Below are positions 1 through 64,000 of a stretch of DNA of 64,000 nucleotides, piece by piece. The notes beneath the pieces were generated by a model. The model did not search any database. It saw nothing but the letters and a program-made list of their open reading frames with translations, and was not told the DNA's origin. A program made the position numbers and the translations under genes. The stretch's first letter is position 1, and each line of letters starts with the position of its first letter. The DNA is taken from the NCBI RefSeq assembly GCF_900111485.1, contig NZ_FOIC01000002.1, positions 248,001 through 312,000 of the forward strand, in the 5' to 3' direction. Source of the DNA: Natrinema hispanicum (GTDB lineage Archaea; Halobacteriota; Halobacteria; Halobacteriales; Natrialbaceae).

Positions 1-816
1 CACGGCCCAGTATGAGACCGTGACGGCAGCCAGCCCGACGACGACGAGGGCCGCGACGGTTGCTCTGGCGATCAGCGGCCGGCTGGTCCGGATCGGCCCG
101 TTACCGGCCTCGAGATCGCGAACGAGGACGGCGAGTTGCCAGCCGGCAAACGCGCCCAGTGACGTCCCGAACAACAGGACGGCATCGGGATCCGTCCGGG
201 CCGGCACGAGCGAGAGCACAGCAACGCCGACCGCGATCGCGAATCCGATCGTGCCGCGGTGGTCCGGATACCGGTCGCAGAGTCCGGCCGCGAGCAACAG
301 AAACACCAGCGCGACGGCGACGCCGGCAATGACATCGACGAGGTAGTGGACGCCGAGCGCGACGCGGGAGAAACTGACTGCCGTAATGATCCCCGCCGCA
401 CCGAGGTATCGCTGCCGGCGCGTCCCGACCGAAAGATACTCGGCCAGACTCAGATAGACGATCGTCGACATGAGGGCGTGGCCGCTCGGGAAGCCGTAGC
501 CGGTCGCCGTCGCAGTGGCCCGATACAGCGGGTGGACCGTCTCCGGCAGCGTCTCGACTGCCACGAACACCCGGTCGGGCCGCGAGAGCGCGAAGACCTC
601 TTTCAGCCCCGTGATCAGCGAGAGGCCGGCCAGCGTCACCCCGAGGACGGTTGCGGCTTCGTCACGGCGGTCCGGCACTGCCGCCCAGTAGACGACCCCG
701 ACGAGGAAGCCGAGAAACCACACGTCGCCGAGTTGGGTCACCAGCCCGAGCAACACGACACTCCAGTCGGGGGCGACCGCACGAAACGAGTCGAACCAGC
801 CGATCCCGCGAGTCAT
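1..816 (-). CDS. PAP2-superfamily membrane phosphatase (partial, runs off the window)
   Basis: Membrane-embedded phosphatase of the type-2 phosphatidic acid phosphatase family, which dephosphorylates lipid or polyprenyl phosphates; the substrate here is unknown. 272 codons are visible and there is no stop before the window edge. All three signature motifs are present in order: K-x6-RP (KEVFALSRP), PSGH (PSGHALM) and SR-x5-H-x3-D (SRVALGVHYLVD). Several hydrophobic segments alternate with them, as expected for a polytopic enzyme. The ATG start is supported by a TATA-like box 24-32 nt upstream, which implies a leaderless transcript. It is divergent from the NuoCD-like gene. The family call is secure; the physiological role is open. 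Confidence 0.9.
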   Translation of the reverse strand, partial: MTRGIGWFDSFRAVAPDWSVVLLGLVTQLGDVWFLGFLVGVVYWAAVPDRRDEAATVLGVTLAGLSLITGLKEVFALSRPDRVFVAVETLPETVHPLYRATATATGYGFPSGHALMSTIVYLSLAEYLSVGTRRQRYLGAAGIITAVSFSRVALGVHYLVDVIAGVAVALVFLLLAAGLCDRYPDHRGTIGFAIAVGVAVLSLVPARTDPDAVLLFGTSLGAFAGWQLAVLVRDLEAGNGPIRTSRPLIARATVAALVVVGLAAVTVSYWAV

Positions 817-839
817 GTCCTACGCTACGGACGACGTGA

Positions 840-848
840 TACATAAAC
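840..848 (-). promoter_or_regulatory. TATA-like promoter box for the PAP2 gene
   Basis: Read on the minus strand the site is GTTTATGTA, followed 24 nt later by the ATG. This matches the haloarchaeal spacing for leaderless transcripts. No transcription data were available. Confidence 0.5.
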
Positions 849-983
849 GATTTCCGTGGCCGCGACAGCTGCAACACCGATCGGGTAGCCAACGGAGAGA
901 GTCACCGGAACGCGGGAAAACCCTCATCTCCGCGTCACCTGTACCCTTCAGGGACGCCGGCCGTCGGCGTGGTGTCCGGCCCA

Positions 984-2675
984 ATGAGCGAAACAACCGA
1001 GCCCGAACCAGAGCACGAGCGCATCGATCCGAAGTACGACCACCGCCGCGAGGAGGGCGTCGACGAGACCGCCCTCGAGGCCCTGCTTTCCGACTACGCG
1101 ATCGGGCGCGACGACCACGAGAACGCGCCTGCCTTCGTGATCCGACCGGACGAGGTCCGGGAGGTGGTTCGTCTATTGCGCGACGAGGCGGGTTTCGACC
1201 ACCTCACGTGTCTCACGTCCCAGCAGTATGAGGACCGCTACGAGTCGCTCATCCACCTGACGAAGTACGACCAGCGCACTCACGAGGTGGCGCTGGTCAT
1301 CCCACTGCCGACGGACGAGCCGGTCTGTGAGTCTGCCGAACCGGTCTTTCGCACCGCCGACTGGCACGAACGCGAGGCCTTCGACCTCGTCGGCATCGAA
1401 TACGACGGCCATCCCGACCTCCGGCGGATCCTCCTCCCCGAATCGTGGCAGGGTCATCCGCTGGCGCTGGATTACGATCAGGACAAGCCACAGGTCGTCC
1501 GGTATGCCGAACACGCAAACCCACTGCAGGGCGACCGGCACGTCCCCGAGTCGGACACGATGTTTCTCAACATCGGACCCCACCACCCGGCGACCCACGG
1601 CGTGCTCCACCTCGAGACGGTGTTAGACGGCGAGTCAGTCGCAGACGTCAGGCCCGACATCGGCTATCTCCACCGCTGTGAGGAACAGATGTGCCAGCAG
1701 GGGACCTACCGCCACCAGATTATCCCCTACTCGAACCGCTGGGATTACACGGCGAACCTCCCAAACGAGTGGGCGGTCGCCCGCGCGATCGAGGACATCG
1801 CCGACATCGAGGTGCCCGCCTACGCGCAGATCCTGCGAACGATGGCAACCGAGTTCGGGCGCATGCTCGGGCACTTCCTTGCCGTCTCGACGTTCGCACT
1901 GGACGTTTACGGCGACTTCACCGCCATCTTCCAGTACGGCATGCGCGACCGCGAGGTCGTCCAGGACATCTTGGAGGACCTGACCGGCCAGCGAATGATG
2001 TTCTACTACTTCCGGCTGGGTGGTGTCTGCTGGGACCTGCCCGAACCCCGTGAAGAGTTCATCGAGAAGTGCCGAGACTTCTTGGACGAACTCCCTGCCA
2101 AGGTTGATGAGTACCACGACCTGCTGACCGGCAACGAGATCTTCCAGATTCGGACGCTCGACACTGGAATCCTCGAACCCGAAGTCGCCAAAGATTACGG
2201 CTGTACCGGGCCGGTCGCTCGCGGATCGGGGATCGACTACGACCTCCGGCGGGACGATCCCTACGGCTACTACGATAATCTGGAATGGGACGTCGTCACC
2301 GAAGACGGCTGTGACAACCACGCACGCGTGCTCGTCCGACTGCGCGAGGTCGAGGAATCCGCGAAGATCATCGAGCAGTGTCTCGACTTACTCGTAGAGT
2401 GGCCCGAAGACGAACGAACCGTCCAGAGTAACGTCCCGCGAACGCTGAAACCCGACGCCGACACCGAGACCTACCGTGCCGTCGAGAGCGCGAAGGGCGA
2501 ACTCGGCATCTACATCCGTGCAGACGGCTCGAACTCGCCGGCGCGATTTAAGATTCGCAGCCCGTGTTTCCACAACCTCTCGGCGCTGCCCGAGATGGCC
2601 GAAGGCGAGTACATCGCGGATCTGGTCGCCTCGCTCGGCAGTCTCGACATCGTACTGGGAAGCGTCGACCGCTGA
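984..2675 (+). CDS. NuoCD-type fused subunit of the NADH-dehydrogenase-like complex (orphan paralogue)
   Basis: 563-residue fusion of the 30-kDa (NuoC/Nqo5) and 49-kDa (NuoD/Nqo4) complex I subunits. In haloarchaea this sits in the peripheral arm of the respiratory NADH-dehydrogenase-like complex. The NuoC part (about residues 20-185) carries TADWHEREAFDLVGI. The NuoD part starts near MFLNIGPHHPATHGVLHLE, keeps GYLHR and RWDY, and includes GPVARGSGIDYDLR and FKIRSPCFHNLS. A GTG at 969 is an alternative start; ATG 984 gives the more usual acidic N terminus. Unlike the usual nuoA-B-CD-H-I order, no other nuo gene is adjacent: PAP2 lies upstream and a YeiH carrier downstream. It may be a second copy replacing or accompanying the operon-encoded subunit. 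Confidence 0.88.
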   Translation: MSETTEPEPEHERIDPKYDHRREEGVDETALEALLSDYAIGRDDHENAPAFVIRPDEVREVVRLLRDEAGFDHLTCLTSQQYEDRYESLIHLTKYDQRTHEVALVIPLPTDEPVCESAEPVFRTADWHEREAFDLVGIEYDGHPDLRRILLPESWQGHPLALDYDQDKPQVVRYAEHANPLQGDRHVPESDTMFLNIGPHHPATHGVLHLETVLDGESVADVRPDIGYLHRCEEQMCQQGTYRHQIIPYSNRWDYTANLPNEWAVARAIEDIADIEVPAYAQILRTMATEFGRMLGHFLAVSTFALDVYGDFTAIFQYGMRDREVVQDILEDLTGQRMMFYYFRLGGVCWDLPEPREEFIEKCRDFLDELPAKVDEYHDLLTGNEIFQIRTLDTGILEPEVAKDYGCTGPVARGSGIDYDLRRDDPYGYYDNLEWDVVTEDGCDNHARVLVRLREVEESAKIIEQCLDLLVEWPEDERTVQSNVPRTLKPDADTETYRAVESAKGELGIYIRADGSNSPARFKIRSPCFHNLSALPEMAEGEYIADLVASLGSLDIVLGSVDR

Positions 2676-2723
2676 GCGTGCGCGGTCAGCCGACCCGGTG
2701 TTCGCCGGCATGTTCGCCCCCAG

Positions 2724-2739
2724 TAGCGGAAATAATTTC
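2724..2739 (+). repeat. Copy 1 of a 14-nt element upstream of the YeiH locus
   Basis: TAGCGGAAATAATT followed by TC; the centre GAAATAATTTC is a near-palindrome. An exact 14-nt copy lies upstream of trpB. The AT-rich string in a GC-rich spacer could be a promoter (BRE/TATA-like) or a regulator site. Confidence 0.4.
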
Positions 2740-2797
2740 TTGGATCTGCGACGGATTCGATAACCGTTAACTGTAGCGAGGTTCGGAACCAGCATAT

Positions 2798-2938
2798 ATG
2801 TCGATCGATGGATGGCGGCCGGCCGCCGAAACCGTGACCGGTCGCTGGTCGGCGCTGGAACGCGACTGGCAGAGCGTTATCGTCGGCGGGATGATCGTCG
2901 CACTGGTCAGCGCACTCGAGTTGCAGATCCCCTGGTGA
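2798..2938 (+). CDS. 46-residue single-span membrane protein upstream of YeiH
   Basis: Short ORF MSIDGWRPAAETVTGRW... ending in one hydrophobic stretch (VIVGGMIVALVSALELQIPW). Its stop lies 4 nt before the ATG of the YeiH gene, so the two are probably translationally coupled. It may be a small accessory subunit. Alternatively it may be an N-terminal extension of the carrier separated by a frameshift; but the carrier's own start gives a normal-length family member. No homologue is recognised. Confidence 0.55.
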   Translation: MSIDGWRPAAETVTGRWSALERDWQSVIVGGMIVALVSALELQIPW

Positions 2939-2942
2939 CGAG

Positions 2943-3926
2943 ATGGCCGTCCGTCGTCTCCTGCCTGGCGTGTTCGCCCTCTGTCTCGGCGCACTGCTAG
3001 CGCGGGGACTCGCGCTGTCACTTGGCGTCAACAATCTGTTGCTCGCTATCGCACTCGGCGTCGTCGTGACGAACGGTGTCGGCATCCCAGCGCGACTCGA
3101 GTCCGGGATTGCGACACACAAACTCTGGCTCGGTGCCGGGATCGTCCTCATGGGTGCGTCGATCTCGGTCGAGACTGTCCTCGAGGTTGGCGGCCGCGTC
3201 TTCCTCGTCGTGATTGCCGTTGCGACGCTTACGCTCATCGTCGTGGAACTGCTCGCGCGAAACGTCTTCGGGCTGGCCGAACGGCTGGGCTCGCTGCTCG
3301 CAGCCGGAGCGAGTATCTGCGGCGTCTCGGCAGTCGTCGCGGTCGCCGGTGCCGTCAGCGCGCGCGAAGAACAGGTCGCCTATGCGGCGGCGACAGTGCT
3401 TTTGTTCGACGCGATTACGATCGCCGTCTATCCGATCGTCGGCGACCTACTGGAACTCTCGAGTACTGTCTTTGGGATCTGGGCCGGCGTCAGTATGTTC
3501 TCGACGGGGCCGGTCGTCGCGGTCGGCTTTGCTCACTCCGAGATGGCCGGCCAGTGGGCGACGATGACGAAGCTCTCGCGAAACGCCCTGATCGGCGTCG
3601 TCGTCCTCGCGTATGCGAGCTACTACGCTCGAACCGGCGACGGCGATACGCCCTCCGTCCGAACCCTCTGGGCGGAGTTTCCGAAGTTCGTCGTCGGCTT
3701 TCTCGCACTCGCCGCGCTCTCGAGTCTCGGGGTCTTTTCGGCGGCCCAGCAGACCTCGATCGAGCACGCGTACAACTGGCTGTTCCTGCTGGCGTTCGTC
3801 GGCCTCGGCACGGAGATTCAGCTTGGAGACCTCCGTCAGACGGGGCTGGTGCCCGCGTTCGTCGTCATGCTGTCACTGCTCGTCGCCAGCAGTCTCTCGC
3901 TTGCACTCCTGCTCGTGCTGTTCTGA
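2943..3926 (+). CDS. yeiH: YeiH/UPF0324-family putative anion exporter
   Basis: 327-residue polytopic membrane protein of the UPF0324 (YeiH, 'putative sulfate exporter') family. Signature segments are visible: GAGIVLMGASIS near residues 65-76 and GASICGVSAVVAVAGA near 120-135, the counterpart of the family GASICGxSA motif. About ten hydrophobic helices span the length, close to the roughly 340 residues usual for the family. It follows the 46-residue membrane ORF by 4 nt and so likely shares its transcript. The substrate is not established; sulfonate or sulfate export is only a family-level suggestion. Confidence 0.88.
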   Translation: MAVRRLLPGVFALCLGALLARGLALSLGVNNLLLAIALGVVVTNGVGIPARLESGIATHKLWLGAGIVLMGASISVETVLEVGGRVFLVVIAVATLTLIVVELLARNVFGLAERLGSLLAAGASICGVSAVVAVAGAVSAREEQVAYAAATVLLFDAITIAVYPIVGDLLELSSTVFGIWAGVSMFSTGPVVAVGFAHSEMAGQWATMTKLSRNALIGVVVLAYASYYARTGDGDTPSVRTLWAEFPKFVVGFLALAALSSLGVFSAAQQTSIEHAYNWLFLLAFVGLGTEIQLGDLRQTGLVPAFVVMLSLLVASSLSLALLLVLF

Positions 3927-3988
3927 TCGCATCGCGATCGCGGCCGGCACATCTTCAACCGACTCGAGCGGCCCATCCCTGTCATCAA

Positions 3989-4002
3989 TAGCGGAAATAA
4001 TT
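3989..4002 (+). repeat. Copy 2 of the 14-nt element upstream of trpB
   Basis: TAGCGGAAATAATT, identical to the copy before the YeiH locus, about 100 nt before the trpB start. The flanking sequences differ, so this is a short shared motif and not a longer duplication. Confidence 0.4.
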
Positions 4003-4103
4003 GCCAGCGGGTGCGAGACGGACTGACGCCCCCTTTCGAGACGAGAGCGCCGTCATCGACGCCACGGAACTTACTTGACGGTGAGCGCGCAATGGACCGG
4101 CAT

Positions 4104-5258
4104 ATGTCCAACGGAGAGTTCGAAGGATACGGTGGACGATACGTCCCCGAGCCGCTTCAGGAGCCACTCGAGCAACTGGCGACGGCCTACGACGACGTTG
4201 CCACAAGCGAGGCGTTCCAGTCGGAACTGCGTGGCTTACTCGAGGAGTTCGCCGGTCGTCCGAGCCCGCTGTACTACGCGCGGAACCTGAGCGAGCGCTA
4301 CGGTGCCGACATTTATCTCAAGCGAGAGGACCTGCTCCACGGCGGCGCACACAAGGTCAACAACGCGCTCGGGCAGGCCTTGCTCGCGAAAAAGGCAGGC
4401 CGCGAGCGACTGATCGCCGAGACCGGGGCCGGCCAGCACGGCACCGCGACGGCGATGGTCGGCGCTTTACTCAACCTCGAGACGGAGATCTACATGGGGA
4501 AAAAGGACGTCGAGCGCCAGGAGATGAACGTCTTCCGGATGCGCCTGATGGGTGCCGAGGTCAACGAGGTCACCCGTGGCGACGAGGGGCTGGCTGACGC
4601 CGTCGACGCCGCGCTCGAGGACTTCGCCGAAAACGTCGAGGACACCCACTATCTGGTTGGCAGCGTCGTTGGTCCCGACCCCTTCCCGCGGATGGTTCGT
4701 GACTTCCAGTCGGTCATCGGCGAGGAAGCCCGCGAGCAGATCATCGAGCGCACCGGCGAGTTGCCCGACGCCGCGGTCGCCTGTGTCGGCGGCGGGTCGA
4801 ACGCAATCGGCCTCTTTCATGCCTTCCGTAACGACGACGAGGTCGCGTTCTACGGTGCCGAAGGTGGCGGGAAAGGGACCGATTCGTCACGACACGCTGC
4901 GCCGCTCGCGGACGGGAAAGACGAGGTCCTCCACGGGATGAAAACGCGGGTCATCGACGACGATGTCGAGGTCCACTCCGTCTCGGCGGGACTGGACTAC
5001 CCCGGTGCTGGTCCCGAACACGCCATGTATCGGGCCGTCGGTCGCTGTGAGTACACGGGCGTCACCGACGACGAGGCGCTGGCCGCGTTCCGTGAACTGA
5101 GCGAAACCGAGGGGATCATCCCGGCGCTGGAGTCCAGCCACGCGATCGCTCGCGCGATCGAATTGGCCGAAGCAGGCGAACACGACACGATCCTCGTGAA
5201 TCTCTCGGGGCGTGGTGACAAGGACATGGAGACGGCGGCCGCGAAGTTCGATCTCTAG
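4104..5258 (+). CDS. trpB: Tryptophan synthase beta chain, TrpB1 type, standing alone
   Basis: 384-residue PLP enzyme that condenses indole with serine to tryptophan. The PLP lysine lies in [12 protein letters not shown], followed by [13 protein letters not shown]. The phosphate-binding loop is GGGSNAIG and the C-terminal part has [14 protein letters not shown] 4104 ([11 protein letters not shown]) was chosen because conserved sequence begins there; ATG 4092 and longer forms only add unconserved residues. TrpB normally lies in a trpCBA operon in haloarchaea, but trpA and trpC are not adjacent here. It may be a second copy, or the trp genes may be dispersed. Confidence 0.93.
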
Positions 5259-5317
5259 GGCGGACGTTCGTCACCCAGCAGACGAGATCAGTCCGCATTC
5301 GAGGATCGTGTGCTGTC

Positions 5318-5728
5318 TCAAAGCAGCGTTCGAACCTGCGCCGTCAGTGCTGCCGCCTCGTCGGGATCGAATTCGCGTCGCGCCAGCGAGAGCGAAACGC
5401 CGTCGTCGGCAAATCGAGGTACGAGATGGACGTGTGCGTGATCGACGGTCCCGACCAGCGGCCCGGTCGTATGGAAGGTGCTGAACCCACTGGGTTCGAG
5501 GACGGCCTCGAGCGCGCTGGCGACGGTCCGAACGGTCTCGAAGACGGCTGCCGCGCCTGGGTCGTCACTCGTCAAGATGTCCGCTACGTGGGCCCGCGGC
5601 GCGACGAGCGTGTGGCCCCTCGTGGCCGGATTGCGATCGAGAAAGGCGATCGTCCACTCGTCCTTATAAAGGACGTGTGCCGACTGGCCGCCGTCAGCGA
5701 GTCGGCAGAACTCACAGCGATCGTCCAT
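5318..5728 (-). CDS. HIT-family nucleotide hydrolase or transferase
   Basis: 136-residue histidine-triad protein. The triad HxHxHxxP appears as HAHVHLVP in DHAHVHLVPRF; the central histidine forms the nucleotidyl intermediate. An N-terminal C-x2-C (CEFC) resembles the structural zinc site found in many Hint/Fhit-like proteins. Family members hydrolyse adenosine phosphoramidates or dinucleoside polyphosphates; the substrate here is not deducible. ATG 5728 (MDDRCEFC) is preferred over upstream codons because the family begins close to the CxxC. It is convergent with trpB, with a 59-nt gap. Confidence 0.92.
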   Translation of the reverse strand: MDDRCEFCRLADGGQSAHVLYKDEWTIAFLDRNPATRGHTLVAPRAHVADILTSDDPGAAAVFETVRTVASALEAVLEPSGFSTFHTTGPLVGTVDHAHVHLVPRFADDGVSLSLARREFDPDEAAALTAQVRTLL

Positions 5729-5849
5729 AGCCGTATTTTCTCTCGCGCCAACATATAGGTGCCCCTGCACGGCGGCGTTACTGTCGACCAGCGCCACTGA
5801 TAGTCGCCTCCGATCCTAAATGTCCAGTGTACGTGTTGTGCCGGCAGTA

Positions 5850-6911
5850 TTACAGAATTCCGTGATCTTCCTGCAGCATCCGGTACTGCTCGAGATACTG
5901 CTCGGCCACTGCCGACCGATCGTAGTCGGCGAACCGATCCTCATACGTGCGGTCCTCGAGATCGCCCGCCGCAAGGATGGCTTCGGCCAGTTCGTCCTCG
6001 CTGGTGGTCCGAAAGCCCCGTTCCCAGCCCTCGACGAGTTCGTGGGCGCTCGAGTTCGCGTGGTACTCGACGATCCCGACACAGCCCGATGCGAGCGCCC
6101 ACAGCATCTCCGTCGGGAAGACACAGCGTTCGGCCGTCTGGGCGAAGACGTGTGCGCCGCGGTAGGCTGCGATCCGCTCGTCGAGCTCGAGGTCGCCGAC
6201 GAACCGCACCCGATCGTCGATACGAAGGTCGCTCGCGAGGTCTTCGTAGGCGTCACGCTCGGGCCCGTCGCCGATGACGGTCGTCTGCCAGTCGCGATCC
6301 CGGAGTTCGGCCAGTCCTAACAGCAGGCTCTCGAGGTTGGCCCCGTCGTCGAGTCGACGCGCGTAGATTACGTCGACGTCCTCGCCCGGGTCGACGTCCT
6401 GAATCCGATCGCAGTCGATCGGGTTCGGGATGATATCGACGACGTCACCGTCGGCACCGATCTCTTGGGTCCACGTCGAAACGAGTTCCGACGGCGTGAT
6501 GATCCCATCTGGTCGACCAGCCGCAAGCCGCGTCCAGCGCGTCTCTGGGACGCCGTCGTCGCCGTACCACTCGAGGACCAGTGGCGTCCGCGCAAGCGCC
6601 GCACCCGCGCGAGCTGCGAGCACCTGACGCGGCGGCTGTGCGCTGGCGTGGATCACGTCTGGGTTCGCAGCTGCAAGCACGAACGGCAAGCGGGCGAGAA
6701 ACGAGCTGTGGGCGTCCGGCCCGTCGACGACCGCGTGGTAAGTAATCCCCTCGCGCTCGAGGGTTGCCCCCTCGCCGGCCCAGAAGTCAGCACAGTAACA
6801 GTGGACGTCGTGGCCTCGCTGTGCGAGTAACTCGAGGATCGTCCGAAACCGCTGGTTCGTCTCGCTATCGCGGTGATGGACTGTTTCGAACGAGACGAAC
6901 GCGAGTCGCAT
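5850..6911 (-). CDS. GT4-family glycosyltransferase
   Basis: 353-residue GT-B fold glycosyltransferase of the GT4 (RfaB) type. The N-terminal Rossmann half starts MRLAFVSFETVHHRD. The C-terminal nucleotide-sugar half has IPNPIDCDRI, VIGDGPERDAYE, RVRFVGDL and an acidic region in FPTEMLWALASGCVGIVEY, the counterpart of the E-x7-E donor site. It probably adds a sugar to a lipid or glycoprotein precursor. A TATA-like box 25 nt upstream of the ATG implies a leaderless transcript. No other glycosylation genes are adjacent, so the acceptor is unknown. Confidence 0.88.
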   Translation of the reverse strand: MRLAFVSFETVHHRDSETNQRFRTILELLAQRGHDVHCYCADFWAGEGATLEREGITYHAVVDGPDAHSSFLARLPFVLAAANPDVIHASAQPPRQVLAARAGAALARTPLVLEWYGDDGVPETRWTRLAAGRPDGIITPSELVSTWTQEIGADGDVVDIIPNPIDCDRIQDVDPGEDVDVIYARRLDDGANLESLLLGLAELRDRDWQTTVIGDGPERDAYEDLASDLRIDDRVRFVGDLELDERIAAYRGAHVFAQTAERCVFPTEMLWALASGCVGIVEYHANSSAHELVEGWERGFRTTSEDELAEAILAAGDLEDRTYEDRFADYDRSAVAEQYLEQYRMLQEDHGIL

Positions 6912-6935
6912 ATTCGGCCGCCACGTAGCCCCGGG

Positions 6936-6943
6936 CTATAAAG
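6936..6943 (-). promoter_or_regulatory. TATA-like box for the GT4 gene
   Basis: CTTTATAG on the minus strand, 25 nt before the ATG, typical of a haloarchaeal leaderless promoter. Confidence 0.55.
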
Positions 6944-7011
6944 TCACTTTTTTCATTCTATTCGACGGGCGTTTTCGGGGCCACACACCGGCTCCCTCGA
7001 GCGGCCGACCG

Positions 7012-8952
7012 ATGACACTGGCTGGATCCGGGGCTGCCGCGACCGAAATGACTACCGACTCGGGTCCGTACGCCTCTGGCATGGGAAGCTACGACATCGA
7101 GCGCTATCTCAACATCCGCAGCGCCTACGGCGCATCGTTCGGTCCCGACGGCGAGCGACTCTCCTTCCTGATGGATACGACCGGCACCGCGCAGGTCTGG
7201 ACGCTCGAGACCCCCCGCGGCTGGCCCGAACAGCGGACCTTCTACGACGAGCGGGTGACCTTCGCCTCGTGGTCGCCCGAACGCCCGGAGCTGATCTTCG
7301 GAATGGACGAGGGCGGCAACGAGCGCGCCCAACTCTTTAGACTCGACGCCGAGACCGGCGAAATTGAGAATCTGACCGCGATGCCCGACGCGAAACACCG
7401 GTGGGGCGGCTGGAGCCACGACGGCGACCGCTTTGCCTTCACCTCGAATCGCCGCGACGAGTCCGTCTTCGACATCTACGTCCAGGGTCGCGACGAAACC
7501 GGCGACGACGCAGAACTCGTCTACGAAGGCGACGGCTGGCTCTCGCTTGCCGGCTGGAGCCCCGACGACTCCCGCCTCTTGGTCTCGCAGGCCTACTCCA
7601 ATTTCGATCAGGACCTGTACATCCTCGATCTCGAGGCTGACGAGCGCGAACTCGAGCATCTGACACCCCACGAGGGCGATGTCCGCTATCAGAGCGCGAG
7701 CTGGGCTCCCGACGGCGAGGGGATCTATCTCGTGACCGACGAGGGTGATGCCGACACGCTGTATCTGGCCTATCTCGACGTAGAGAGCGGCGACCTCGAG
7801 ACCGTCATCGACGGGGATGGATGGAACGTCGACGGGATCGCGCTGGACGACGAAACCGGTCGCTTCGTTTGCTCACGAAATGTCGAGGGATACACCGAGT
7901 TGACAGTCGGCGAGTTCGACGCCGACGACCCAACCGAGTACGAAGCGTTTCCCGAACCCGACCTGCCGGGCGGAATCTCCGGCGGTGTGAGCTTCGACCC
8001 CGACGCGGAGCGGTTCGCCCTGTCGACCACTGGCGATACGGTCAACACGAACGTCTTTGTTGTCGACATCGAGACCGGCAACGCCGAGCGCTGGACCGAC
8101 GCGCCGACCGCGGGCATTCCCCGCGAGACGTTCGACGAGTCCGACCTCGTGCATGTCGATAGCTTCGGCGTTGACGGGCAACGCCCGTCCGCTCGTGGGA
8201 CTCCGGAGGAGTCCCACACTGGCCTCGAGGTACCCGGCTTTTTGACCCTACCGGACGACCACGAGGAGGGACAGACGCCGGTCATCGTCGACATCCACGG
8301 TGGTCCTGAGAGCCAGCGCCGACCCTCCTTCTCGAGCGTCAAACAGTACTTCCTCGATCGAGGCTACGCCTACTTCGAGCCGAACGTGCGCGGTTCGTCG
8401 GGCTACGGGGCCGACTACGCCGCCCTCGACGACGTGGAAAAGCGGATGGACTCGGTTGCAGACATCGAGGCCTGCGTCGAGTGGCTACAGGATCATCCCG
8501 CGATCGATCCCGATCGGATCGCCGCCAAGGGCGGCTCCTACGGCGGGTTCATGGTGCTCGCCGCGCTGACCGAATACCCGGACCTCTGGGCTGCCGGGGT
8601 CGACGTCGTCGGCATCGCCAACTTCGTCACCTTCCTCGAGAACACCGGCGACTGGCGGCGAAAACTCCGCGAGGCCGAATACGGCTCGCTCGCCGAGGAT
8701 CGCGACTTTCTCGAGGAAATCTCGCCGATCAACAACGTCGAGCAGATCGAAGCGCCGCTGTTCGTTCTTCATGGCGAAAACGACCCTCGCGTTCCAGTCG
8801 GCGAAGCCGAACAGATCGTCGAGGAAGTCCGTGACCACGGCGTGCCCGTCCGGAAACTGATCTTCGACGACGAAGGCCACGGCTTCTCGAAGCTCGCAAA
8901 TCGCATCGAGGCCTATTCGGAAATCGCTGACTTCCTCGACGAGCACGTCTGA
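7012..8952 (+). CDS. S9-family serine peptidase (acylaminoacyl-peptidase/DPP-like)
   Basis: 646 residues: an N-terminal beta-propeller of repeated 'SPDGxxL' blades, then a C-terminal alpha/beta-hydrolase domain. The catalytic triad is visible: Ser509 in GGSYGGFMV, Asp591 in HGENDPRVP and His623 in DDEGHGFSK. It likely releases N-terminal residues or dipeptides from peptides in the cytoplasm. The conserved part begins at MGSYDIERYLNIRSAYG, so ATG 7081 is a plausible true start; ATG 7048 is also possible. Between propeller and hydrolase, residues 388-404 are encoded by two perfect hairpins that look like an in-frame insertion before GLEVPGFLTLP. Confidence 0.93.
   Translation: MTLAGSGAAATEMTTDSGPYASGMGSYDIERYLNIRSAYGASFGPDGERLSFLMDTTGTAQVWTLETPRGWPEQRTFYDERVTFASWSPERPELIFGMDEGGNERAQLFRLDAETGEIENLTAMPDAKHRWGGWSHDGDRFAFTSNRRDESVFDIYVQGRDETGDDAELVYEGDGWLSLAGWSPDDSRLLVSQAYSNFDQDLYILDLEADERELEHLTPHEGDVRYQSASWAPDGEGIYLVTDEGDADTLYLAYLDVESGDLETVIDGDGWNVDGIALDDETGRFVCSRNVEGYTELTVGEFDADDPTEYEAFPEPDLPGGISGGVSFDPDAERFALSTTGDTVNTNVFVVDIETGNAERWTDAPTAGIPRETFDESDLVHVDSFGVDGQRPSARGTPEESHTGLEVPGFLTLPDDHEEGQTPVIVDIHGGPESQRRPSFSSVKQYFLDRGYAYFEPNVRGSSGYGADYAALDDVEKRMDSVADIEACVEWLQDHPAIDPDRIAAKGGSYGGFMVLAALTEYPDLWAAGVDVVGIANFVTFLENTGDWRRKLREAEYGSLAEDRDFLEEISPINNVEQIEAPLFVLHGENDPRVPVGEAEQIVEEVRDHGVPVRKLIFDDEGHGFSKLANRIEAYSEIADFLDEHV
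8173..8217. repeat. Two perfect hairpins embedded in the S9 peptidase gene
   Basis: GACGGGC-AAC-GCCCGTC (8173-8189), then GTGGGACTCC-GGA-GGAGTCCCAC (8195-8217). Arms are 7 and 10 bp, both with 3-nt loops. The reading frame stays open and encodes a Gly/Pro/Arg-rich loop. The same architecture recurs between 23400 and 23561. Confidence 0.85.
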
Positions 8953-8980
8953 ATCGACACCCGCGCGGTGCTCGTCGACG

Positions 8981-10042
8981 TTAGTCGATAACGCCTGTTT
9001 TGTGTGCTACGTCTCGAGCCGCCTGCTCGTTCATTCCGTTGCCAAGAATCGTATAGCGATCACGGATCTCGTGGCAGGTCGTCAGGGCCTCGACGATCGT
9101 CTCGTCGTCGATGCCGAGTTCGGCGGCGGTCGTCGGCGCGTCGATGCTCGCGAGCGCGTCGCGAATGTCCCGCCAGAGCCCGTCCTCACCCTGATGGAGG
9201 TAGGCAGTCATGATCGAGCCGATGCCGACCTGGTGGCCGTGTAAGGCCGCGCCGGGTGCTAGCCGGTCGAGCTGATGTGAAAAGAGGTGTTCGGCCCCGC
9301 TGGCGGGCCGTGAGGAGCCGGCGATGCTCATCGCGACACCGGAGGACATCAGCGCCTTGGTGACGACCCAAGCCGACTCCTCGAGCCCCGGCCGGATGAG
9401 ATCCGCGTTGCCCACGAGGATTTCGGCGGTCATCTCGGAGAGTGCGGCTGCATACTCGGAGAACTCGACGTCTTGCAGTCGCTTGGCGAGTCGCCAGTCC
9501 ATTACCGCGGTGTAGTTCGAGATGATGTCAGCACAGCCGGCGGTCGTCAGCTCCCACGGCGCGTCCGCGAGGATACCAGTGTCGGCGACGACCGCAAGCG
9601 GCGGCTCGGCGGCGACGCTGTGGCGGGAGTCACCGTTCGGGACGGACCCGCGATTGCTGACGATCCCGTCGTGGCTCGCTGCGGTCGGCACGGAACAAAA
9701 ACCCATATTGAGGTGATAGCTGGCCAGTTTCGCGATATCGATGGCCTTGCCGCCGCCGATGCCGACGAGATAGGAGACGTCCTCGTCCTCGGCGACGTCG
9801 ATCACCCGCTCGACGGCGTCGAACGTCGCCTTCTCAACCGTCACCATCGCCGGCTCGATCCCGGCGGCCTCGAAGTCGGCCGCGATGGGGTCGGCGGCGA
9901 CCGCTCGAGGCGTCGGACTCGTGACGAACAGTGGTCGCCCCTGTAGATGGAGGTCATCGATTACGTCGAGGACCTCGCTACGAACGCCGTGGCCGACGAC
10001 GACGTTTCGCGGGAGGCGGATCCACGTCGACTTCTCGAACAT
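8981..10042 (-). CDS. egsA: sn-Glycerol-1-phosphate dehydrogenase
   Basis: 353-residue NAD(P)-dependent enzyme that reduces dihydroxyacetone phosphate to sn-glycerol-1-phosphate, the backbone that defines archaeal membrane lipids. Family features: the dinucleotide loop GIGGGKAIDIAKL, the substrate region FCSVPTAASHDGI, and zinc ligands in AGCADIIS, GAEHLFSH and LHGHQVGIG. Length matches archaeal EgsA (about 350). It is transcribed convergently with the S9 peptidase. The gene is normally essential and single-copy, which supports a chromosomal origin. Confidence 0.96.
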   Translation of the reverse strand: MFEKSTWIRLPRNVVVGHGVRSEVLDVIDDLHLQGRPLFVTSPTPRAVAADPIAADFEAAGIEPAMVTVEKATFDAVERVIDVAEDEDVSYLVGIGGGKAIDIAKLASYHLNMGFCSVPTAASHDGIVSNRGSVPNGDSRHSVAAEPPLAVVADTGILADAPWELTTAGCADIISNYTAVMDWRLAKRLQDVEFSEYAAALSEMTAEILVGNADLIRPGLEESAWVVTKALMSSGVAMSIAGSSRPASGAEHLFSHQLDRLAPGAALHGHQVGIGSIMTAYLHQGEDGLWRDIRDALASIDAPTTAAELGIDDETIVEALTTCHEIRDRYTILGNGMNEQAARDVAHKTGVID

Positions 10043-10169
10043 ACTGGTTCTGACACACCCCTAGGTCATGTGTTTTTCCTCGTCGCACTGCCCGCTGGCT
10101 GGGAAGCGGCATGCAGCGACGAACTGCCTGCATGTCAATCAGGACCCGAATTCGCGTCAATTGAGTGTA

Positions 10170-10175
10170 TTTATC
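10170..10175 (+). promoter_or_regulatory. TATA-like box for the M48-like gene
   Basis: TTTATC in an AT-rich stretch, 25 nt before the ATG at 10200, fits a leaderless promoter. Confidence 0.5.
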
Positions 10176-10199
10176 AACTAATTAGCCACAAGCAAAAAT

Positions 10200-11285
10200 A
10201 TGATTATGACACTCACGCTCTGGCTTGGCCTGCTCGTCGCCAGCTACGGTGCTGGGCGCGTGTACGGGTGGTACACGATCCGGAAGGGCGGGAACGATGA
10301 TCGGCGATCGCGTGGGACGTACCGACTCCTCGGCGTCGTCGGCATCACAGCGCTCCTCGTCCTCGCGTTTTCCGGCTTCATCGGTGCGACCGAGGCAGCC
10401 CTCTCGTCGCTCCATCCAGCAGTGGTCGGCGGCCTCGCGACGCCGCTGGCCTGGGTTCCAACGGCAGCTGGAACGATTATCGCAGTTCTGATTACGTATC
10501 TCGGCGTCTTTCCATCCGTTCGCAAACGACGCGACCTCGAGATCAGCGCCGCGGTGGCAGTCGCCCGGCTCGGAAAGTACCTCGTCGCGCTCACGATCAT
10601 CTGTCTGATTTCGATTGCACCCCTCGCAGCGCTTCTTGGTGCCTCGGAGCCGTCGCCATGGTTGATTCCGGTCCTGTTCGTCGGCTTCGTCGTCGGCACC
10701 TACGGCTGGTCGCTGTCTCGCGTTCGGCTCTCGCAGACGATCTCCGAGCCGACGGCCGAGCAACGGCGGCGGCTCGAGGCCGCGGTCGACCGTGTCGGGC
10801 TGACTGCGACGGTCGCCGGCGTCATTCCGGGTAAGGGAATGGAACTGGCAAGACTCTATCTCGATGGGGCACCCAGGAACCGGCGGCTGTACGCAACCGA
10901 CTACGCGTTCGACGTCTGTGGTGATGACGAGCTGACAGCACTGTGTGCGCGCGTCGACGCTGCCGATGCGTTTCGGCTCCTCGAGCGACGGTCCCTCGTC
11001 ATGGCGTTTCTCACGGCACTCGTCGTGACGCTGACCGTCTGGCTGTCGCTGCTCGTCTCGCTTGCCGGCCTGCTCATCACGTGGCCGCTGCTCACGTGGC
11101 ACCTCCAGCGATGTGAGTTCGCTGCCGACCGTCGGGCGGCTCGAGCGGTCGGTGCTGATACCCTCGCGAGCGTCTACGAAGCGTCTTCGGACGTGACTGA
11201 CGAGCGAAGTCGGTTCCACGAACGGCTCGCGGCGCGGCCGTCGACGGCGCGACGAGTCGAGCGACTCAGACAGCTGCAGTCCTAA
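10200..11285 (+). CDS. M48-like membrane protein lacking the HExxH zinc site (pseudo-peptidase)
   Basis: 361 residues with about six membrane segments arranged as in Ste24/HtpX-type M48 peptidases: a large N-terminal membrane part, a short soluble segment, a helix pair, then a C-terminal arginine-rich tail. The region equivalent to 'DDEL-AV-AHELAH' reads GDDELTALCARVDAADAF, so HExxH (expected at 251-255) is RVDAA. The distal element CEFAADRRAARAVG, which normally supplies the third zinc ligand, is kept. This suggests a non-catalytic homologue, perhaps a regulator or scaffold. The ATG at 10206 is an alternative start. Confidence 0.7.
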   Translation: MIMTLTLWLGLLVASYGAGRVYGWYTIRKGGNDDRRSRGTYRLLGVVGITALLVLAFSGFIGATEAALSSLHPAVVGGLATPLAWVPTAAGTIIAVLITYLGVFPSVRKRRDLEISAAVAVARLGKYLVALTIICLISIAPLAALLGASEPSPWLIPVLFVGFVVGTYGWSLSRVRLSQTISEPTAEQRRRLEAAVDRVGLTATVAGVIPGKGMELARLYLDGAPRNRRLYATDYAFDVCGDDELTALCARVDAADAFRLLERRSLVMAFLTALVVTLTVWLSLLVSLAGLLITWPLLTWHLQRCEFAADRRAARAVGADTLASVYEASSDVTDERSRFHERLAARPSTARRVERLRQLQS

Positions 11286-11461
11286 AGCCGTGGGAGTCTC
11301 CCCATCCAGGATCGCTCGCGGTATCGGGGCTCCTCGGGCGACAGTCTCCGGTAGCCCATGGCGTTCGATACCGTGTGCAGTTTTATCAATGACGATTCTT
11401 TGTTTACTATCCTGCGGTTGTATTTGGTCATACGTAAATAGCTTCGGCGCAAAACGCTCGT

Positions 11462-11599
11462 ATGAGCGACTCCGAACCCAGGGACCCGATTACTGGCGTT
11501 CCGATCGACGACCCCGACGTTCCCGTCTACATGCCTGGCACGCCGACCGGTTCGTTTCTGCGATTTCTCGAGCGGGCCGTCGACGTACTGCGCCGCTGA
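11462..11599 (+). CDS. 45-residue conserved-looking small protein
   Basis: Short ORF beginning MSDSEPRDPITGVPIDDPDV and ending in SFLRFLERAVDVLRR. The Pro/Asp-rich start and basic amphipathic end, with high third-position GC, favour a real gene over chance. It could be a small membrane-peripheral or DNA-associated protein. I do not recognise a family. It sits in the spacer before the zinc-finger KaiC-like gene. Confidence 0.55.
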   Translation: MSDSEPRDPITGVPIDDPDVPVYMPGTPTGSFLRFLERAVDVLRR

Positions 11600-11703
11600 T
11601 GGCCGCTCCCACGCAATCGAATCATATACTGACTGTCGATCGGTTAGTGGAGTGACCAACGGGGAAGGGTTCTTTTGACCCCACCGTGGTAGAGCGCGTC
11701 GAC

Positions 11704-12708
11704 ATGTCTGATCAGCACTGGCCCGAGCGCACAGCGGAGTATCCACTCGAGTGTGACCACTGTCACTATCCGATCCCTGGCGATCCCGTCGCCAGCGACG
11801 ACGGCCGCTACTGTTCGGTTGCCTGCCGCGAGGCCGACGACAACACGACACTGCCCGATCCACAGGCCTACAAACGGGTCGTAACGGGAGTCGAGCCGAT
11901 CGACTCGCTCGTCCCCAACGGCATCCCCGCCGACTCGTTTCTCCTGCTCTCGGGCGACGAAGGGACCAGCCGGGCCGAACTCGGGATCGAACTCGTCTGG
12001 CGCGCCTTAGAGCGCGGCGAACCCGCCGTTGTCGTCTCGCTTGCGAATCCGCCGACGGCGACGCTCGAGCGCTTTTATCAGAACGGCTGGAACGTTCTGC
12101 CGGCCCTCGAGAACGGTCGGCTACGGATCATCGACTGCTATACCCACCGGCTCGACGACCGAGACGGATTCAGGGCCCAGCGCACCGAGTGGCCGACGTT
12201 TCTCGGCGAGGCGGCCGCAGACGCGATCGTCGAGGTGCGCGATCCGAGCGACCGCAGCGAGGTGACCCACAGTCTCGTCGGCGCGCTCGACGACCTCGAG
12301 ATGAGCGAGACCGGGCTCGTCACGATCGACTCGCTGGACGAACTCGAGCGAGTCTTTCAGGACCGGCAGGTCCACGATTTCGTCGAAGAGATCCGAGCGA
12401 CGGTCTGTAAGGCACGGTTCGTCCCGATCGTCGCCGCTGCGTCGACGGCAGACGAAGACGACATTCCCGAAGCCGAGTACGTGTTCGACGGCATCGTCGA
12501 TCTGCGGCTGACAGAGCAGCGAGCACCGAACACCCGGCACAAACAGCTCGCCATTCGGAAGCTGATCGGTGCCCAGTTTCTCCCCCAGTGGATCCAGTAC
12601 GATCACGAACCGGCTCGAGGACTGTTCGCAGCCAGCCCGAACACAGGACGGAACACACAGCAGGGGTACGAGGTCGGGACCGAGCTGTCACAGCCGGACC
12701 GGCCTTAA
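11704..12708 (+). CDS. KaiC/RadA-like protein with N-terminal zinc finger and degenerate Walker A ('HTR-like')
   Basis: 334 residues. The N terminus has a treble-clef-like zinc motif (C17-x2-C20 ... C37-x3-C41; YCSVACREAD). A RecA/KaiC-like domain follows, from VVTGVEPIDSLVPNGIPADS. The P-loop position reads SGDEGTSRAELG, where Arg90 replaces the Walker lysine and Ala follows. The Walker-B-like strand is GLVTIDSLDEL. Such haloarchaeal proteins are often annotated 'HTR-like' or RAD55-family. Loss of the lysine suggests weak or no ATP hydrolysis and a sensing or scaffolding role. ATG 11704 is chosen over GTG 11686, which would only add six residues. Confidence 0.8.
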   Translation: MSDQHWPERTAEYPLECDHCHYPIPGDPVASDDGRYCSVACREADDNTTLPDPQAYKRVVTGVEPIDSLVPNGIPADSFLLLSGDEGTSRAELGIELVWRALERGEPAVVVSLANPPTATLERFYQNGWNVLPALENGRLRIIDCYTHRLDDRDGFRAQRTEWPTFLGEAAADAIVEVRDPSDRSEVTHSLVGALDDLEMSETGLVTIDSLDELERVFQDRQVHDFVEEIRATVCKARFVPIVAAASTADEDDIPEAEYVFDGIVDLRLTEQRAPNTRHKQLAIRKLIGAQFLPQWIQYDHEPARGLFAASPNTGRNTQQGYEVGTELSQPDRP

Positions 12709-12888
12709 CGGCTCGAGGCGGGCCAGCACCCGTCACGTTCACGAGTGCGGAGCGATCACCGACGACGATCGGGTCCACGACGAGCCGAGTCAGTCCCGGT
12801 AGCGCCCCCTGTCACCGGATGGTCTCCGCCGCTGTCAGTGCGAGTCGAAATCGCGCCCGTTTTTCCGTCGCTTACCCGACCGTTCCAT

Positions 12889-13305
12889 ATGAGCGGCACG
12901 TACGTTCTCGTAATCGACGTTCCCAAGACGACGAGTTTCGATGTCGGTGCGCTTGGCGAGCGCACGTTCGAGGCCGGCACGTACGCCTACGTCGGCAGCG
13001 CGTTCGGTCCAGGCGGCTTCAGTCGCGTCGAGCGCCACCGCGAACTCGCTGCCGGCGAGCGTGACACGCGCCACTGGCACATCGACTACCTGCTCGGCCG
13101 GCCGGCGACGACCCTCGAGACCGCGATCATCTTCCCGGACGCCGATCGGGAGTGTGAACTGGCCGCGCAGTTGCCGGGCACACCGGTCGACGGCTTCGGA
13201 GCTTCAGACTGTGAGTGCGCAGGGCATCTACTCGCCGTGCCGGACGCCGAGACCGTCCGCGAGGCGGCGGTCAACGCTGGCGGTCTCGTCGACGAGAAGT
13301 CGTGA
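12889..13305 (+). CDS. DUF123 (GIY-YIG-like) protein
   Basis: 138-residue protein of the DUF123/UPF0124 family, a compact relative of GIY-YIG endonucleases. GTYAYVGSAFGPGG is the GIY-YIG-like core, followed by the RVERHR helix; HWHIDYLLGRPA and CECAGHLLAV complete the family pattern. Function is unproven in any archaeon; nuclease or DNA/RNA binding is inferred. The start was set at MSGTYVLVIDVP, where homology begins. No partner gene is evident. Confidence 0.85.
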   Translation: MSGTYVLVIDVPKTTSFDVGALGERTFEAGTYAYVGSAFGPGGFSRVERHRELAAGERDTRHWHIDYLLGRPATTLETAIIFPDADRECELAAQLPGTPVDGFGASDCECAGHLLAVPDAETVREAAVNAGGLVDEKS

Positions 13306-13350
13306 AAATCGGGCCCGTGAGTTATTACCAATGCGTGTGAATCGGCACCT

Positions 13351-13956
13351 ATGACCGACACCGATTCCGAGCCCGGTACCGATCCGCAACTCAACGACGA
13401 CGCGATGGAGCGATTCCCCGTCCCCGCGTTCGAAGACCTTCCCGAGGACCTTCAGGAGCGGATCGCCGAGGAAACCGAGCGTTCCGGCTTCACCCCAAAC
13501 GTGTTCTCGGCGTTCGCGTACAAACCCTCCCACTTCCGAGCCTTTTTCCAGTATCACGACGCGCTCGTCGAGGACACCGCCTTAGCGCGCGAGGAGATCG
13601 AGATGATCGTCGTCGCCGTCTCCGGTGTCAACCACTGTTACTACTGTAACGTCGCCCACGGCGCGCTCGTGCGCATCTACGCCGAAGACCCGACGCTGGC
13701 CGACCAGTTGGTCGCGAACTACCGGACCGCGGATATCAACGAGGCCCATCGAACGATGCTCGACGTTGCGGTCAAACTCACTGAGCGGCCGACAGAGGTC
13801 GAACCGGCCGACTTCGAGGCGCTGCGCGAAGCCGGGTTCAGCGAGGAAGCGATCTGGGATATCGGGGCTGTCGCCGCCTTCTACAACCTCAGCAATCGCA
13901 TGGCGATGTTCGCAGAGATGCAACCCAACGACGAGTTCCACACGCTCGGCCGATAA
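13351..13956 (+). CDS. Peroxidase-related AhpD/carboxymuconolactone-decarboxylase-like protein
   Basis: 201 residues, all-alpha AhpD-like fold. The redox motif C-x2-C with downstream His is visible as HCYYCNVAHG, matching the 'peroxidase-related enzyme' subgroup. It probably acts in thiol-dependent peroxide defence in the cytoplasm; the electron donor is unknown. The N-terminal 25 residues are acidic and variable. It is a monocistronic-looking gene ending before the convergent glutamate synthase. Confidence 0.88.
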   Translation: MTDTDSEPGTDPQLNDDAMERFPVPAFEDLPEDLQERIAEETERSGFTPNVFSAFAYKPSHFRAFFQYHDALVEDTALAREEIEMIVVAVSGVNHCYYCNVAHGALVRIYAEDPTLADQLVANYRTADINEAHRTMLDVAVKLTERPTEVEPADFEALREAGFSEEAIWDIGAVAAFYNLSNRMAMFAEMQPNDEFHTLGR

Positions 13957-14060
13957 CTCGAGCCGACTCGTTGCAGACGGATCCCGTCAGTCCGTGCCGG
14001 CACATCCGCAGCCTTGCCCCGCACTGCGGTTGCACCGATAAACCGTTACAGCAGCCCGTC

Positions 14061-17000
14061 TCAGTCGTCGCTCGCCGCAAAGCTGGCCGACTCGGTCGCG
14101 ATATTGGCCTCTGGCGTGCCGGGCAGTTCGTTGCGGACGTCGTCCGATCCCTGCTCGGAAATCGCCTCCGCGTAGGCTTCGGGCATGACCTTCACGACAG
14201 CCTCGAGCGTGTGCTCCCACTCGTTGAGGAGCTGTTGCCCGCGCTCGGAGCCGGTGTAGGCGACGTGGTTTTCGACGAGCCGTCGAAGCATCTGCTCGTC
14301 TTTTTCCTCGAGGTCGTCGTGCAGCGAGACCATCCCGGTGTTGGCCTTCGCCGCAAAGTCGTCGTCGGGGTCGTAGACGTAGGCGACACCCCCAGACATG
14401 CCGGCCGCGAAGTTCGTGCCGGTGTCGCCGAGCACGGCGACGACGCCGCCGGTCATGTACTCACAGCCGTGGTCGCCGACGCCCTCGACGACGGCCTTCG
14501 CGCCGGAGTTGCGGACGGCGAAGCGCTCGCCGGCGACGCCGTTGACGTACAGTTGACCGTTGGTCGCGCCGTAAAGTGCGACATTGCCGATCGCGACGTT
14601 GTCGGTCGGGTCGTAGGCAGCAGTCTCGGGCGTGCGGATCGTCAGTTTGCCACCCGAGAGCCCCTTGCCGACGTAGTCGTTGGCGCTGCCATCGAGGTGC
14701 ATCGAAACGCCGCTGGCGAGGAACGCGCCGAAGCTCTGCCCGGCCGTGCCCTCGAGGTCGACGGTGATCGTGTCCTCGGGAAGTCCGGGTTCGCCGTAGC
14801 GGTCGGTGATCCGGTTCGAGAGCATCGCACCGACGGTGCGGTCGACGTTCGTTACCTCGGCCTCGAGCGAGACCGGATCCTGATTCTCGATGGCGTCGGC
14901 CGCGGCCGCAATGAAGTCGCGGTCGAGTTGCTCTTCGAGTTCGTGGTCCTGCTCGCGGAGCTTCCGTCGGACCTCGCTGCCGGGGTCAGCAAGCACCGCC
15001 GAGAGGTCGACGTTGCGGGCCTTCGGGTGGTCGACATCGTCGCGCTGTTCCAGAACGTCGACGTGGCCGATCATCTCGTCGAGCGTCTCGAATCCGAGTT
15101 CGGCCATGAGTTCGCGCAGTTCCTGCGCGATGAACGTCATGTAGTTGATGACGTGTTCGGGCTCGCCGGGGAAGCGCTTCCGCAGGTCCTCGCGCTGGGT
15201 GGCGACGCCGACCGGGCAGGTGTTGTTGTGACACTGCCGGGCCATCACACAGCCCGAGGTCACGAGGCTGGCAGTCCCGAAGACGTACTCCTCGGCACCC
15301 AGCAGGGCGGCGACGGCGACGTCACGACCGGTTTTCATCCCGCCGTCGGCCGAGACGCGGATGCGGTCGCGCAGGCCGGTCTGACAGAGCATCTGGTTGG
15401 CCTCGGCGAGACCGAGCTCCCACGGGAGGCCGGCGTTTTTGATCGAGGTGCGCGGCGACGCACCCGTCCCGCCGGAGTGGCCCGAGATGTGGACCACGTC
15501 GGCGTTCGCCTTCGCGACACCCGCCGCGACCGTGCCGATGCCGGCCTCACTGACGAGCTTGACGTTGATGTCGGCCTCCTCGTTGGCCGCCTTGAGATCG
15601 AAGATCAGCTGTTTGAGGTCCTCGATCGAGTAGATGTCGTGCAGCGGCGGCGGCGAGATCAGGCCCACGCCGGGCGTCGACTTACGCACGTGGGCGATCA
15701 TCTCGTTGACCTTCTCGCCGGGGAGGTGGCCGCCCTCACCGGGCTTGCTCCCTTGGGCCATCTTGATCTGCAGTTCGTCGGCACTCGAGAGGTACGTCGA
15801 CGTAACCCCGAACCGTCCCGAGGCGACTTGCTTGACGTTACACTCCTTTTCGGTGCCGAAGCGTTCCGGCGGCTCACCGCCCTCGCCTGAATTGCTCTTG
15901 CCGCCAATACGGTTCATCGCGATCGAGTTGTTCTCGTGGGCTTCCGGCGAGAGCGAGCCGAGACTCATCGCCGCGGTCGAGAACCGCTGGACGATGTCCG
16001 TGATCGGCTCGACGTCCTCGAGTGGGACCGGATCGCGGTCGGAGTCGAACTCGAGCAGGCCGCGAAGGGTCTGAAGGTTCTGTTGCTGGTCGTTGATTTG
16101 GTCGGCGAAATCCTGATAGCGCTCGTAGTCGTTCGAGCGGACGGCCTGCTGGAGCGCGCCGACGGTCTGTGGGTTCCACTGGTGGTGGATCCCCTCCGAG
16201 CGGTGCTCGAACTCGCCGTGGCGGGTAAGATCGGGTTCGTCGCCGTCGTCGAACGCGGTCGCGTGGCGCTCGCGGAGGTCTTCTTCGATTTCGGCGAGGC
16301 CGATCCCCTCGGTGCGGTTCTCGGTGCCCTCGAAGTACTCCGCGACGAGGTCGGAGTCGAGACCGACGGCCTCGAAGATCTGTGCGCCCTGGTAGCTCTC
16401 GACCGTCGAGATCCCCATCTTGGCCATGATCTTCAATAGCCCGTCCTCGACTGCGCCGACGTAGGCGTCGATGGCGACCTCGGCGTCCGCGCCGTCAGGG
16501 CCGGCGGTGAGGTCTTCGATCGTCTGGTAGGCCAGGTACGGGTTGACCGCGCCCGCGCCGTAGCCGACCAGCGTCGCGAAGTGGTGGACGGTTCGCGGGT
16601 CAGCGGACTCGACGACGAGGCCGACGTGATTTCGCAGCCCGTTGCGCACGAGGTGATGATGGACGGCACCCGTCGCCAGCAGGCTCGGGATCGCAATCCG
16701 GTCGTCGTCGACGCTGCGGTCCGAGAGGACGATCACGTCGTGGCCGTCCTCGATGGCGGCGACCGTGTCCGCGCGGACGCGTTCGATCGCCGCCTCGAGA
16801 CCGGCCCCAAGTTCGTCGGTTTCGGGCTCGTAGGTGATGTCGATCGTCGCGGCCGTGATGCCGTTGGCCGAACAGTCGCGGATCGATGCGAGTTCGGCGT
16901 CCGTCAGGACCGGCGAGTCGAGGACGAGCTGGCGGGCGTGTGCGGGCGACTCATCGAGGAGGTTGCGCTGGACGCCCAGTCGCGACTCCATCGAGGTGAC

Positions 17001-18614
17001 CAGTTCTTCGCGAATGTAGTCCAGCGGCGGGTTCGTGACCTGTGCGAACAGCTGTTTGAAATACGAGAACAGCGGCCGGTTGTACTCGGTGAGCACCGAC
17101 AGCGGCGTGTCGTCGCCCATCGAGCCGACGGGATCTTTCCCTTTCTTGGTCATCGGCTCGATCAGGTTCTCGAGTTCGTCGTGGGTGTACCCGAACGCGG
17201 CCTGGTAGTCACGCAGGCCGTCGACGGTCACTTGGGGCGTGCGGTCGTCCGTCGTCTGGATGTCGTCGAGGTGGACCTGTTCCTGGGCGACCCACTCGCC
17301 GTAGCGATCGTCGGTCAGATCTTCGAAAACTTCCTCGTCAGGAATGACGCGGCCCTCGTTCGGATCGGCGAGGAACAGTTGGCCGGGCTTGAGGCGGCCG
17401 CGCTCTTCGATCTCTGCCGGATCGGTCTCGAGCGCACCGGCCTCGCTGGCCATGATCAGACGGTTGTCAGTCGTGACGTCGTACCGGCACGGTCGCAGCC
17501 CGTTGCGATCGAGCACTGCGCCGACGCGTTCGCCGTCGGTCGCCGCGACGAGGGCGGGACCGTCCCACGGCTCGACCAGCGAGGCATGGAAGTCGTACCA
17601 GTCCTTGCGGTCAGCGTCCATCGCGTCATCGCCGCGCCAGGCCTCGGGAACGAGCATGCGCAGCGCGTGCTCTAAGTCCCGGCCGTCCTGCATCAGGAGT
17701 TCGAGCGCGTTGTCGACGCTCGCAGTGTCCGATTGGTCGGGATCGTCGATGATCGGCTTGACCGCCTCGAGATCCTCTAAGACCTCGCTCTCGAGGTCGG
17801 TCTCGCGGGCGCGCATCCAGTTGATGTTGCCCTGAATGGTGTTGAACTCGCCGTTGTGGATGATGTTTCGGTATGGGTGGGCGAGGTGCCACGCCCCGAG
17901 CGTGTTCGTCGAGAACCGCTCGTGGACCATGGCGAACGTCGAGTCCATCCGTTCGTCGGTCAGGTCGGGGTAGTAAGACGGAACCTGCTCGCCTTTCAGC
18001 AGTCCCTTGTAGACGACGGTATCCGAATCGAGAGAAACGACGTAGAAGCGCTCTTTGTTCTCGATATCAGCCGTTTCAACCTTGTTCTCGAGCGCGCGTC
18101 GTGCGACGTAGAGCCGGCGGTCGAAGTCGTCACCGGAGATGTCATCGTCGGGCGTGACGACGACTTGCCAGACGTCCGGTTCAGAGTCGACGGCCGTCTT
18201 CCCGAGGTCGTCGTTGTTCGTCGGGACGTCTCGCCACTCGAGCACCGAGAGGTCGTAGGTATCGAAGGTGTCCTCGACGAGCGAGATGAGCGCCTCGCGG
18301 GCCGCGTCATCCTGTGGGAGAAAGAGCGAGCCGACGGCGTAGGTATCCGGCAGCGAAGCCTCGAGGACGTCCTGGAAGAACGAATCGGGCGTCTGGAGCA
18401 TGATTCCGGCCCCGTCGCCGGTGTCTTTCTCCGCACCGGTCGTCCCGCGATGTTCGAGGTTTCGAAGCAACTCGAGGCCGTCGGCGACGACGTCGTGGCC
18501 GCCGTCTCCGTCGAGATCCATGACGACGCCGACGCCGCAGTTCGACCGCGCGTCCATGGGGTCGGCGAGCCCCTGTGAACGCCCAGTCGATGGCGTGAGA
18601 TGTGGCTGTGACAT
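14061..18614 (-). CDS. gltB: Glutamate synthase large subunit
   Basis: 1517 residues, all domains of GOGAT alpha. An N-terminal class-II glutaminase follows a 25-residue propeptide (DARSNCGVGVV, Cys26 as the likely N-terminal nucleophile). Then come the central domain, the FMN synthase domain with a 3Fe-4S cysteine cluster (CVMARQCHNNTC, about residues 1118-1131), and a C-terminal glycine-rich GXGXG helix domain. It makes two glutamates from glutamine and 2-oxoglutarate. No gltD is adjacent, so it may use ferredoxin or a distant small subunit. A CTTATAGCT box about 20-28 nt upstream implies leaderless transcription. Confidence 0.96.
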   Translation of the reverse strand: MSQPHLTPSTGRSQGLADPMDARSNCGVGVVMDLDGDGGHDVVADGLELLRNLEHRGTTGAEKDTGDGAGIMLQTPDSFFQDVLEASLPDTYAVGSLFLPQDDAAREALISLVEDTFDTYDLSVLEWRDVPTNNDDLGKTAVDSEPDVWQVVVTPDDDISGDDFDRRLYVARRALENKVETADIENKERFYVVSLDSDTVVYKGLLKGEQVPSYYPDLTDERMDSTFAMVHERFSTNTLGAWHLAHPYRNIIHNGEFNTIQGNINWMRARETDLESEVLEDLEAVKPIIDDPDQSDTASVDNALELLMQDGRDLEHALRMLVPEAWRGDDAMDADRKDWYDFHASLVEPWDGPALVAATDGERVGAVLDRNGLRPCRYDVTTDNRLIMASEAGALETDPAEIEERGRLKPGQLFLADPNEGRVIPDEEVFEDLTDDRYGEWVAQEQVHLDDIQTTDDRTPQVTVDGLRDYQAAFGYTHDELENLIEPMTKKGKDPVGSMGDDTPLSVLTEYNRPLFSYFKQLFAQVTNPPLDYIREELVTSMESRLGVQRNLLDESPAHARQLVLDSPVLTDAELASIRDCSANGITAATIDITYEPETDELGAGLEAAIERVRADTVAAIEDGHDVIVLSDRSVDDDRIAIPSLLATGAVHHHLVRNGLRNHVGLVVESADPRTVHHFATLVGYGAGAVNPYLAYQTIEDLTAGPDGADAEVAIDAYVGAVEDGLLKIMAKMGISTVESYQGAQIFEAVGLDSDLVAEYFEGTENRTEGIGLAEIEEDLRERHATAFDDGDEPDLTRHGEFEHRSEGIHHQWNPQTVGALQQAVRSNDYERYQDFADQINDQQQNLQTLRGLLEFDSDRDPVPLEDVEPITDIVQRFSTAAMSLGSLSPEAHENNSIAMNRIGGKSNSGEGGEPPERFGTEKECNVKQVASGRFGVTSTYLSSADELQIKMAQGSKPGEGGHLPGEKVNEMIAHVRKSTPGVGLISPPPLHDIYSIEDLKQLIFDLKAANEEADINVKLVSEAGIGTVAAGVAKANADVVHISGHSGGTGASPRTSIKNAGLPWELGLAEANQMLCQTGLRDRIRVSADGGMKTGRDVAVAALLGAEEYVFGTASLVTSGCVMARQCHNNTCPVGVATQREDLRKRFPGEPEHVINYMTFIAQELRELMAELGFETLDEMIGHVDVLEQRDDVDHPKARNVDLSAVLADPGSEVRRKLREQDHELEEQLDRDFIAAAADAIENQDPVSLEAEVTNVDRTVGAMLSNRITDRYGEPGLPEDTITVDLEGTAGQSFGAFLASGVSMHLDGSANDYVGKGLSGGKLTIRTPETAAYDPTDNVAIGNVALYGATNGQLYVNGVAGERFAVRNSGAKAVVEGVGDHGCEYMTGGVVAVLGDTGTNFAAGMSGGVAYVYDPDDDFAAKANTGMVSLHDDLEEKDEQMLRRLVENHVAYTGSERGQQLLNEWEHTLEAVVKVMPEAYAEAISEQGSDDVRNELPGTPEANIATESASFAASDD

Positions 18615-18738
18615 ACATTCCCGTAGCGGGATCAGCTATAAGAGACTAATCCATTATGACTAAGTGTATTATATACACATATAAATAAGTATAAGGTGAT
18701 TGTAGCCTCCTTATAGATATGACATACGTGTAAGAGCC

Positions 18739-18753
18739 ACGTTCAGAGAACGT
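18739..18753. repeat. Perfect inverted repeat ACGTTC-AGA-GAACGT
   Basis: 6-bp arms with a 3-nt centre, about 125 nt upstream of gltB; plausible dimeric regulator site. Confidence 0.55.
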
Positions 18754-18823
18754 AGTTATGGCTGTTGGCGCTCCACTTTCTCCGTCGAACCTATCGAGCG
18801 AGAACTGTCAGTTCGAACCCCCT

Positions 18824-18844
18824 CCGGAAAAACGATGTTTCCGG
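18824..18844. repeat. Inverted repeat CCGGAAA ... TTTCCGG
   Basis: 7-bp arms around a 7-nt centre; could be an operator or an RNA stem-loop. Confidence 0.5.
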
Positions 18845-18873
18845 TAGCGGGGTTACTGTGTCAGAGGCACGTA

Positions 18874-18897
18874 GTGTTCACCCACCAAAGTGAACAC
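18874..18897. repeat. Inverted repeat GTGTTCAC ... GTGAACAC
   Basis: Perfect 8-bp arms separated by 8 nt (CCACCAAA). The best operator-like palindrome in the spacer. Confidence 0.6.
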
Positions 18898-19158
18898 CAC
18901 ACGAATCTAGTCATGCGCCCCCGGTAAGCAATATGGGGCTAAAGACTTAGGTCCGGGTGACAACGAAACACACGATTGACCAGGGTCGCCTTTTAGTGAT
19001 TTTACCCGGAATTGTCACTGAGATATACATTTGTCTGGTGTCGGTTCGCGTATCGACGGCGGACGCTGACGCTGCTGTCGTTCTCTCGGGTCGGTTTCGG
19101 AAAACGACGACCAGCCACTCAAAACTCCACAGTCGGGGCAGCCGAACGTGGAGAACGG

Positions 19159-20640
19159 TCAGTACGACTTCGCGAAGTACGCGATCTCGTCGGCGGGATC
19201 GCCACAGACGCCACACTCGTCGCTCTCGGGTTCGGGGACCTCACCCGCTGTCGTCCCGCCCTCGTCGGTCAGCGGCTGCATGACGATTTCGGCGGCGATC
19301 TTCTCTTTGATGGCCTCCTCGCAGGCCTCGTCGCCACACCACGGCGTCTTCACGTAGCCGCCATGTTGGCCGATCGTCCCGAGGATCTTTTCGGGGCTAT
19401 GGGCCTCGCGGACGTTTTCTTCCAGGTTCTCCTCGGCTGCCTCGTAGAGTTTGTCGTAGATCTCCGCCAAGTGCTCGTCGACGGCGTCGACGATCTCGTC
19501 ACGATCCTCGACGGCTTCCTCGTTGTCCGGCCGGTGAACCAGCGTGACCTCCTCGTCTTCGACCTCGTAGGGACCGATCTCGAGTCGCAGCGGAACCCCG
19601 TTGAGTTCGTGTTCGTTGAACTTGAAGCCGGGATTGCGCTCGTCGCGGTCGTCGAGTTCGACGCGGAAGCCGGCCTCCTCGAGGTCGGAAGCGATTGCCT
19701 CGGAGTACTCGAGAACGTCGTCTTTCGTGTCTTCCTGCCAGATCGGGACGATGACGACCTGCGTGGGTGCGACCGTCGGCGGGAGCACGAGTCCCTGATC
19801 GTCGGAGTGGGTCATGATGAGCGCGCCGAGTGCACGCCAGGAAAGGCCCCACGAGGTGGTGTAGGCCGTCTGCTCGTCTTCGTTCTCGTCGGCGAAGGTG
19901 ATGTCGAACGCCTCGGCGAAGCTCTGTCCGAGGTTGTGGCTGGTCGCTCCCTGGACGGACTTGCCGTCGGGCATCAGCGCCTCGACGGTCGTCGTGGTGT
20001 CCGCACCGGGGAACTTGTCGTGTTCGGGCTTTTTGCCCCGCAGGACCGGGATCGCGAGCACGTCCTCGTAGACCTTCTCGTATTGGCTCAGGCGGGTCCA
20101 GACCTCCTCCCACGCACCCTCGTCGGTGGCGTGAGCGGTGTGGCCTTCCTGCCACATGAACTCCTTCGTCCGGAAGAAGGGCTTGGTCTCGGTGGCCTCC
20201 CAGCGGACGACCGAACACCACTGGTTGAGCCGCATCGGCAGGTCGCGGTGGCTGCGAGTCCAGTCGGCCATGAACGGCGCGATGATCGACTCACTGGTCG
20301 GTCGGACGGCCAGCCGTTCCTCGAGTTCGTCGTGGCCGCCCTGGGTCACCCACGCGACCTCGGGGTCGAAGCCTTCGACGATGTCCTTTTCCCGCTCTAA
20401 GAAGCTCTCGGGGATGAACATCGGGAAGTAGACGTTGTCGACGCCGGTTTCTTTGAACCAGCCGTCCAGCGCGTCCTGAATGGCTTCCCAGAGGGCGTAG
20501 CCGCGAGGTTTCGTAACGATGAAGCCGCCCATCGGCGCGTAGTCCGCGAGGCCTGCCTTCTGGACGACCTCGGCGTACCACTCGCCTGGCTTGTGCGATT
20601 TCGACTCGGTGATCCCGAGTTCCTGACTCTCGTCGCTCAT
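19159..20640 (-). CDS. proS: Prolyl-tRNA synthetase, archaeal/eukaryotic type
   Basis: 493-residue class II aminoacyl-tRNA synthetase. Class II motifs are visible: RPTSESIIAPF, the motif-2 region VVRWEATETKPFFRTKEF, and a motif-3-like GLSWRALGALIM. There is no bacterial editing insertion, and the C-terminal domain carries zinc cysteines (CGVCGDPADEIAYF), as in type-3 ProRS. The length is typical. TTTAAGCC, 26-33 nt upstream of the ATG, is a probable TATA element. Confidence 0.97.
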   Translation of the reverse strand: MSDESQELGITESKSHKPGEWYAEVVQKAGLADYAPMGGFIVTKPRGYALWEAIQDALDGWFKETGVDNVYFPMFIPESFLEREKDIVEGFDPEVAWVTQGGHDELEERLAVRPTSESIIAPFMADWTRSHRDLPMRLNQWCSVVRWEATETKPFFRTKEFMWQEGHTAHATDEGAWEEVWTRLSQYEKVYEDVLAIPVLRGKKPEHDKFPGADTTTTVEALMPDGKSVQGATSHNLGQSFAEAFDITFADENEDEQTAYTTSWGLSWRALGALIMTHSDDQGLVLPPTVAPTQVVIVPIWQEDTKDDVLEYSEAIASDLEEAGFRVELDDRDERNPGFKFNEHELNGVPLRLEIGPYEVEDEEVTLVHRPDNEEAVEDRDEIVDAVDEHLAEIYDKLYEAAEENLEENVREAHSPEKILGTIGQHGGYVKTPWCGDEACEEAIKEKIAAEIVMQPLTDEGGTTAGEVPEPESDECGVCGDPADEIAYFAKSY

Positions 20641-20665
20641 TGTGTCGACATGCAGGCAGCGCAGG

Positions 20666-20673
20666 CTTAAACC
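20666..20673 (-). promoter_or_regulatory. TATA-like box for proS
   Basis: TTTAAGCC on the minus strand, 26-33 nt before the start codon. Confidence 0.4.
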
Positions 20674-20700
20674 ATGCGAAGGCCACCTGTGACTGGGCGA

Positions 20701-21141
20701 CTAATCACGATCGGCGTCCGCGGCACGCTCGCGCAGCCGGCGTTTCTGCCGGCGCTCGGTGACGTGATCGATGCCGTCGGCCAGTTCGTCTCTGACCTCG
20801 CGTTCGAAGGCGTCGACGTCCTCGAGAAATTCTCCGGAAAACTCCTCGACGAGTTCGAACGTCCACTGGTCGCTGATCGCGCCCGCCGGGAGGTGGTCGT
20901 CCCGAAGGTCGTTCGCCCACGCCTCGTAGCCGGCTTCGCGAAGGCCATCCTCGGCGTCGCCCAACCGGTCCATTGCGTGCCCGAGCTGGTGGTGGAACTC
21001 GAGCAACGTCCCGTAGGCCCGGTGGACGTGCTCGAGACTCAACTGGAGGTCATGTAGCGCCGCCTGTTCGGCCTCGCTCAGTTCGAGATCGTCGAGATCG
21101 ACGACCGTCTCGGGGCCGACGTTCGAATCGGAGTCAGTCAC
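20701..21141 (-). CDS. Acidic helical protein of unknown function
   Basis: 146 residues from a GTG start (VTDSDSNVGPETVVDLDDLE). It is predicted largely helical and heptad-like (QAALHDLQLSLEHVHRAYGT), ending in a basic segment (ERRQKRRLRERAADADRD). No cysteine or catalytic motif is seen. It lies 60 nt upstream of proS on the same strand, so co-transcription is possible. The frame could extend upstream, but that extension is Arg/Ser-rich and unlike haloarchaeal protein. I do not recognise the family. Confidence 0.7.
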   Translation of the reverse strand: MTDSDSNVGPETVVDLDDLELSEAEQAALHDLQLSLEHVHRAYGTLLEFHHQLGHAMDRLGDAEDGLREAGYEAWANDLRDDHLPAGAISDQWTFELVEEFSGEFLEDVDAFEREVRDELADGIDHVTERRQKRRLRERAADADRD

Positions 21142-21220
21142 AGGGACGAAGACTACGACTCGACGCAAAACCCTGGTCGTTGAACGTGCCGGATCGGCGG
21201 CTGGACCGCGATTCGACCCC

Positions 21221-22459
21221 TCAGACTTCGATTCGCTCGCCCAATTCGGGCGCTGTCGCGTCGTAGCCGTCCGCGCGTAGTTCGTCAGCGAACGCCTCGC
21301 AGCGATCGCCGTGGTTGACCAGGATCGGCGTGTCCGTATAGGACTCGAGGAACGAACGAATCCCTGCCTGGTCTGCGTGTGCCGAAAAGTCATACTGTTC
21401 GACCTGTGCGCTGACTCGCATCACACGGCCGTCGATCTCGGCGCTGCCGGTCTCGAGCAGGTCGCGGCCCGGGGTCCCCTCGACCTGATAGCCGGTCATG
21501 GCGATCTTGTTCGTCGGATGCGAGCGGATCGCCGGCACGTATGTCATCGCGGGTCCACCGTGGAGCATCCCGCTGGTGGTGACGATCACGGTGTTCTGTG
21601 CTGCGATCCGCTTGCGCTGGCCGTCGCGACCGTTGACGAACCGGGCGTTGCCTTTCGCCCGGCGCAGGAGGTCTGGATCGCGCAGGAACTCCCGGTTCTC
21701 GTCGCGAAGAAAGAGTTCCGTGACGCGTTTGCCCATCCCATCGACGTAACACTCGAGGTCGTATTCCTCACAGAGACAGAGCACCTCCTGCGTGCGGCCG
21801 ATGCCGAACGCGGGGACGACGACGGTACCACCCTCCCAGACTGTGGTCCGGAGACTTTCGGCGAACTCGCGTTCGATCTGTTCGCGCGGCGGGCGCGTCA
21901 CGTCCGAGTAGGTGCTCTCACAGAGGACGGCGTCGGCATCGGGCCGGGCGGTGGTTCCAGCGAGCAATCGCTGTTCGTCGGTGTGAAAGTCGCCGGTATA
22001 GAGCAAGCGGGTGTCGCCGTCGTCGACGAGGACGTGCGCGCTGCCCGGAACATGGCCGGCGTCGAAAAAGGTGATCTCGTAGCCTGCGGCCTCGAAGGGC
22101 TCGCGGTAGCCGTGGGTCTCCGAGACTTCCGCGACGCGTGCGAGTTCTGCCTCGGTAAACGGACAGTCGTAGCTTCCGCCGTGGAGTTTCAGCGTGTCGC
22201 GGGCCAGCACCATCGTGAGGTCGTACGTCGGCGGCGTCCAGTGGATCGACGGCCGCGCGTCGCCCGACAGCAGCGTCGGGATGGAGCCGACGTGATCGAG
22301 GTGGCCGTGGCTCACGACAACCGCGTCCGGATCGACATCGCCGACCGGAAACGCCGGCGGGTTCCCCGAATCCATCCCGAAATCGAGCACGAGCGTGTCG
22401 TCGATGCAGATCGCGCTCCGACCGATCTCTCGTGCGCCACCCAGCAACTGGACGTCCAT
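21221..22459 (-). CDS. Beta-CASP metallo-beta-lactamase ribonuclease or exonuclease
   Basis: 412 residues of the MBL/beta-CASP family (CPSF73/RNase J/Int11-like). Zinc motifs: HGHLDHVG (HxHxDH), AGHVPGSAHV, YTGDFHTDEQ and the terminal SAHADQAG and NHGD histidines. The beta-CASP part has VVPAFGIGRTQEVL and TTSGMLHGGPAM. It probably takes part in RNA 3' processing or 5'-3' decay. It is the compact form, without the N-terminal KH domains of the archaeal aCPSF1 enzymes. ATG 22459 (MDVQLLGGAREIG) matches the usual family start; an upstream ATG adds 12 unconserved residues. Confidence 0.92.
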   Translation of the reverse strand: MDVQLLGGAREIGRSAICIDDTLVLDFGMDSGNPPAFPVGDVDPDAVVVSHGHLDHVGSIPTLLSGDARPSIHWTPPTYDLTMVLARDTLKLHGGSYDCPFTEAELARVAEVSETHGYREPFEAAGYEITFFDAGHVPGSAHVLVDDGDTRLLYTGDFHTDEQRLLAGTTARPDADAVLCESTYSDVTRPPREQIEREFAESLRTTVWEGGTVVVPAFGIGRTQEVLCLCEEYDLECYVDGMGKRVTELFLRDENREFLRDPDLLRRAKGNARFVNGRDGQRKRIAAQNTVIVTTSGMLHGGPAMTYVPAIRSHPTNKIAMTGYQVEGTPGRDLLETGSAEIDGRVMRVSAQVEQYDFSAHADQAGIRSFLESYTDTPILVNHGDRCEAFADELRADGYDATAPELGERIEV

Positions 22460-22518
22460 GACGACCGAGTTGGGCCTCGACCGGTTTGCCTCCACTGGTT
22501 TCGGACGCGGAGACGCTG

Positions 22519-22863
22519 TCAGGAACTGTTCGAGCGCCGGTCGTCTGTGCCAGCCATCTGGGCGGCAGTTCGCTCGGTCAACCCGATGAGATAGACATCA
22601 AGCAGACAAACGAGGAGGATCGCAAGCGGCACGGCCACCTCCGCGTAGCTCACCGCGTCGAACTGTAGTGCCGTCACGACGAACGGTTCGCCCGGAGCAA
22701 GCGCTCCCGATAGCGAGCGGGCGCTCAGAAACGCGAGTGCGAGTGCGTACAGGACGAACCAGATCCCGCCGCGTTTCCACCGTCCGAGATAACAGTGGCC
22801 GAGGCCGGCGACGAGCGCCGAGAGCGGATACGCCGGCCAGACCGGTCGCGACAGCTCACTCAT
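22519..22863 (-). CDS. Small membrane protein with TM2-like segment
   Basis: 114 residues, three to four hydrophobic segments. SALVAGLGHCYLGRWKRG resembles the glycine/tyrosine turn of TM2-type proteins. It starts 59 nt upstream of the beta-CASP gene on the same strand and may share its transcript. Function unknown. Confidence 0.75.
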   Translation of the reverse strand: MSELSRPVWPAYPLSALVAGLGHCYLGRWKRGGIWFVLYALALAFLSARSLSGALAPGEPFVVTALQFDAVSYAEVAVPLAILLVCLLDVYLIGLTERTAAQMAGTDDRRSNSS

Positions 22864-22901
22864 TGCGTAGCCTTACGTCGTGGAAGACAATCGGTGTTGC
22901 C

Positions 22902-23180
22902 CTATTTCCGATACTTCCGGATGCCGAACCGCTCGTAGTCACCATACGCGAGCTCGAGCGAGCCGAGCCACCAGTTCCATCGCTCTGCTGGTGTGCCCTC
23001 GGGGGCGTCCGATAGCTCGTCGACGATGAACTCGGTCGTCAGCGTCGTGCCCATGTCGGCCTCGTACTGCCCGGAATCGGCGAGATCGACGGCCTGCCGA
23101 ACGACGATCCGTGACTGGCTGGCCGTGCCGCCGAACTCCTCGCGGAGTCGCTCCTCGAGCCGCTCGGGATCGATGAACAC
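22902..23180 (-). CDS. Hypothetical haloarchaeal protein (about 92 residues; start uncertain)
   Basis: The C-terminal 90 residues look genuinely coding: RLEERLREEFGGTASQSRIV, then DELSDAPEGTPAERW, NWWLGSLELAYGDYERFGIR and a basic end. The GTG at 23180 (VFIDPERL) is the best start, and another GTG lies seven codons upstream. The longer open frame above it runs through the hairpin array, where it is Ser/Arg/Cys-rich and not credible. No function is recognised. Confidence 0.6.
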   Translation of the reverse strand: MFIDPERLEERLREEFGGTASQSRIVVRQAVDLADSGQYEADMGTTLTTEFIVDELSDAPEGTPAERWNWWLGSLELAYGDYERFGIRKYRK

Positions 23181-23626
23181 ACGTCGACGTAGGCAGCCCA
23201 CGTACTTGACTGTTCGAGCGGACTTGGCGTGGAACCGAACTGAGGCGAGCGGCCGGGAGGACGGCTCGAGCGCTGCGAGAGCCGTCCGACTCGGGGAAGG
23301 GCAGGCACTGCACTGATACCGACCGCGAGTGAGCGAAGCGAACGAGCGGGCCGACGACCAACCCGTAGGGGAGGGAGGAGTGCTTTTGATCGACCCTAAG
23401 CGGGAGCTTCGCTCCCGCGAGGTCCGAGAGAGCTTTGCTCTCTCGAGATTTTGCCGAGAGACGGTGCGCTGTGCGGCAGCTATGCTGCCGTCAGCGCAAC
23501 AGACCGTGGTTCGAAACGCCAGAGGCGTTTCGTCATCACGAAAGACGCAGAGCGTCTTTCGAACGACAGCGCAAAAGGTCGGTTCCGATCGATGATCTTT
23601 TGAGCGACGGCCGTCTTCCGTCGTGC
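23181..23626. other. Divergent spacer filled with hairpins, upstream of rps6e
   Basis: 446 nt between two divergent genes. It contains a hairpin at 23259-23287, a GAGTGAGCGAAGCG-type sequence at 23325-23348, the tight hairpin array described separately, and probable rps6e promoter sequence (CTTTTGAG near 23597). No credible ORF lies in it. Confidence 0.65.
23400..23561. repeat. Tandem array of five perfect short hairpins with 3-nt loops
   Basis: Stems: GCGGGAGC/GCTCCCGC, loop TTC (23400-23418); CGAGAGAGC/GCTCTCTCG, loop TTT (23425-23445); CGGCAGC/GCTGCCG, loop TAT (23474-23490), nested in outer stems GCGCTG/CAGCGC and ACGGT/ACCGT (23461-23507); CGAAACGCC/GGCGTTTCG, loop AGA (23512-23532); CGAAAGACGC/GCGTCTTTCG, loop AGA (23539-23561). 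All stems differ in sequence but share architecture. An extra stem GGACGGCTC/GAGCCGTCC with an 11-nt loop lies at 23259-23287. Confidence 0.9.
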
Positions 23627-24028
23627 ATGGCAAGTTTCACTGTCGTTGTCGGCGATCCCGACTCGGGGATGGCCTATCAGCTCGAGGCAGAGGACCAGGA
23701 CGCAAACCGGTTTATCGGCAAGTCGATCGGCGACGAAGTCGACGGCGGTTCGGTCGGCCTCGATGGCTACACGCTCGAGATCACTGGCGGCTCCGACGAG
23801 GCAGGCCGCCCGCTCAACGGCGAGGTCGCTGGCCCGAACCTGCAGGAAGTGCTGATGGAAGATCGACAGACCGGCTATCACCCCGAGCGAGACGGCGAAC
23901 GACGACGCATCACGGTTCGCGGCCGTGAAGTCTCCGACGCCGTCGCCCAGATCAACGCCTCGATCACCGAGCGTGGCAGCGCCGACGTCGACGACCTCCT
24001 CGGCGAGGGCGAAGACGACGACGAGTAA
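23627..24028 (+). CDS. rps6e: 30S ribosomal protein S6e
   Basis: 133 residues matching archaeal S6e throughout: [67 protein letters not shown]. The acidic C-terminal tail ([10 protein letters not shown]) is a halophilic feature. S6e binds the 30S body. The gene lies alone, 65 nt downstream of the hairpin array, which could therefore be part of its 5' region or upstream regulatory DNA. Confidence 0.95.
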
Positions 24029-24057
24029 CTCGCGGCGACTCACTCGATTCATTTTCA

Positions 24058-24495
24058 ATGGCTGACCGAATTGCGAGCGATCATCCATCGGTAGAGACGG
24101 TCCGGTCGACGTGTACGGAGACGGCAACCGGCGTCAAACTCGCGGTGCCGGCCGACGACCGCGATTCGTTTCCGGCAGACGAGGTCATCCGGGTCGTCCT
24201 CGATGGCGAGGAACTGTTTGCACACGTCCAGCGAGCGCTGACTGGCGACGAGCTGTCGATCCCGGGCATCTACGAGACACCGGATAGCGCTCGCGATCCA
24301 AGTGGCGCGAGCGATCGGCTCACTGCGTGGACCGACGACCACGCTGTCTCCGCGGGCGGATCAGTGCTGATCGATGTCGTCGAGCCCGACTTTCTCTACG
24401 GGCTTCGCGCACCCGGCGAGACGGCCTACTACGACGCTCGAGAGCCACCACGCGACAGCTTGAGCGAGATCGCGAAGGATCTCGAGGACCAGTAG
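24058..24495 (+). CDS. Haloarchaeal hypothetical protein, possibly DUF7112
   Basis: 145 residues, acidic, with a mixed alpha/beta pattern (HPSVETVRSTC, DEVIRVVLDGEELFAHV, GGSVLIDVVEPDFLYGLRAP). It resembles a haloarchaea-specific family of AbrB-like size, but I see no clear DNA-binding motif. It starts 29 nt after rps6e and is probably co-transcribed with it. The DUF name is from memory and uncertain. Confidence 0.75.
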   Translation: MADRIASDHPSVETVRSTCTETATGVKLAVPADDRDSFPADEVIRVVLDGEELFAHVQRALTGDELSIPGIYETPDSARDPSGASDRLTAWTDDHAVSAGGSVLIDVVEPDFLYGLRAPGETAYYDAREPPRDSLSEIAKDLEDQ

Positions 24496-24589
24496 GACGA
24501 GCGGCCCTGTCGTCGCGTGGCGCTTGCTTGCGAGAGACGAGAGGAGACGAATACCGCCCTTTTTCCACCTCGAGTGCCAACCGACGGCC

Positions 24590-25030
24590 ATGAGTACCCA
24601 ACGCGAGGAGTTTCTGGCCGGCAAGCGGCCCGACGACGTCGCACTCTTTCTGGCACAGTCGTACGTCTCCGACGACCGACTCGAGCAGTTCGGCGAGCGC
24701 GTCGACGACGGGACACTGATCGTCGTCGACGGCGAACGCGGCCGCAGCGCGTTCAAAGCGGCGACCGGCACCGGTGCGATGGAGTTCGCCAAGTCCGCAA
24801 TGAGTACCGAAGGCGAGATCGACGACGATCTCGCAGGCGGGCAGTGTCCGGACGGCGAGACCGACGCCGACGGCGAGCACGCAATCCAATACGTCTTCGC
24901 GTTCGCCGAGGAGCAAAACGAGTCGGTCGGCGGCATCTACGCCGACGGCGACGTGGTCCACGCCTACGCACAGTGTACGTGTGGGACGGCGTTTTCCGAT
25001 CGGTGGAACGCAACCGACACTGAAGCGTAA
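24590..25030 (+). CDS. Haloarchaeal hypothetical protein, DUF5807-like
   Basis: 146 residues starting MSTQREEFLAGKRPDDVALF. It has conserved-looking VVDGERGRSAFKAATG, YVFAFAEEQNESVGGIYADG and HAYAQCTCGTAFSDRW. The C-terminal CxC and the Cys in GGQCPDG may bind a metal. It matches my recollection of DUF5807; function unknown. It follows the DUF7112-like gene by 94 nt in the same direction. Confidence 0.75.
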   Translation: MSTQREEFLAGKRPDDVALFLAQSYVSDDRLEQFGERVDDGTLIVVDGERGRSAFKAATGTGAMEFAKSAMSTEGEIDDDLAGGQCPDGETDADGEHAIQYVFAFAEEQNESVGGIYADGDVVHAYAQCTCGTAFSDRWNATDTEA

Positions 25031-25048
25031 GGGATCGATTGCCATCGA

Positions 25049-25065
25049 CGATCGCGAAGCGATCG
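25049..25065. repeat. Perfect hairpin CGATCGC-GAA-GCGATCG
   Basis: 7-bp arms with a 3-nt loop in the spacer before a membrane-protein gene. It has the same architecture as the array upstream of rps6e. Confidence 0.7.
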
Positions 25066-25135
25066 ACACGCCGGTGGTGAGACCGGCAGCTGTCGGGCAG
25101 CAGCTTTTGTCACACCATCACATAGGAAACGAACG

Positions 25136-25831
25136 ATGAGTTCGACCGAAACCCCGTACGAGACCGGCCGCGGGTTCGGTCTCTCGAGCCGCGAGGCGCG
25201 TGTAATCGGCGGCGCGAGCGCGCTGATGGCGCTCAACGTGGTGTTGATGTACGTCCTCGTGACGACGCCGCTCGCAGCGGTCAACGAGCTGTTGTTTTCG
25301 ATTCCGATCGTTGGCGCGTTCGTCTACGGTGTGGCCATCGTAGCAGGCCAATGGATCGCTGAACGGGGTGTCGAAGGCGGTGAGACGGGACTCGCAGTCG
25401 TCGGTATGGGAGTGTTACAACTGGCCTTCGGGATCTTCGGAGCTGGCGTGCTTCGCTTTGTGCCTCGAGAATCCCAGTTGACGATTCTCGTCGTGACAGC
25501 GATCGTCGTTGCCGTGATCACTGCTGTCATCGCAGCCTACGTCTACGCCCGGTCGAAGACGTTCGAGAGTTGGGGATCGTACGCTAACTACGCGTTTATC
25601 GGCGGGCTCGTCGCGATTCTGATCGGGACGTTCGTCGCGCCGGTGTTGCTCGCCGGCTTCGCCCTCATCTTGCTCGGCTTTCTGCTTCGGCTGGGGTGGG
25701 AAATCTGGAAGGTTCGGGATCGGCGGGGCGCGTCGGTGACACTGCAGACGATTGGCGTCTACATCGCCGTCGCTGGCGTCTTCGTCCACGTCCTCCAGTT
25801 GGTGTTGCGGTATCTCGCGTCGCGACAGTAA
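25136..25831 (+). CDS. Polytopic membrane protein of unknown function
   Basis: 231 residues with six to seven hydrophobic helices, including ALMALNVVLMYVLV, FVYGVAIVAGQWI, VTAIVVAVITAVIAAYVYA and FVAPVLLAGFALILLGFLLR. Short charged loops contain RSKTFESWGSYANY. No transporter signature is recognised. It ends 13 nt before the convergent DHH gene. Confidence 0.8.
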   Translation: MSSTETPYETGRGFGLSSREARVIGGASALMALNVVLMYVLVTTPLAAVNELLFSIPIVGAFVYGVAIVAGQWIAERGVEGGETGLAVVGMGVLQLAFGIFGAGVLRFVPRESQLTILVVTAIVVAVITAVIAAYVYARSKTFESWGSYANYAFIGGLVAILIGTFVAPVLLAGFALILLGFLLRLGWEIWKVRDRRGASVTLQTIGVYIAVAGVFVHVLQLVLRYLASRQ

Positions 25832-25844
25832 CAGAGAGAGACGA

Positions 25845-27041
25845 TTACGCGTCTTCGTCCGTGTCTTCGGCTGCGTCCGCTTCTGTGACGACCTGTCGGA
25901 ACGCATCGAGGATGACCTGCTTCGTCACGGCCCCGCGGGTCGTCCAGTGGTTCGCGTAGTCGAGCATGTCGTCGTAGATGTCGGGCTTACAGCCCGCAGC
26001 CTTGGGGTGGCCGCCGCCGTTTACCTTCCCTGCGACCTCGTGGCAGCGGTCGAACTCGTCGGTGCCCCGGATCGAGGCCGAGCCGGCAGGTTTGACGATC
26101 ACCGAGGCATCAGCCCCCTGCTCGCGCATCGCTTCGGCGACCTCGTTCTGTGAGCAGCGGCCGTAGGTGATCCCGACGGTGTAACCGCCGATCTCGCGGA
26201 GTTCTGCCCGGCCGACTGCCTGCTCGATCAGCGCCTCCTTCTCGACGCGGCGCTCGGCGATGTACTCCTCGACCCATGCGGGCAGGTCGACGCCGTACTC
26301 GCGGACGACCTCGACGTATTCGGCGGGATCGGTCCAGTAGGCGTAGTCCGCTAGGTCGTCGCTGCGCGGGTCCTCACGCAGCCACAGGTCGTGATCTCGA
26401 GTGACTGCCGCCAACTCCTCGTACACCGGCTCGAAGTCGTACTCGAGCGAGCGATAGACCACGTCGGCGCTACACTCCTCGTCGGAGTCGCCGACGACGA
26501 GGTCGACACCGGCGTCTCGAACCGACTGGGCGACGTCGTCGCCCCACTGGTGATGGTCGTACCACGCGACGCTGTCGGCGGTCTCGAGGGCTGCATTGAG
26601 TTCCTCCTCGACGTACTCGTAGCGATCCGGTGCGAGGTCACAGACGAAGAGATCGATCCCGTCGTCGCCGTACTCGGCGACGCGAGCCAGCGCGTCCTCG
26701 ACGTCGTGTGGACTTGCAGGGATGAGCGCGACGGTGTGTGGTGTTGGCTCGGGCTCCTCGAGCGGCTCGTCGGCCTCGTCATCGTCAGCGTCGGCCTCAC
26801 CGTCGTCCGGTTCCGGGACGTTCTGGATGTCGTCGTAGGCTTCGCGGAGCAGGGCGACACAGGCCAGTCCGTCGGCGTCCGGATCCGCGATGACCGCGAC
26901 CTCGGCCCCCTCGAGGGCGGCTTCGGTCTGTTGTGCTTCTAAGTCCTCCTCGAGCGTGTCGGGCAGGAAGAAACCAGTTCCCGGCAGCACGGATTTGCGC
27001 GCGAGCGGCAGATCACCGCTCTCGATGAGTTCGTCGTACAT
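25845..27041 (-). CDS. DHH-family phosphoesterase (RecJ-like/NrnA-like)
   Basis: 398 residues. DHH motifs: IADPDADGLACV (motif I), FVCDLAPD (motif II), DHHQWGDDVA (motif III). The DHHA1-like C-terminal domain has NGGGHPKAAGCKP, the substrate-binding glycine-rich loop. An acidic insertion (about residues 75-100, mostly D/E/P) lies between motif I and the next strand. Archaeal members act as nanoRNases, c-di-AMP hydrolases or GINS-associated RecJ-like nucleases; which applies here is not decided. The N-terminal 40 residues are a leader not found in bacterial RecJ. Confidence 0.88.
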   Translation of the reverse strand: MYDELIESGDLPLARKSVLPGTGFFLPDTLEEDLEAQQTEAALEGAEVAVIADPDADGLACVALLREAYDDIQNVPEPDDGEADADDDEADEPLEEPEPTPHTVALIPASPHDVEDALARVAEYGDDGIDLFVCDLAPDRYEYVEEELNAALETADSVAWYDHHQWGDDVAQSVRDAGVDLVVGDSDEECSADVVYRSLEYDFEPVYEELAAVTRDHDLWLREDPRSDDLADYAYWTDPAEYVEVVREYGVDLPAWVEEYIAERRVEKEALIEQAVGRAELREIGGYTVGITYGRCSQNEVAEAMREQGADASVIVKPAGSASIRGTDEFDRCHEVAGKVNGGGHPKAAGCKPDIYDDMLDYANHWTTRGAVTKQVILDAFRQVVTEADAAEDTDEDA

Positions 27042-27134
27042 GGTACGTGCTGGGAGACCGGTCGGGAAGTAACCGCCGGTCTCGGGTGCCGTAGGCGAGT
27101 GTCTGAGCGTCGGCCCGCCGCTTGCCGGTGTCGA

Positions 27135-27593
27135 TCAGGGGTCGGCGGCCGTCCCGTCACCGTCGGTCGCAGAATCGAGTTGCCGGACGGTCAACACGGG
27201 GACGGGTGACGTCCGGACGATGCGCTCGGCGACGCTGCCCAGCAGCAGGCGGTTCTCACCGTGGCGGCCACGGGTGCCAGTCGCGATCACATCGGCGTCG
27301 ACCTCACGAGCGTACGCACAGATCTCGGCAGCGGGCCGTCCCTCACGAATCTCAGTTGTCACCTCCTGATCGGCGCGCTCCTCGACGGTCCCGAGGGCAG
27401 CGTCGGCAGTCGTCTCGAGAGCAGTACGGAACTCGTCTTGGAGTTGCTCCGGCGAGGCGTCGACCTCGCTGGCGTCGATGACCGACAGGGCGTGGATGTC
27501 GGCCTCAAAGCGGTCTGCAAGATCGAGTGCGACGTCGACGGCCCGTTTGACGCTGTCGGAGCCGTCAGTAGCGACCACGACCGTATCGAACAT
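27135..27593 (-). CDS. UspA-family universal stress protein (ATP-binding type)
   Basis: 152 residues: MFDTVVVATDGSDSVKRAV at the N terminus and the nucleotide motif G-x2-G-x9-GS as GTRGRHGENRLLLGS, then the final strand PVPVLTV. It probably binds ATP and acts in stress adaptation. It is divergent from a second Usp gene 134 nt away. Confidence 0.92.
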   Translation of the reverse strand: MFDTVVVATDGSDSVKRAVDVALDLADRFEADIHALSVIDASEVDASPEQLQDEFRTALETTADAALGTVEERADQEVTTEIREGRPAAEICAYAREVDADVIATGTRGRHGENRLLLGSVAERIVRTSPVPVLTVRQLDSATDGDGTAADP

Positions 27594-27726
27594 ATCGACG
27601 ACTTACGCTCGCTGTCGCTTAAACGTCCCCGTTCGGACAGGCGAACCGGGCGACAACCGTGTGAACGCACAGCGAACGGGCACAGCGTGGGGTGGGTTTT
27701 TTGCCACGGAACACTCACTGCCGTGT

Positions 27727-28185
27727 ATGGATGCCAGCGAGCCGTTTACCGTCGACACCGTTCTCGCGCCGGTCGACGGCAGCGACGAGTCAGCCACCGC
27801 CGTCGAGCACGCTATCGCCGTCGCCGACCGCTACGATGCGGCCGTCCACGCGCTTTTCGTCCTCGGACGTGGCGTCGTCTACGGGCTCGATAACGGCACC
27901 GTCGACGAGGACGATATCCTCGAGACGACACAGGAGTTTTTCGACGATGCCCGTGCGATCGCCGCCGAAGCTGACGTCTCGCTGTCGACCTCCGTCGACG
28001 ACGGCTTCTCGAAAATGCGGAAGATGCGCCATCCTGGCAACGTCGTCCTCGACACCGCCGATTCGATCGATGCCGACTTCATCGTCCTCCCCAGAGAGCC
28101 CGTGACCGGTGCTGAGGTGGAGGTCCTCGAGGATGCCGCAGAATACGTCCTCTCGTACGCGAGCCAGCCAGTCCTCTCGGTGTAG
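27727..28185 (+). CDS. UspA-family protein without the ATP-binding motif
   Basis: 152 residues with the Usp N-terminal strand (TVLAPVDGSDESATAVEHA) and closing strand (YASQPVLSV). The C-terminal loop reads PREPVTGAEVEVLEDAAEYV, so the G-x2-G-x9-G(S/T) loop is missing. A divergent Usp with a separate role is likely. ATG 27727 lies in a good context; an upstream frame extension is not conserved. Confidence 0.85.
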   Translation: MDASEPFTVDTVLAPVDGSDESATAVEHAIAVADRYDAAVHALFVLGRGVVYGLDNGTVDEDDILETTQEFFDDARAIAAEADVSLSTSVDDGFSKMRKMRHPGNVVLDTADSIDADFIVLPREPVTGAEVEVLEDAAEYVLSYASQPVLSV

Positions 28186-28194
28186 CCGCCGTCG

Positions 28195-28764
28195 TTAGTT
28201 GTCGAGGAGGATCGCCATCTCCTGTTCGAAGCTCTCGGTCCCGGTCGACTCGAAGCCGACCCGTTCGTAGAGGGCGATCGCCGGGTTGTTCCAGCGTTCG
28301 ACGGTCAACCACACGCGTCTGATACCAAGGTCGCTGGCGTGGCCCAGCAGGTTCTCGAGCAGGACGGTCCCGATACCGGCCTGCTGGTAGGCCTGCAGGA
28401 CGAAAATCGCCAGTTCCCACTCGATGCCGCTTTTCTCTGCGATCGCTTCCGGATCGTCGCTATCAGGGACGAGCATCGCGTGGCCGATGGCGTCGCCGTC
28501 GTGGAAGGCGACGACGGTGACGCTGTCCTCGGCGATCGTCTCGAGCCAGTTGCGGATGCGATCCTCGCCGGTCGGCGGAATTCCCTGTGCCCGATCGGTG
28601 GGATCGAACTCGACGTACATCTCGACGACATCGTCGAGTGCGTCGGCCGCGAACGCCGCTGGCGCGCGGATCTCGATCGACCGTCCCTCCCGGTCCTCGA
28701 CCGTCGTCGGCGGCGATGGGAACGGACCGGACGGCTCGTCCGGATACTGACGCGATCCGACCAT
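28195..28764 (-). CDS. GNAT-family N-acetyltransferase
   Basis: 189 residues. The acetyl-CoA loop is QQAGIGTVLLENLL (Q/R-x2-G-x-G/A), preceded by ELAIFVLQAYQ and followed by LTVERWNNPAIALYERVGF. The N-terminal 35 residues are proline-rich and variable. The acceptor is unknown. It starts 2 nt from the end of the adjacent Usp gene on the same strand, so the two form an operon. Confidence 0.9.
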   Translation of the reverse strand: MVGSRQYPDEPSGPFPSPPTTVEDREGRSIEIRAPAAFAADALDDVVEMYVEFDPTDRAQGIPPTGEDRIRNWLETIAEDSVTVVAFHDGDAIGHAMLVPDSDDPEAIAEKSGIEWELAIFVLQAYQQAGIGTVLLENLLGHASDLGIRRVWLTVERWNNPAIALYERVGFESTGTESFEQEMAILLDN

Positions 28765-28766
28765 CG

Positions 28767-29138
28767 TTATCGCACCAGCTTGACCGTTGTCGGGGCGTTT
28801 AACAGGACGAACTCCGTGATAGGCCCGAGCTGGATTTTCCCCATCGGGCTCAGGGTGCCACCGCCGATGACCAGCTCGTCGAACTCGCCTTGCTCGGCAT
28901 AATCGACGAGCGCACTACCGGGGTCACCCTCGAGTTTCTCGACAGTGGCGTCGTCGAGCCCCGCCTCCTCGAGGTGCTCGGCCGCCAGATCGTGCGTTTC
29001 GTCCTGTGAGCGTTTCGACTCTGGTTTGTCGACGATGACGACTGTCAGGTCGTCGCCGACCTCTTTCGTGCGGTCGATGGTCCGTCGAAGCGTCTTCACC
29101 GACTCATCGCTTCCGCCGAGACCCAGCAACACATTCAT
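28767..29138 (-). CDS. Short UspA-family protein
   Basis: 123 residues, MNVLLGLGGSDESVKTL, with a recognisable ATP-binding loop in IGGGTLSPMGKIQLGPITEFV. It is smaller than its two neighbours. ATG 29138 was chosen because upstream MPC adds nothing conserved. It is the first gene of a two-gene operon with the GNAT enzyme. Confidence 0.88.
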   Translation of the reverse strand: MNVLLGLGGSDESVKTLRRTIDRTKEVGDDLTVVIVDKPESKRSQDETHDLAAEHLEEAGLDDATVEKLEGDPGSALVDYAEQGEFDELVIGGGTLSPMGKIQLGPITEFVLLNAPTTVKLVR

Positions 29139-29284
29139 ACAGGGCACTGTGAGCCCATGGACGAAAACGGTTATGCCGCTTGTCCGCTCGATTCAGCATC
29201 ACAACCGGGGCTGTGAGTGAAACGCCGTCGCAGACGCGACGCATGACGACGCTGTTAAGAATGAGTAGTGAGTATGATGACCGA

Positions 29285-30703
29285 ATGAGTAATGCGGCGC
29301 TCGACGTCGTGGAGTTCCTGCTCACGACGAGCGTGTATTCGGACGACCGGACGCTAGACGAGAACGATCTCCCGCCGTCGTTCCGCCGCGTATACTGGAC
29401 CGGCGGCGTCGACGACGACAGCGGAGATGGGGATAACAGCGGTACCAACCGCAAACCCGCTGGGATCAGTCGTCCGCTATCAGTAACGACCACCACAGCG
29501 CGCGAAGCGACCGATATCGACCGCCCGTGGGAGGCCATCGCCGAGCTGATGTTTACCGAACGCGATGAGTTCTCCGGCACGATCACCCTCGCCCAACAGG
29601 AGATGGCCGAGGAGTGGTTCGCCGAGCGCGTCGACGAAGACCGGTTGCTCGAGAACCCGACGCTCGCGAAATACTTCGAACGCCACGACGACTACGACTT
29701 CGACGTCACGCACGAAGAGGCCCGCGAACGCAACCGACCGATTCAGGCCGACCGCGTCTGGATCGACGGACTGCTCAACCAATACTTCGACGAGGACGAC
29801 GACGAAGAGATGCTCGACCTCGTCGAAGTGCGCGCCCCAGAGGAGGTCGAGACCTCGCTGGACGATCTCGTGCTCACCAAGGACCAAGAGAACGAACTCG
29901 ATAAGATCTCGAAGGCGATCGAACACCGGGAGTACCTCGCGAACATCGGCCTACGCGAGATCGGGAAGCTGTTGTTCGTCGGGCCGCCGGGAACGGGCAA
30001 GACCTCGACCGCACAGGCGCTGGCCCAGGACATGGACCTGCCGTTCGTCGAGGTCAAGCTCTCGATGATTACCTCCCAGTATCTGGGCGAGACGGCCAAA
30101 AACGTCGACAAGACGTTCGAAGTCGCCAAACGGCTTTCGCCGTGTATTCTGTTCATCGACGAGTTCGACTTCGTCGCCAAAACCCGCCGCAGCGACGAAC
30201 ACGCCGCGCTCAAACGCGCTGTCAACACCCTGCTCAAGAGCATCGACAACGTCTCGCTCATCGAAGACGACGTGTTGCTCATCGGTGCGACCAACCACCC
30301 CGACCAGCTCGACGACGCCGCCTGGCGGCGCTTCGACGAGATCATCAACTTCCCTAAGCCCGACCGCGGCATGCGGGCGGACATCCTCGACGTTATCACC
30401 CGCACGATGGATATCGAGGAGTTCGATCCGCAGCTTATCGCTGAAGTCACGCAGGGACTGACCGGCAGCGACCTCCGGATGGTGCTTCGCGAAGCCGTCC
30501 TCGAGGCGCTGACCGAAGACCGGACGAAACTCACGCAAGAGGATCTGCTCAACGCCGTCGAGGAGTTCGAAGAGCGCGACACCTTAAAGAACATGGACAT
30601 GATGGGCGGCGATCACGACGCGCTCGTCGCCGGCGGCGACCTCGGCGGTGCGGCCAGCGACGGTGGCCACTCACACGATCACGACCACAGTCACGAGCAC
30701 TGA
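29285..30703 (+). CDS. AAA+ ATPase with histidine-rich C-terminal tail
   Basis: 472 residues. The N-terminal half (to about residue 190) is haloarchaea-specific; it is followed by a single AAA+ module: Walker A FVGPPGTGKTST (about 231-242), Walker B CILFIDEFDF (about 287-296), sensor 1 LLIGATNHPDQL and arginine finger region AAWRRFDEIINFP. The tail ends GGHSHDHDHSHEH, a likely metal-binding His cluster. ATG 29285 (MSNAALDVVEFLL) is preferred; ATGs 29243 and 29261 are alternatives. It resembles proteasome-ATPase/ClpX-like single-ring AAA proteins, but no degron domain is seen. Confidence 0.88.
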   Translation: MSNAALDVVEFLLTTSVYSDDRTLDENDLPPSFRRVYWTGGVDDDSGDGDNSGTNRKPAGISRPLSVTTTTAREATDIDRPWEAIAELMFTERDEFSGTITLAQQEMAEEWFAERVDEDRLLENPTLAKYFERHDDYDFDVTHEEARERNRPIQADRVWIDGLLNQYFDEDDDEEMLDLVEVRAPEEVETSLDDLVLTKDQENELDKISKAIEHREYLANIGLREIGKLLFVGPPGTGKTSTAQALAQDMDLPFVEVKLSMITSQYLGETAKNVDKTFEVAKRLSPCILFIDEFDFVAKTRRSDEHAALKRAVNTLLKSIDNVSLIEDDVLLIGATNHPDQLDDAAWRRFDEIINFPKPDRGMRADILDVITRTMDIEEFDPQLIAEVTQGLTGSDLRMVLREAVLEALTEDRTKLTQEDLLNAVEEFEERDTLKNMDMMGGDHDALVAGGDLGGAASDGGHSHDHDHSHEH

Positions 30704-30809
30704 CGGACGGTCGGCCCAGACGTCGCTCGCGGGGTCTGTATTTTCCGACGCGAATCAACTGCGCTGTCCGAACCGATAGAACGTCCGTTATCAACCAGCG
30801 ACCGCTGTC

Positions 30810-31397
30810 TTACTCGCCGTTCGACGCTGCATCCTCGAGTAACGCCCAGAACCGCTCCGTATCGCCCTCGAAGCGCTCGAGCAGGGCGCGCATCTCGTCT
30901 CGGAGGTCGTCAGTCACGGTGACGTGGACCATCCCCTCGTCGGGCTGGCCGTAGACGACGCTCGCGCCGTCGGGCGCGGCGACGATGGCAGGCAGCGCAA
31001 CCAGATCCTCCTCGCCGTCGACGACAATCGTCGTCGGGTCGTCCGCCGCGAGCGCACGCCGAAGCGCCCGCACGACCGGCGCGGCGAGTTCGGCCGGTGG
31101 GTTGGTCACCTCGAGACTCGCACCGGCCGTGACCGCCTCGCGGATCTCCGCGTCGACGGCCTCGCGTTTCGTCCGCCCGTCGACGAGCGCTACGTCAGGC
31201 TGGCGGCCCGCCTGCAGGAGGTGGTAGGTGACGACGTCGCCGACGGCGATGATGGGCCCGTCGACGGCCTCGAGCAGTCGCTCGGCGTCGGTTTCGACCG
31301 GGCCCAGCGGCTCTTTGAGTTCATTGCGGAGGTCGTCAGGCAGGACAAGCAGCTGTTCGTCGGCGGGCGTCTCGTCGGCTGGCTCGTCGCGAGTCAC
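30810..31397 (-). CDS. GTP-dependent dephospho-CoA kinase (DUF359)
   Basis: 195 residues of the archaeal DUF359 family, shown in Thermococcus to phosphorylate dephospho-CoA with GTP in the last step of CoA synthesis. Signature: GDVVTYHLLQAGRQPDVALV and DGRTKREAV, with TNPPAELAAPVVRALRRA and the acidic VVDGEEDLVALPAI. It is the last gene of the translation/transcription operon beginning with aIF2-gamma; this clustering is widespread in archaea. Confidence 0.93.
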   Translation of the reverse strand: MTRDEPADETPADEQLLVLPDDLRNELKEPLGPVETDAERLLEAVDGPIIAVGDVVTYHLLQAGRQPDVALVDGRTKREAVDAEIREAVTAGASLEVTNPPAELAAPVVRALRRALAADDPTTIVVDGEEDLVALPAIVAAPDGASVVYGQPDEGMVHVTVTDDLRDEMRALLERFEGDTERFWALLEDAASNGE

Positions 31398-31402
31398 GGA
31401 TC

Positions 31403-31600
31403 TTAGCGGACTTTCAGCGCGTACGCACCTGGTTCGGTGATCTGCATCTCCGTCGCGATCTCGCTTTCCTCGGGGTGGGCAATGATGACATAGCCCGCCC
31501 AGTCTTCGGTCAGCGACGAGGAGTTGCAGGCCTCACAGGTCTCGTTGTCCGGTTCGTTGACCCGGTGGCACTCACGACAGACGAGGCGGTTCGATGCCAT
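31403..31600 (-). CDS. spt4: Transcription elongation factor Spt4 (RNA polymerase subunit E'')
   Basis: 65 residues. Zinc ribbon C8-x2-C11 ... C22-x2-C25 (CRECH and CEACN), then SSSLTEDWAGYVIIAHPEES. It pairs with Spt5 (not in this window) to close the RNA polymerase clamp. It lies 2 nt downstream of rpo7 in the same operon. Confidence 0.96.
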   Translation of the reverse strand: MASNRLVCRECHRVNEPDNETCEACNSSSLTEDWAGYVIIAHPEESEIATEMQITEPGAYALKVR

Positions 31601-31602
31601 GG

Positions 31603-32172
31603 TTATTCACCTGCGGTTGCTTCGCGTTTCTCGCGTTCCTCTTCGAGCCACTGGTGTTTGCCGAGGCCGGGCTGTTTCGCAGTGAGGCCGATCTTCGAGT
31701 CGCGGGGGTTGCGCTCGTCGATGCTCTTGGTGACGATGCGGGTCCGGACGGCGTCGTCGACGCCGAGGGTCCGGTCGGACTCGTTCGAGGAGAGCTGCTG
31801 GTTTTCGCCGTCGAACGCCAGATACTCGTCGCTGATCTGGGAGACGTGGAGCAGCCCGTCGACGGGACCGATGCCGACGAAGGCACCGAACTCGACGACC
31901 TCGACGACGGTGCCGTCGACGACTTCCTGCATCTGCGGATCGAACGTCACCGCATCGAATTCGGCCTCGTAGTAGACACCTGGCCGGTTCGGGAGCACTG
32001 CTCCCTCGCCGATGTCGTGGACCTCGGTGACGGAGACGACGCTTCCGACTTCTTCGTCCATCCGTCCCTCGAGTTTGTCCTGGAGCAGTCGCTTGACCAA
32101 CCCCGGCGACACGTCGCCGAGCTCTTCCGGCGGTACTTCTACCGTATCCTTCAATCTAACCCGTTTGTACAT
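31603..32172 (-). CDS. rpo7: RNA polymerase subunit Rpo7 (E')
   Basis: 189 residues: N-terminal RNP-like tip domain (MYKRVRLKDTVEVPPEELG) and C-terminal S1 domain (GTVVEVVEFGAFVGIGPVDG, LLHVSQISDEY). It forms the Rpo4/Rpo7 stalk of archaeal polymerase. Its ATG abuts the stop of the upstream PIN gene, indicating tight operon coupling. The C-terminal basic/acidic tail (WLEEEREKREATAGE) is usual for haloarchaea. Confidence 0.96.
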   Translation of the reverse strand: MYKRVRLKDTVEVPPEELGDVSPGLVKRLLQDKLEGRMDEEVGSVVSVTEVHDIGEGAVLPNRPGVYYEAEFDAVTFDPQMQEVVDGTVVEVVEFGAFVGIGPVDGLLHVSQISDEYLAFDGENQQLSSNESDRTLGVDDAVRTRIVTKSIDERNPRDSKIGLTAKQPGLGKHQWLEEEREKREATAGE

Positions 32173-32562
32173 CTATGGTTGAGTGATCGCTAACTTGTTT
32201 CTCCCGCGTAATGCAATTACCGGTCTGCTCGCTTCGAGCACCCGATCGCGCAGCGGGCGGTCGTTCGTGACGACGTAGTCGACGCTGCCCTCGCGGGCGA
32301 GTTCGACCAAGGCGTCGTCTGCGTACGATGCGTCCGTGTCGACGACAAGACAGCGTTCGGTCGCCAGATCATGGCCCACGGTTGCGGCCGTTCCCTCCTG
32401 GCCGCCCTTCTCGGAGAGGCGACGGAGTTCCTCGAGGACGGCCTGCGGGAGGATCGGCTCGTAGGCGTCAAGCAGTCGCTCGAGTTCGTCGAACAACCGA
32501 ACGTCGAGTTCGACCGGCATCATGAGCGCGCTCGTATCGAGGGCGACCCGCGGCATCTGCAT
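32173..32562 (-). CDS. PIN-domain RNase (Utp24/VapC9-like)
   Basis: 129 residues. PIN acidic residues: Asp in ALDTSALMMP, Glu in AVLEELRRL, Asp in DASYADDALVEL and VTNDRPLRDRV. Archaeal members in this operon position are implicated in rRNA processing; toxin activity is less likely as no antitoxin is adjacent. ATG 32556 (MPRVALD) is a possible alternative start. Confidence 0.88.
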   Translation of the reverse strand: MQMPRVALDTSALMMPVELDVRLFDELERLLDAYEPILPQAVLEELRRLSEKGGQEGTAATVGHDLATERCLVVDTDASYADDALVELAREGSVDYVVTNDRPLRDRVLEASRPVIALRGRNKLAITQP

Positions 32563-32567
32563 CGATT

Positions 32568-33800
32568 TCAGTCCGTCAGTGTTCCCAGTCCGATCAGCCG
32601 CCAGCGGGCACCGATGCGGCGGTTGATCGCGATCTTCGTTCCCGGTTCGGCGGCGACGGGCCGTTTGAGATTGACCTCACACTCGCCTTCGCGGGCGCTG
32701 GTGACGGCACCGACGGTCGTCGCCGTGCCGACGGTCATCATCAGCGGTTCGCCGGTGCTGATCTCGTCGACGGTCTCGCCGTGTTCGGCTCCGACGACCC
32801 GCTCGAGCAAGTCGACTTCCATCGTAAACTCGTCCCACGTCGGCGGGAGCGAGCCCGGCGGGCCGGCTATCCGGCCGGCTAACGCGTCGCCTTTCGTCAG
32901 CGAGGGGTCGAGCCCGGTACCGACGCCCAGCAGGCCACCCGGCGTGACGGTGTCGACCGTCTCGCCACCGGCCTGCAGCGACCGGATCGTCGTCTCGATC
33001 GGGACGTACTCGGTCTTGCCGCCTTCCTCGACTTCACGGCCAGGTCGGACCTCGAGTTCGTCGCCAACCTCGAGTTCGCCCTGCACGAGACTGCCGCCGA
33101 GGACGCCGCCGGAAAGATCCGCCGCGGTCGTACCGGGCTTGTTGATGTCGAAGCTGCGGGCGACATGCATCCGTGGGTCGGTGTCGGGATCCCGGTCGGG
33201 GGTGGGAATCTCCGCTTCGATCGCCTGAATGAGGAGATCGAGGTTGACCTCCTGGCCCGCGGAGACGGGGACGATCGGAGCGTCTTCGGCGACCGTGCCT
33301 GCAACGAACTCCTTGATCTGTTCGTAGTTGTTACGGGCGGTGTCGGCGTCGACGAGGTCGACCTTGTTCTGGGCGATGACGATGTTGTCGATGCCGATGA
33401 TATCGAGCGCCATCAGGTGCTCTTCAGTCTGGGGCTGTGGGACGGGCTCGTTGGCGCTGACGACCAGCACCGCGCCATCCATCAGCGAGGCACCCGAGAG
33501 CATCGTCGCCATTAGGGTCTCGTGACCCGGGGCGTCGACGAACGAAACGGTCCGCAACGGCTCGCTTTCGGAGCCATCCGGACACTCCTCCGTGACGGTG
33601 TAACATTCGGGTTCGTCGAGTCCCTCACAGTGACGGAACGTCGCGTCGGCGTAGCCGAGCCGAATGGAGATGCCGCGTTTCATCTCCTCTGAGTGCTGGT
33701 CCGTCCACGAGCCGCTGAGGGCTTGCACCAGCGTCGTCTTGCCGTGGTCGACGTGGCCGACGAGCCCGATGTTCACCTCCGGTTGTCGATTTCCTACCAT
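32568..33800 (-). CDS. aif2g: Translation initiation factor aIF2 gamma subunit
   Basis: 410-residue GTPase delivering initiator Met-tRNA. G1 [10 protein letters not shown], switch/zinc-knuckle region [18 protein letters not shown]3 DAPGH, G4 NKVD, G5 PVSAGQ. Beta-barrel domains II and III follow. The first gene of the operon aIF2-gamma / PIN / rpo7 / spt4 / DPCK, all within a few nt of each other. A TTTATC box about 42-47 nt upstream of the ATG suggests a short 5' leader. Confidence 0.97.
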
Positions 33801-33951
33801 AAGACGATGAGTAATCTTAGGTAGTGATTCCGCTGTGCGCTTGATAAAGGTTGCGAGCTATCCTTTCGTCGCTGCCGACCGATGTCGAACGACTGCTGCC
33901 CCGAGTCGCCGAACCCGACGACTTTTCTCGCAGCCGCCCCTCCCCGATATC

Positions 33952-34944
33952 GTGTCCGAGTTCGCGTTCGAACTCGAGTTGTGTACCCACCTCGAGTCAC
34001 GCCGGGAGGGAATCATCGCCCGCCAGCTCGGCGCGAGCGTCGCCGAACCCGGCGGCCGCATCCTCGATATCGTCTGCGTCGAGCCCGGTCCCGCGTTCGA
34101 CGAACGCGTCGCGATCACGAACGAGTCGATCCCCGACGCGGCCATCGCCTCGGCGGTCGGCACAGGCCGGGCCCGCTACTGGAAGGCTGCATTCGACTGC
34201 CATCCCGACCGGGCGCGACGTGCCGTCGATCGGGCGCTCGAGATCGGTTTCTTCGAACGCGATCACACCGCCAGCGCGGACGCCAATCGCGAGTACGTCC
34301 GCCAGACCGTCCGGTATCCCGACTGGTACGACCGCATCGTCGGCATCGAGAACAAACCCGATCTGGGCCGACCGGGCGACCTCGAGGCCCAACTGCGAAC
34401 GGACGTCAGCCTCGCGGTCGTCGACGAAATCGTACTCGCAACCGAGAGCTACGTGACCCGCGCGCACCTGAACCGGCTCCCCGAGGAGGTCGGCGTCTGG
34501 CGTGTTCATCGCGACGACACGGATCACTCGCTCGAGATCGAGGTGATCCGCGAGCCGTCGTCGCTCCCCGTCGACGAGCCCGGGGTCGAACCCCTCGCGT
34601 TCCAGCCGGGTCGCACCGACATCGAGATCGTCTCCCCGCAGGCGAAAGCACGGGCACGCCGGCGACTCGCCGAACGTGCCTATGGCAAAGGCTGGCGCAC
34701 ATACGAATTCCCCGCGTGTGGGGCCTGCCAACCAGCCGACAAAAGCGGTGCGACGCTCCCATACTGTGTGTGGGCAAACAGGGTCGTCGACGCCGCGACG
34801 GAGTGTGGCCCCTCGTGTCCGGGCTACGAGCCGGCGACGGCTCCTGGGGTCGATCTCGAGGACGAACGCGACCGACAGACGGCGTGGGAGGCAGACCCCG
34901 ACGGCACCCGTCGCCGACAGGCCGGCCTCGATCAGTTCGGGTGA
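33952..34944 (+). CDS. Predicted PD-(D/E)XK nuclease with C-terminal cysteine cluster (DUF5787-like)
   Basis: 330 residues from GTG (VSEFAFELELCTHLE). A nuclease-like core: helix with E7/E9, Asp39 in GRILDIVCVEPG, then a helical insertion, and E133-N-K135 in GIENKPDLGRPGD (E-x-K), followed by the helix AQLRTDVSLAV. The C terminus has five cysteines, C256-x2-C259, C272, C285-x3-C289 (ACGAC ... PYC ... CGPSC), a pattern like Fe-S nucleases of the Cas4/AddB class. The nuclease and Fe-S call is inferred from motif pattern; the family is recognised as haloarchaeal DUF5787. A longer ORF upstream is not conserved-looking. Confidence 0.7.
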   Translation: MSEFAFELELCTHLESRREGIIARQLGASVAEPGGRILDIVCVEPGPAFDERVAITNESIPDAAIASAVGTGRARYWKAAFDCHPDRARRAVDRALEIGFFERDHTASADANREYVRQTVRYPDWYDRIVGIENKPDLGRPGDLEAQLRTDVSLAVVDEIVLATESYVTRAHLNRLPEEVGVWRVHRDDTDHSLEIEVIREPSSLPVDEPGVEPLAFQPGRTDIEIVSPQAKARARRRLAERAYGKGWRTYEFPACGACQPADKSGATLPYCVWANRVVDAATECGPSCPGYEPATAPGVDLEDERDRQTAWEADPDGTRRRQAGLDQFG

Positions 34945-34984
34945 CAGCCGGGTCCGTCGAGTCGCAGCGACGGACCAACCGTTC

Positions 34985-35809
34985 TCACAGGACGTACTCC
35001 TCGCCGTCGACCGCCAGCGGTTCCTCGAAGGCCTCGTCGGCGGGATAGTAGTGTGCGAGGTGGACGAGTCGCGTTCGATCGGCGTTCAGCTCCTCGGCCA
35101 TCGCGAGGGCACCCTCTCGCGTCATGTGTTTGGTCCCGAACGTCCGGGGGATCCCTTCGGCATCCTCGTGGCGGCCGCCGATCGGATGGTACTCACAGAG
35201 GTCAGCGGGGACGATGCCATCGGCAAGCAGCAGATCAGGGTCAGCCAGCACCTCGCGGGATGCCTCGGGGATGTCGTAGCTCGTATCGCCCGTAATCGAC
35301 AGTGCTGCGCCCGTCACGGGGTCCTCGACGCGAAGGCCATAACAGACCAGCGGCGGGTGGTCGACCGGCACCAGCGTCACCTCGAGCCCACAGACCGAGA
35401 CCGGCTCGAGCGGCGTCGTCGGGACGACGGTTAGCGGATCGAGATAGTGGTAGTCGTCGTCGACGGTCTCGGCAACGCTCTTGCCGGTTTTGGGATCGGT
35501 TTCGTTGGCTGCATAGACCTCGAGTGAGTCGAGGACGCGAAAGACGTTGCCGAGTCCGTCGAGGTGATCGAAGTGGACGTGCGTGATGACGGCGGCGTCG
35601 GGCAACGACACGTCGTCACGGAGGAACTGGTAGCGAAAGTCGGGGCTAAAATCGATCAGCAGCGACTCGTCGACGCGCTCGTTTTCGACGTGGACCGAGA
35701 ACCGCGTGCGCTCGAGGCCGCGGTCGCGCGCCGCCGTGCAGGTGTCACAGTCACAGCCGACGGTCGGCGTGCCGGTCGTATCACCGGTTCCCAACAGCGT
35801 CACTCGCAT
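34985..35809 (-). CDS. PhnP-like MBL phosphodiesterase
   Basis: 274 residues. Zinc motif HVHFDHLDG (HxHxDH), also GDTSYD and terminal VHLAHYYP. The N-terminal TLLGTGDTTGTPTVGCDCDTC contains the PhnP/RNase-Z-like metal cysteines. The family hydrolyses cyclic phosphodiesters; no phosphonate genes are nearby, so the true substrate is unknown. It is convergent with the nuclease gene. Confidence 0.9.
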   Translation of the reverse strand: MRVTLLGTGDTTGTPTVGCDCDTCTAARDRGLERTRFSVHVENERVDESLLIDFSPDFRYQFLRDDVSLPDAAVITHVHFDHLDGLGNVFRVLDSLEVYAANETDPKTGKSVAETVDDDYHYLDPLTVVPTTPLEPVSVCGLEVTLVPVDHPPLVCYGLRVEDPVTGAALSITGDTSYDIPEASREVLADPDLLLADGIVPADLCEYHPIGGRHEDAEGIPRTFGTKHMTREGALAMAEELNADRTRLVHLAHYYPADEAFEEPLAVDGEEYVL

Positions 35810-35872
35810 CGGTCGCTTGTCCCTCCACGATACGTTCGAGATCGACGCGTCGCCGGACTGCTGGCTTGGGCC

Positions 35873-36202
35873 CTACACATACGCTCGCCCTTCTTCGAGC
35901 GCTGTCCGGACGAACGGGTGGTCCGCGTTCGCATCGACTCGCTCGGCGGGCAACACGTACACCGAGGTGACGACGCCGTGCTCTCTCCCGACGGCCTCGG
36001 CTTCGGCCTCGAGGGCGCGTTCGGTTTCCGGATCGTCGTCCTCGAGAACCACCAGTATCTCGACCTCGGTGTGGACGCCGCGGTCGTCGCCGCGGACGGC
36101 GTCCCCGAACGCGACGAGTTGCCGAATCGACTCGCCGTGAGCAGCCTCGGCTCGACTGGCGAACGCCGCCGCAGCGTCATCCTGTGGCGCTCTCTCACTC
36201 AT
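35873..36202 (-). CDS. Minimal nucleotidyltransferase-like protein
   Basis: 109 residues. A NTase-fold pattern is visible: IRQLVAFGDAVRGDDRGVHT then EVEILVVL. In MNT-type transferases this would be GSxxxG and SDxDL; here GD replaces GS and TEVEI replaces SDIDL, so the metal-binding aspartates are changed. It may be inactive or a diverged MNT subunit; no HEPN partner gene is adjacent. A TATA-like TTTATG box 23-28 nt upstream supports the ATG. Confidence 0.65.
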   Translation of the reverse strand: MSERAPQDDAAAAFASRAEAAHGESIRQLVAFGDAVRGDDRGVHTEVEILVVLEDDDPETERALEAEAEAVGREHGVVTSVYVLPAERVDANADHPFVRTALEEGRAYV

Positions 36203-36224
36203 ACGTCCTGATAGACACCCGCCG

Positions 36225-36230
36225 CATAAA
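36225..36230 (-). promoter_or_regulatory. TATA-like box for the NTase-like gene
   Basis: TTTATG on the minus strand, 23 nt before the ATG. Confidence 0.45.
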
Positions 36231-36336
36231 GGGTATACTGTTACCGGACATCGCACGAGGCCCGAGTGTGGCGAGACACACGACGAGCCGTGCCATCTCG
36301 AGAAGCTATTTAGGCTGCGCCGGAAACGTGACGGAC

Positions 36337-37422
36337 ATGTACGATTTCGTCGTCGTTGGCGTCGGGCCGCCGGGTGCGCGGTTTGCCCGCCGTGTCGCCG
36401 AGGACGGCTACGACGTGCTCGTCCTCGAGAAGGGCCGTATCGGCGAGCCACTGGCCTGTTCGGGCCACGTGAGCACCGATATCTGGCAGTTCACGGGGTC
36501 AGGTGCTCGCGAAGAACTCTTCCAAAACGAGATCTACGGTGCACGATTTCACGTCGGTGGGCCCCGAAGCGACGCCTATCCCTTCTACAAGCAGGCGGTC
36601 GCCTCGAACGTTATCGACCGCGTCGGACTGGATCGCCACCTCGCCGAGTTAGCTCGAGAGGCAGGCGCGGACGTCCGTGAGGACCACACTGTTACCGAGG
36701 TTACCGAACACCACGATCGCGTCACAGTCGTCGCGAACGGGCCCGATGGCGTCGTCGAGTTCGAGGCGAAGATGGTCGCCGGCTGTGACGGGCCACGCTC
36801 GCGAGTCCGGGACGAACTCGGTCTCCCCCAGCCCGACGAGTTCCTCCACGGTGTACTCGCCTTCTCCGAGGAAGACGACCACCAGGATTTTGTCGATGTG
36901 CATCTGACGCCGCCGACGTTTTTCGCCTGGCGGATTCCACGCGGCGAGGCCGGCGTCGAGTACGGCCTCGCGGCCCCGCCGGGTGTCCACGTGACCAAAC
37001 ACTTCGAGGACCTGATCGACGGCTACGAGGTCGACGTCTCCCATCGGTGCTCGGGTGCGATCCCGATCGGCCCACCGGATCGGGTGACATCCCAGCGCGC
37101 CTTCCTGATCGGCGACGCGGCCGCCCAGACCAAGCCCTTCACCGGCGGTGGCATTCTGTATGGCATGACCAGCGCTGACCACGCCGCCCGCGAGATCGAC
37201 CCCGATCGGCCGACCACGCTCGCGGCCTACGAACGCGCCTGGCGCGACGATTTGGCACGCGAACAGCAACTCGGCCACTGGATTCGGCGCGCCTACTCGC
37301 TGCCCGAGCCGATCCAACGACTCGGCCTCGGCACACTATCGGGCGAGATCGGCGTCCACATGGATCGGCCAACGTCGCTGCTCTCGCTCGAGCATCTCAA
37401 GGCGGTGCTCCCCGGTCGCTGA
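36337..37422 (+). CDS. Geranylgeranyl-reductase-family FAD-dependent oxidoreductase
   Basis: 361 residues. The N-terminal FAD Rossmann motif is atypical: VVVGVGPPGARFARR, with GVGPPG in place of GxGxxG. The second FAD site is FLIGDAAAQTKPFTGGGI, close to the archaeal digeranylgeranylglycerophospholipid reductase pattern. It likely reduces isoprenoid double bonds or oxygenates a polyketide/quinone. It may be one of several paralogues in the cell. The start at ATG 36337 was set by the FAD motif. Confidence 0.88.
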   Translation: MYDFVVVGVGPPGARFARRVAEDGYDVLVLEKGRIGEPLACSGHVSTDIWQFTGSGAREELFQNEIYGARFHVGGPRSDAYPFYKQAVASNVIDRVGLDRHLAELAREAGADVREDHTVTEVTEHHDRVTVVANGPDGVVEFEAKMVAGCDGPRSRVRDELGLPQPDEFLHGVLAFSEEDDHQDFVDVHLTPPTFFAWRIPRGEAGVEYGLAAPPGVHVTKHFEDLIDGYEVDVSHRCSGAIPIGPPDRVTSQRAFLIGDAAAQTKPFTGGGILYGMTSADHAAREIDPDRPTTLAAYERAWRDDLAREQQLGHWIRRAYSLPEPIQRLGLGTLSGEIGVHMDRPTSLLSLEHLKAVLPGR

Positions 37423-37466
37423 GCCGGCGGCCCCTGTCAGGCTCGAGCCTTCGAGACGGACCGTAT

Positions 37467-38840
37467 TCAGATGCCACTCGAAACCCGAAGCGGACCGTCC
37501 TGAACGTCGGTTTCCTGCCCGTTGGCAGTGTCTCCCTGCTCGGTGCGCCCGCGCTCTTCGGCGACGACATACTGGACTTCGACGACGATCGGGTCGTCGG
37601 TGTGGGGGCTGATCTCCCTGTAGAGGCGGTCAGCGAGTCCCGGCTCCGTCCCGGCGTTTTGACTCGAGACCGTGACGATGACCCTGTCGACCGACTGCAC
37701 CGGATAGTTGCCGTCGAGTTCGATCACGATGTCTTCGATCTCGAACTCCTCGTACCGGGGGTCAGTCAGGACGTCCTCGACCTCCGCTTCGGTGGCCGAC
37801 TCGAGTTCGGTCGTATGAAAGTCGAGCAAGGTAACGCTGGCAAGCGGGACGGTCAGCACTAGCAAGCCGATCCCGAAGATCGCCGCGTAGGTGTAGGTCG
37901 GCCGTCGCGTCGGCGACACCTCGAACAGACCCTGGGGCCGATAGCCGGCGACCCACAGCGTCGCCAGCGCAGCCAGATTGACCGACAGGAGGTTGACGAT
38001 CACGAGGGCTGCAGCGCCGGTCGCCGCACCAGACATCCCCCAGGCGACCGTGATCCCGACCGCAGCGGAGGGCGGAATGAGTGCTGCGGCGATCATGACG
38101 CCGACGATGGCCTCCGAAAAGCCCCGCGTGAGACTCAGAATGCCGGCGATCCCGGCACCCAGCGCGACCGCCAGCGAAAACAGGTTCGGCGAGACCCGCT
38201 CCTCGAGTTCGGTGGCGACGACGATGTCGACCCCTGCAGGCTCGAGGCCGGCCAGCCGAGCGAGCACCGCGAGCCCGATCGAGGCGGCGACCACCAGTCC
38301 GACGCCGACGATCTGATAGCGAAACCCCGTGTATTTGAGCCGGGCGTCACCGGTGACGATACCGATGTTGGCCGCGAGCGCAGGACCGAGCAACGGCGCG
38401 ATGACCATCGCACCGATCACGACCGCCGGCGAGTCGGCCAGCAGTCCGGCGGTCGCGACGACGGCACTGATCAACAGCATCGCGGCGTAGATCGGAAACG
38501 GTGGCGTGAGTTCGTCGGCTTTCGTGCGTAACACCTGTCTCGAGGTACGCGCACCGGTTTGCCCGCCGTAGCTGTACTGTTCCTGCAGCGTCGCGAACCC
38601 CTCCGAAATGACCGTTTCGGCGTCGATCACGACGACACGAGCGTCATCGCCGACGCCGGTTCGCTTGAGCCGATCGAGAAGCGGCTCGACGGCCTGGGTG
38701 GGGACCGGAAACCGAACCACAGCGGTGTATTCCCGGCCACTGGTTTCGTCACTGACGACGTAGTCGATCCCTTCGTCCTCGAGGATATTGAGGACGGCCC
38801 GTCGTTTCCCCTCTGGAACAGTGATCTCCAGATACCGCAT
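37467..38840 (-). CDS. DUF389 membrane protein
   Basis: 457 residues: a soluble ferredoxin-like N-terminal domain (MRYLEITVPEGKRRAVLNIL), then DUF389 with about six helices (GAMVIAPLLGPALAANIGI, LPP-like AAALIPPSAAVGITVA). A variable soluble acidic tail closes the protein. No transport activity has been established for the family. It is convergent with the flavoprotein gene. Confidence 0.9.
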   Translation of the reverse strand: MRYLEITVPEGKRRAVLNILEDEGIDYVVSDETSGREYTAVVRFPVPTQAVEPLLDRLKRTGVGDDARVVVIDAETVISEGFATLQEQYSYGGQTGARTSRQVLRTKADELTPPFPIYAAMLLISAVVATAGLLADSPAVVIGAMVIAPLLGPALAANIGIVTGDARLKYTGFRYQIVGVGLVVAASIGLAVLARLAGLEPAGVDIVVATELEERVSPNLFSLAVALGAGIAGILSLTRGFSEAIVGVMIAAALIPPSAAVGITVAWGMSGAATGAAALVIVNLLSVNLAALATLWVAGYRPQGLFEVSPTRRPTYTYAAIFGIGLLVLTVPLASVTLLDFHTTELESATEAEVEDVLTDPRYEEFEIEDIVIELDGNYPVQSVDRVIVTVSSQNAGTEPGLADRLYREISPHTDDPIVVEVQYVVAEERGRTEQGDTANGQETDVQDGPLRVSSGI

Positions 38841-39042
38841 ACGGGGGCCACACTCGACCAGCCGATAGTACCCCGGGCAGCAGTGGACGGGTGTCGCTCG
38901 AGCGTCGGTGTGGTCGTCCCCGCTGGCCGTGGTCGCGCGGCCGACTGTTGGTCGACGCGGTCGGGCAGTGGACTATCACCGATCCCGACAGTCAGACTCA
39001 CCGCAACAGCGGTTTTTACGCGATGGTGGTGTACAACGTGTG

Positions 39043-39702
39043 ATGTCGACGATAGCTGACCTCCGGCTTCCGGCGACGGAGACAGCGCTTGCGACCACGT
39101 TCGAGCGCGCACCGGAGGCGACGTTCGAACTCGAATCCTCGGTGTCGAAGACGCGGCCGTCGCTGTGGGTGATCGGCGTCGATCGCGAGACGGTCGAATC
39201 CGCGCTTGCGGCCGATCCGTCCGTCGAGATCGCCGAACTGGTGGTCGAAACTGACTCGCGGTTGCTGTACGACGTGGCCTTTGCTGAGGAGACGGAAACG
39301 GATCGCCTCTGGAACGAGGTGCTGGCCGACGGCGGCTCCCTCCTCGAGGCACGCGCAAGCGACGGCTGGTGGCAGGTGACAGTCCGCTACCGCACCCGCG
39401 ACCAACTCTGTACCACCTACGACCGGCTGGTCGAGCGCGGGATCAACGCCGACCTCCGGCGGATTACCGACATAACCGACACCGACGGCCACGAGACACG
39501 ACTGACGCCCGAACAGCAAGAGGCCCTCGAGGCCGCCCTCGAGCACGGCTACTTCGAGATTCCACGCGGCGTCTCGATGGAGGAGTTGGCCGACAAATTA
39601 GACATTTCACATCAGGCGCTCTCCGAGCGGTTCCGCCGCGCCTACGAGACGCTGGTCGATGCCGAACTCCAGCCCGCAGGCGAAGAGTCACGACCCAACT
39701 GA
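39043..39702 (+). CDS. Bat-type HTH transcriptional regulator (HTH_10)
   Basis: 219 residues. The C-terminal HTH_10 domain: LTPEQQEALEAALEHGYFEI, PRGVSMEELADKLDISH and QALSERFRRAYETLV. The N-terminal half is the bacterio-opsin-activator-type sensor-like domain without a visible ligand motif. It likely regulates genes elsewhere. ATG 39043 follows GGTTTTTAC, about 25-30 nt upstream. Confidence 0.9.
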   Translation: MSTIADLRLPATETALATTFERAPEATFELESSVSKTRPSLWVIGVDRETVESALAADPSVEIAELVVETDSRLLYDVAFAEETETDRLWNEVLADGGSLLEARASDGWWQVTVRYRTRDQLCTTYDRLVERGINADLRRITDITDTDGHETRLTPEQQEALEAALEHGYFEIPRGVSMEELADKLDISHQALSERFRRAYETLVDAELQPAGEESRPN

Positions 39703-39807
39703 TGGTCGGTCGGCTGCCGATCGGCCATAATGGACACGAATCGCGAGATGGCAGCCGAATGGGAACGCGGGACAATCATTATTTGGATGGCTTGCGTTCG
39801 ACCCCAT

Positions 39808-40086
39808 ATGGCTGATCTGCTTTCCGACGAGGAGATCGACGACCAACTCCCCGAGGCGTGGGAGCGCGAGGACGACGAGATCATCCGGGTCTACGAGTTC
39901 GACGACTATCTTCGCGGCGTCAACTTCGCCCAGATGGTCGGCGAGATCGCCGAAGCGCAGTTTCACCACCCGGAAATCATCATCCGCTACGCCGGCGTCG
40001 AGATCCGGTTGACCTCCCACGAGGCAGGCGGCATTACCGACGACGACATCGAGATGGCAGAGCTGATCGAGTCCGAACACAACTGA
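39808..40086 (+). CDS. Pterin-4a-carbinolamine dehydratase family protein
   Basis: 92 residues, the usual DCoH/PCD size. The catalytic region EAQFHHPEIIIRYAGVEIRL has the HH-P signature, then TSHEAGGITDDDIEMAELI. The canonical third catalytic histidine is kept in SHEAGG. Its role in archaea that lack aromatic hydroxylases is unclear; a molybdopterin or tetrahydropterin salvage role has been proposed. ATG 39808 (MADLLSDEEID) is the family start. Confidence 0.92.
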   Translation: MADLLSDEEIDDQLPEAWEREDDEIIRVYEFDDYLRGVNFAQMVGEIAEAQFHHPEIIIRYAGVEIRLTSHEAGGITDDDIEMAELIESEHN

Positions 40087-40101
40087 CAACACTCACCCCC
40101 G

Positions 40102-40497
40102 ATGGACGCCCGCTACGCCTTCCGTGTCCGGATTCGTATCGAGCCGGCCCGCGACGATGTCTCCATCGCGCCGAGCAGCGCCGAGACGACGCTCACGCTC
40201 TTTCTTGAGGCACCGGAGCCGGGCACCGAAGGGTGGCTCTTCTTCCGGGACACGCTGTGGCGCGGCGAGATCGGCGACGAGGACTACGGCCGCCGCCTCG
40301 CCGCAGAGTGGCTCGGCGTTCCCGAACGAACCGTCCAGGCGGTCGAGTTCCGAGAACTACAGACCGACCAGGCGTATTTCGACGCCCTGAAAGCCGAAAT
40401 CGCGGCCGATCTCGAGCCGTTCAAGGCCGATACCGTCTCGGAAGTCATCTCGAAGTATTTGGGCTCGAGCGTTCGAGTGACCGAGACCGACGACTAG
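40102..40497 (+). CDS. Conserved haloarchaeal protein in operon with the pterin dehydratase
   Basis: 131 residues: IRIEPARDDVSIAPSS, GWLFFRDTLWRGEIGDEDYG, YFDALKAEIAADLEPF and ISKYLGSSVRVTETDD. No known domain is recognised. It starts 15 nt after the pterin dehydratase gene, so the two are likely co-expressed. It is probably soluble and acidic. Confidence 0.8.
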   Translation: MDARYAFRVRIRIEPARDDVSIAPSSAETTLTLFLEAPEPGTEGWLFFRDTLWRGEIGDEDYGRRLAAEWLGVPERTVQAVEFRELQTDQAYFDALKAEIAADLEPFKADTVSEVISKYLGSSVRVTETDD

Positions 40498-40549
40498 GCC
40501 TGCGGGTACACCAGAAACCAGTGACAGGAACCCGTCTCACTCGACTGTC

Positions 40550-40789
40550 TCAGCCCACATCGTCTGGATCGAGTTCTTCGAGCCGGCTCGCCGTCACCAT
40601 CGGCCCGTCGGACGGGTCGAGGTGATACGCCCCCGAACACAGCTTGCAGAGCGTAAACTCCTCGGGCAGGCTCGAGCGCGGTCGCTCATAGATCTCCCGC
40701 GCATGAGAGAGGCCCTGACACTCGCGATATTCGTGGTAGCGGGTGGTACCGGCAGCGACGTAGACCGTCTCGTCGTCGCTCACAACCAC
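40550..40789 (-). CDS. Small putative zinc-binding protein (YHxxxC ... CxxC)
   Basis: 79 residues. RYHEYRECQGLSHA and TLCKLCSGAYHL resemble the compact 'YH-xx-C ... C-x2-C' metal-binding module found at the C terminus of nuclease-like proteins. No catalytic domain accompanies it. The function is unknown; a nucleic-acid or adaptor role is inferred. Confidence 0.7.
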   Translation of the reverse strand: MVVSDDETVYVAAGTTRYHEYRECQGLSHAREIYERPRSSLPEEFTLCKLCSGAYHLDPSDGPMVTASRLEELDPDDVG

Positions 40790-40822
40790 TCACCTGCGTT
40801 TCCGCTCGTGTCTGGTCGGTTC

Positions 40823-40838
40823 GGAGGGCGTGCCCTCC
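40823..40838. repeat. Perfect hairpin GGAGGGC-GT-GCCCTCC
   Basis: 7-bp arms with a 2-nt centre (a 4-nt loop if the closing pair is open). Related in form to the hairpins at 8173 and 23400. Confidence 0.65.
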
Positions 40839-41200
40839 AGCGGTCCGTATCGCAGTGTGGTCCGGCAGCGTCGGCTGCTCGAGACGCGGAACTCGACTGT
40901 GGTGATCGAATCATCGTGATAGAACTGTTGACTTCCCACTAGTCCACGCGCCAGTATCACGATCTGGTATATGAAAGTATTGGCTATGATGATATTATTG
41001 AACGACGATCAGTTCGTTCCCGACCACCGCCGCCGATCAGTGCTCCGTCGAAATCGCCCGTGAAACGGCCGCTGCCGTATGGTATGTACCGATCAAGTGC
41101 GTACATCGAGATCCCACGTTGTTGATTCGCATCGAATATTAGGTAGTAATAATATATACTATGGATAATATTGGTCATCGATAGCACACCTCTCTCCATC

Positions 41201-41210
41201 TTTATATAAT
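41201..41210 (+). promoter_or_regulatory. TATA box for the HTH / unknown / SDR operon
   Basis: TTTATATAAT, 22-31 nt before the ATG at 41232; one of the clearest archaeal promoter boxes in the window. Confidence 0.65.
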
Positions 41211-41231
41211 TACTTGTGGGCGTCTTCGGTG

Positions 41232-41465
41232 ATGTCTACGAGCGAACACCAGTTGGCAACAGCAGGGGAACTCGCAGTTCCAGACGAAATTACATCACCA
41301 CAGGCGAAACTCGTTTATCTCTCGGTTCTCGTCACGGAGGAGGCGAAAGCGGCCGATCTCCAGCAGATGCTCGGAGTGCCGAAACTCACCCTCTTTGCCG
41401 TCCTCGAGTCGCTTGCCGCGCAAGATTTTATCCAGCGCACTGGAGATTGCTATGTCTGCCGATAA
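41232..41465 (+). CDS. Small winged-HTH protein
   Basis: 77 residues: AKLVYLSVLVTEEAKAADLQ, QMLGVPKLTLFAVLESLAAQ and DFIQRTGDCYVCR form a minimal MarR/Lrp-like winged helix. It overlaps the next gene by 14 nt, implying translational coupling. It probably regulates its own operon. The terminal CYVC may bind a metal or be structural. Confidence 0.8.
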   Translation: MSTSEHQLATAGELAVPDEITSPQAKLVYLSVLVTEEAKAADLQQMLGVPKLTLFAVLESLAAQDFIQRTGDCYVCR

Positions 41466-42009
41466 CGCCGCCGACATTCCAGCTCTCGAGACTGACCTGA
41501 CGGAAGCCGTTCGGGTCGACTGTTACGTGCGCTCGAACGTGCCGACCGCCGTTTCCGAGCGGCTCACCGCGCTGCTCGAGCGGGTACGGACGCTCGAGGA
41601 AACCGGCACCCTCGCCGACGTGCAGGTCTCCCAGTGGCCGGCCGAACATGCGATCGGAGACACGGACCAGCCGACCCGGGAGGAACTCGTCGCCGAGTTC
41701 GACGAGTGGGCGACCGAGCACGGCTACTCGCTCGAGCCGGGGTTCTGTCGACAGCAGATCGACCTCTCACCGCTCGGGATCGATGACCCGAGTGAGACGA
41801 TTCGGGTCCCGCTGGTGGCGCTTGTGTTCTACGACGACGCGGACGAGAGCATGCAGGGTATCGTTCCATGCACGAACTCCGATCACGGCGACGGTAAGCG
41901 GACCTATACCGTCCACGAGTGGCTCACAGCCGTGGAACGGCATGCGTCGGAGGCATCCCCGCATGATACCCAAACGGAACAGCGTGCCCTGCTGGAGGGA
42001 TCACGATGA
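41452..42009 (+). CDS. Haloarchaeal protein of unknown function
   Basis: 185 residues. The N-terminal ferredoxin-like region (VRVDCYVRSNVPTAVSERL, ALLERVRTLEETG) is followed by a middle with EFDEWATEHGYSLEPGFCR and a C-terminal LVALVFYDDADESMQGIVPC and TYTVHEWLTAVE. No catalytic motif is seen. It overlaps both neighbours (14 nt upstream and 4 nt downstream), so it works with the HTH protein and the SDR. I believe such proteins recur in multiple haloarchaeal copies, but cannot name the family with certainty. Confidence 0.75.
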   Translation: MSADNAADIPALETDLTEAVRVDCYVRSNVPTAVSERLTALLERVRTLEETGTLADVQVSQWPAEHAIGDTDQPTREELVAEFDEWATEHGYSLEPGFCRQQIDLSPLGIDDPSETIRVPLVALVFYDDADESMQGIVPCTNSDHGDGKRTYTVHEWLTAVERHASEASPHDTQTEQRALLEGSR

Positions 42010-42806
42010 CGGCACAACTGCTCGAGGAGACGGACGGCTTGGAACTGCCGTCTCGGCAGCCACTTGCGGACCAGACGTGTCTGGTGACTGGGGCATCACG
42101 AGGGATCGGACGGAGTATCGCGTGTGAACTCGGGCGCTACGGTGCGACGGTCGTTGTCAACTATTGCTCGTCGGAAGCAGCCGCCCACGAGGTCGCCGAG
42201 ACGATCAGCGATACCGACGGCGACGGAGAGGGGTATCCGGTTCAAGCCGACGTCACCGACCGTGACGACGTCGACGCCATGCGTGAGGGCGTCCACGACG
42301 AACTCGGCGAGATCGACGTCCTCGTCAACAACGCCGGGATCACGCAGGATCGGCTCTTTGCCGACATGAGCCCCGAAGAATGGCACCGCGCGATCGACGT
42401 CTCGCTCAACGGGGCGTTCAACTGCACGCACGCGTTCTACGACGATATTAAAGCTGCCGACGACGGCCGTCTCATCGCCATCTCGAGTGTGGTCGGGAAA
42501 CAAGGCAACGTCGGCCAGGCGAACTACGCGGCGGCCAAAAGCGGCCTCTTCGGCTTTATTCGCTCGCTTGCCCTCGAGTTGGCACCGTCGGGGTCGACCG
42601 CCAACTGTGTCGCACCCGGTTTCACCCGGACCGAGATGGTCGAGGCCATCCCGGACGACGTGCAAGCGGAGATTCGCGACGAAATCCCGCTCGACCGATT
42701 CGCCAGCACGAGCGATATCGCCGGACTCGTTCGGTATCTCGCAAGCGAAGAGGCGGGATACATCACCGGGGAAGTCATCGACGTCAACGGCGGTATCGAC
42801 CTCTAA
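42006..42806 (+). CDS. SDR oxidoreductase, 3-oxoacyl/acetoacetyl-CoA reductase type (FabG/PhaB-like)
   Basis: 266 residues. Classical SDR motifs: VTGASRGIGRS (TGxxxGIG), VNNAGITQ (NNAG) and catalytic Ser-Tyr-Lys (SSVVGKQGNVGQANYAAAKSG). The terminus GEVIDVNGGIDL is typical of FabG. Haloarchaeal PhaB/FabG enzymes reduce acetoacetyl-CoA for polyhydroxyalkanoate synthesis, but PHA synthase genes are not adjacent, so the assignment is tentative. The first 20 residues are an extension before the Rossmann fold. Its ATG overlaps the upstream stop as ATGA. Confidence 0.88.
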   Translation: MTAQLLEETDGLELPSRQPLADQTCLVTGASRGIGRSIACELGRYGATVVVNYCSSEAAAHEVAETISDTDGDGEGYPVQADVTDRDDVDAMREGVHDELGEIDVLVNNAGITQDRLFADMSPEEWHRAIDVSLNGAFNCTHAFYDDIKAADDGRLIAISSVVGKQGNVGQANYAAAKSGLFGFIRSLALELAPSGSTANCVAPGFTRTEMVEAIPDDVQAEIRDEIPLDRFASTSDIAGLVRYLASEEAGYITGEVIDVNGGIDL

Positions 42807-43033
42807 CGGCACGCGATCAGACAAACGAGAGACAGCCCGTGCGTCACGGTATCTGATAGATAGTAGCAGCCATAGTACGTGAACGACCGGCGACGAGCGA
42901 CTCGGGAGTGAGTACGCCACCCCTGTCGAGTCGGTGGTCGAGTGGCCGCCAGTTCGCTGTCGGTACGACCGTCGTCATCCGTGCCGGACTGCCGACAGGC
43001 ATTTAGTCGAGAATCCCGTATATCTGTGTCCGA

Positions 43034-43669
43034 ATGGCCGCTGAACCGGACTATGACTTCTGGCTGCTCGACCTCGACGGCACTCTCGTCGACGTCGAGT
43101 GGTCGTACACGCGGGAGGTGTTCGACCGAGTCGGCGACCGGCTGGGTCGTGAGTTCACCGACCGGGAAGCCGACATCCTCTGGAACGGGTTGACCGGTTC
43201 TCGAGATCGCCAACTCGAGGAATGGGGTGTCGATCCCCGCGAGTTCTGGACCGCCTTTCACGAAGAGGAGGACCCGCTGGTGCGGGCCGAACAGACCTAC
43301 CTCCACGACGACGCCGCGTTCGTCGCCGACCTCGACGCACCGGTGGGACTTGTCACCCACTGTCAGGAGTTCCTCTGTGAACCCGTGTTGGACCACGTCG
43401 GGATCTGCGACTGGTTCGACGCACAACTATGCTGTACCGAGGAGACAGGTTGGAAACCAGACCCCAATCCTGTCGAGCGCGTCATGGTCGACCTCGGCGT
43501 CGCGCACAACGGCCATCAAGGCGTACTCGCGGGCGACGGTGCAAACGACGTCGGTGCAGCCTGGAACGCCGGGCTCGACGCGATCCACGTCGAGCGGGTC
43601 GGCCACGAGCGCCGTGGCCGGTGTGTCCTCGGCGACTATCGCGTCCAGTCGTTCAACGAACTCTACTGA
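43034..43669 (+). CDS. HAD-superfamily phosphatase
   Basis: 211 residues. Motif I WLLDLDGTLVDVEW, motif II LVTHCQEFL, motif III TGWKPDPNPV and motif IV AGDGANDVGAAWNAGLD. The cap insertion is of the small alpha-helical type, like phosphoglycolate phosphatases. The substrate is undetermined. It has its own upstream spacer. Confidence 0.9.
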   Translation: MAAEPDYDFWLLDLDGTLVDVEWSYTREVFDRVGDRLGREFTDREADILWNGLTGSRDRQLEEWGVDPREFWTAFHEEEDPLVRAEQTYLHDDAAFVADLDAPVGLVTHCQEFLCEPVLDHVGICDWFDAQLCCTEETGWKPDPNPVERVMVDLGVAHNGHQGVLAGDGANDVGAAWNAGLDAIHVERVGHERRGRCVLGDYRVQSFNELY

Positions 43670-43805
43670 GGGGGTCAGCAGCAATTGGTCCTGGGACACC
43701 CGCGACCGTCTTGCGGTTGTGCCAGAACCGCCGTTTCTCCACCCGTGACACGTCATATAACGCGTGCTCGTATTCACGGATTGTTACCATTTTCTCGACA
43801 GGAAA

Positions 43806-43813
43806 GCTTATGA
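43806..43813 (+). promoter_or_regulatory. TATA-like box for the 110-residue protein
   Basis: GCTTATGA, preceded by GGAAA, 24-31 nt before the ATG at 43837. It supports that start over the in-frame ATGs at 43810 and 43813. Confidence 0.45.
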
Positions 43814-43836
43814 TGAGATACCCGGGTTATCGGAGC

Positions 43837-44169
43837 ATGGCACGCGATACGCCGGTACAAAACCGAACTGACTCGGAACCAACTGACACACAGCTGCCGA
43901 ATCTCGTGACGATCGTCGGCCGTGGCGTCCCCTCGAACTACGAAGTCGCCGTCGACGGGGACCTCGAGATGTTAGCGGCCGACCCAGTGGCCGAAGGAAC
44001 CGTCATTTCGGGCGGCGTCGCCGAGGGATCGATCGATGTCGGCGTCCAGCGTTTTCGCTTCTCCGGTGAGATGGCAAACGTCCGACTCGTCGACTGGAAC
44101 GGCAACCAAGCGCCCGATTCTGCGAGCGTCCCGACTGTTCACGTCGAGTACGGCGCACCGCAGCGATAA
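43837..44169 (+). CDS. Haloarchaeal beta-rich hypothetical protein
   Basis: 110 residues; after an acidic start (MARDTPVQNRTDSEPTDTQL) it is beta-strand-rich: LVTIVGRGVPSNYEVAVDG, GGVAEGSIDVGVQRFRFSG and EMANVRLVDWNGNQ. No signal peptide or metal site. Function unknown; such proteins recur in haloarchaea. Confidence 0.75.
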   Translation: MARDTPVQNRTDSEPTDTQLPNLVTIVGRGVPSNYEVAVDGDLEMLAADPVAEGTVISGGVAEGSIDVGVQRFRFSGEMANVRLVDWNGNQAPDSASVPTVHVEYGAPQR

Positions 44170-44307
44170 CGCGCCAGCCGCCTGCAACTTGAAATCAGTA
44201 CTGTAACAGTCGCCGCTCGGCTGCCGCTCGTGCGACCGTTCGAGAATCAGTCTCAGTACGTCTCGAGTACCACGAATCGAGTGCGAGCGGCGCGGCCACC
44301 GCGTCGA

Positions 44308-45639
44308 TCAGTCGTCGTCGGTCGCGCCGATGCCCGCGTCGCCGTTGACGGTAGTTGCCATCGAAGGTGGTGCGATCGGGCCGTCGTTCCCGCCGAATTC
44401 CGGGTTAAAGAGCTGGAGTGCAGTGTGGATCGTGCTCCAGTCGTCCTCTGCGGCTGCCTCGCGAAGACTCTTGGTCGGCGGTGCGAGCAACTGGTTGACC
44501 AGCGAGTCGGCCATCGCCTCGACGACTTCGCGTTGCTCTGCAGATACCTTATCGTCGCCCAGCCGCGAGAGCGCCGTCTCGACCTCTCGCTCTTTGATCC
44601 GTTCGGCGGACTCGTACATGGCAGCGATGGCCTCGTCGGCGCGGGCGCGTTTGTACTGCTCGATGAGCAACTCGAACTCGTGGTCGATCATCGTCTCGAC
44701 CTCGTCGGCGGCGTCAGCTCGCTGCTCGTGCGTCTCAGCGGTGATCGTCTCGAGGTCGTCGAGATCGAACACCTGCACTGCGGGCAACGAATCGGTCTCC
44801 GGCGCGACGTCGCGGGGCTGGCCGAGATCGACGATCACCTGTGGTTCCTCCTGTCCCTCGAGATGGCAGGGCTCGAGCACCGGCTCGTCGCTTCCGGTCG
44901 CCGCGACGACGACGTCGGCGTGGGTTGCGACCCGCTCGAGATCTTCGAGCGAGACAACGGTGGTGGCAGTCTCGCCATCGACGTCGCTGATGAGCTGTGT
45001 TGCACGCGAGACGGTGCGGTTGGCGACGACGAGTTCGTCGACGCCGGCGGCCGCAAGACTCCGGGCGGCGAGCTGTCCCATCTCGCCGGCCCCGACGACC
45101 AGCGCGGTCGCCCCCTCGAGATTGATCTCTTGGGCGGCCCGGCGCGTCGCAGCCGAGCCAAGCGAGACGACGCCCTCGTTGATCGCGGTCTCGGTCCGGG
45201 CGCGTTCGCCGACGTGGATCGCCTTCGTGACGGCGGCCTCGAGCATCGAGCCGATTCCGCCGGCATCACGGGCGTCCTCGTAGGCGGACCGCACCTGGCC
45301 AATAATCTGATCTTCACCAATAATGACCGAGTCAAGGCCGGCGGCCACACGCAGGAGATGGCGCAAGCTCTCGTCGTGGTCGGTCATCACGATCGCGTCG
45401 TCGTCGACGCCGGCGAAAAACTCCGAGAGCGCGGCGCGGCCGACGACGTGGTCTGGCCCGACGACGTATGCCTCGACGCGGTTACACGTCGACAGGACGT
45501 ACGCTTCTTCGATATCGGACACGGTCAACAACTCCGTCACGGCGGTCGTCTGGCTCTCGGGGCTGGCAGCGGCGAGCTGGTCGACGGTCCCACACCGGTG
45601 GGTAACCCGCGCTGCGGTGACAACCCCGGTCGAAATCAC
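44308..45639 (-). CDS. hemA: Glutamyl-tRNA reductase
   Basis: 443 residues; NADPH-dependent reduction of glutamyl-tRNA to glutamate-1-semialdehyde, the first committed step of tetrapyrrole synthesis. Catalytic Cys52 in LSTCNRVEAYV, then GEDQIIGQVRSAYE, the NADPH motif VVGAGEMGQLAA and the dimerisation helix (EAMADSLVNQLLAPPTKSL). The ATG overlaps the sirC stop by 4 nt. C-terminal Gly/Asp tail unremarkable. Confidence 0.96.
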   Translation of the reverse strand: MISTGVVTAARVTHRCGTVDQLAAASPESQTTAVTELLTVSDIEEAYVLSTCNRVEAYVVGPDHVVGRAALSEFFAGVDDDAIVMTDHDESLRHLLRVAAGLDSVIIGEDQIIGQVRSAYEDARDAGGIGSMLEAAVTKAIHVGERARTETAINEGVVSLGSAATRRAAQEINLEGATALVVGAGEMGQLAARSLAAAGVDELVVANRTVSRATQLISDVDGETATTVVSLEDLERVATHADVVVAATGSDEPVLEPCHLEGQEEPQVIVDLGQPRDVAPETDSLPAVQVFDLDDLETITAETHEQRADAADEVETMIDHEFELLIEQYKRARADEAIAAMYESAERIKEREVETALSRLGDDKVSAEQREVVEAMADSLVNQLLAPPTKSLREAAAEDDWSTIHTALQLFNPEFGGNDGPIAPPSMATTVNGDAGIGATDDD

Positions 45640-46292
45640 GACCGATCACCCCCAGTAGACAGATCCTCGGCGAGCACGTCCTCGATCACTTGGGAACTGT
45701 TAGAAGTACCGGTACGTAAAGCTGTCCAAACATCTGTAGAATTAACGATGTCTGTGACGATCTGTCGCCGCCGATCGGTCGCCACGTCCCGTGATTTGAG
45801 TTCCTCGCGTACCGCTGCACAGACCCGTGCCATCTCGCCGGCTCCGGAAAGCGTTTCCCCGAGTTCCTGGCGCAGATACTTGCTCAACGCGGGTGCCTGC
45901 CCGCCAGTCGCGACCGACACCACAACTGGGTCATCGCGGACGGTCGCGGGAACGACGACGCTGCCGGGGTCGCGCTCCCCGGATCGATCCGCGCGATTGA
46001 TGAGCGTTCCCCGTTCGCGGGCCGCGGCGGCGATAGCGTCGTTGATCGCCTCGTTGTCGGTCGCGGCGACGACCAGCGCGGGGGCAGTTCGCTCGAGCCA
46101 GCCCGCGATCTCGTCGGCGGCGGGCGCTGCTTGCACCAGTTCGGCCTCGCCGAAGTCACGCTCGGCGAAGGCGGGGCTGACAACGATGACCCGCGCTTCG
46201 CGGGCGAACCGGCGGGCCTTGCGAGCACCGACGGGGCCGCCGCCGAAGACGAGCACCGTCGCGTCCGTGAAATCGTGGAGTAGTGGAATCAT
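45636..46292 (-). CDS. sirC: Precorrin-2 dehydrogenase / siroheme synthase
   Basis: 218 residues, NAD-dependent oxidation of precorrin-2 to sirohydrochlorin (and possibly ferrochelation). The NAD loop is VLVFGGGPVGARKAR; VVAATDNEAINDAI and the RADRSGERDPGSVVVPA signature match CysG-N/Met8p. Its product feeds siroheme and heme through the Ahb route. ATG 46292 is chosen over GTG 46298. Confidence 0.93.
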   Translation of the reverse strand: MIPLLHDFTDATVLVFGGGPVGARKARRFAREARVIVVSPAFAERDFGEAELVQAAPAADEIAGWLERTAPALVVAATDNEAINDAIAAAARERGTLINRADRSGERDPGSVVVPATVRDDPVVVSVATGGQAPALSKYLRQELGETLSGAGEMARVCAAVREELKSRDVATDRRRQIVTDIVNSTDVWTALRTGTSNSSQVIEDVLAEDLSTGGDRS

Positions 46293-46318
46293 TGTCACAG
46301 AGAGCCGTCCGATCGCTG

Positions 46319-47401
46319 CTATCGCGCTCTGGTGTTCGCGTCAGCACGTTCGTCCAGTCGAATCCCTGTCTTCTTCAAAATTTGTGTCGAAAACAGGGAG
46401 TCCCAATCCTCGTCGGTCACGTCCCAGTACTCGGCCATCGTCTCGCGGACCTGCTCGATGCGGCGCTGACTTTCCTCCTCGCTGCGGCCGTGAGTCATCG
46501 CAAAGAAGTTGTACGGCCAGACACCCTCGTGGCGCGGCCGCCGGTAACAGTGCGTGACGAAGGGCAGCGCGGCGACTTCGGGACCGACCTCGGGGACGAC
46601 TTCGTCGGGGACGTTCCAGACCGTCATCCCGTTTTCCGTGTATCCCAGCGCGTAGTGGTTTGGCACGACGCCGATCCGGCGGATCTTCCCCTCGCGCTCG
46701 AAGCGTGTGACCGTCTCGAGGGCCCAGTCGATCTCTTGTCCGATCGAGTCAGCCACGTCCGCATACGGTGTCTCGGTCAGCGGGACGCCGCCTTGGATCT
46801 CGAGGACGAGGTCGCGTTCGGCCGGCGACAGCGTCGATTCGTCGGTCGGCGTCACATCGGGACCGAGGTCCGAGAGGTCGATCCCAGCCGCCTCGATGTC
46901 CCCGTCGCCGTCGAGCGGGCCGTCGACGTAGAACTTGGCCTCGACACGAAACTCGCGTTGTTTCGGCAGGTTGTACGTCTCTTGACCCGTCTCGGCTTCG
47001 ATCTCGGCTAACACTTCCTCGACGCGATCCTCGTCGGCGACGCTGACGACGAACCAGACGTTCAGGTGAGGATGTTCGCGCTCGTAGTTGTGGGCCACTT
47101 CGCGGTGGTCGTTGACTGCTTCGGCGATTTCGTCGAATCGGTCGTCGGGGGCATGCATGGCAACCAGCGTTGCCGCGCCGCCGATCTCCTGGGCGTTGAC
47201 CAGCGGCCCGAACCGCGAGAGGACGCCGCGGTCATCTAACTCACGAATCGTCTCGAGCAACCCCGTCGCGTCGATGTCGACCCCGGTGTCGCGCATAGCA
47301 GCCGCAGCAGGCTCGAACGGTCGTTCTACGACGGGAAACCCGCCCTGAAAAGCGTTGACGACCGCCCGCTCGCGCTCAGTGAGGTCGACGTCCGTATTCA
47401 T
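46319..47401 (-). CDS. ahbAB: Fused siroheme decarboxylase AhbA-AhbB
   Basis: 360 residues of two tandem Lrp/AsnC-like halves. Half 1 (1-170): LTERERAVVNAFQGGFP, GVLSRFGPLVNAQEIGG, HLNVWFVVSV. Half 2 (190-355): LSPAERDLVLEIQGGVPLT, IRRIGVVPNHYALGYTENGM and RPRHEGVWPYNFFAM, ending LFSTQILKKTGIRL, typical of AhbB. The enzyme decarboxylates siroheme to 12,18-didecarboxysiroheme in archaeal heme synthesis. The operon sirC-hemA-ahbAB fits this. Often misannotated as a transcriptional regulator; here the operon favours the enzyme. Confidence 0.9.
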   Translation of the reverse strand: MNTDVDLTERERAVVNAFQGGFPVVERPFEPAAAAMRDTGVDIDATGLLETIRELDDRGVLSRFGPLVNAQEIGGAATLVAMHAPDDRFDEIAEAVNDHREVAHNYEREHPHLNVWFVVSVADEDRVEEVLAEIEAETGQETYNLPKQREFRVEAKFYVDGPLDGDGDIEAAGIDLSDLGPDVTPTDESTLSPAERDLVLEIQGGVPLTETPYADVADSIGQEIDWALETVTRFEREGKIRRIGVVPNHYALGYTENGMTVWNVPDEVVPEVGPEVAALPFVTHCYRRPRHEGVWPYNFFAMTHGRSEEESQRRIEQVRETMAEYWDVTDEDWDSLFSTQILKKTGIRLDERADANTRAR

Positions 47402-47493
47402 ACGTTATTCTCGGAACTACCGAAGTATAAGCAACTCGGAGCCGGCTCTCCGAAACAACTCGTGATCGCTCGGCGGGCCGCTCGCGAGCGCGA

Positions 47494-47898
47494 CTACTCG
47501 CCTTCGACGCCAGTCACGTCAAAGCCCAGCTCGCGGATATCCTCGAGGATCGCCTCGTGGTCAGCGCTGGCCTCGTAGTAGATGACGATGTCGAAGCTGC
47601 CCTCGCGCAGCAGTTGCTGGCACTCCCAGACGAACTCCTCGTCTTCTAAGGTCAGTCCCTGGTGCTGGTTCGAGGAGAAATCGGTGTCGTCGTTGCCCGA
47701 GTAGACGTAGCAGTCTTTCGGGTCGTGACCCGCGTGCTCGGCGATGATATCGCCGACGTCGATCGTCGCCTGCATCATCTGGACGTCTGCCTGTCCGTCG
47801 TAGTCGGTATGAACGATCGCACCGTTGAGTTCGATCTCGCCGGGCTCGAGCAAGGCCTTGGTTCGCTGATAGAGGTCGTCGTCGATTACGTCTGCCAT
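47494..47898 (-). CDS. Haloarchaeal hypothetical protein, DUF5778-like
   Basis: 134 residues: DDDLYQRTKALLEPGEIELN, DVQMMQATIDVGDIIAEHAG, DPKDCYVYSGNDDTDFSSNQ and IVIYYEASADHEAILEDIRE. Acidic and probably soluble. It is upstream of ahbAB on the same strand (92-nt gap). It matches my recollection of DUF5778; function unknown. Confidence 0.7.
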   Translation of the reverse strand: MADVIDDDLYQRTKALLEPGEIELNGAIVHTDYDGQADVQMMQATIDVGDIIAEHAGHDPKDCYVYSGNDDTDFSSNQHQGLTLEDEEFVWECQQLLREGSFDIVIYYEASADHEAILEDIRELGFDVTGVEGE

Positions 47899-48043
47899 TG
47901 AGCAGCCGTACTCAGGCTGGACGGATAGCCGTCACGATTCCCGCGTTTCGAGTTGCGACGGTGAGCCGACAGTCTACGTGCCCGTCTCATTGTCGACCAG
48001 TACCACACAAGACACATAGTCGCCGGTGACCTTCAACCGGGTA

Positions 48044-48976
48044 ATGAAGCGGTGGCTCCGTCAGCGCGTCGACGCGGCCTACGAACGGCTGCTCTCACGT
48101 GAAATCTCCGGCGCGCCGACCCACGTTGCGGTGATCCAAGACGGCAACCGACGATACGCTCGAAAACAGGGCGGCGACGCCAACGAGGGACACCGTGCCG
48201 GTGCAAAGACGACCGAACGCGTCCTCGAGTGGTGTCAGGATATCGGCGTCGAGGAGTTGACGCTGTATGCGTTCTCGACGGAGAACTTCGAGCGGCCGCC
48301 CGACGAGCGGGAAGCGCTGTTCGACCTCCTCGAGACGAAGCTTCGGGAGTTCGCAGATGCCGACCGCGTCCACGACAACGGGGTCCACATTCGGGCGCTC
48401 GGCGACGTCGACCGGCTCCCCGAGCGAGTCCGCGAGGCCGTCGCCTACGCCGAGGACCGAACCAGCGACTACGACGAGTTCGTTCTCAACATCGCGCTGG
48501 CCTACGGCGGTCGCGCACAGCTGCTCGAGGCCGTCCGCGGAGTCGCCGACGCCGTCGACGCGGGCGACCTCGAGCCCGACGAAATCGACGTCGAGGACAT
48601 CGAGCAACGGCTCTACGACCAGCCGGTGCGCGACGTCGACCTGATCATCCGGACCGGCGGCGACGAGCGAACGTCGAACTTCCTTCCCTGGCACGCCAAC
48701 GGCAACGAAGCCGCCGTCTTCTTCTGTACGCCCTACTGGCCGGAGTTCTCCAAGACGGACTTTCTGCGCGGGATTCGGACCTACGAACACCGCCAGGAGT
48801 CCTGGCGGCGCACTCGCGCCCGGCGCGCGCTGGCCCTGCTGGGCGCAGTCAGCGAACCGGAACTCGCCGACGCCCGCGCGATCGTCGACCGGTTCCGTGA
48901 CTCGCTGCCCTCGAGCGAGCGGCCCGACGCCGGCGAGTTCGAGAGCGGCGACTCGAGCAGTCAGATCGCGGACTAG
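48044..48976 (+). CDS. uppS: Cis-prenyltransferase, catalytic-type subunit (UppS1)
   Basis: 310 residues, cis-polyprenyl diphosphate synthase that elongates allylic diphosphates with IPP to make the lipid carrier for glycosylation. The catalytic Asp33 is in VIQDGNRRYARKQGG; LYAFSTENFERPPDE and IIRTGGDERTSNF are also present, with FFC in place of the canonical EFYF. The C terminus continues as an acidic extension (RRTRARRALALLG...) and lacks the terminal RxG motif that closes the active site of homodimeric enzymes. It ends 2 nt before the convergent UppS2 gene. Start ATG 48044. Confidence 0.93.
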   Translation: MKRWLRQRVDAAYERLLSREISGAPTHVAVIQDGNRRYARKQGGDANEGHRAGAKTTERVLEWCQDIGVEELTLYAFSTENFERPPDEREALFDLLETKLREFADADRVHDNGVHIRALGDVDRLPERVREAVAYAEDRTSDYDEFVLNIALAYGGRAQLLEAVRGVADAVDAGDLEPDEIDVEDIEQRLYDQPVRDVDLIIRTGGDERTSNFLPWHANGNEAAVFFCTPYWPEFSKTDFLRGIRTYEHRQESWRRTRARRALALLGAVSEPELADARAIVDRFRDSLPSSERPDAGEFESGDSSSQIAD

Positions 48977-48978
48977 GA

Positions 48979-49584
48979 TCAGCGGCCGAACCGTCGCGAC
49001 CGATTACAGTACTCGCGAACCGCCCGCAGGAAGTCTCGTTTGCGAAAGTCCCGCCAGTTGACGTCGGTAAAGTACAGCTCCGAGTAGACTGACTGCCAGA
49101 TCATGAAATCGGAGAGCCGCTCCGCGCCGGTCTTGATCACCAGGTCCGGCTCGGAGGGAAAGACGAGGTGGTCTTCGACATCCTCGTCGTCGATCGCCGC
49201 AGGATCTAATTCGCCCGCGTCGACGCGCTCGGCGAGAGTTCGGACGGCACTGGTAAACTCGTGTTTTCCGCCGAGGCCGATCCCGATCCGAATCGGTGCG
49301 TCGGCGCGTGCCTTGTCTTCCGGCCCGCGGACGGCGACCGGCCGCGGCGCGTCGATCCGCTCGAGTTCGCGTTGCAGGGCCGGCACCGCCGCTGCGTCGA
49401 GGACGCTGACGTAGACGGTTACTTGCGAGGCGTATTCGACGGCCCACTCGAAGAAGTCCGTCAGCGTCTCGTAGGCACCCCGCTCTAACAGGTCGCGCTC
49501 GGTGATCACGAGCGCGATGTGGTCGGGCGGATCGCCGTCGTGACGGCGGATCCGGAAGGCCAGATACCGTTCGTACAGTCCCAC
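48979..49584 (-). CDS. Divergent cis-prenyltransferase homologue lacking the catalytic Asp motif (UppS2, NgBR-like)
   Basis: 201 residues from GTG (VGLYERYLAFRIRRHDG). The C-terminal half is a clear cis-prenyltransferase: LVIKTGAERLSDF, MIWQSVYSELYFTDVNW, FRKRDFLRAV. Where catalytic enzymes have HVAxIxDGNxR it reads DHIALVITERDLLER, so the catalytic Asp is lost (Thr28 aligns with Asp33 of UppS1). The extreme C terminus RSRRFGR keeps the RxG motif (R-F-G). This loss/retention pattern mirrors eukaryotic NgBR/Nus1. The upstream extension of the frame is not conserved-looking. Confidence 0.85.
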   Translation of the reverse strand: MGLYERYLAFRIRRHDGDPPDHIALVITERDLLERGAYETLTDFFEWAVEYASQVTVYVSVLDAAAVPALQRELERIDAPRPVAVRGPEDKARADAPIRIGIGLGGKHEFTSAVRTLAERVDAGELDPAAIDDEDVEDHLVFPSEPDLVIKTGAERLSDFMIWQSVYSELYFTDVNWRDFRKRDFLRAVREYCNRSRRFGR

Positions 49585-49742
49585 ACCCGTGCTTTTGGGG
49601 CCGGTATGATACGGGTTACGGGTTTCGACCGACAGCGAACCGAGACATCGGATCGACCGAATGAGGCGCTCATGGCGGCAAAAACCGACTCGAGGCGGGT
49701 TCACGAACCTTGAAGTAATCGCCACAGAAAGGGACCGATATC

Positions 49743-51065
49743 GTGACGGCACCCGTTCGGCAAGCTGGCGTGTTTGCAGCCCTCTGTACGCTGTCGCTTG
49801 CAGTTCCGCTTGCCGGTCCGCGCGTCGGAGCCGCGGTCGCCGGCATCGTCCTGTTGGGTGCCTACGTCATCACCGACGGCCCGCTGTTCGACCTGCTCGC
49901 GTATCCGGGCGACTACGAGGATTCACGGCTCTATGGCCTCATCACGTTCGTCCTCGCGGCGGTCGCACTCGGCCTGATGGCGACCGCAGCGTCGATGCCG
50001 GTCGCCGTCTTCGTCGGAACGATCCTGCTCGTCGGCTATGGCAACCTCGGCGAGCAACTCGTCAGGCTGCGAACCGACGGGCCGGTCGTTCGTGTCGTCG
50101 GATTTTGTCTGACGGCAGCCGTGGCGGCCGTCGCCGGCCAGGCCATCACCCGTTCGCTCGCTGGGGATGCCGTCATCTCGGCACTTCCCATCATGGTCTT
50201 TCTGGCGGCCAGCGGTGCATTTCTCGCCGCGCTGTTGCGTGACATGCTGTTGCGCTCCGACGATCCAATCGTCGTCCTCTCGGTCGGGCTCTTGTTGTGG
50301 CTGCTCGCGGAACTCCAGCCGACCATCGGCACAACGGAACTGCTCATCGCGCTCGCAGTCACGGTCGCGCTCGGATATACGTCCTACGCGCTCGAGACAG
50401 CCTCGATCGCCGGGATGCTCACCGGCGTGTTGCTGGTGTTGCTGACGACCGTCCTCGGCGGCTACGGCTGGTTTGCCGTCCTCGTTTCCTTTTTCGCCAT
50501 CGGCGGTCTTTCGACGAAGTTCCGCTACGAGGAAAAGACGGAACTCGGCGTCGCCGAGGACAACAACGGCGCTCGAGGGAGCGGCAACGTGCTCGGCAAC
50601 GCCGCGGTCGCGCTCGTCGCCGTCCTCGGCTATGCGGCCAGCGACGCCGGCTTGCTGCCTCACGAACCCGAGCTCTTCTTATTTGCCTTTACCGGCTCGA
50701 TCGCCACCGCAATGAGTGACACCCTCTCGAGCGAGATCGGGAGCGTCTTCGACCGACCGCGACTGATTACGACCCTCAAGCCGGTCGAGCCCGGCACTGA
50801 TGGCGGTGTCACCTGGCAGGGTGAACTCGCCGGCATCGTCGGCGCAGCCATCGTCGCCATCATCGCCACCGGGCTCTTTCCCGAAGTGAGTGGTGGCGGT
50901 GCGACGATCATCGTCGCCGCAGGGATCGCCGGGATGACCGTCGATAGCCTGCTCGGCGCAACGCTCGAGGGATCGGTGCTTGGCAATCAGGGTGTGAACT
51001 TCCTTGCGACGCTGTCCGGTGCGCTCGTCAGCGTCCTGCTAGTGGTTACGTTCGTCCTCGGCTGA
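49743..51065 (+). CDS. DUF92 membrane protein (CdsA/phytyl-phosphate-kinase-like)
   Basis: 440 residues with about 11-12 membrane helices. The C-terminal half is DUF92: FAIGGLSTKFRYEEKTELGV, GARGSGNVLGNAAVAL, ATAMSDTLSSEIGSVFDRPR, GVTWQGELAGIVGAAIV and LLGATLEGSVLG. Plant relatives (VTE6) act on phytyl phosphate, and CdsA/dolichol-kinase proteins share the fold. The N-terminal half is an extra membrane block. Divergent from UppS2, which suggests a polyprenyl-phosphate role; activity is not proven. GTG start. Confidence 0.88.
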   Translation: MTAPVRQAGVFAALCTLSLAVPLAGPRVGAAVAGIVLLGAYVITDGPLFDLLAYPGDYEDSRLYGLITFVLAAVALGLMATAASMPVAVFVGTILLVGYGNLGEQLVRLRTDGPVVRVVGFCLTAAVAAVAGQAITRSLAGDAVISALPIMVFLAASGAFLAALLRDMLLRSDDPIVVLSVGLLLWLLAELQPTIGTTELLIALAVTVALGYTSYALETASIAGMLTGVLLVLLTTVLGGYGWFAVLVSFFAIGGLSTKFRYEEKTELGVAEDNNGARGSGNVLGNAAVALVAVLGYAASDAGLLPHEPELFLFAFTGSIATAMSDTLSSEIGSVFDRPRLITTLKPVEPGTDGGVTWQGELAGIVGAAIVAIIATGLFPEVSGGGATIIVAAGIAGMTVDSLLGATLEGSVLGNQGVNFLATLSGALVSVLLVVTFVLG

Positions 51066-51324
51066 CGGGAGCACCGATCGACCGGCTACGGGCGACGGTA
51101 GGGGGTGGTCAGAGACGAACCACTGTAGACGAGACGAGAGCCAGCGTCATCGGCGGTGGTGCTTGGCCGGAGAAATACGTGGCTACGAGAAGTGGTGTGG
51201 CCAAGACGCCCGTCGTTTGGGTCCGGCAAGAAGCAGTGCCGGCCGTCGCAGACGAACTCCTGTCACTGGATTTCGACACACCAGGATAACGGGGTCGTGG
51301 AGACCGGCACTGACTGACGATCGT

Positions 51325-51513
51325 TCAGTCGTCTGCAGTGTGGAACGTGCCGTCCGAGGCAGCTGGTTCGGACGAGTGCTCGGATCGATCGTCAACGCTA
51401 TCGACCCACTCAGCGGGATCCGCGTCGGTCGGATTATCGGTCGTCGTCGCCCAGAACATCATCCAGACCCAGGCACCGAGGAGTGCGACTGCGACAGATA
51501 CTGGGGGCGTCAT
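51325..51513 (-). CDS. Small single-span membrane protein with acidic tail
   Basis: 62 residues: MTPPVSVAVALLGAWVWMMF is a membrane anchor, then WATTTDNPTDADPAEWVDSV and a Ser/Asp-rich tail. Codon composition and the hydrophobic/acidic pattern are typical of haloarchaeal small proteins. Function unknown. It lies within a 0.5-kb stretch with no other gene. Confidence 0.6.
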   Translation of the reverse strand: MTPPVSVAVALLGAWVWMMFWATTTDNPTDADPAEWVDSVDDRSEHSSEPAASDGTFHTADD

Positions 51514-51577
51514 AGTCGTCGCTCAGGACTGATCGCATATGAACGGCTCGGACCCGGACAGACGGTGACTCCTCCTG

Positions 51578-52960
51578 TCATTCCCCATCCGGGCGCTGCT
51601 CGGCGACGTCGTCGATCGCATGAATCCGCACGTCGGTCGGCCGTTTGGTGAACTGCCCGAGCGAGCGTGCGATGATCCGGTTGACACCGCGGTCGGCCGC
51701 CAGATCGAGCAGGCGCTGATCGAGGATGTCGTCGAGGACGACCGTCGTCGGCACCGGCTCGAGGGCCGCGAGTGCTTTGGAGGCGTCGCTCGCGTCAGCG
51801 TCGTCGATCCGTTCGGCGTCGGCGTCGAGAAATCGGACGCGATCGGTGTTGGCCCGAACGACCTCGGCCGCGTGCCCGTAGATCGTCTCAGGGCCGCGGT
51901 CAGCATCGGATTCGGCAGCGGTCGCGTCGGACTGTGTCGGTTCCGAGTCAGCCGCGTCCGGTTGTGGCTGACTCGTCGCTGTTGTCTCGACATCGTCGGT
52001 CTCGTCGATCGTTGCATCCGGCTGTACAGTCGATTCACAGGTCGCTGTGCGCTCGGATTCCGTGGTGGTCGATGGCGCGGCCGTGTCGTCGGTCGGCAGC
52101 GGTGCCGGCGTCGTACTGCCGTCGGTAGCGGCGACGGCTTCTCGAGGCTCGTTGAGCTCTGAGACGGTCTCATAGGGTACCTTGTTCCGGAGGGCGGCGA
52201 ACACTTCGTGGTGATCGAGCTCCTCGACGGAGCTATCCGCGGGGGCAAACGCGACGTAATCGATATCGCCGACCTGCGCGAGTTCCTCGAGAATGAGATC
52301 GCCACCGCGGTCACCGTCGAGGAAGGCCGTGACTGTACGATGGCGCGTGAGTTCGGCCACGGCATCGGGGACGCTCGTCCCTTCGACCGCGATCGCGTTT
52401 TTGATCCCGTACTTGAGCAGGGTGAGGACGTCGGCCCGGCCCTCGACGACAATGATGGCGTCGCTGTCGGTGACCCGTGGGCCGGCGGGCAGGCCCTCGT
52501 ACTCGGTGATGTCCTCGACGCGGACGTGCTGGCGAACTTCTGCCAAGATCTCGTCGGAGGACATAATCGAGTCGTCAAAGCCCGTCCGGAGGAGTTCCTT
52601 CGCGCGGTCGACGACTTCCTTTCGCTTTGCCGCGCGTACGTCTTCGATCTCACGAACCTCGAGGTCGGCCCGGCAGGGACCGACGCGCGTGATCGTCTCG
52701 AGAGAGGCGGCGAGCGTTGCGGTTTCGACTTTGTCGAGGCTCGTCGCGATAGTGACCTGTCCGTGAGACTGACCGCTAGTGCTCGAGATTTCGACATCGA
52801 TGCGACCGACTTTGCCAGACTGCCGGAGATCGCGGAGGTCGAGTTCGTCGCCGAGCAGCCCTTCGGTCTGCCCGAAGATCGCGCCGACGACGTCGCTGCG
52901 CTCGACGACCCCGTCAGCCGTGACGTCCGCGTGGATGAGATATTTTGATGTGTCTTCCAT
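51578..52960 (-). CDS. dnaG: Archaeal DnaG (bacterial-type primase homologue, Toprim)
   Basis: 460 residues. The N-terminal archaeal DnaG domain (MEDTSKYLIHADVTADGVVE) precedes the Toprim domain: IIVVEGRADVLTLL (Glu173) and TAFLDGDRGGDLIL (Asp215, Asp217). A low-complexity Thr/Asp/Ala/Pro linker (about residues 275-365) separates it from the conserved C-terminal region (ALEPVPTTVVLDDILDQRLL). No bacterial zinc finger or DnaB-binding domain. In archaea DnaG is tied to the exosome; a primase role is supported in some species. The promoter TTTATATAT-type box lies about 57 nt upstream. Confidence 0.95.
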   Translation of the reverse strand: MEDTSKYLIHADVTADGVVERSDVVGAIFGQTEGLLGDELDLRDLRQSGKVGRIDVEISSTSGQSHGQVTIATSLDKVETATLAASLETITRVGPCRADLEVREIEDVRAAKRKEVVDRAKELLRTGFDDSIMSSDEILAEVRQHVRVEDITEYEGLPAGPRVTDSDAIIVVEGRADVLTLLKYGIKNAIAVEGTSVPDAVAELTRHRTVTAFLDGDRGGDLILEELAQVGDIDYVAFAPADSSVEELDHHEVFAALRNKVPYETVSELNEPREAVAATDGSTTPAPLPTDDTAAPSTTTESERTATCESTVQPDATIDETDDVETTATSQPQPDAADSEPTQSDATAAESDADRGPETIYGHAAEVVRANTDRVRFLDADAERIDDADASDASKALAALEPVPTTVVLDDILDQRLLDLAADRGVNRIIARSLGQFTKRPTDVRIHAIDDVAEQRPDGE

Positions 52961-53016
52961 TGGGAATCTGTCCCCGCGAGGGGCGCGGTGACGCGGGAGT
53001 CGCGTACAGAGACCGG

Positions 53017-53025
53017 TTTATATAT
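53017..53025 (-). promoter_or_regulatory. TATA box for dnaG
   Basis: ATATATAAA on the minus strand, preceded by CGAAATC (a BRE-like sequence); about 57 nt before the ATG, so a short 5' leader is predicted. Confidence 0.55.
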
Positions 53026-53137
53026 GATTTCGTTCGTGGGGGAGAAATAGCTGTTGACCTCTGGAGGCACTGATCGGGTGTGTGCAGTCGGGCTGTGACG
53101 GCCTCCCCGACAGCAGTGTGTCGATGGCAACGCACGA

Positions 53138-54028
53138 TCAGTACGTCGGCCGATACCAGTACCAGTAGAGCACCACTGCAAGCAAGACGACGAGGCCGCC
53201 GAGGAAAAAGAGCACTCCTGGTGGCACCGTCTCGACCATCGCCTCCGCTGCATCCACACTGCCGTCACTCGCGTTCTGTACTGCCTCGTTGCTGGTATCA
53301 AGCGCCGAATCGGAGGCTTCGCTGCTGGCATCGAGCGACGAATCGGGAGCGTCCGCGCTCTCGGCCGCCGCGCTCTCGGCGTCCGCACTGAGCGACGAAT
53401 CGGAGGCGTCCGCGCTGGTAGTCTCGGTTTCGTTCACGGTGGCGATCCCGATGTCACCCCCGTCGCTCGAGCCGTTCCCTGTCCCGCTGGTTGCCCCGCC
53501 GTCCCCCGTCGAGGTTGTATCACCGCTGTCGCTCCCTGCCGCGCCTGCGGGCTTCGATCCGTCAGCGACCGGTTCGGTCCCAGTCGGCACGAGCCAGCGC
53601 GTCAGCGTGTACTGCACCAGCAAACTCCCGCCTGCGAGTGCGCCGATTCCGCCGAGAAGCCGCGAGAGCGCCGCTTTGAGTTTCGCCGCCCGCGACTCGT
53701 CGCTGGTGACGATCAGCGGCCCGTCGGTCGTCGCGTAGACGCTCATCTCGTTGCCCCGCGAGGAGTACCACGTGTCGACGACCGTGACGAGCCCGGCCTC
53801 CTCGAGGTTTTCTAAGTGATAGCGGACGTTCTGGATCGAGGAATCGATCGCGTCCGCGATGTCGCTCGGTGTCCCGGGTTCCTCGTCGAGCCGTGCATAG
53901 ATTTGCCGCGCCGTCGTCGAGGAGAGGGCGCTGAAGACGGCGTCAGCGTCCTCGCCCTCGAGCTCGACGACGCGGGGCTGGCCCTCCTCGGTCGTCGTCT
54001 CGGAGCGGAAAGGGAACAGCCGGGCCAT
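53138..54028 (-). CDS. Membrane-anchored winged-helix regulator with Ser/Asp-rich linker
   Basis: 296 residues. An ArsR-like winged helix at about 25-105 (VFSALSSTTARQIYARLDEE, SDIADAIDSSIQNVRYHLEN, LEEAGLVTVVDTWY), then a membrane helix (GIGALAGGSLLVQYTLTRWL), an about 120-residue low-complexity segment with repeated DSS/SAD/SEA units, and a final helix (PPGVLFFLGGLVVLLAVVLY). The loop between the helices is probably extracellular. A membrane-bound one-component sensor is inferred. An ACATATATGA box about 25-35 nt upstream supports the ATG. Confidence 0.85.
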   Translation of the reverse strand: MARLFPFRSETTTEEGQPRVVELEGEDADAVFSALSSTTARQIYARLDEEPGTPSDIADAIDSSIQNVRYHLENLEEAGLVTVVDTWYSSRGNEMSVYATTDGPLIVTSDESRAAKLKAALSRLLGGIGALAGGSLLVQYTLTRWLVPTGTEPVADGSKPAGAAGSDSGDTTSTGDGGATSGTGNGSSDGGDIGIATVNETETTSADASDSSLSADAESAAAESADAPDSSLDASSEASDSALDTSNEAVQNASDGSVDAAEAMVETVPPGVLFFLGGLVVLLAVVLYWYWYRPTY

Positions 54029-54312
54029 ATAGTCGATACGTACTCGCTGGCAGATTCATATATGTTTTTTCCTCGATGAAATATCGATTGTAGCTATCGG
54101 TGCCACTGACCATCACGGCCCCTGATCGCACGACGGGAGCGCGGGTCGGGGCGAGCACCGTGAGAGAGCCGCGGCCTGTGCGATCGGTGTGACTCGGTTC
54201 GATCACTGGCTGCTCGAACCGGCGAGCCGACGATGCCATATCGATGAACAAATCTCTTCGATAGCGGGAACTGAACAGAAAGAACTACCCATATCGAGGG
54301 AAACAGTCACAT

Positions 54313-54597
54313 ATGCACCGGAACGAACTGGGATTCTGGATCGCGGTCGCGGTCGTCCTCGCCGGACTGACCGTCCCGTGGTTCCTGTGGGGGTCGGCGA
54401 CCGTCGTCGCCGGGCTGCCAGTATGGCTCTGGTGGCACGTCGGCTGGATGGGGCTTGCGTCGGTCGTCTTCTGGGTTTTCGCCCAGCGTGCCTGGGGAAT
54501 CGGCATCGAGTCAACGGGCGACGACGGCTCGAGTGATGGACGAGTGGGAGGTCCCGGCCGGACTCGAGAGACACACTCCGGAGGTGACTCGTCATGA
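54313..54597 (+). CDS. DUF3311 small membrane protein, transporter partner
   Basis: 94 residues with two helices (GFWIAVAVVLAGLTVPWFLW, VWLWWHVGWMGLASVVFWVF) and a hydrophilic Gly/Asp tail. DUF3311 proteins are commonly encoded just before sodium:solute symporters, as here with an ATGA overlap. Role in assembly or regulation of the carrier is inferred. Confidence 0.9.
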   Translation: MHRNELGFWIAVAVVLAGLTVPWFLWGSATVVAGLPVWLWWHVGWMGLASVVFWVFAQRAWGIGIESTGDDGSSDGRVGGPGRTRETHSGGDSS

Positions 54598-56072
54598 ACG
54601 CGGTCACGCTACAGCTGACGATCATCGTCGGCTATCTCCTGATCGCACTCGCAATCGGGCTCGTTGCCTACCGCCTGACCGAGCGGACCGCAGAGGACTT
54701 CTATCTCGCAAGCCGCACGCTCGGCACGGTCGTGTTGCTGTTTACGACGTTCGCGACGCTGTTGTCGGCGTTTACCTTCTTTGCCGGCCCGAACATCGCC
54801 TACGCACAGGGCCCCGAGTGGATCCTCGTTATGGGCCTAATGGACGGCATCATCTTCGCCATCCTCTGGTATGTCATCGGCTACAAACAGTGGTTGCTCG
54901 GCCAGCAGTATGGCTACGTCACGCTCGGTGAGATGCTCGGCGACCGCTTCGGGTCGCGGTGGCTCCGTGGGCTCGTCGCCGGGATCAGCCTGGTGTGGCT
55001 GTTCCCCTACGTCATGCTCCAGCAGGTCGGCGCTGGCACGGCACTCGAGGCGCTTACCGACGGCGCAGTGTCCTACGAACTGGGGGCGGGCCTGATCACG
55101 ATATTCATGATCCTCTATGTCGTCGCCGCCGGGATGCGCGGAGTCGCCTGGACCGACACGCTCCAGGGCGCGTTCATGCTCGTGACGACCTGGGTCGCGC
55201 TGCTGTGGGTGCTCGCGACCGTCGGCGGCCCGAGCGCGGCGACCGCGACGCTCGCATCGAGTCCCGACACGGCCGGGTTCCTCTCGCTCGGTAGCAGCTA
55301 CTACACGCCCCAGTGGATGCTCTCGACGGCGGTCACGATCGGCTTCGGTGTCGCGATGTTCCCGCAGGTCAACCAGCGCTTCTTCGCCGCCGGCTCGAAG
55401 GCCGTGCTCAAGCGGTCCCTTGCCCTCTGGCCGATCCTCTGTGTGTTGCTCTTCGTCCCCTCGTTCATGCTCGGGGCGTGGGCCGCCGGGCTCGAGGTCG
55501 CGATTCCCGAGGGAGCGAACGTCCTGCCGCTGATCCTCGATGCGTACACCCCAACCTGGTTCGCTGCACTGATCATCGCCGGCGCGATGGCCGCGATGAT
55601 GTCCTCATCGGACTCGATGTTGCTGTCTGGGTCGTCATATTTCACGCGGGACCTCTACCGACCGTTCATCGATCGAGGCCTCTCCGACAGCCGAGAAGGG
55701 CTGCTGGCCCGCGGCGGCGTCGCGATCTTTGCCACTGCGGCCTTCGTCGCTAGCCTGTTTCAGCCGGCAACGCTGTTCGAACTCGGAAACGCCGCCTTCA
55801 GCGGCTTTGCGCAGCTCGCACTGCCGGTGTTGCTTGCCCTCTACTGGCGCAAGATTACGCGCGCCGGGATCACCACTGGCATCCTCGCGAGCCAGGGGTT
55901 TTACATGGCGAGTCTCTTCGTCGCCGCTGTCCCGGGGTCCTACGCAGGCTGGTCGGCCGGCCTGGTCGGGATGGGACTTGGCCTCCTCGTCACCGTCGTC
56001 GTCTCGCTGGTCACCTCGCCGGCGGCCGACGAGCAGCGTGCGATCTACTTCGACGGCCTCGGTGCCGACTGA
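54594..56072 (+). CDS. Sodium:solute symporter (SSS) family transporter
   Basis: 492 residues with about 13 predicted helices. SSS features: ASRTLGTVVLLFTTFATLLS, AGMRGVAWTDTLQGAFMLV, MFPQVNQRFFAAGSKAVL and AMMSSSDSMLLSGSSYFTRD (the Na2-site Ser region). Na+-driven uptake is expected in a salt-rich niche; the substrate (sugar, amino acid, organic acid) is unknown. It is coupled to the DUF3311 gene. Confidence 0.93.
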   Translation: MNAVTLQLTIIVGYLLIALAIGLVAYRLTERTAEDFYLASRTLGTVVLLFTTFATLLSAFTFFAGPNIAYAQGPEWILVMGLMDGIIFAILWYVIGYKQWLLGQQYGYVTLGEMLGDRFGSRWLRGLVAGISLVWLFPYVMLQQVGAGTALEALTDGAVSYELGAGLITIFMILYVVAAGMRGVAWTDTLQGAFMLVTTWVALLWVLATVGGPSAATATLASSPDTAGFLSLGSSYYTPQWMLSTAVTIGFGVAMFPQVNQRFFAAGSKAVLKRSLALWPILCVLLFVPSFMLGAWAAGLEVAIPEGANVLPLILDAYTPTWFAALIIAGAMAAMMSSSDSMLLSGSSYFTRDLYRPFIDRGLSDSREGLLARGGVAIFATAAFVASLFQPATLFELGNAAFSGFAQLALPVLLALYWRKITRAGITTGILASQGFYMASLFVAAVPGSYAGWSAGLVGMGLGLLVTVVVSLVTSPAADEQRAIYFDGLGAD

Positions 56073-56204
56073 TACGGTCTGCTATCACTATTTTCCGGCG
56101 CACCCGAAGGACGGGTCGCAGGTGCGCCGGCGCTGACTGAGAGAAGTCCGTCTGACTGAGGCGAATCGCCACCCTGAACGGTCCCGATTGCATAGCCGGC
56201 GACC

Positions 56205-56846
56205 ATGACGATCGATCTCCCGGCCGCGGTCGCCGACGACTGGCGACGGCTCGGCACGCAGACCGAGAAACGACGACTCGCGCTGATGACGATCACCGCC
56301 GAGACGACCGTCTTCGAACACCGGCCGACAGCTGACGCCCTCGAGCAACTCCACACCAGCGGCTCGATCCCAGCCCGATCGCTGTTTCTCATCGAACTGC
56401 AGCTCAACCCGTCGCTGTCGACCATGGGAGTCTCCCCGAGCGGTGCCCTCGGGATGGCCGCCCCGAAAGCCCGCACGGGGTTCGTCGAGACGATCGAAGA
56501 CGACGGTATCATCGTCGGCGACGAACGCACGAGCGAGCATATCGACCGCCCGGACGGCACCGTCGGCCATCTCACCGTCTTCGAGGCTTCGTATCCAATC
56601 GACGGCGACTCGGAGCCTGACGGCAATGACGCCGACGCCGAGGCCGCGACGGTCGACGCCGAAGCCCACATCGCCATCTGGCCCGCAGCTGAGACGTACG
56701 TGATGGCTGGCGGGCTGGTGCCACTCGAGGCCCCCGACGAGCCGGCCACCCTCGAGGCTGCCCTCGACATCGATCCGGCCCGCGACCGGGAGGCGATCGT
56801 GGATCTGTTCAGAGGGCTCGACCTCGAGGCGACAGACGAGGACTGA
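56205..56846 (+). CDS. Haloarchaeal hypothetical protein
   Basis: 213 residues, starting MTIDLPAAVADDWRRLGTQT; a middle with TSGSIPARSLFLIELQLNPS and GMAAPKARTGFVETIEDDGI; Asp/Glu-rich insert DGDSEPDGNDADAEAATVDA; then EAHIAIWPAAETYVMAGGLV. No motif recognised. Its own transcription unit is likely. Confidence 0.78.
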   Translation: MTIDLPAAVADDWRRLGTQTEKRRLALMTITAETTVFEHRPTADALEQLHTSGSIPARSLFLIELQLNPSLSTMGVSPSGALGMAAPKARTGFVETIEDDGIIVGDERTSEHIDRPDGTVGHLTVFEASYPIDGDSEPDGNDADAEAATVDAEAHIAIWPAAETYVMAGGLVPLEAPDEPATLEAALDIDPARDREAIVDLFRGLDLEATDED

Positions 56847-56894
56847 CCGCGCTGCTGTCGAAACGATTACGTGGCAGACCGTCGATGCGTCGCT

Positions 56895-57122
56895 ATGGCA
56901 CACTATAGCGGCCGCGATCACTCGGAGCTGGCAAAGACCGGCTTCTTCCTCGGGCTCGCCCTGTTCGTCGTCGGGACGGGCAGCGAGCTCGTCGGCCACG
57001 CGATGTTCGGATCGCTTCCCCAGTGGGAGAACACGCTGTTTTTCGCCCTGACGATGATCGGCTTCGCGATCGGCTTTGCCTCGCCGTTCGTGTTCGGTAT
57101 TGTCATGCCGCTCGTCGAGTGA
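56895..57122 (+). CDS. Two-helix small membrane protein
   Basis: 75 residues from ATG MAHYSGRDHSELAKTG. Helices: FFLGLALFVVGTGSELVGHA and LFFALTMIGFAIGFASPFVF. A GTG at 56871 would add eight residues. Function unknown. Confidence 0.75.
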   Translation: MAHYSGRDHSELAKTGFFLGLALFVVGTGSELVGHAMFGSLPQWENTLFFALTMIGFAIGFASPFVFGIVMPLVE

Positions 57123-57205
57123 GGTGATCTACCGGCCTCCCGACTCGTTCGCACAACTGCGCACGGCGGACGAACCCTTTTTACGCTCGGCTTCACGGTA
57201 GTCAT

Positions 57206-57784
57206 ATGACCAACCAGCCTGAATCCGGTGAACTTCTTGTCGGATCGTATCTTCGATTGATCGAACATTGCGAGTTAGTGACATACAATCAGCGATCGCA
57301 GACGGAAGGTGACCAACTGGAGATCGACGTGATCGGCGTCGATAATACGGAAACCGGGGAACAAATCGTCTACACCTGCGAGGTCGTAACACACATCGAT
57401 GGGCTCCACTATTCCGGGACGCCCGACAGCGACCGATGGGCCAAGTACGGAAACAGTGACTATCAACACACCTTGGAGCGCCTGTGGCAGAAGTTCAGTT
57501 CGGATCGAGCGTACGTGATGGAGCTGTTCGATTCCGCTGATTCATACGTTTTCCAGCTCTGGAGTCCCGTAGTACGCGGTAACCGCGACGAGCAATATTT
57601 GCTGGGCGGGTTGTACGATCTGGCCGACGAGTTCGAGGCGGAAACCGGAACGGAACTCGACTTGATAATCAACGAAACATACACCGAGAAGGTGGAGGAA
57701 TTACAGGCGAGAGCCGCCGAAACCGAGAAGGACTACGGCGAACTCGGATTCCGTATCCTACAGATCCTCGAGCATATGCGATAA
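57206..57784 (+). CDS. Nuclease-like accessory protein (PD-(D/E)XK-like without Lys)
   Basis: 192 residues. GSYLRLIEHCELVTYNQRSQ is the helix with Glu20, then GDQLEIDVIGVDNTETG (Asp41) and VYTCEVVTHIDGLHYSG, where E59-V-V61 stands at (D/E)xK. Pattern resembles orphan restriction-endonuclease-fold proteins with an EVxTH..GL.Y signature. The base composition is more AT-rich than its neighbours and codon use differs, so it may be recently acquired. Activity is uncertain because the Lys is absent; function is not recognised. Confidence 0.6.
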   Translation: MTNQPESGELLVGSYLRLIEHCELVTYNQRSQTEGDQLEIDVIGVDNTETGEQIVYTCEVVTHIDGLHYSGTPDSDRWAKYGNSDYQHTLERLWQKFSSDRAYVMELFDSADSYVFQLWSPVVRGNRDEQYLLGGLYDLADEFEAETGTELDLIINETYTEKVEELQARAAETEKDYGELGFRILQILEHMR

Positions 57785-57956
57785 CGGAAATCGACATCGG
57801 GATCGCCGTCTCGATTACCTAACGCGCCCTACGAGACGACCGGCCCGCCCACTCTGCAAGGTCCGAAAGAGAGGGAATCTATACTTTAGCGAAAGCCCGA
57901 GGAAACGAGGTGACAACCTCGCTGCTGGGAAAAACGACAGTTCGAAGACTGGTGCT

Positions 57957-57965
57957 TTTTATAAA
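57957..57965 (+). promoter_or_regulatory. TATA box for the CARF-like regulator
   Basis: TTTTATAAA, 22 nt before the ATG at 57987; a leaderless transcript is expected. Confidence 0.6.
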
Positions 57966-57986
57966 CAGCATCGCTACGTACCACGT

Positions 57987-58886
57987 ATGCAAACCCACAT
58001 CGTCCCGGTCGGCTTCGACTACGACCGGCTGATCGCGCCGCTCGTGCGCGATCAGATCGACGTCGACAGCGTCATTTTGCTCGAGGGAGCCGTCGGCAGC
58101 GAGGCCAACGTCGAGTACTCCCGGCACCTCTCGAAGAAACTCGAGACGGACTTCCGGAACCTGCTGGGGGCCGAAACCGAGCGGTTCGTCTTAGAGGACG
58201 TCTACGACTACGACGAGGCCTTCGAGCAGGCCTACGAGCTCATCACTGCCGAACTCGACGCCGGCAACGAGGTCTGGGTCAACGTCGCCGCGATGCCCCG
58301 GACTGTCAGCTTCGCCTTTGCCAACGCCGCCCACTCGCTGATGGTCGAACGCGAGGAAGACCGCGAGGGGATCCACACCTACTACACCGCCCCCGAGAAG
58401 TACTTAGAGACCGAACTCGCTGAGGAACTACGCGAACAGATCGCGTTGCTCGAGGACCTTCGCGAAGACAACGACGGGATTGAAGACGATCGGATCGGGA
58501 GCCGTCTCGAGAGCGCACGCGATCTGCTCGCCGAGTTCGACGAGCGCGGGACGACCATTGGTGCAAAGGAAATCGACGGCAAACACATCGTCGAGTTGCC
58601 GGTTGCATCCTTCTCTAACGTCAAACCGTTCGAGGAACTGATCCTGTACAAACTCGGCGAAGGCGGTGAGTTCGACTCCGTCTCGGAACTCGCCGAATCG
58701 CTGGCGCGGGAACTCAACGAGGAGTACACTGACAGCTTCCGGTCGAAGGTCATCTACAACGTCGACCGGCTGGGCCCCGGCGGCAAAGGCTACATCGAAC
58801 GCGAGGAACACGGGAAATCCTACCGAACGCGACTCTCTCGAATCGGCGAGCTGTGGGTGCGGGCTCACTCCGACGGCGACGCCTAA
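57987..58886 (+). CDS. CARF-like/HTH protein (DUF6293, HFX_2341-type regulator)
   Basis: 299 residues. The N-terminal Rossmann-like domain (HIVPVGFDYDRLIAPLVRDQ, VDSVILLEGAVGSEANVEYS, VWVNVAAMPRTVSFAFANAA) matches DUF6293 with a CARF-like fold, found in CRISPR-linked regulators. A C-terminal winged helix follows (FEELILYKLGEGGEFDSVSE, KSYRTRLSRIGELWVRAHS). It may respond to a nucleotide ligand and bind DNA. No CRISPR or cas gene lies in the window. Clear TATA box upstream. Confidence 0.85.
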   Translation: MQTHIVPVGFDYDRLIAPLVRDQIDVDSVILLEGAVGSEANVEYSRHLSKKLETDFRNLLGAETERFVLEDVYDYDEAFEQAYELITAELDAGNEVWVNVAAMPRTVSFAFANAAHSLMVEREEDREGIHTYYTAPEKYLETELAEELREQIALLEDLREDNDGIEDDRIGSRLESARDLLAEFDERGTTIGAKEIDGKHIVELPVASFSNVKPFEELILYKLGEGGEFDSVSELAESLARELNEEYTDSFRSKVIYNVDRLGPGGKGYIEREEHGKSYRTRLSRIGELWVRAHSDGDA

Positions 58887-58931
58887 CCGTCGAACGGACT
58901 CACAGCGGCGTCGTGGCTCGAGTCGGCCACG

Positions 58932-59177
58932 CTATTCGCTGGGGTACTCGTCCCAGTCAGTAAAGCAATCCTCCGGCTGCACGTCGCGGATCGCCTCCTC
59001 TCCTTCGGCCGGAATATGCTGGAAACAGCGCGGTTCGTTCTCAGACGTGGCGATCCACGCCGCCTCGTTCCCGCAGACGGCACATTTCGGAACACTGCCG
59101 ACTCGCAGCGCATACCACCAGCGCCACGCATCGAATCGGTCGCGGATCCGCGCCCGCAGCCGTGACAGGAAACTCAC
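58932..59177 (-). CDS. Small protein with metal-binding cysteines
   Basis: 81 residues. Basic N-terminal helix (FLSRLRARIRDRFDAWRWWY) then a zinc-like CAVCG, RCFQHIPAEGEE and EDCFTDWDEYPSE. Function unknown. It is convergent with the CARF-like gene. Confidence 0.7.
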   Translation of the reverse strand: MSFLSRLRARIRDRFDAWRWWYALRVGSVPKCAVCGNEAAWIATSENEPRCFQHIPAEGEEAIRDVQPEDCFTDWDEYPSE

Positions 59178-59583
59178 GGTCGATCGGCCCCCTCGAGGCG
59201 GTCGCCATCAGTCATGCGAGTTACTAGATCTTGACGGTACTTTTGCGCTCTGCTCTCGAGGCCGGTCCCTCGCTACTCCGGGGAGGCTAGAGTCAGTCAG
59301 CACGGGCGAATCCAGACACGCTCGAGCACCGGCCGACGAAACACCTAACACCGTTGACGAGGCAAGAGATACGTATGAGACAGTGCGTCGCGGCGACCGT
59401 TCGACCGCTTAACGGCCCGCGTGGCACCGTTTTCGTAGGGGCTCCATAGCCCCGTATCTCCTACCCCGTTTCGACGGATGTATTGTCGCCGACCAGCATT
59501 CACCGAGCAACGACTCATATGGACGAGCGCCAACCACAGTTCCCGACGACGAACCGACGACGCCCGCGACGGGCGGTGACAGC
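59178..59583. other. Intergenic region upstream of valS
   Basis: 406 nt with no supported gene apart from the possible 22-codon leader at its end. An in-frame stretch ending at 59412 (TVDEARDTYETVRRGDRSTA) looks partly coding, but has no start codon in reach and no support. Confidence 0.5.
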
Positions 59584-59587
59584 ATGA
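59519..59587 (+). other. Possible 22-codon leader ORF overlapping the valS start
   Basis: MDERQPQFPTTNRRRPRRAV then TA and stop; the stop overlaps the valS ATG as ATGA. It could couple translation or modulate valS expression, or be chance. No conservation data are available. Confidence 0.3.
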
Positions 59588-62241
59588 GCATGGACACGGC
59601 AGAACAGGACGAGCCGAGCCTCGAGGGGGGCTACGACCCCGAAGCCGTCGAATCCCGCTGGCAACAGCGCTGGATCGACGCGGACGTCTACGCCTACGAT
59701 GGCGAGGAAAAGCAGGACCCGAACACGGTGTATGCGATCGATACGCCGCCGCCGACGGTCTCGGGCAGCCTGCACATGGGCCACCTCTATGGCTCGACGC
59801 TGCAGGACTTCGCCGCCCGCTTCCAGCGGATGGCAGACGGCGACGTGCTCTTTCCCTTTGGCTACGACGACAACGGGATCGCAAGCGAGCGGCTGACCGA
59901 GAAGGAACTGGACATCCGCCATCAGGACTACGAACGCCGTGAGTTCCAGAACCTCTGTCGGGAGGTCTGCCAGGACTACGAGGCCGAGTTCACCGAGAAG
60001 ATGCAGGCGCTCGGGACCTCGATCGACTGGAACAACACCTACAAGACGATCGAACCGCGCGTCCAGCGCATCTCGCAGCTTTCCTTCCTCGATCTCTACG
60101 AGAAGGGCCGTGAGTATCGCAAGAAAGCGCCCGCGATCTGGTGTCCAGAGTGTGAAACCGCCATCTCGCAGGTCGAGATGGAAGACGAAGAACGCGGGTC
60201 GCACTTCAACGACATCGCGTTCGAACTCGTCGGCGACGACGCGCCACGCGAGGAGTTCGTCATCTCGACGACGCGCCCGGAACTCATCCCGGCCTGTGTC
60301 TCCGTCTTCGTCCACCCCGACGACGAGGACAATCAGGACCTCGTCGGCGAGACCGCTCGCATTCCGATCTTCGGCCACGAGGTGCCGATCATCGAAGACG
60401 AGCGCGTCGATATGGAGAAAGGCAGCGGCGTCGTGATGTGCTGTACCTTCGGTGACCAGAACGACATCGAGTGGTACCAGGCCCACAACCTCCCGCTGCG
60501 CGTGGCGATCGACGAGTCCGCGACGATGACCGACCTCGCCGGCGACTACGAGGGCATGTCCACCGAGGAAGCCCGCGAGGCCATCGTCGAGGACTTAGAC
60601 GACGAGGGCTCCCTGCGCGACCGCTGGGCGATCACCCACGCGGTGCAGGTCCACGAACGCTGTGACACACCCGTCGAGTTCCGCGTCTCCAAGCAGTGGT
60701 ACGTCGAAATCTTGGATCACAAAGACGAGTACCTCGAGGCGGGTCAGGAGATGGACTGGTACCCCGAGAAGATGTTCACCCGCTACCAGCACTGGATCGA
60801 AGGCCTCGAGTGGGACTGGCTGATCTCGCGCCAGCGTGACTCGGGCATTCCGTTCCCGGTCTGGTACTGTGAAGACTGCGACCACCCGGTGATGGCCGAT
60901 CGCGAAGAGCTGCCGGTCGACCCGCTCTCGGACGACCCGCCCGTCGATGCGTGTCCGGAGTGTGGCCACGACGAGTTCGACCCCGAAGAGGACGTCTTCG
61001 ACACCTGGGCGACCTCCTCGCTCACCCCGCTGATCAACGCTGGCTGGGACTGGGACGGGGAGAACGAGGAGTTCACGATGGACAATCCCGAGCTCTACCC
61101 GTTCGATCTGCGCCCACAGGGCCACGACATCATCTCGTTCTGGCTGTTCCACACCATCGTCAAGTGCTACGAGCACACCGGTGAGGTGCCCTTCGACGCG
61201 ACGATGATCAACGGCCACGTTCTGGACGAAAACCGCGAGAAGATGTCCAAGTCGCGTGGCAACGTCGTCGAGCCCGACGCGGTACTCGCGGAGTATCCCG
61301 TCGACGCTGTCCGCTTCTGGGCGGCCAGCGCCGCCGTCGGCGACGACTTCCCGTATCAGGAGAAAGACCTGACGGCAGGCGAAAAGCTCCTGCGCAAGCT
61401 CTGGAACGCCTCGAAGCTGGTCGATACGCTCGCCCCGGCCGATCCCGACGAGCCCGCCGACCTCGAGGCGATCGACCGCTGGCTGCTCGCGGAACTCGAC
61501 GACGCGATCGGGGATCTGACGGCCCACTTCGAGGACTACGAGTTCGCGAAGGCCCGCGACCGCCTGCGGACGTTCTTCTGGAACACCTTCTGTGACGACT
61601 ACTTAGAGATCGCCAAGACCCGCGAGGACAACCCCTCGACGCAGTACGCGCTGCGGACTGCCCACCGGACCTTCCTCGAGCTGTGGGCCCCGTTCTTGCC
61701 CCACGTGACCGAGGAGATCTGGCAGGCGGTCTACGTGAATGACGACGACCTCGAGGCGAGCAGCATCCACGTCCGCGACTGGCCCGAATCGCAGGGCCAC
61801 GAGGCCGACTTAGAGGCCGGCGAGACCGCCATGGAGGTCATCTCCGCGCTGCGACGCTACAAGAGCGAGAACCAGCTGCCGTTGAACGCCGACCTCGAGT
61901 CGGTGTCGGTCTACGGCCCCGTCGACGGCTTCGAGGACGCGATCCAGAACGTGATGCACGTTCAGGACCTCACCGTGCTCGAAGAGCAACCGGAGATCAC
62001 GACCGAGGTCGCCAAAATCGACCTCGATTACTCGACGCTCGGGCCGAAGTTCGGCTCGAAAGTCGGCGAGATCGACGCCGGCATCGAAAGCGGCGACTAC
62101 GAGATCGACGATGACGAAGGCGTGTTGCGCGTCGCCGGCGAAGAACTCGCAGACGACCTCTTCGAGGTCGAACTCGAGCGCACCTACTCCGGCGAGGGCG
62201 AGATGATCGAGACCGAGTCGGCGGTCGTCATCCTCGAGTAA
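59584..62241 (+). CDS. valS: Valyl-tRNA synthetase
   Basis: 885-residue class I aminoacyl-tRNA synthetase. HIGH-type motif HMGHLYG in TVSGSLHMGHLYGSTLQDF; KMSKS as ENREKMSKSRGNVVEPD. The editing domain includes FVISTTRPELIPACVSVFVH, and zinc cysteines occur in WCPECETA and VDACPECGHDEFDPEED. Length and domains are those of archaeal ValRS. ATG 59584 and the next ATG (59590) are both possible. Confidence 0.97.
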   Translation: MSMDTAEQDEPSLEGGYDPEAVESRWQQRWIDADVYAYDGEEKQDPNTVYAIDTPPPTVSGSLHMGHLYGSTLQDFAARFQRMADGDVLFPFGYDDNGIASERLTEKELDIRHQDYERREFQNLCREVCQDYEAEFTEKMQALGTSIDWNNTYKTIEPRVQRISQLSFLDLYEKGREYRKKAPAIWCPECETAISQVEMEDEERGSHFNDIAFELVGDDAPREEFVISTTRPELIPACVSVFVHPDDEDNQDLVGETARIPIFGHEVPIIEDERVDMEKGSGVVMCCTFGDQNDIEWYQAHNLPLRVAIDESATMTDLAGDYEGMSTEEAREAIVEDLDDEGSLRDRWAITHAVQVHERCDTPVEFRVSKQWYVEILDHKDEYLEAGQEMDWYPEKMFTRYQHWIEGLEWDWLISRQRDSGIPFPVWYCEDCDHPVMADREELPVDPLSDDPPVDACPECGHDEFDPEEDVFDTWATSSLTPLINAGWDWDGENEEFTMDNPELYPFDLRPQGHDIISFWLFHTIVKCYEHTGEVPFDATMINGHVLDENREKMSKSRGNVVEPDAVLAEYPVDAVRFWAASAAVGDDFPYQEKDLTAGEKLLRKLWNASKLVDTLAPADPDEPADLEAIDRWLLAELDDAIGDLTAHFEDYEFAKARDRLRTFFWNTFCDDYLEIAKTREDNPSTQYALRTAHRTFLELWAPFLPHVTEEIWQAVYVNDDDLEASSIHVRDWPESQGHEADLEAGETAMEVISALRRYKSENQLPLNADLESVSVYGPVDGFEDAIQNVMHVQDLTVLEEQPEITTEVAKIDLDYSTLGPKFGSKVGEIDAGIESGDYEIDDDEGVLRVAGEELADDLFEVELERTYSGEGEMIETESAVVILE

Positions 62242-62447
62242 GCAGTCGGTCGCCGTCGCTAGGAGACGGGTCCGAATTCAAGCAGGGCTCGTTTTTAACC
62301 GTTCGTTTCCTATCTCCTGATTTTCTGTGCACACTGTGTCACCAGCAGAAAGGCTATAACGACATCGGGCAATCTCGAGGTGTGCTCTGCTGAAGTCGCT
62401 GAACGCCGATCGGTTGGCCGCGCCGCGTAAGCCGAGTACAGAGCACC

Positions 62448-62813
62448 ATGAAGACAGATACATCGAATGCGAAACGTACGGCTGCCGACGACCGTCTCTC
62501 TTCGAATACCATCTTCGAGCTGTTGTGCGAGGACCACCGTCGGTATGCGTTGTCTTACCTCTCCCGGAGAGTGGGAGCGGTCCGTCTGGAGGAACTCATC
62601 GACCGGCTTGCCCATCGTGACGGCGAGCCGACGCCCGAACGGATCGACCGGCTCACCGTCGAGTTTTACCACAATCACCTCCAGAAACTCCTCGATGCGG
62701 AGGTGCTGCGGTACGACGCCGAGGCCGGGACGGTCGAGCGGCGGGCCGCGGCTCGCTCGCTAGATCCGTACCTCGAGCTTGCGTCCGTCAACGACCTGTC
62801 GCTGGCGGAGTGA
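62448..62813 (+). CDS. DUF7344-like winged-helix protein
   Basis: 121 residues: TIFELLCEDHRRYALSYLSR, RVGAVRLEELIDRLAHRDGE and RIDRLTVEFYHNHLQKLLDA then EVLRYDAEAGTVERR. This is the haloarchaeal DUF7344 winged-helix pattern. The extreme N terminus is a basic arm. A transcriptional regulator is inferred, target unknown. Confidence 0.85.
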   Translation: MKTDTSNAKRTAADDRLSSNTIFELLCEDHRRYALSYLSRRVGAVRLEELIDRLAHRDGEPTPERIDRLTVEFYHNHLQKLLDAEVLRYDAEAGTVERRAAARSLDPYLELASVNDLSLAE

Positions 62814-62833
62814 CTGCAGTTCGGAGCCAGCGG

Positions 62834-63547
62834 CTACGATCGGCTTCGGGCCGCCTCGCACTTTTTCACCCGGATGGTAAGCGCGAGAAACAGCGCGAGC
62901 AACACGAACGAAACCTCGCCAGCAGCGATGACACCCAGCGCGTCGGCCTCGAAGAACATGGCCGCGTCACGCGCGACCGGGATGATCGTATGGTGGGGCT
63001 CGCCGACGACGGGGACGAAGTAGTCGACGAGCAGGTTGCTCCAGTACCAGCTGGCGGCGACGGCGACGGCCCACACCGGAAAGTCACTGATTCGGTAGAG
63101 CACCAGTGCCTGGACGACCATCGCGAGGTGGCTCCAGAAGAGGAAGTTGTACATCGCCGGGGAGAGATACGTGTAGGAATCGGCGAACGCAAGCAGCGTA
63201 TAGGGCGTCCACAGGCCGAGCACGATATTCCCAAAGAAGGCGAGTGCGGTAAGCCACGGCTGCTCGCGGCCCAGCTTCCAGCAGGCGAGCGCCAGCGCGA
63301 TAAACAGCGTCGCGAGCGGGCTGTCGGGCACCCACGGCCACAATGTGGCCGTCGTCTCGGCGAACTGCCCCGAGTAGTACCAGAAGCCAAACGCCGTCCC
63401 CACGAGATTGATCGCCACGACGAGCCACGCAAATCGCAGCCCCAAATCCTCGACCGTCGTTGGCAGTGGTGCGAGATACGACGGGAGCGACTCGCCGTCG
63501 GCACGCTCGCGGTCTGTCAGCCGGCCACTCGAGGTCGAGGCAGTCAT
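62834..63547 (-). CDS. DUF1405 membrane protein
   Basis: 237 residues with six or seven helices: RFAWLVVAINLVGTAFGFWY, LATLFIALALACWKLGREQP, YNFLFWSHLAMVVQALVLYR and AGEVSFVLLALFLALTIRVK. FWYYSGQF and the W-rich loop PDSPLATLF are typical of DUF1405. No function is established. It is divergent from the final gene. Confidence 0.9.
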   Translation of the reverse strand: MTASTSSGRLTDRERADGESLPSYLAPLPTTVEDLGLRFAWLVVAINLVGTAFGFWYYSGQFAETTATLWPWVPDSPLATLFIALALACWKLGREQPWLTALAFFGNIVLGLWTPYTLLAFADSYTYLSPAMYNFLFWSHLAMVVQALVLYRISDFPVWAVAVAASWYWSNLLVDYFVPVVGEPHHTIIPVARDAAMFFEADALGVIAAGEVSFVLLALFLALTIRVKKCEAARSRS

Positions 63548-63644
63548 TGTCCGGCGCGACGGCCGGAACCTGCAAAACAGTAGCGGTTATCGCTGCCGGC
63601 GGCCGACCCCTATCACTACGATCGGCCCCTGCGTACCGCCAGCT

Positions 63645-64000
63645 ATGACCACGTCCGACCACCGGTCTCGAACACGGCTGTCGACTGGCCACGAGATATC
63701 GCTCCCACTCGCGTTATCGCTCGCGATGGGTGGCGTCGTCGTTCCTGCCCGCCGGAGTCGACTCGAGGCGATCCTACCGGACGCCCTCTCGTCGCTGGCG
63801 GTCGCACCCGGCGTGGGCTGTGTCGCACTCGTCGCGATTCAGTACCACCGCGTCGGCGGCGACGATCGGGACACAACGGGACTCGAGCCCTACGATGAGT
63901 TCGCGGTTATCATCCCGGCAGTTCATGGGAGTCGAACGAACACCCCCATCGCACCGCTTGCGGGCGGCGAGATCGGTGGCTGCGTCCACTGGCTACCGGT
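63645..64000 (+). CDS. Acetoacetate-decarboxylase-like protein (partial)
   Basis: 118 codons of an unfinished frame. MTTSDHRSRTRLSTGHEISL, a hydrophobic-poor linker, then GLEPYDEFAVIIPAVHGSRT and GGEIGGCVHWLPV, the pattern of the acetoacetate decarboxylase family. The catalytic lysine would lie beyond the window edge, so activity cannot be judged. Confidence 0.6.
   Translation, partial: MTTSDHRSRTRLSTGHEISLPLALSLAMGGVVVPARRSRLEAILPDALSSLAVAPGVGCVALVAIQYHRVGGDDRDTTGLEPYDEFAVIIPAVHGSRTNTPIAPLAGGEIGGCVHWLP

Follow-up and report, generated by a model that had tools for sequence, protein, structure and literature searches.

Does the tail-to-tail gene pair UppS1/UppS2 of Natrinema hispanicum encode two cis-prenyltransferases, or the two subunits of one? 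These are exactly the two PF01255 genes of the genome, and their stop codons lie two bases apart. The sequence anatomy, the invariance of the relevant residues, co-occurrence, predicted folds and an exclusion-based correspondence to a Methanosarcina mazei pair (the latter as cited in PMC8131916) favour the second answer: UppS1, as the catalytic subunit, and UppS2, as the non-catalytic one, very probably (roughly 0.9) form a single heteromeric cis-prenyltransferase, producing the precursor of the glycosylation lipid carrier.

Motifs and predicted folds of UppS1 and UppS2

The features are listed with their positions in the window, i.e., the whole analyzed stretch of 64,000 nucleotides (contig NZ_FOIC01000002.1, positions 248,001 to 312,000):

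48044..48976, + strand: UppS1, probable catalytic cis-prenyltransferase subunit, 310 aa, from the ATG at 48044 to a stop ending at 48976 (PF01255, TIGR00055; top Foldseek match human DHDDS, 6z1n_A)
48140..48154, + strand: DGNRR catalytic motif, Asp33–Arg37 of UppS1 (unchanged in all UppS1 examined, 101/101 from Halobacteria and 25/25 from elsewhere)
48782..48973, + strand: UppS1 residues beyond 246, the C-terminal extension (lacks RxG; a helix-turn-helix is predicted)
48979..49584, − strand: UppS2, probable non-catalytic NgBR-like cis-prenyltransferase subunit, 201 aa, from the GTG at 49584 down to 48979 (PF01255 in the C-terminal half; fold; 194/194 genomes)
49492..49503, − strand: TERD, residues 28–31 of UppS2, replacing the catalytic DGN (E29 and D31 invariant in Halobacteria; T, A or S at position 28)
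48982..48996, − strand: terminal RRFGR, residues 197–201 of UppS2, an RxG motif (R197 and G200 present in all UppS2 examined, 85/85 from Halobacteria and 26/26 from other lineages)
49743..51065, + strand: DUF92 integral membrane protein, head-to-head with UppS2 (PF01940, 198 bits)

UppS1 is a full-length family member (234 bits with PF01255, profile positions 1–216; 237 bits with TIGR00055, cut-off 109.55). It has the catalytic DGNxR with Asp33 that the sequence-only reading assigned to it, as D33-G-N-R-R, and retains the STEN, GGR, and RTGGDERTSN motifs. The 64 residues past position 246 contain no RxG. DSSP, applied to the AlphaFold model of moderate confidence (pLDDT 71), assigns a long helix to residues 237–268 and another one to residues 271–287. 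The extension had been described as unrelated and as devoid of a terminal RxG; the latter part stands, but the extension is not simply unrelated, since the predicted helix-turn-helix resembles the C-terminal domain of DHDDS.

The start of UppS2 is supported by a nearly invariant Met at this position in the alignment of 53 genera. The match of UppS2 to PF01255 (92 bits, above the cut-off) covers only residues 96–200, profile positions 115–219, i.e., the C-terminal half; the earlier statement that UppS2 keeps the "elongation half" is right in that the C-terminal half of the fold is retained, although the wording is loose. Homology of the two proteins is seen across the C-terminal half by BLASTP (E 2e-19), and in a profile–profile alignment over 202 columns that include the N-terminal half. 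With the H-(I/V)-A strand common to both proteins as the reference point, T28 falls at the position of the catalytic Asp and is followed by E29-R30-D31. Hence the Asp expected of a competent cis-prenyltransferase is replaced in UppS2 by the T28/E29/R30 stretch, and DGN is found in 0/85 homologues, in agreement with the proposed loss of this residue.

UppS2 is modelled by AlphaFold (pLDDT 82) with the cis-prenyltransferase fold. Chains of UPPS, DHDDS, and NgBR are among the closest PDB structures and score equally, at Z of about 13–14, and in these structure searches NgBR is not separable from the other members of the fold; a search of PDB with the N-terminal 100 residues alone yields neither a cis-prenyltransferase nor NgBR.

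Conservation and co-occurrence in Halobacteria

Conservation was assessed for 101 UppS1 and 85 UppS2 sequences of Halobacteria, with 57 paired genera. D33, G34, N35, R36, R37, and STEN are invariant in UppS1 (101/101), and none of these proteins (0/101) has a terminal RxG. In UppS2, position 28 is occupied by Thr (80), Ala (4), or Ser (1), while E29, D31, R197, R198, and G200 are invariant (85/85); all 85 homologues end in RxG, as was noted for the RRFGR of UppS2. The alignment of 53 genera contains about 50 invariant columns, with a constant length of the reading frame. As the residues split between the proteins are invariant in both sets, the motif split was read correctly, far beyond chance.

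Co-occurrence was analyzed in 194 Halobacteria genomes with completeness of at least 90%. UppS2, on whose general presence the sequence-only reading had staked its proposal, has a strong match in 194/194 genomes, the weakest best match (E 4e-36) being well above the cross-hits of UppS1. UppS1 is undetected in one draft genome (G072), which has UppS2. Two PF01255 genes are found in 186 genomes, a third copy in seven, and a single gene in one. The third copies inspected (loci L132 and L133, genomes G068 and G148) are UppS1-type, with a single UppS2 kept; therefore, one UppS2 may serve two catalytic subunits. A similar arrangement is known from yeast, where Rer2 and Srt1 share Nus1. In a part of one genus (g22; G006, G011, G038, G065, and others), the UppS2 match is weak or falls into two pieces, which suggests an insertion near residue 90.

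Gene arrangement and neighbouring genes

Both reading frames are oriented as originally described, and the tail-to-tail arrangement recurs in 81/81 fetched haloarchaeal loci containing both genes (some genomes being counted more than once), with a spacing from 0 to about 5,900 bases. UppS1 and UppS2 lie apart in 9/57 haloarchaeal genera sampled and are unlinked also in Methanosarcinaceae; hence, an operon-like stoichiometry is not universal.

The DUF92 gene adjoins UppS2 in 56/60 haloarchaeal loci, including most of those with UppS1 elsewhere. The order DUF92 <- -> UppS2 -> <- UppS1 is seen also in Methanoperedens, in a Methanocellales MAG, and in other families. The DUF92 protein is a probable pathway partner that would act outside the heteromer. 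The link itself was considered as a new observation and rejected as such, being already present in Makarova et al., 2015 (PMC5898192), where uppS is the single conserved context of arCOG02245 and a kinase step in isoprenoid biosynthesis is suggested; the closer association of DUF92 with UppS2 than with UppS1 may be a new point.

On the other side of the pair, a DUF5778 protein of unknown function (47494–47898) is found near the two genes in 43/60 haloarchaeal loci. Further away, a single open reading frame (46319–47401) fuses siroheme decarboxylase subunits AhbA (residues 12–157) and AhbB (198–348); judged by eye, the adjacent genes resemble sirC and hemA.

Other families of the phylum and the Methanosarcina mazei pair

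The UppS2 profile matches 244/246 genomes of the phylum. PF01255 is absent from two draft genomes of family f17 (G200 and G208, 91% complete); these may have lost the carrier-lipid synthase, or the sequence may be incomplete. Representatives of about twenty further families show the split in nearly all other families, Methanosarcina included: UppS1 has DGNRR in 25/25 cases, and UppS2 lacks DGN and retains R197 and G200 in 26/26. D31 is kept in 21/26 non-haloarchaeal UppS2, while position 28 and E29 vary; thus, TERD is the haloarchaeal form, and the features that stay constant across the families sampled are the loss of DGN and the retention of RxG in UppS2.

In M. mazei, MM_0618 and MM_1083 were reported to form a heteromeric cis-prenyltransferase that makes C45–50 chains, probably destined for the glycosyl carrier lipid (Emi et al., 2019, as cited in PMC8131916), and MM_0014 is a separate enzyme (PMC8131916). 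Genome G303, from the family of Methanosarcina (f12), has three PF01255 genes: UppS1, UppS2, and a paralog matching the PDB entries MA1831 (408 bits) and MM_0014 (399 bits). The third paralog being MM_0014-type, UppS1 and UppS2 correspond, by exclusion, to MM_0618/MM_1083 as this pair is described in the citing paper. Among the lines of evidence for the heteromer, this correspondence, taken from that citation, is the strongest; it also means that a two-subunit enzyme of this kind is not new, and a haloarchaeal one was previously only implied. By this correspondence, the M. mazei pair shares the phylum with UppS1/UppS2, and DGN and RxG are divided in the same way between one UppS1 and one UppS2; unlike the tail-to-tail genes of N. 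hispanicum, those of Methanosarcina are unlinked. The homodimeric short-chain enzymes MM_0014 and MA1831 are likewise archaeal PF01255 proteins, but represent the separate third paralog, which is absent from the N. hispanicum genome. Escherichia coli UppS, a bacterial homodimeric UPPS, resembles UppS1 in fold, family (PF01255/TIGR00055), and catalytic motifs; however, it carries DGN and RxG on one polypeptide, whereas in haloarchaea they are found on two proteins. A heteromer from Archaeoglobus fulgidus was reportedly described in 2022; it is not used here as evidence.

Comparison with human DHDDS/NgBR

In the human complex, the RxG tail of NgBR crosses the interface, sits in the DHDDS active site, and builds both substrate sites, and the helix-turn-helix of DHDDS does not allow a productive homodimer (PMC7573591). 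This bears out the parallel drawn at the outset, that of a catalytic subunit lacking RxG and a partner supplying it. DHDDS/NgBR (NUS1; PDB 6Z1N, 6W2L) and the haloarchaeal pair share a DGN subunit without RxG but with a C-terminal extension, predicted in UppS1, of the helix-turn-helix type, and a partner of the pseudoenzyme kind with a terminal RxG, which in NgBR enters the active site. They differ in the partner: UppS2 lacks a transmembrane N-terminus, and its terminal sequence is RRFGR, against RLGK in NgBR. Foldseek ranks human DHDDS first for the UppS1 model (302 aligned columns), and the profile match of UppS1 extends to position 277 with DHDDS but only to 250–259 with bacterial enzymes. 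A broad (deep) UppS2 profile matches NUS1/NgBR chains over residues 17–206, nearly the full length (E 1.6e-11), while the haloarchaeal full-length profile reaches NgBR weakly. At the lost catalytic loop, LVITE of human NgBR aligns with LVITE(R) of UppS2.

In the tree, UppS1 and UppS2 form two clean groups, with DHDDS beside UppS1 (95/56); NgBR branches on the side of UppS2, though as a very long branch. Trees constrained to an NgBR + DHDDS clade (p-AU 0.30) or to DHDDS with bacteria (p-AU 0.16) are not rejected. The split between catalytic and RxG subunits might have arisen once in archaea, before eukaryotes, and been inherited by DHDDS/NgBR, with haloarchaea having the simple soluble form; we offer this tentatively and at somewhat below even odds.

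Proposed mechanism and alternative explanations

The pair combines what is seen in heteromeric cis-prenyltransferases, namely, a catalytic subunit without a C-terminal RxG, a non-catalytic partner of the same fold with RxG, and co-occurring genes. Because the anatomy is alike, the DHDDS/NgBR mechanism is the best explanation for UppS1/UppS2. The hydrophobic tunnel would lie in UppS1, which would also contribute Asp33 and the remaining ligands of substrate and Mg2+. UppS2 would be a pseudoenzyme of the cis-prenyltransferase fold; like the tail of NgBR in the human complex, its C-terminal RFG(R) would reach over the dimer interface and complete the substrate sites of the catalytic subunit. The product would be a polyprenyl diphosphate, from which the glycosylation lipid carrier is derived. 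We infer the physical complex, the RxG contact, the product length, and the obligate mutual dependence from these comparisons.

Several observations count against the heteromer: the pLDDT of 71 for the UppS1 model, the genera with unlinked genes, and the draft genome without detectable UppS1. Moreover, activity without a canonical RxG is known for some homodimeric enzymes, e.g., MM_0014, whose C-terminal end is a glycine covering the cavity of the partner subunit (PMC8131916). UppS1 might act alone as a homodimer, UppS2 being a dispensable activator, stabilizer, or membrane or regulatory adaptor. UppS1 does retain all catalytic motifs, and homodimers of human DHDDS are weakly active (PMC7573591); however, the terminal RxG is never found in UppS1 and is invariant in UppS2 and its deeper relatives, UppS2 is missing from 0/194 genomes, and the M. 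mazei pair is cited as a heteromer, which together leave this explanation improbable. Even less probable is that UppS2 is not a subunit of UppS1 but a separate enzyme whose chemistry would differ and would use the invariant E29 and D31. The strong conservation of TERD in Halobacteria, the frequent D31 in other lineages (21/26), and the adjacency of DUF92 to UppS2 even where UppS1 is elsewhere speak for it, but neither position 28 nor E29 is constant outside Halobacteria, NgBR has a similar LVITE stretch at the TERD site, and the corresponding pair is used by the Methanosarcina heteromer, as far as it is described in the citing paper. Decay or misassembly of UppS2, to which its N-terminal half without a Pfam match might point, is already refuted by conservation, with an intact reading frame of the same length in 53 genera and matches in 194/194 genomes, and has a negligible probability. 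The reading of UppS1/UppS2 as a probable heteromeric enzyme, proposed from the sequence, is thus supported by co-occurrence, by the complementary loss, which is invariant in Halobacteria and extends across the phylum, and by the M. mazei heteromer as cited.

Implications

The gene that haloarchaeal annotations usually list as a second "uppS" is very probably a required non-catalytic subunit rather than a redundant synthase; therefore, studies of archaeal UppS that express or knock out one gene at a time would be misleading. The pair offers a small, probably soluble, and genetically tractable model for NgBR-like completion of an active site, in hosts such as Halobacterium salinarum (locus L260) or Haloferax; in humans, mutations there cause disease. 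It also raises the question of an archaeal source for the eukaryotic split.
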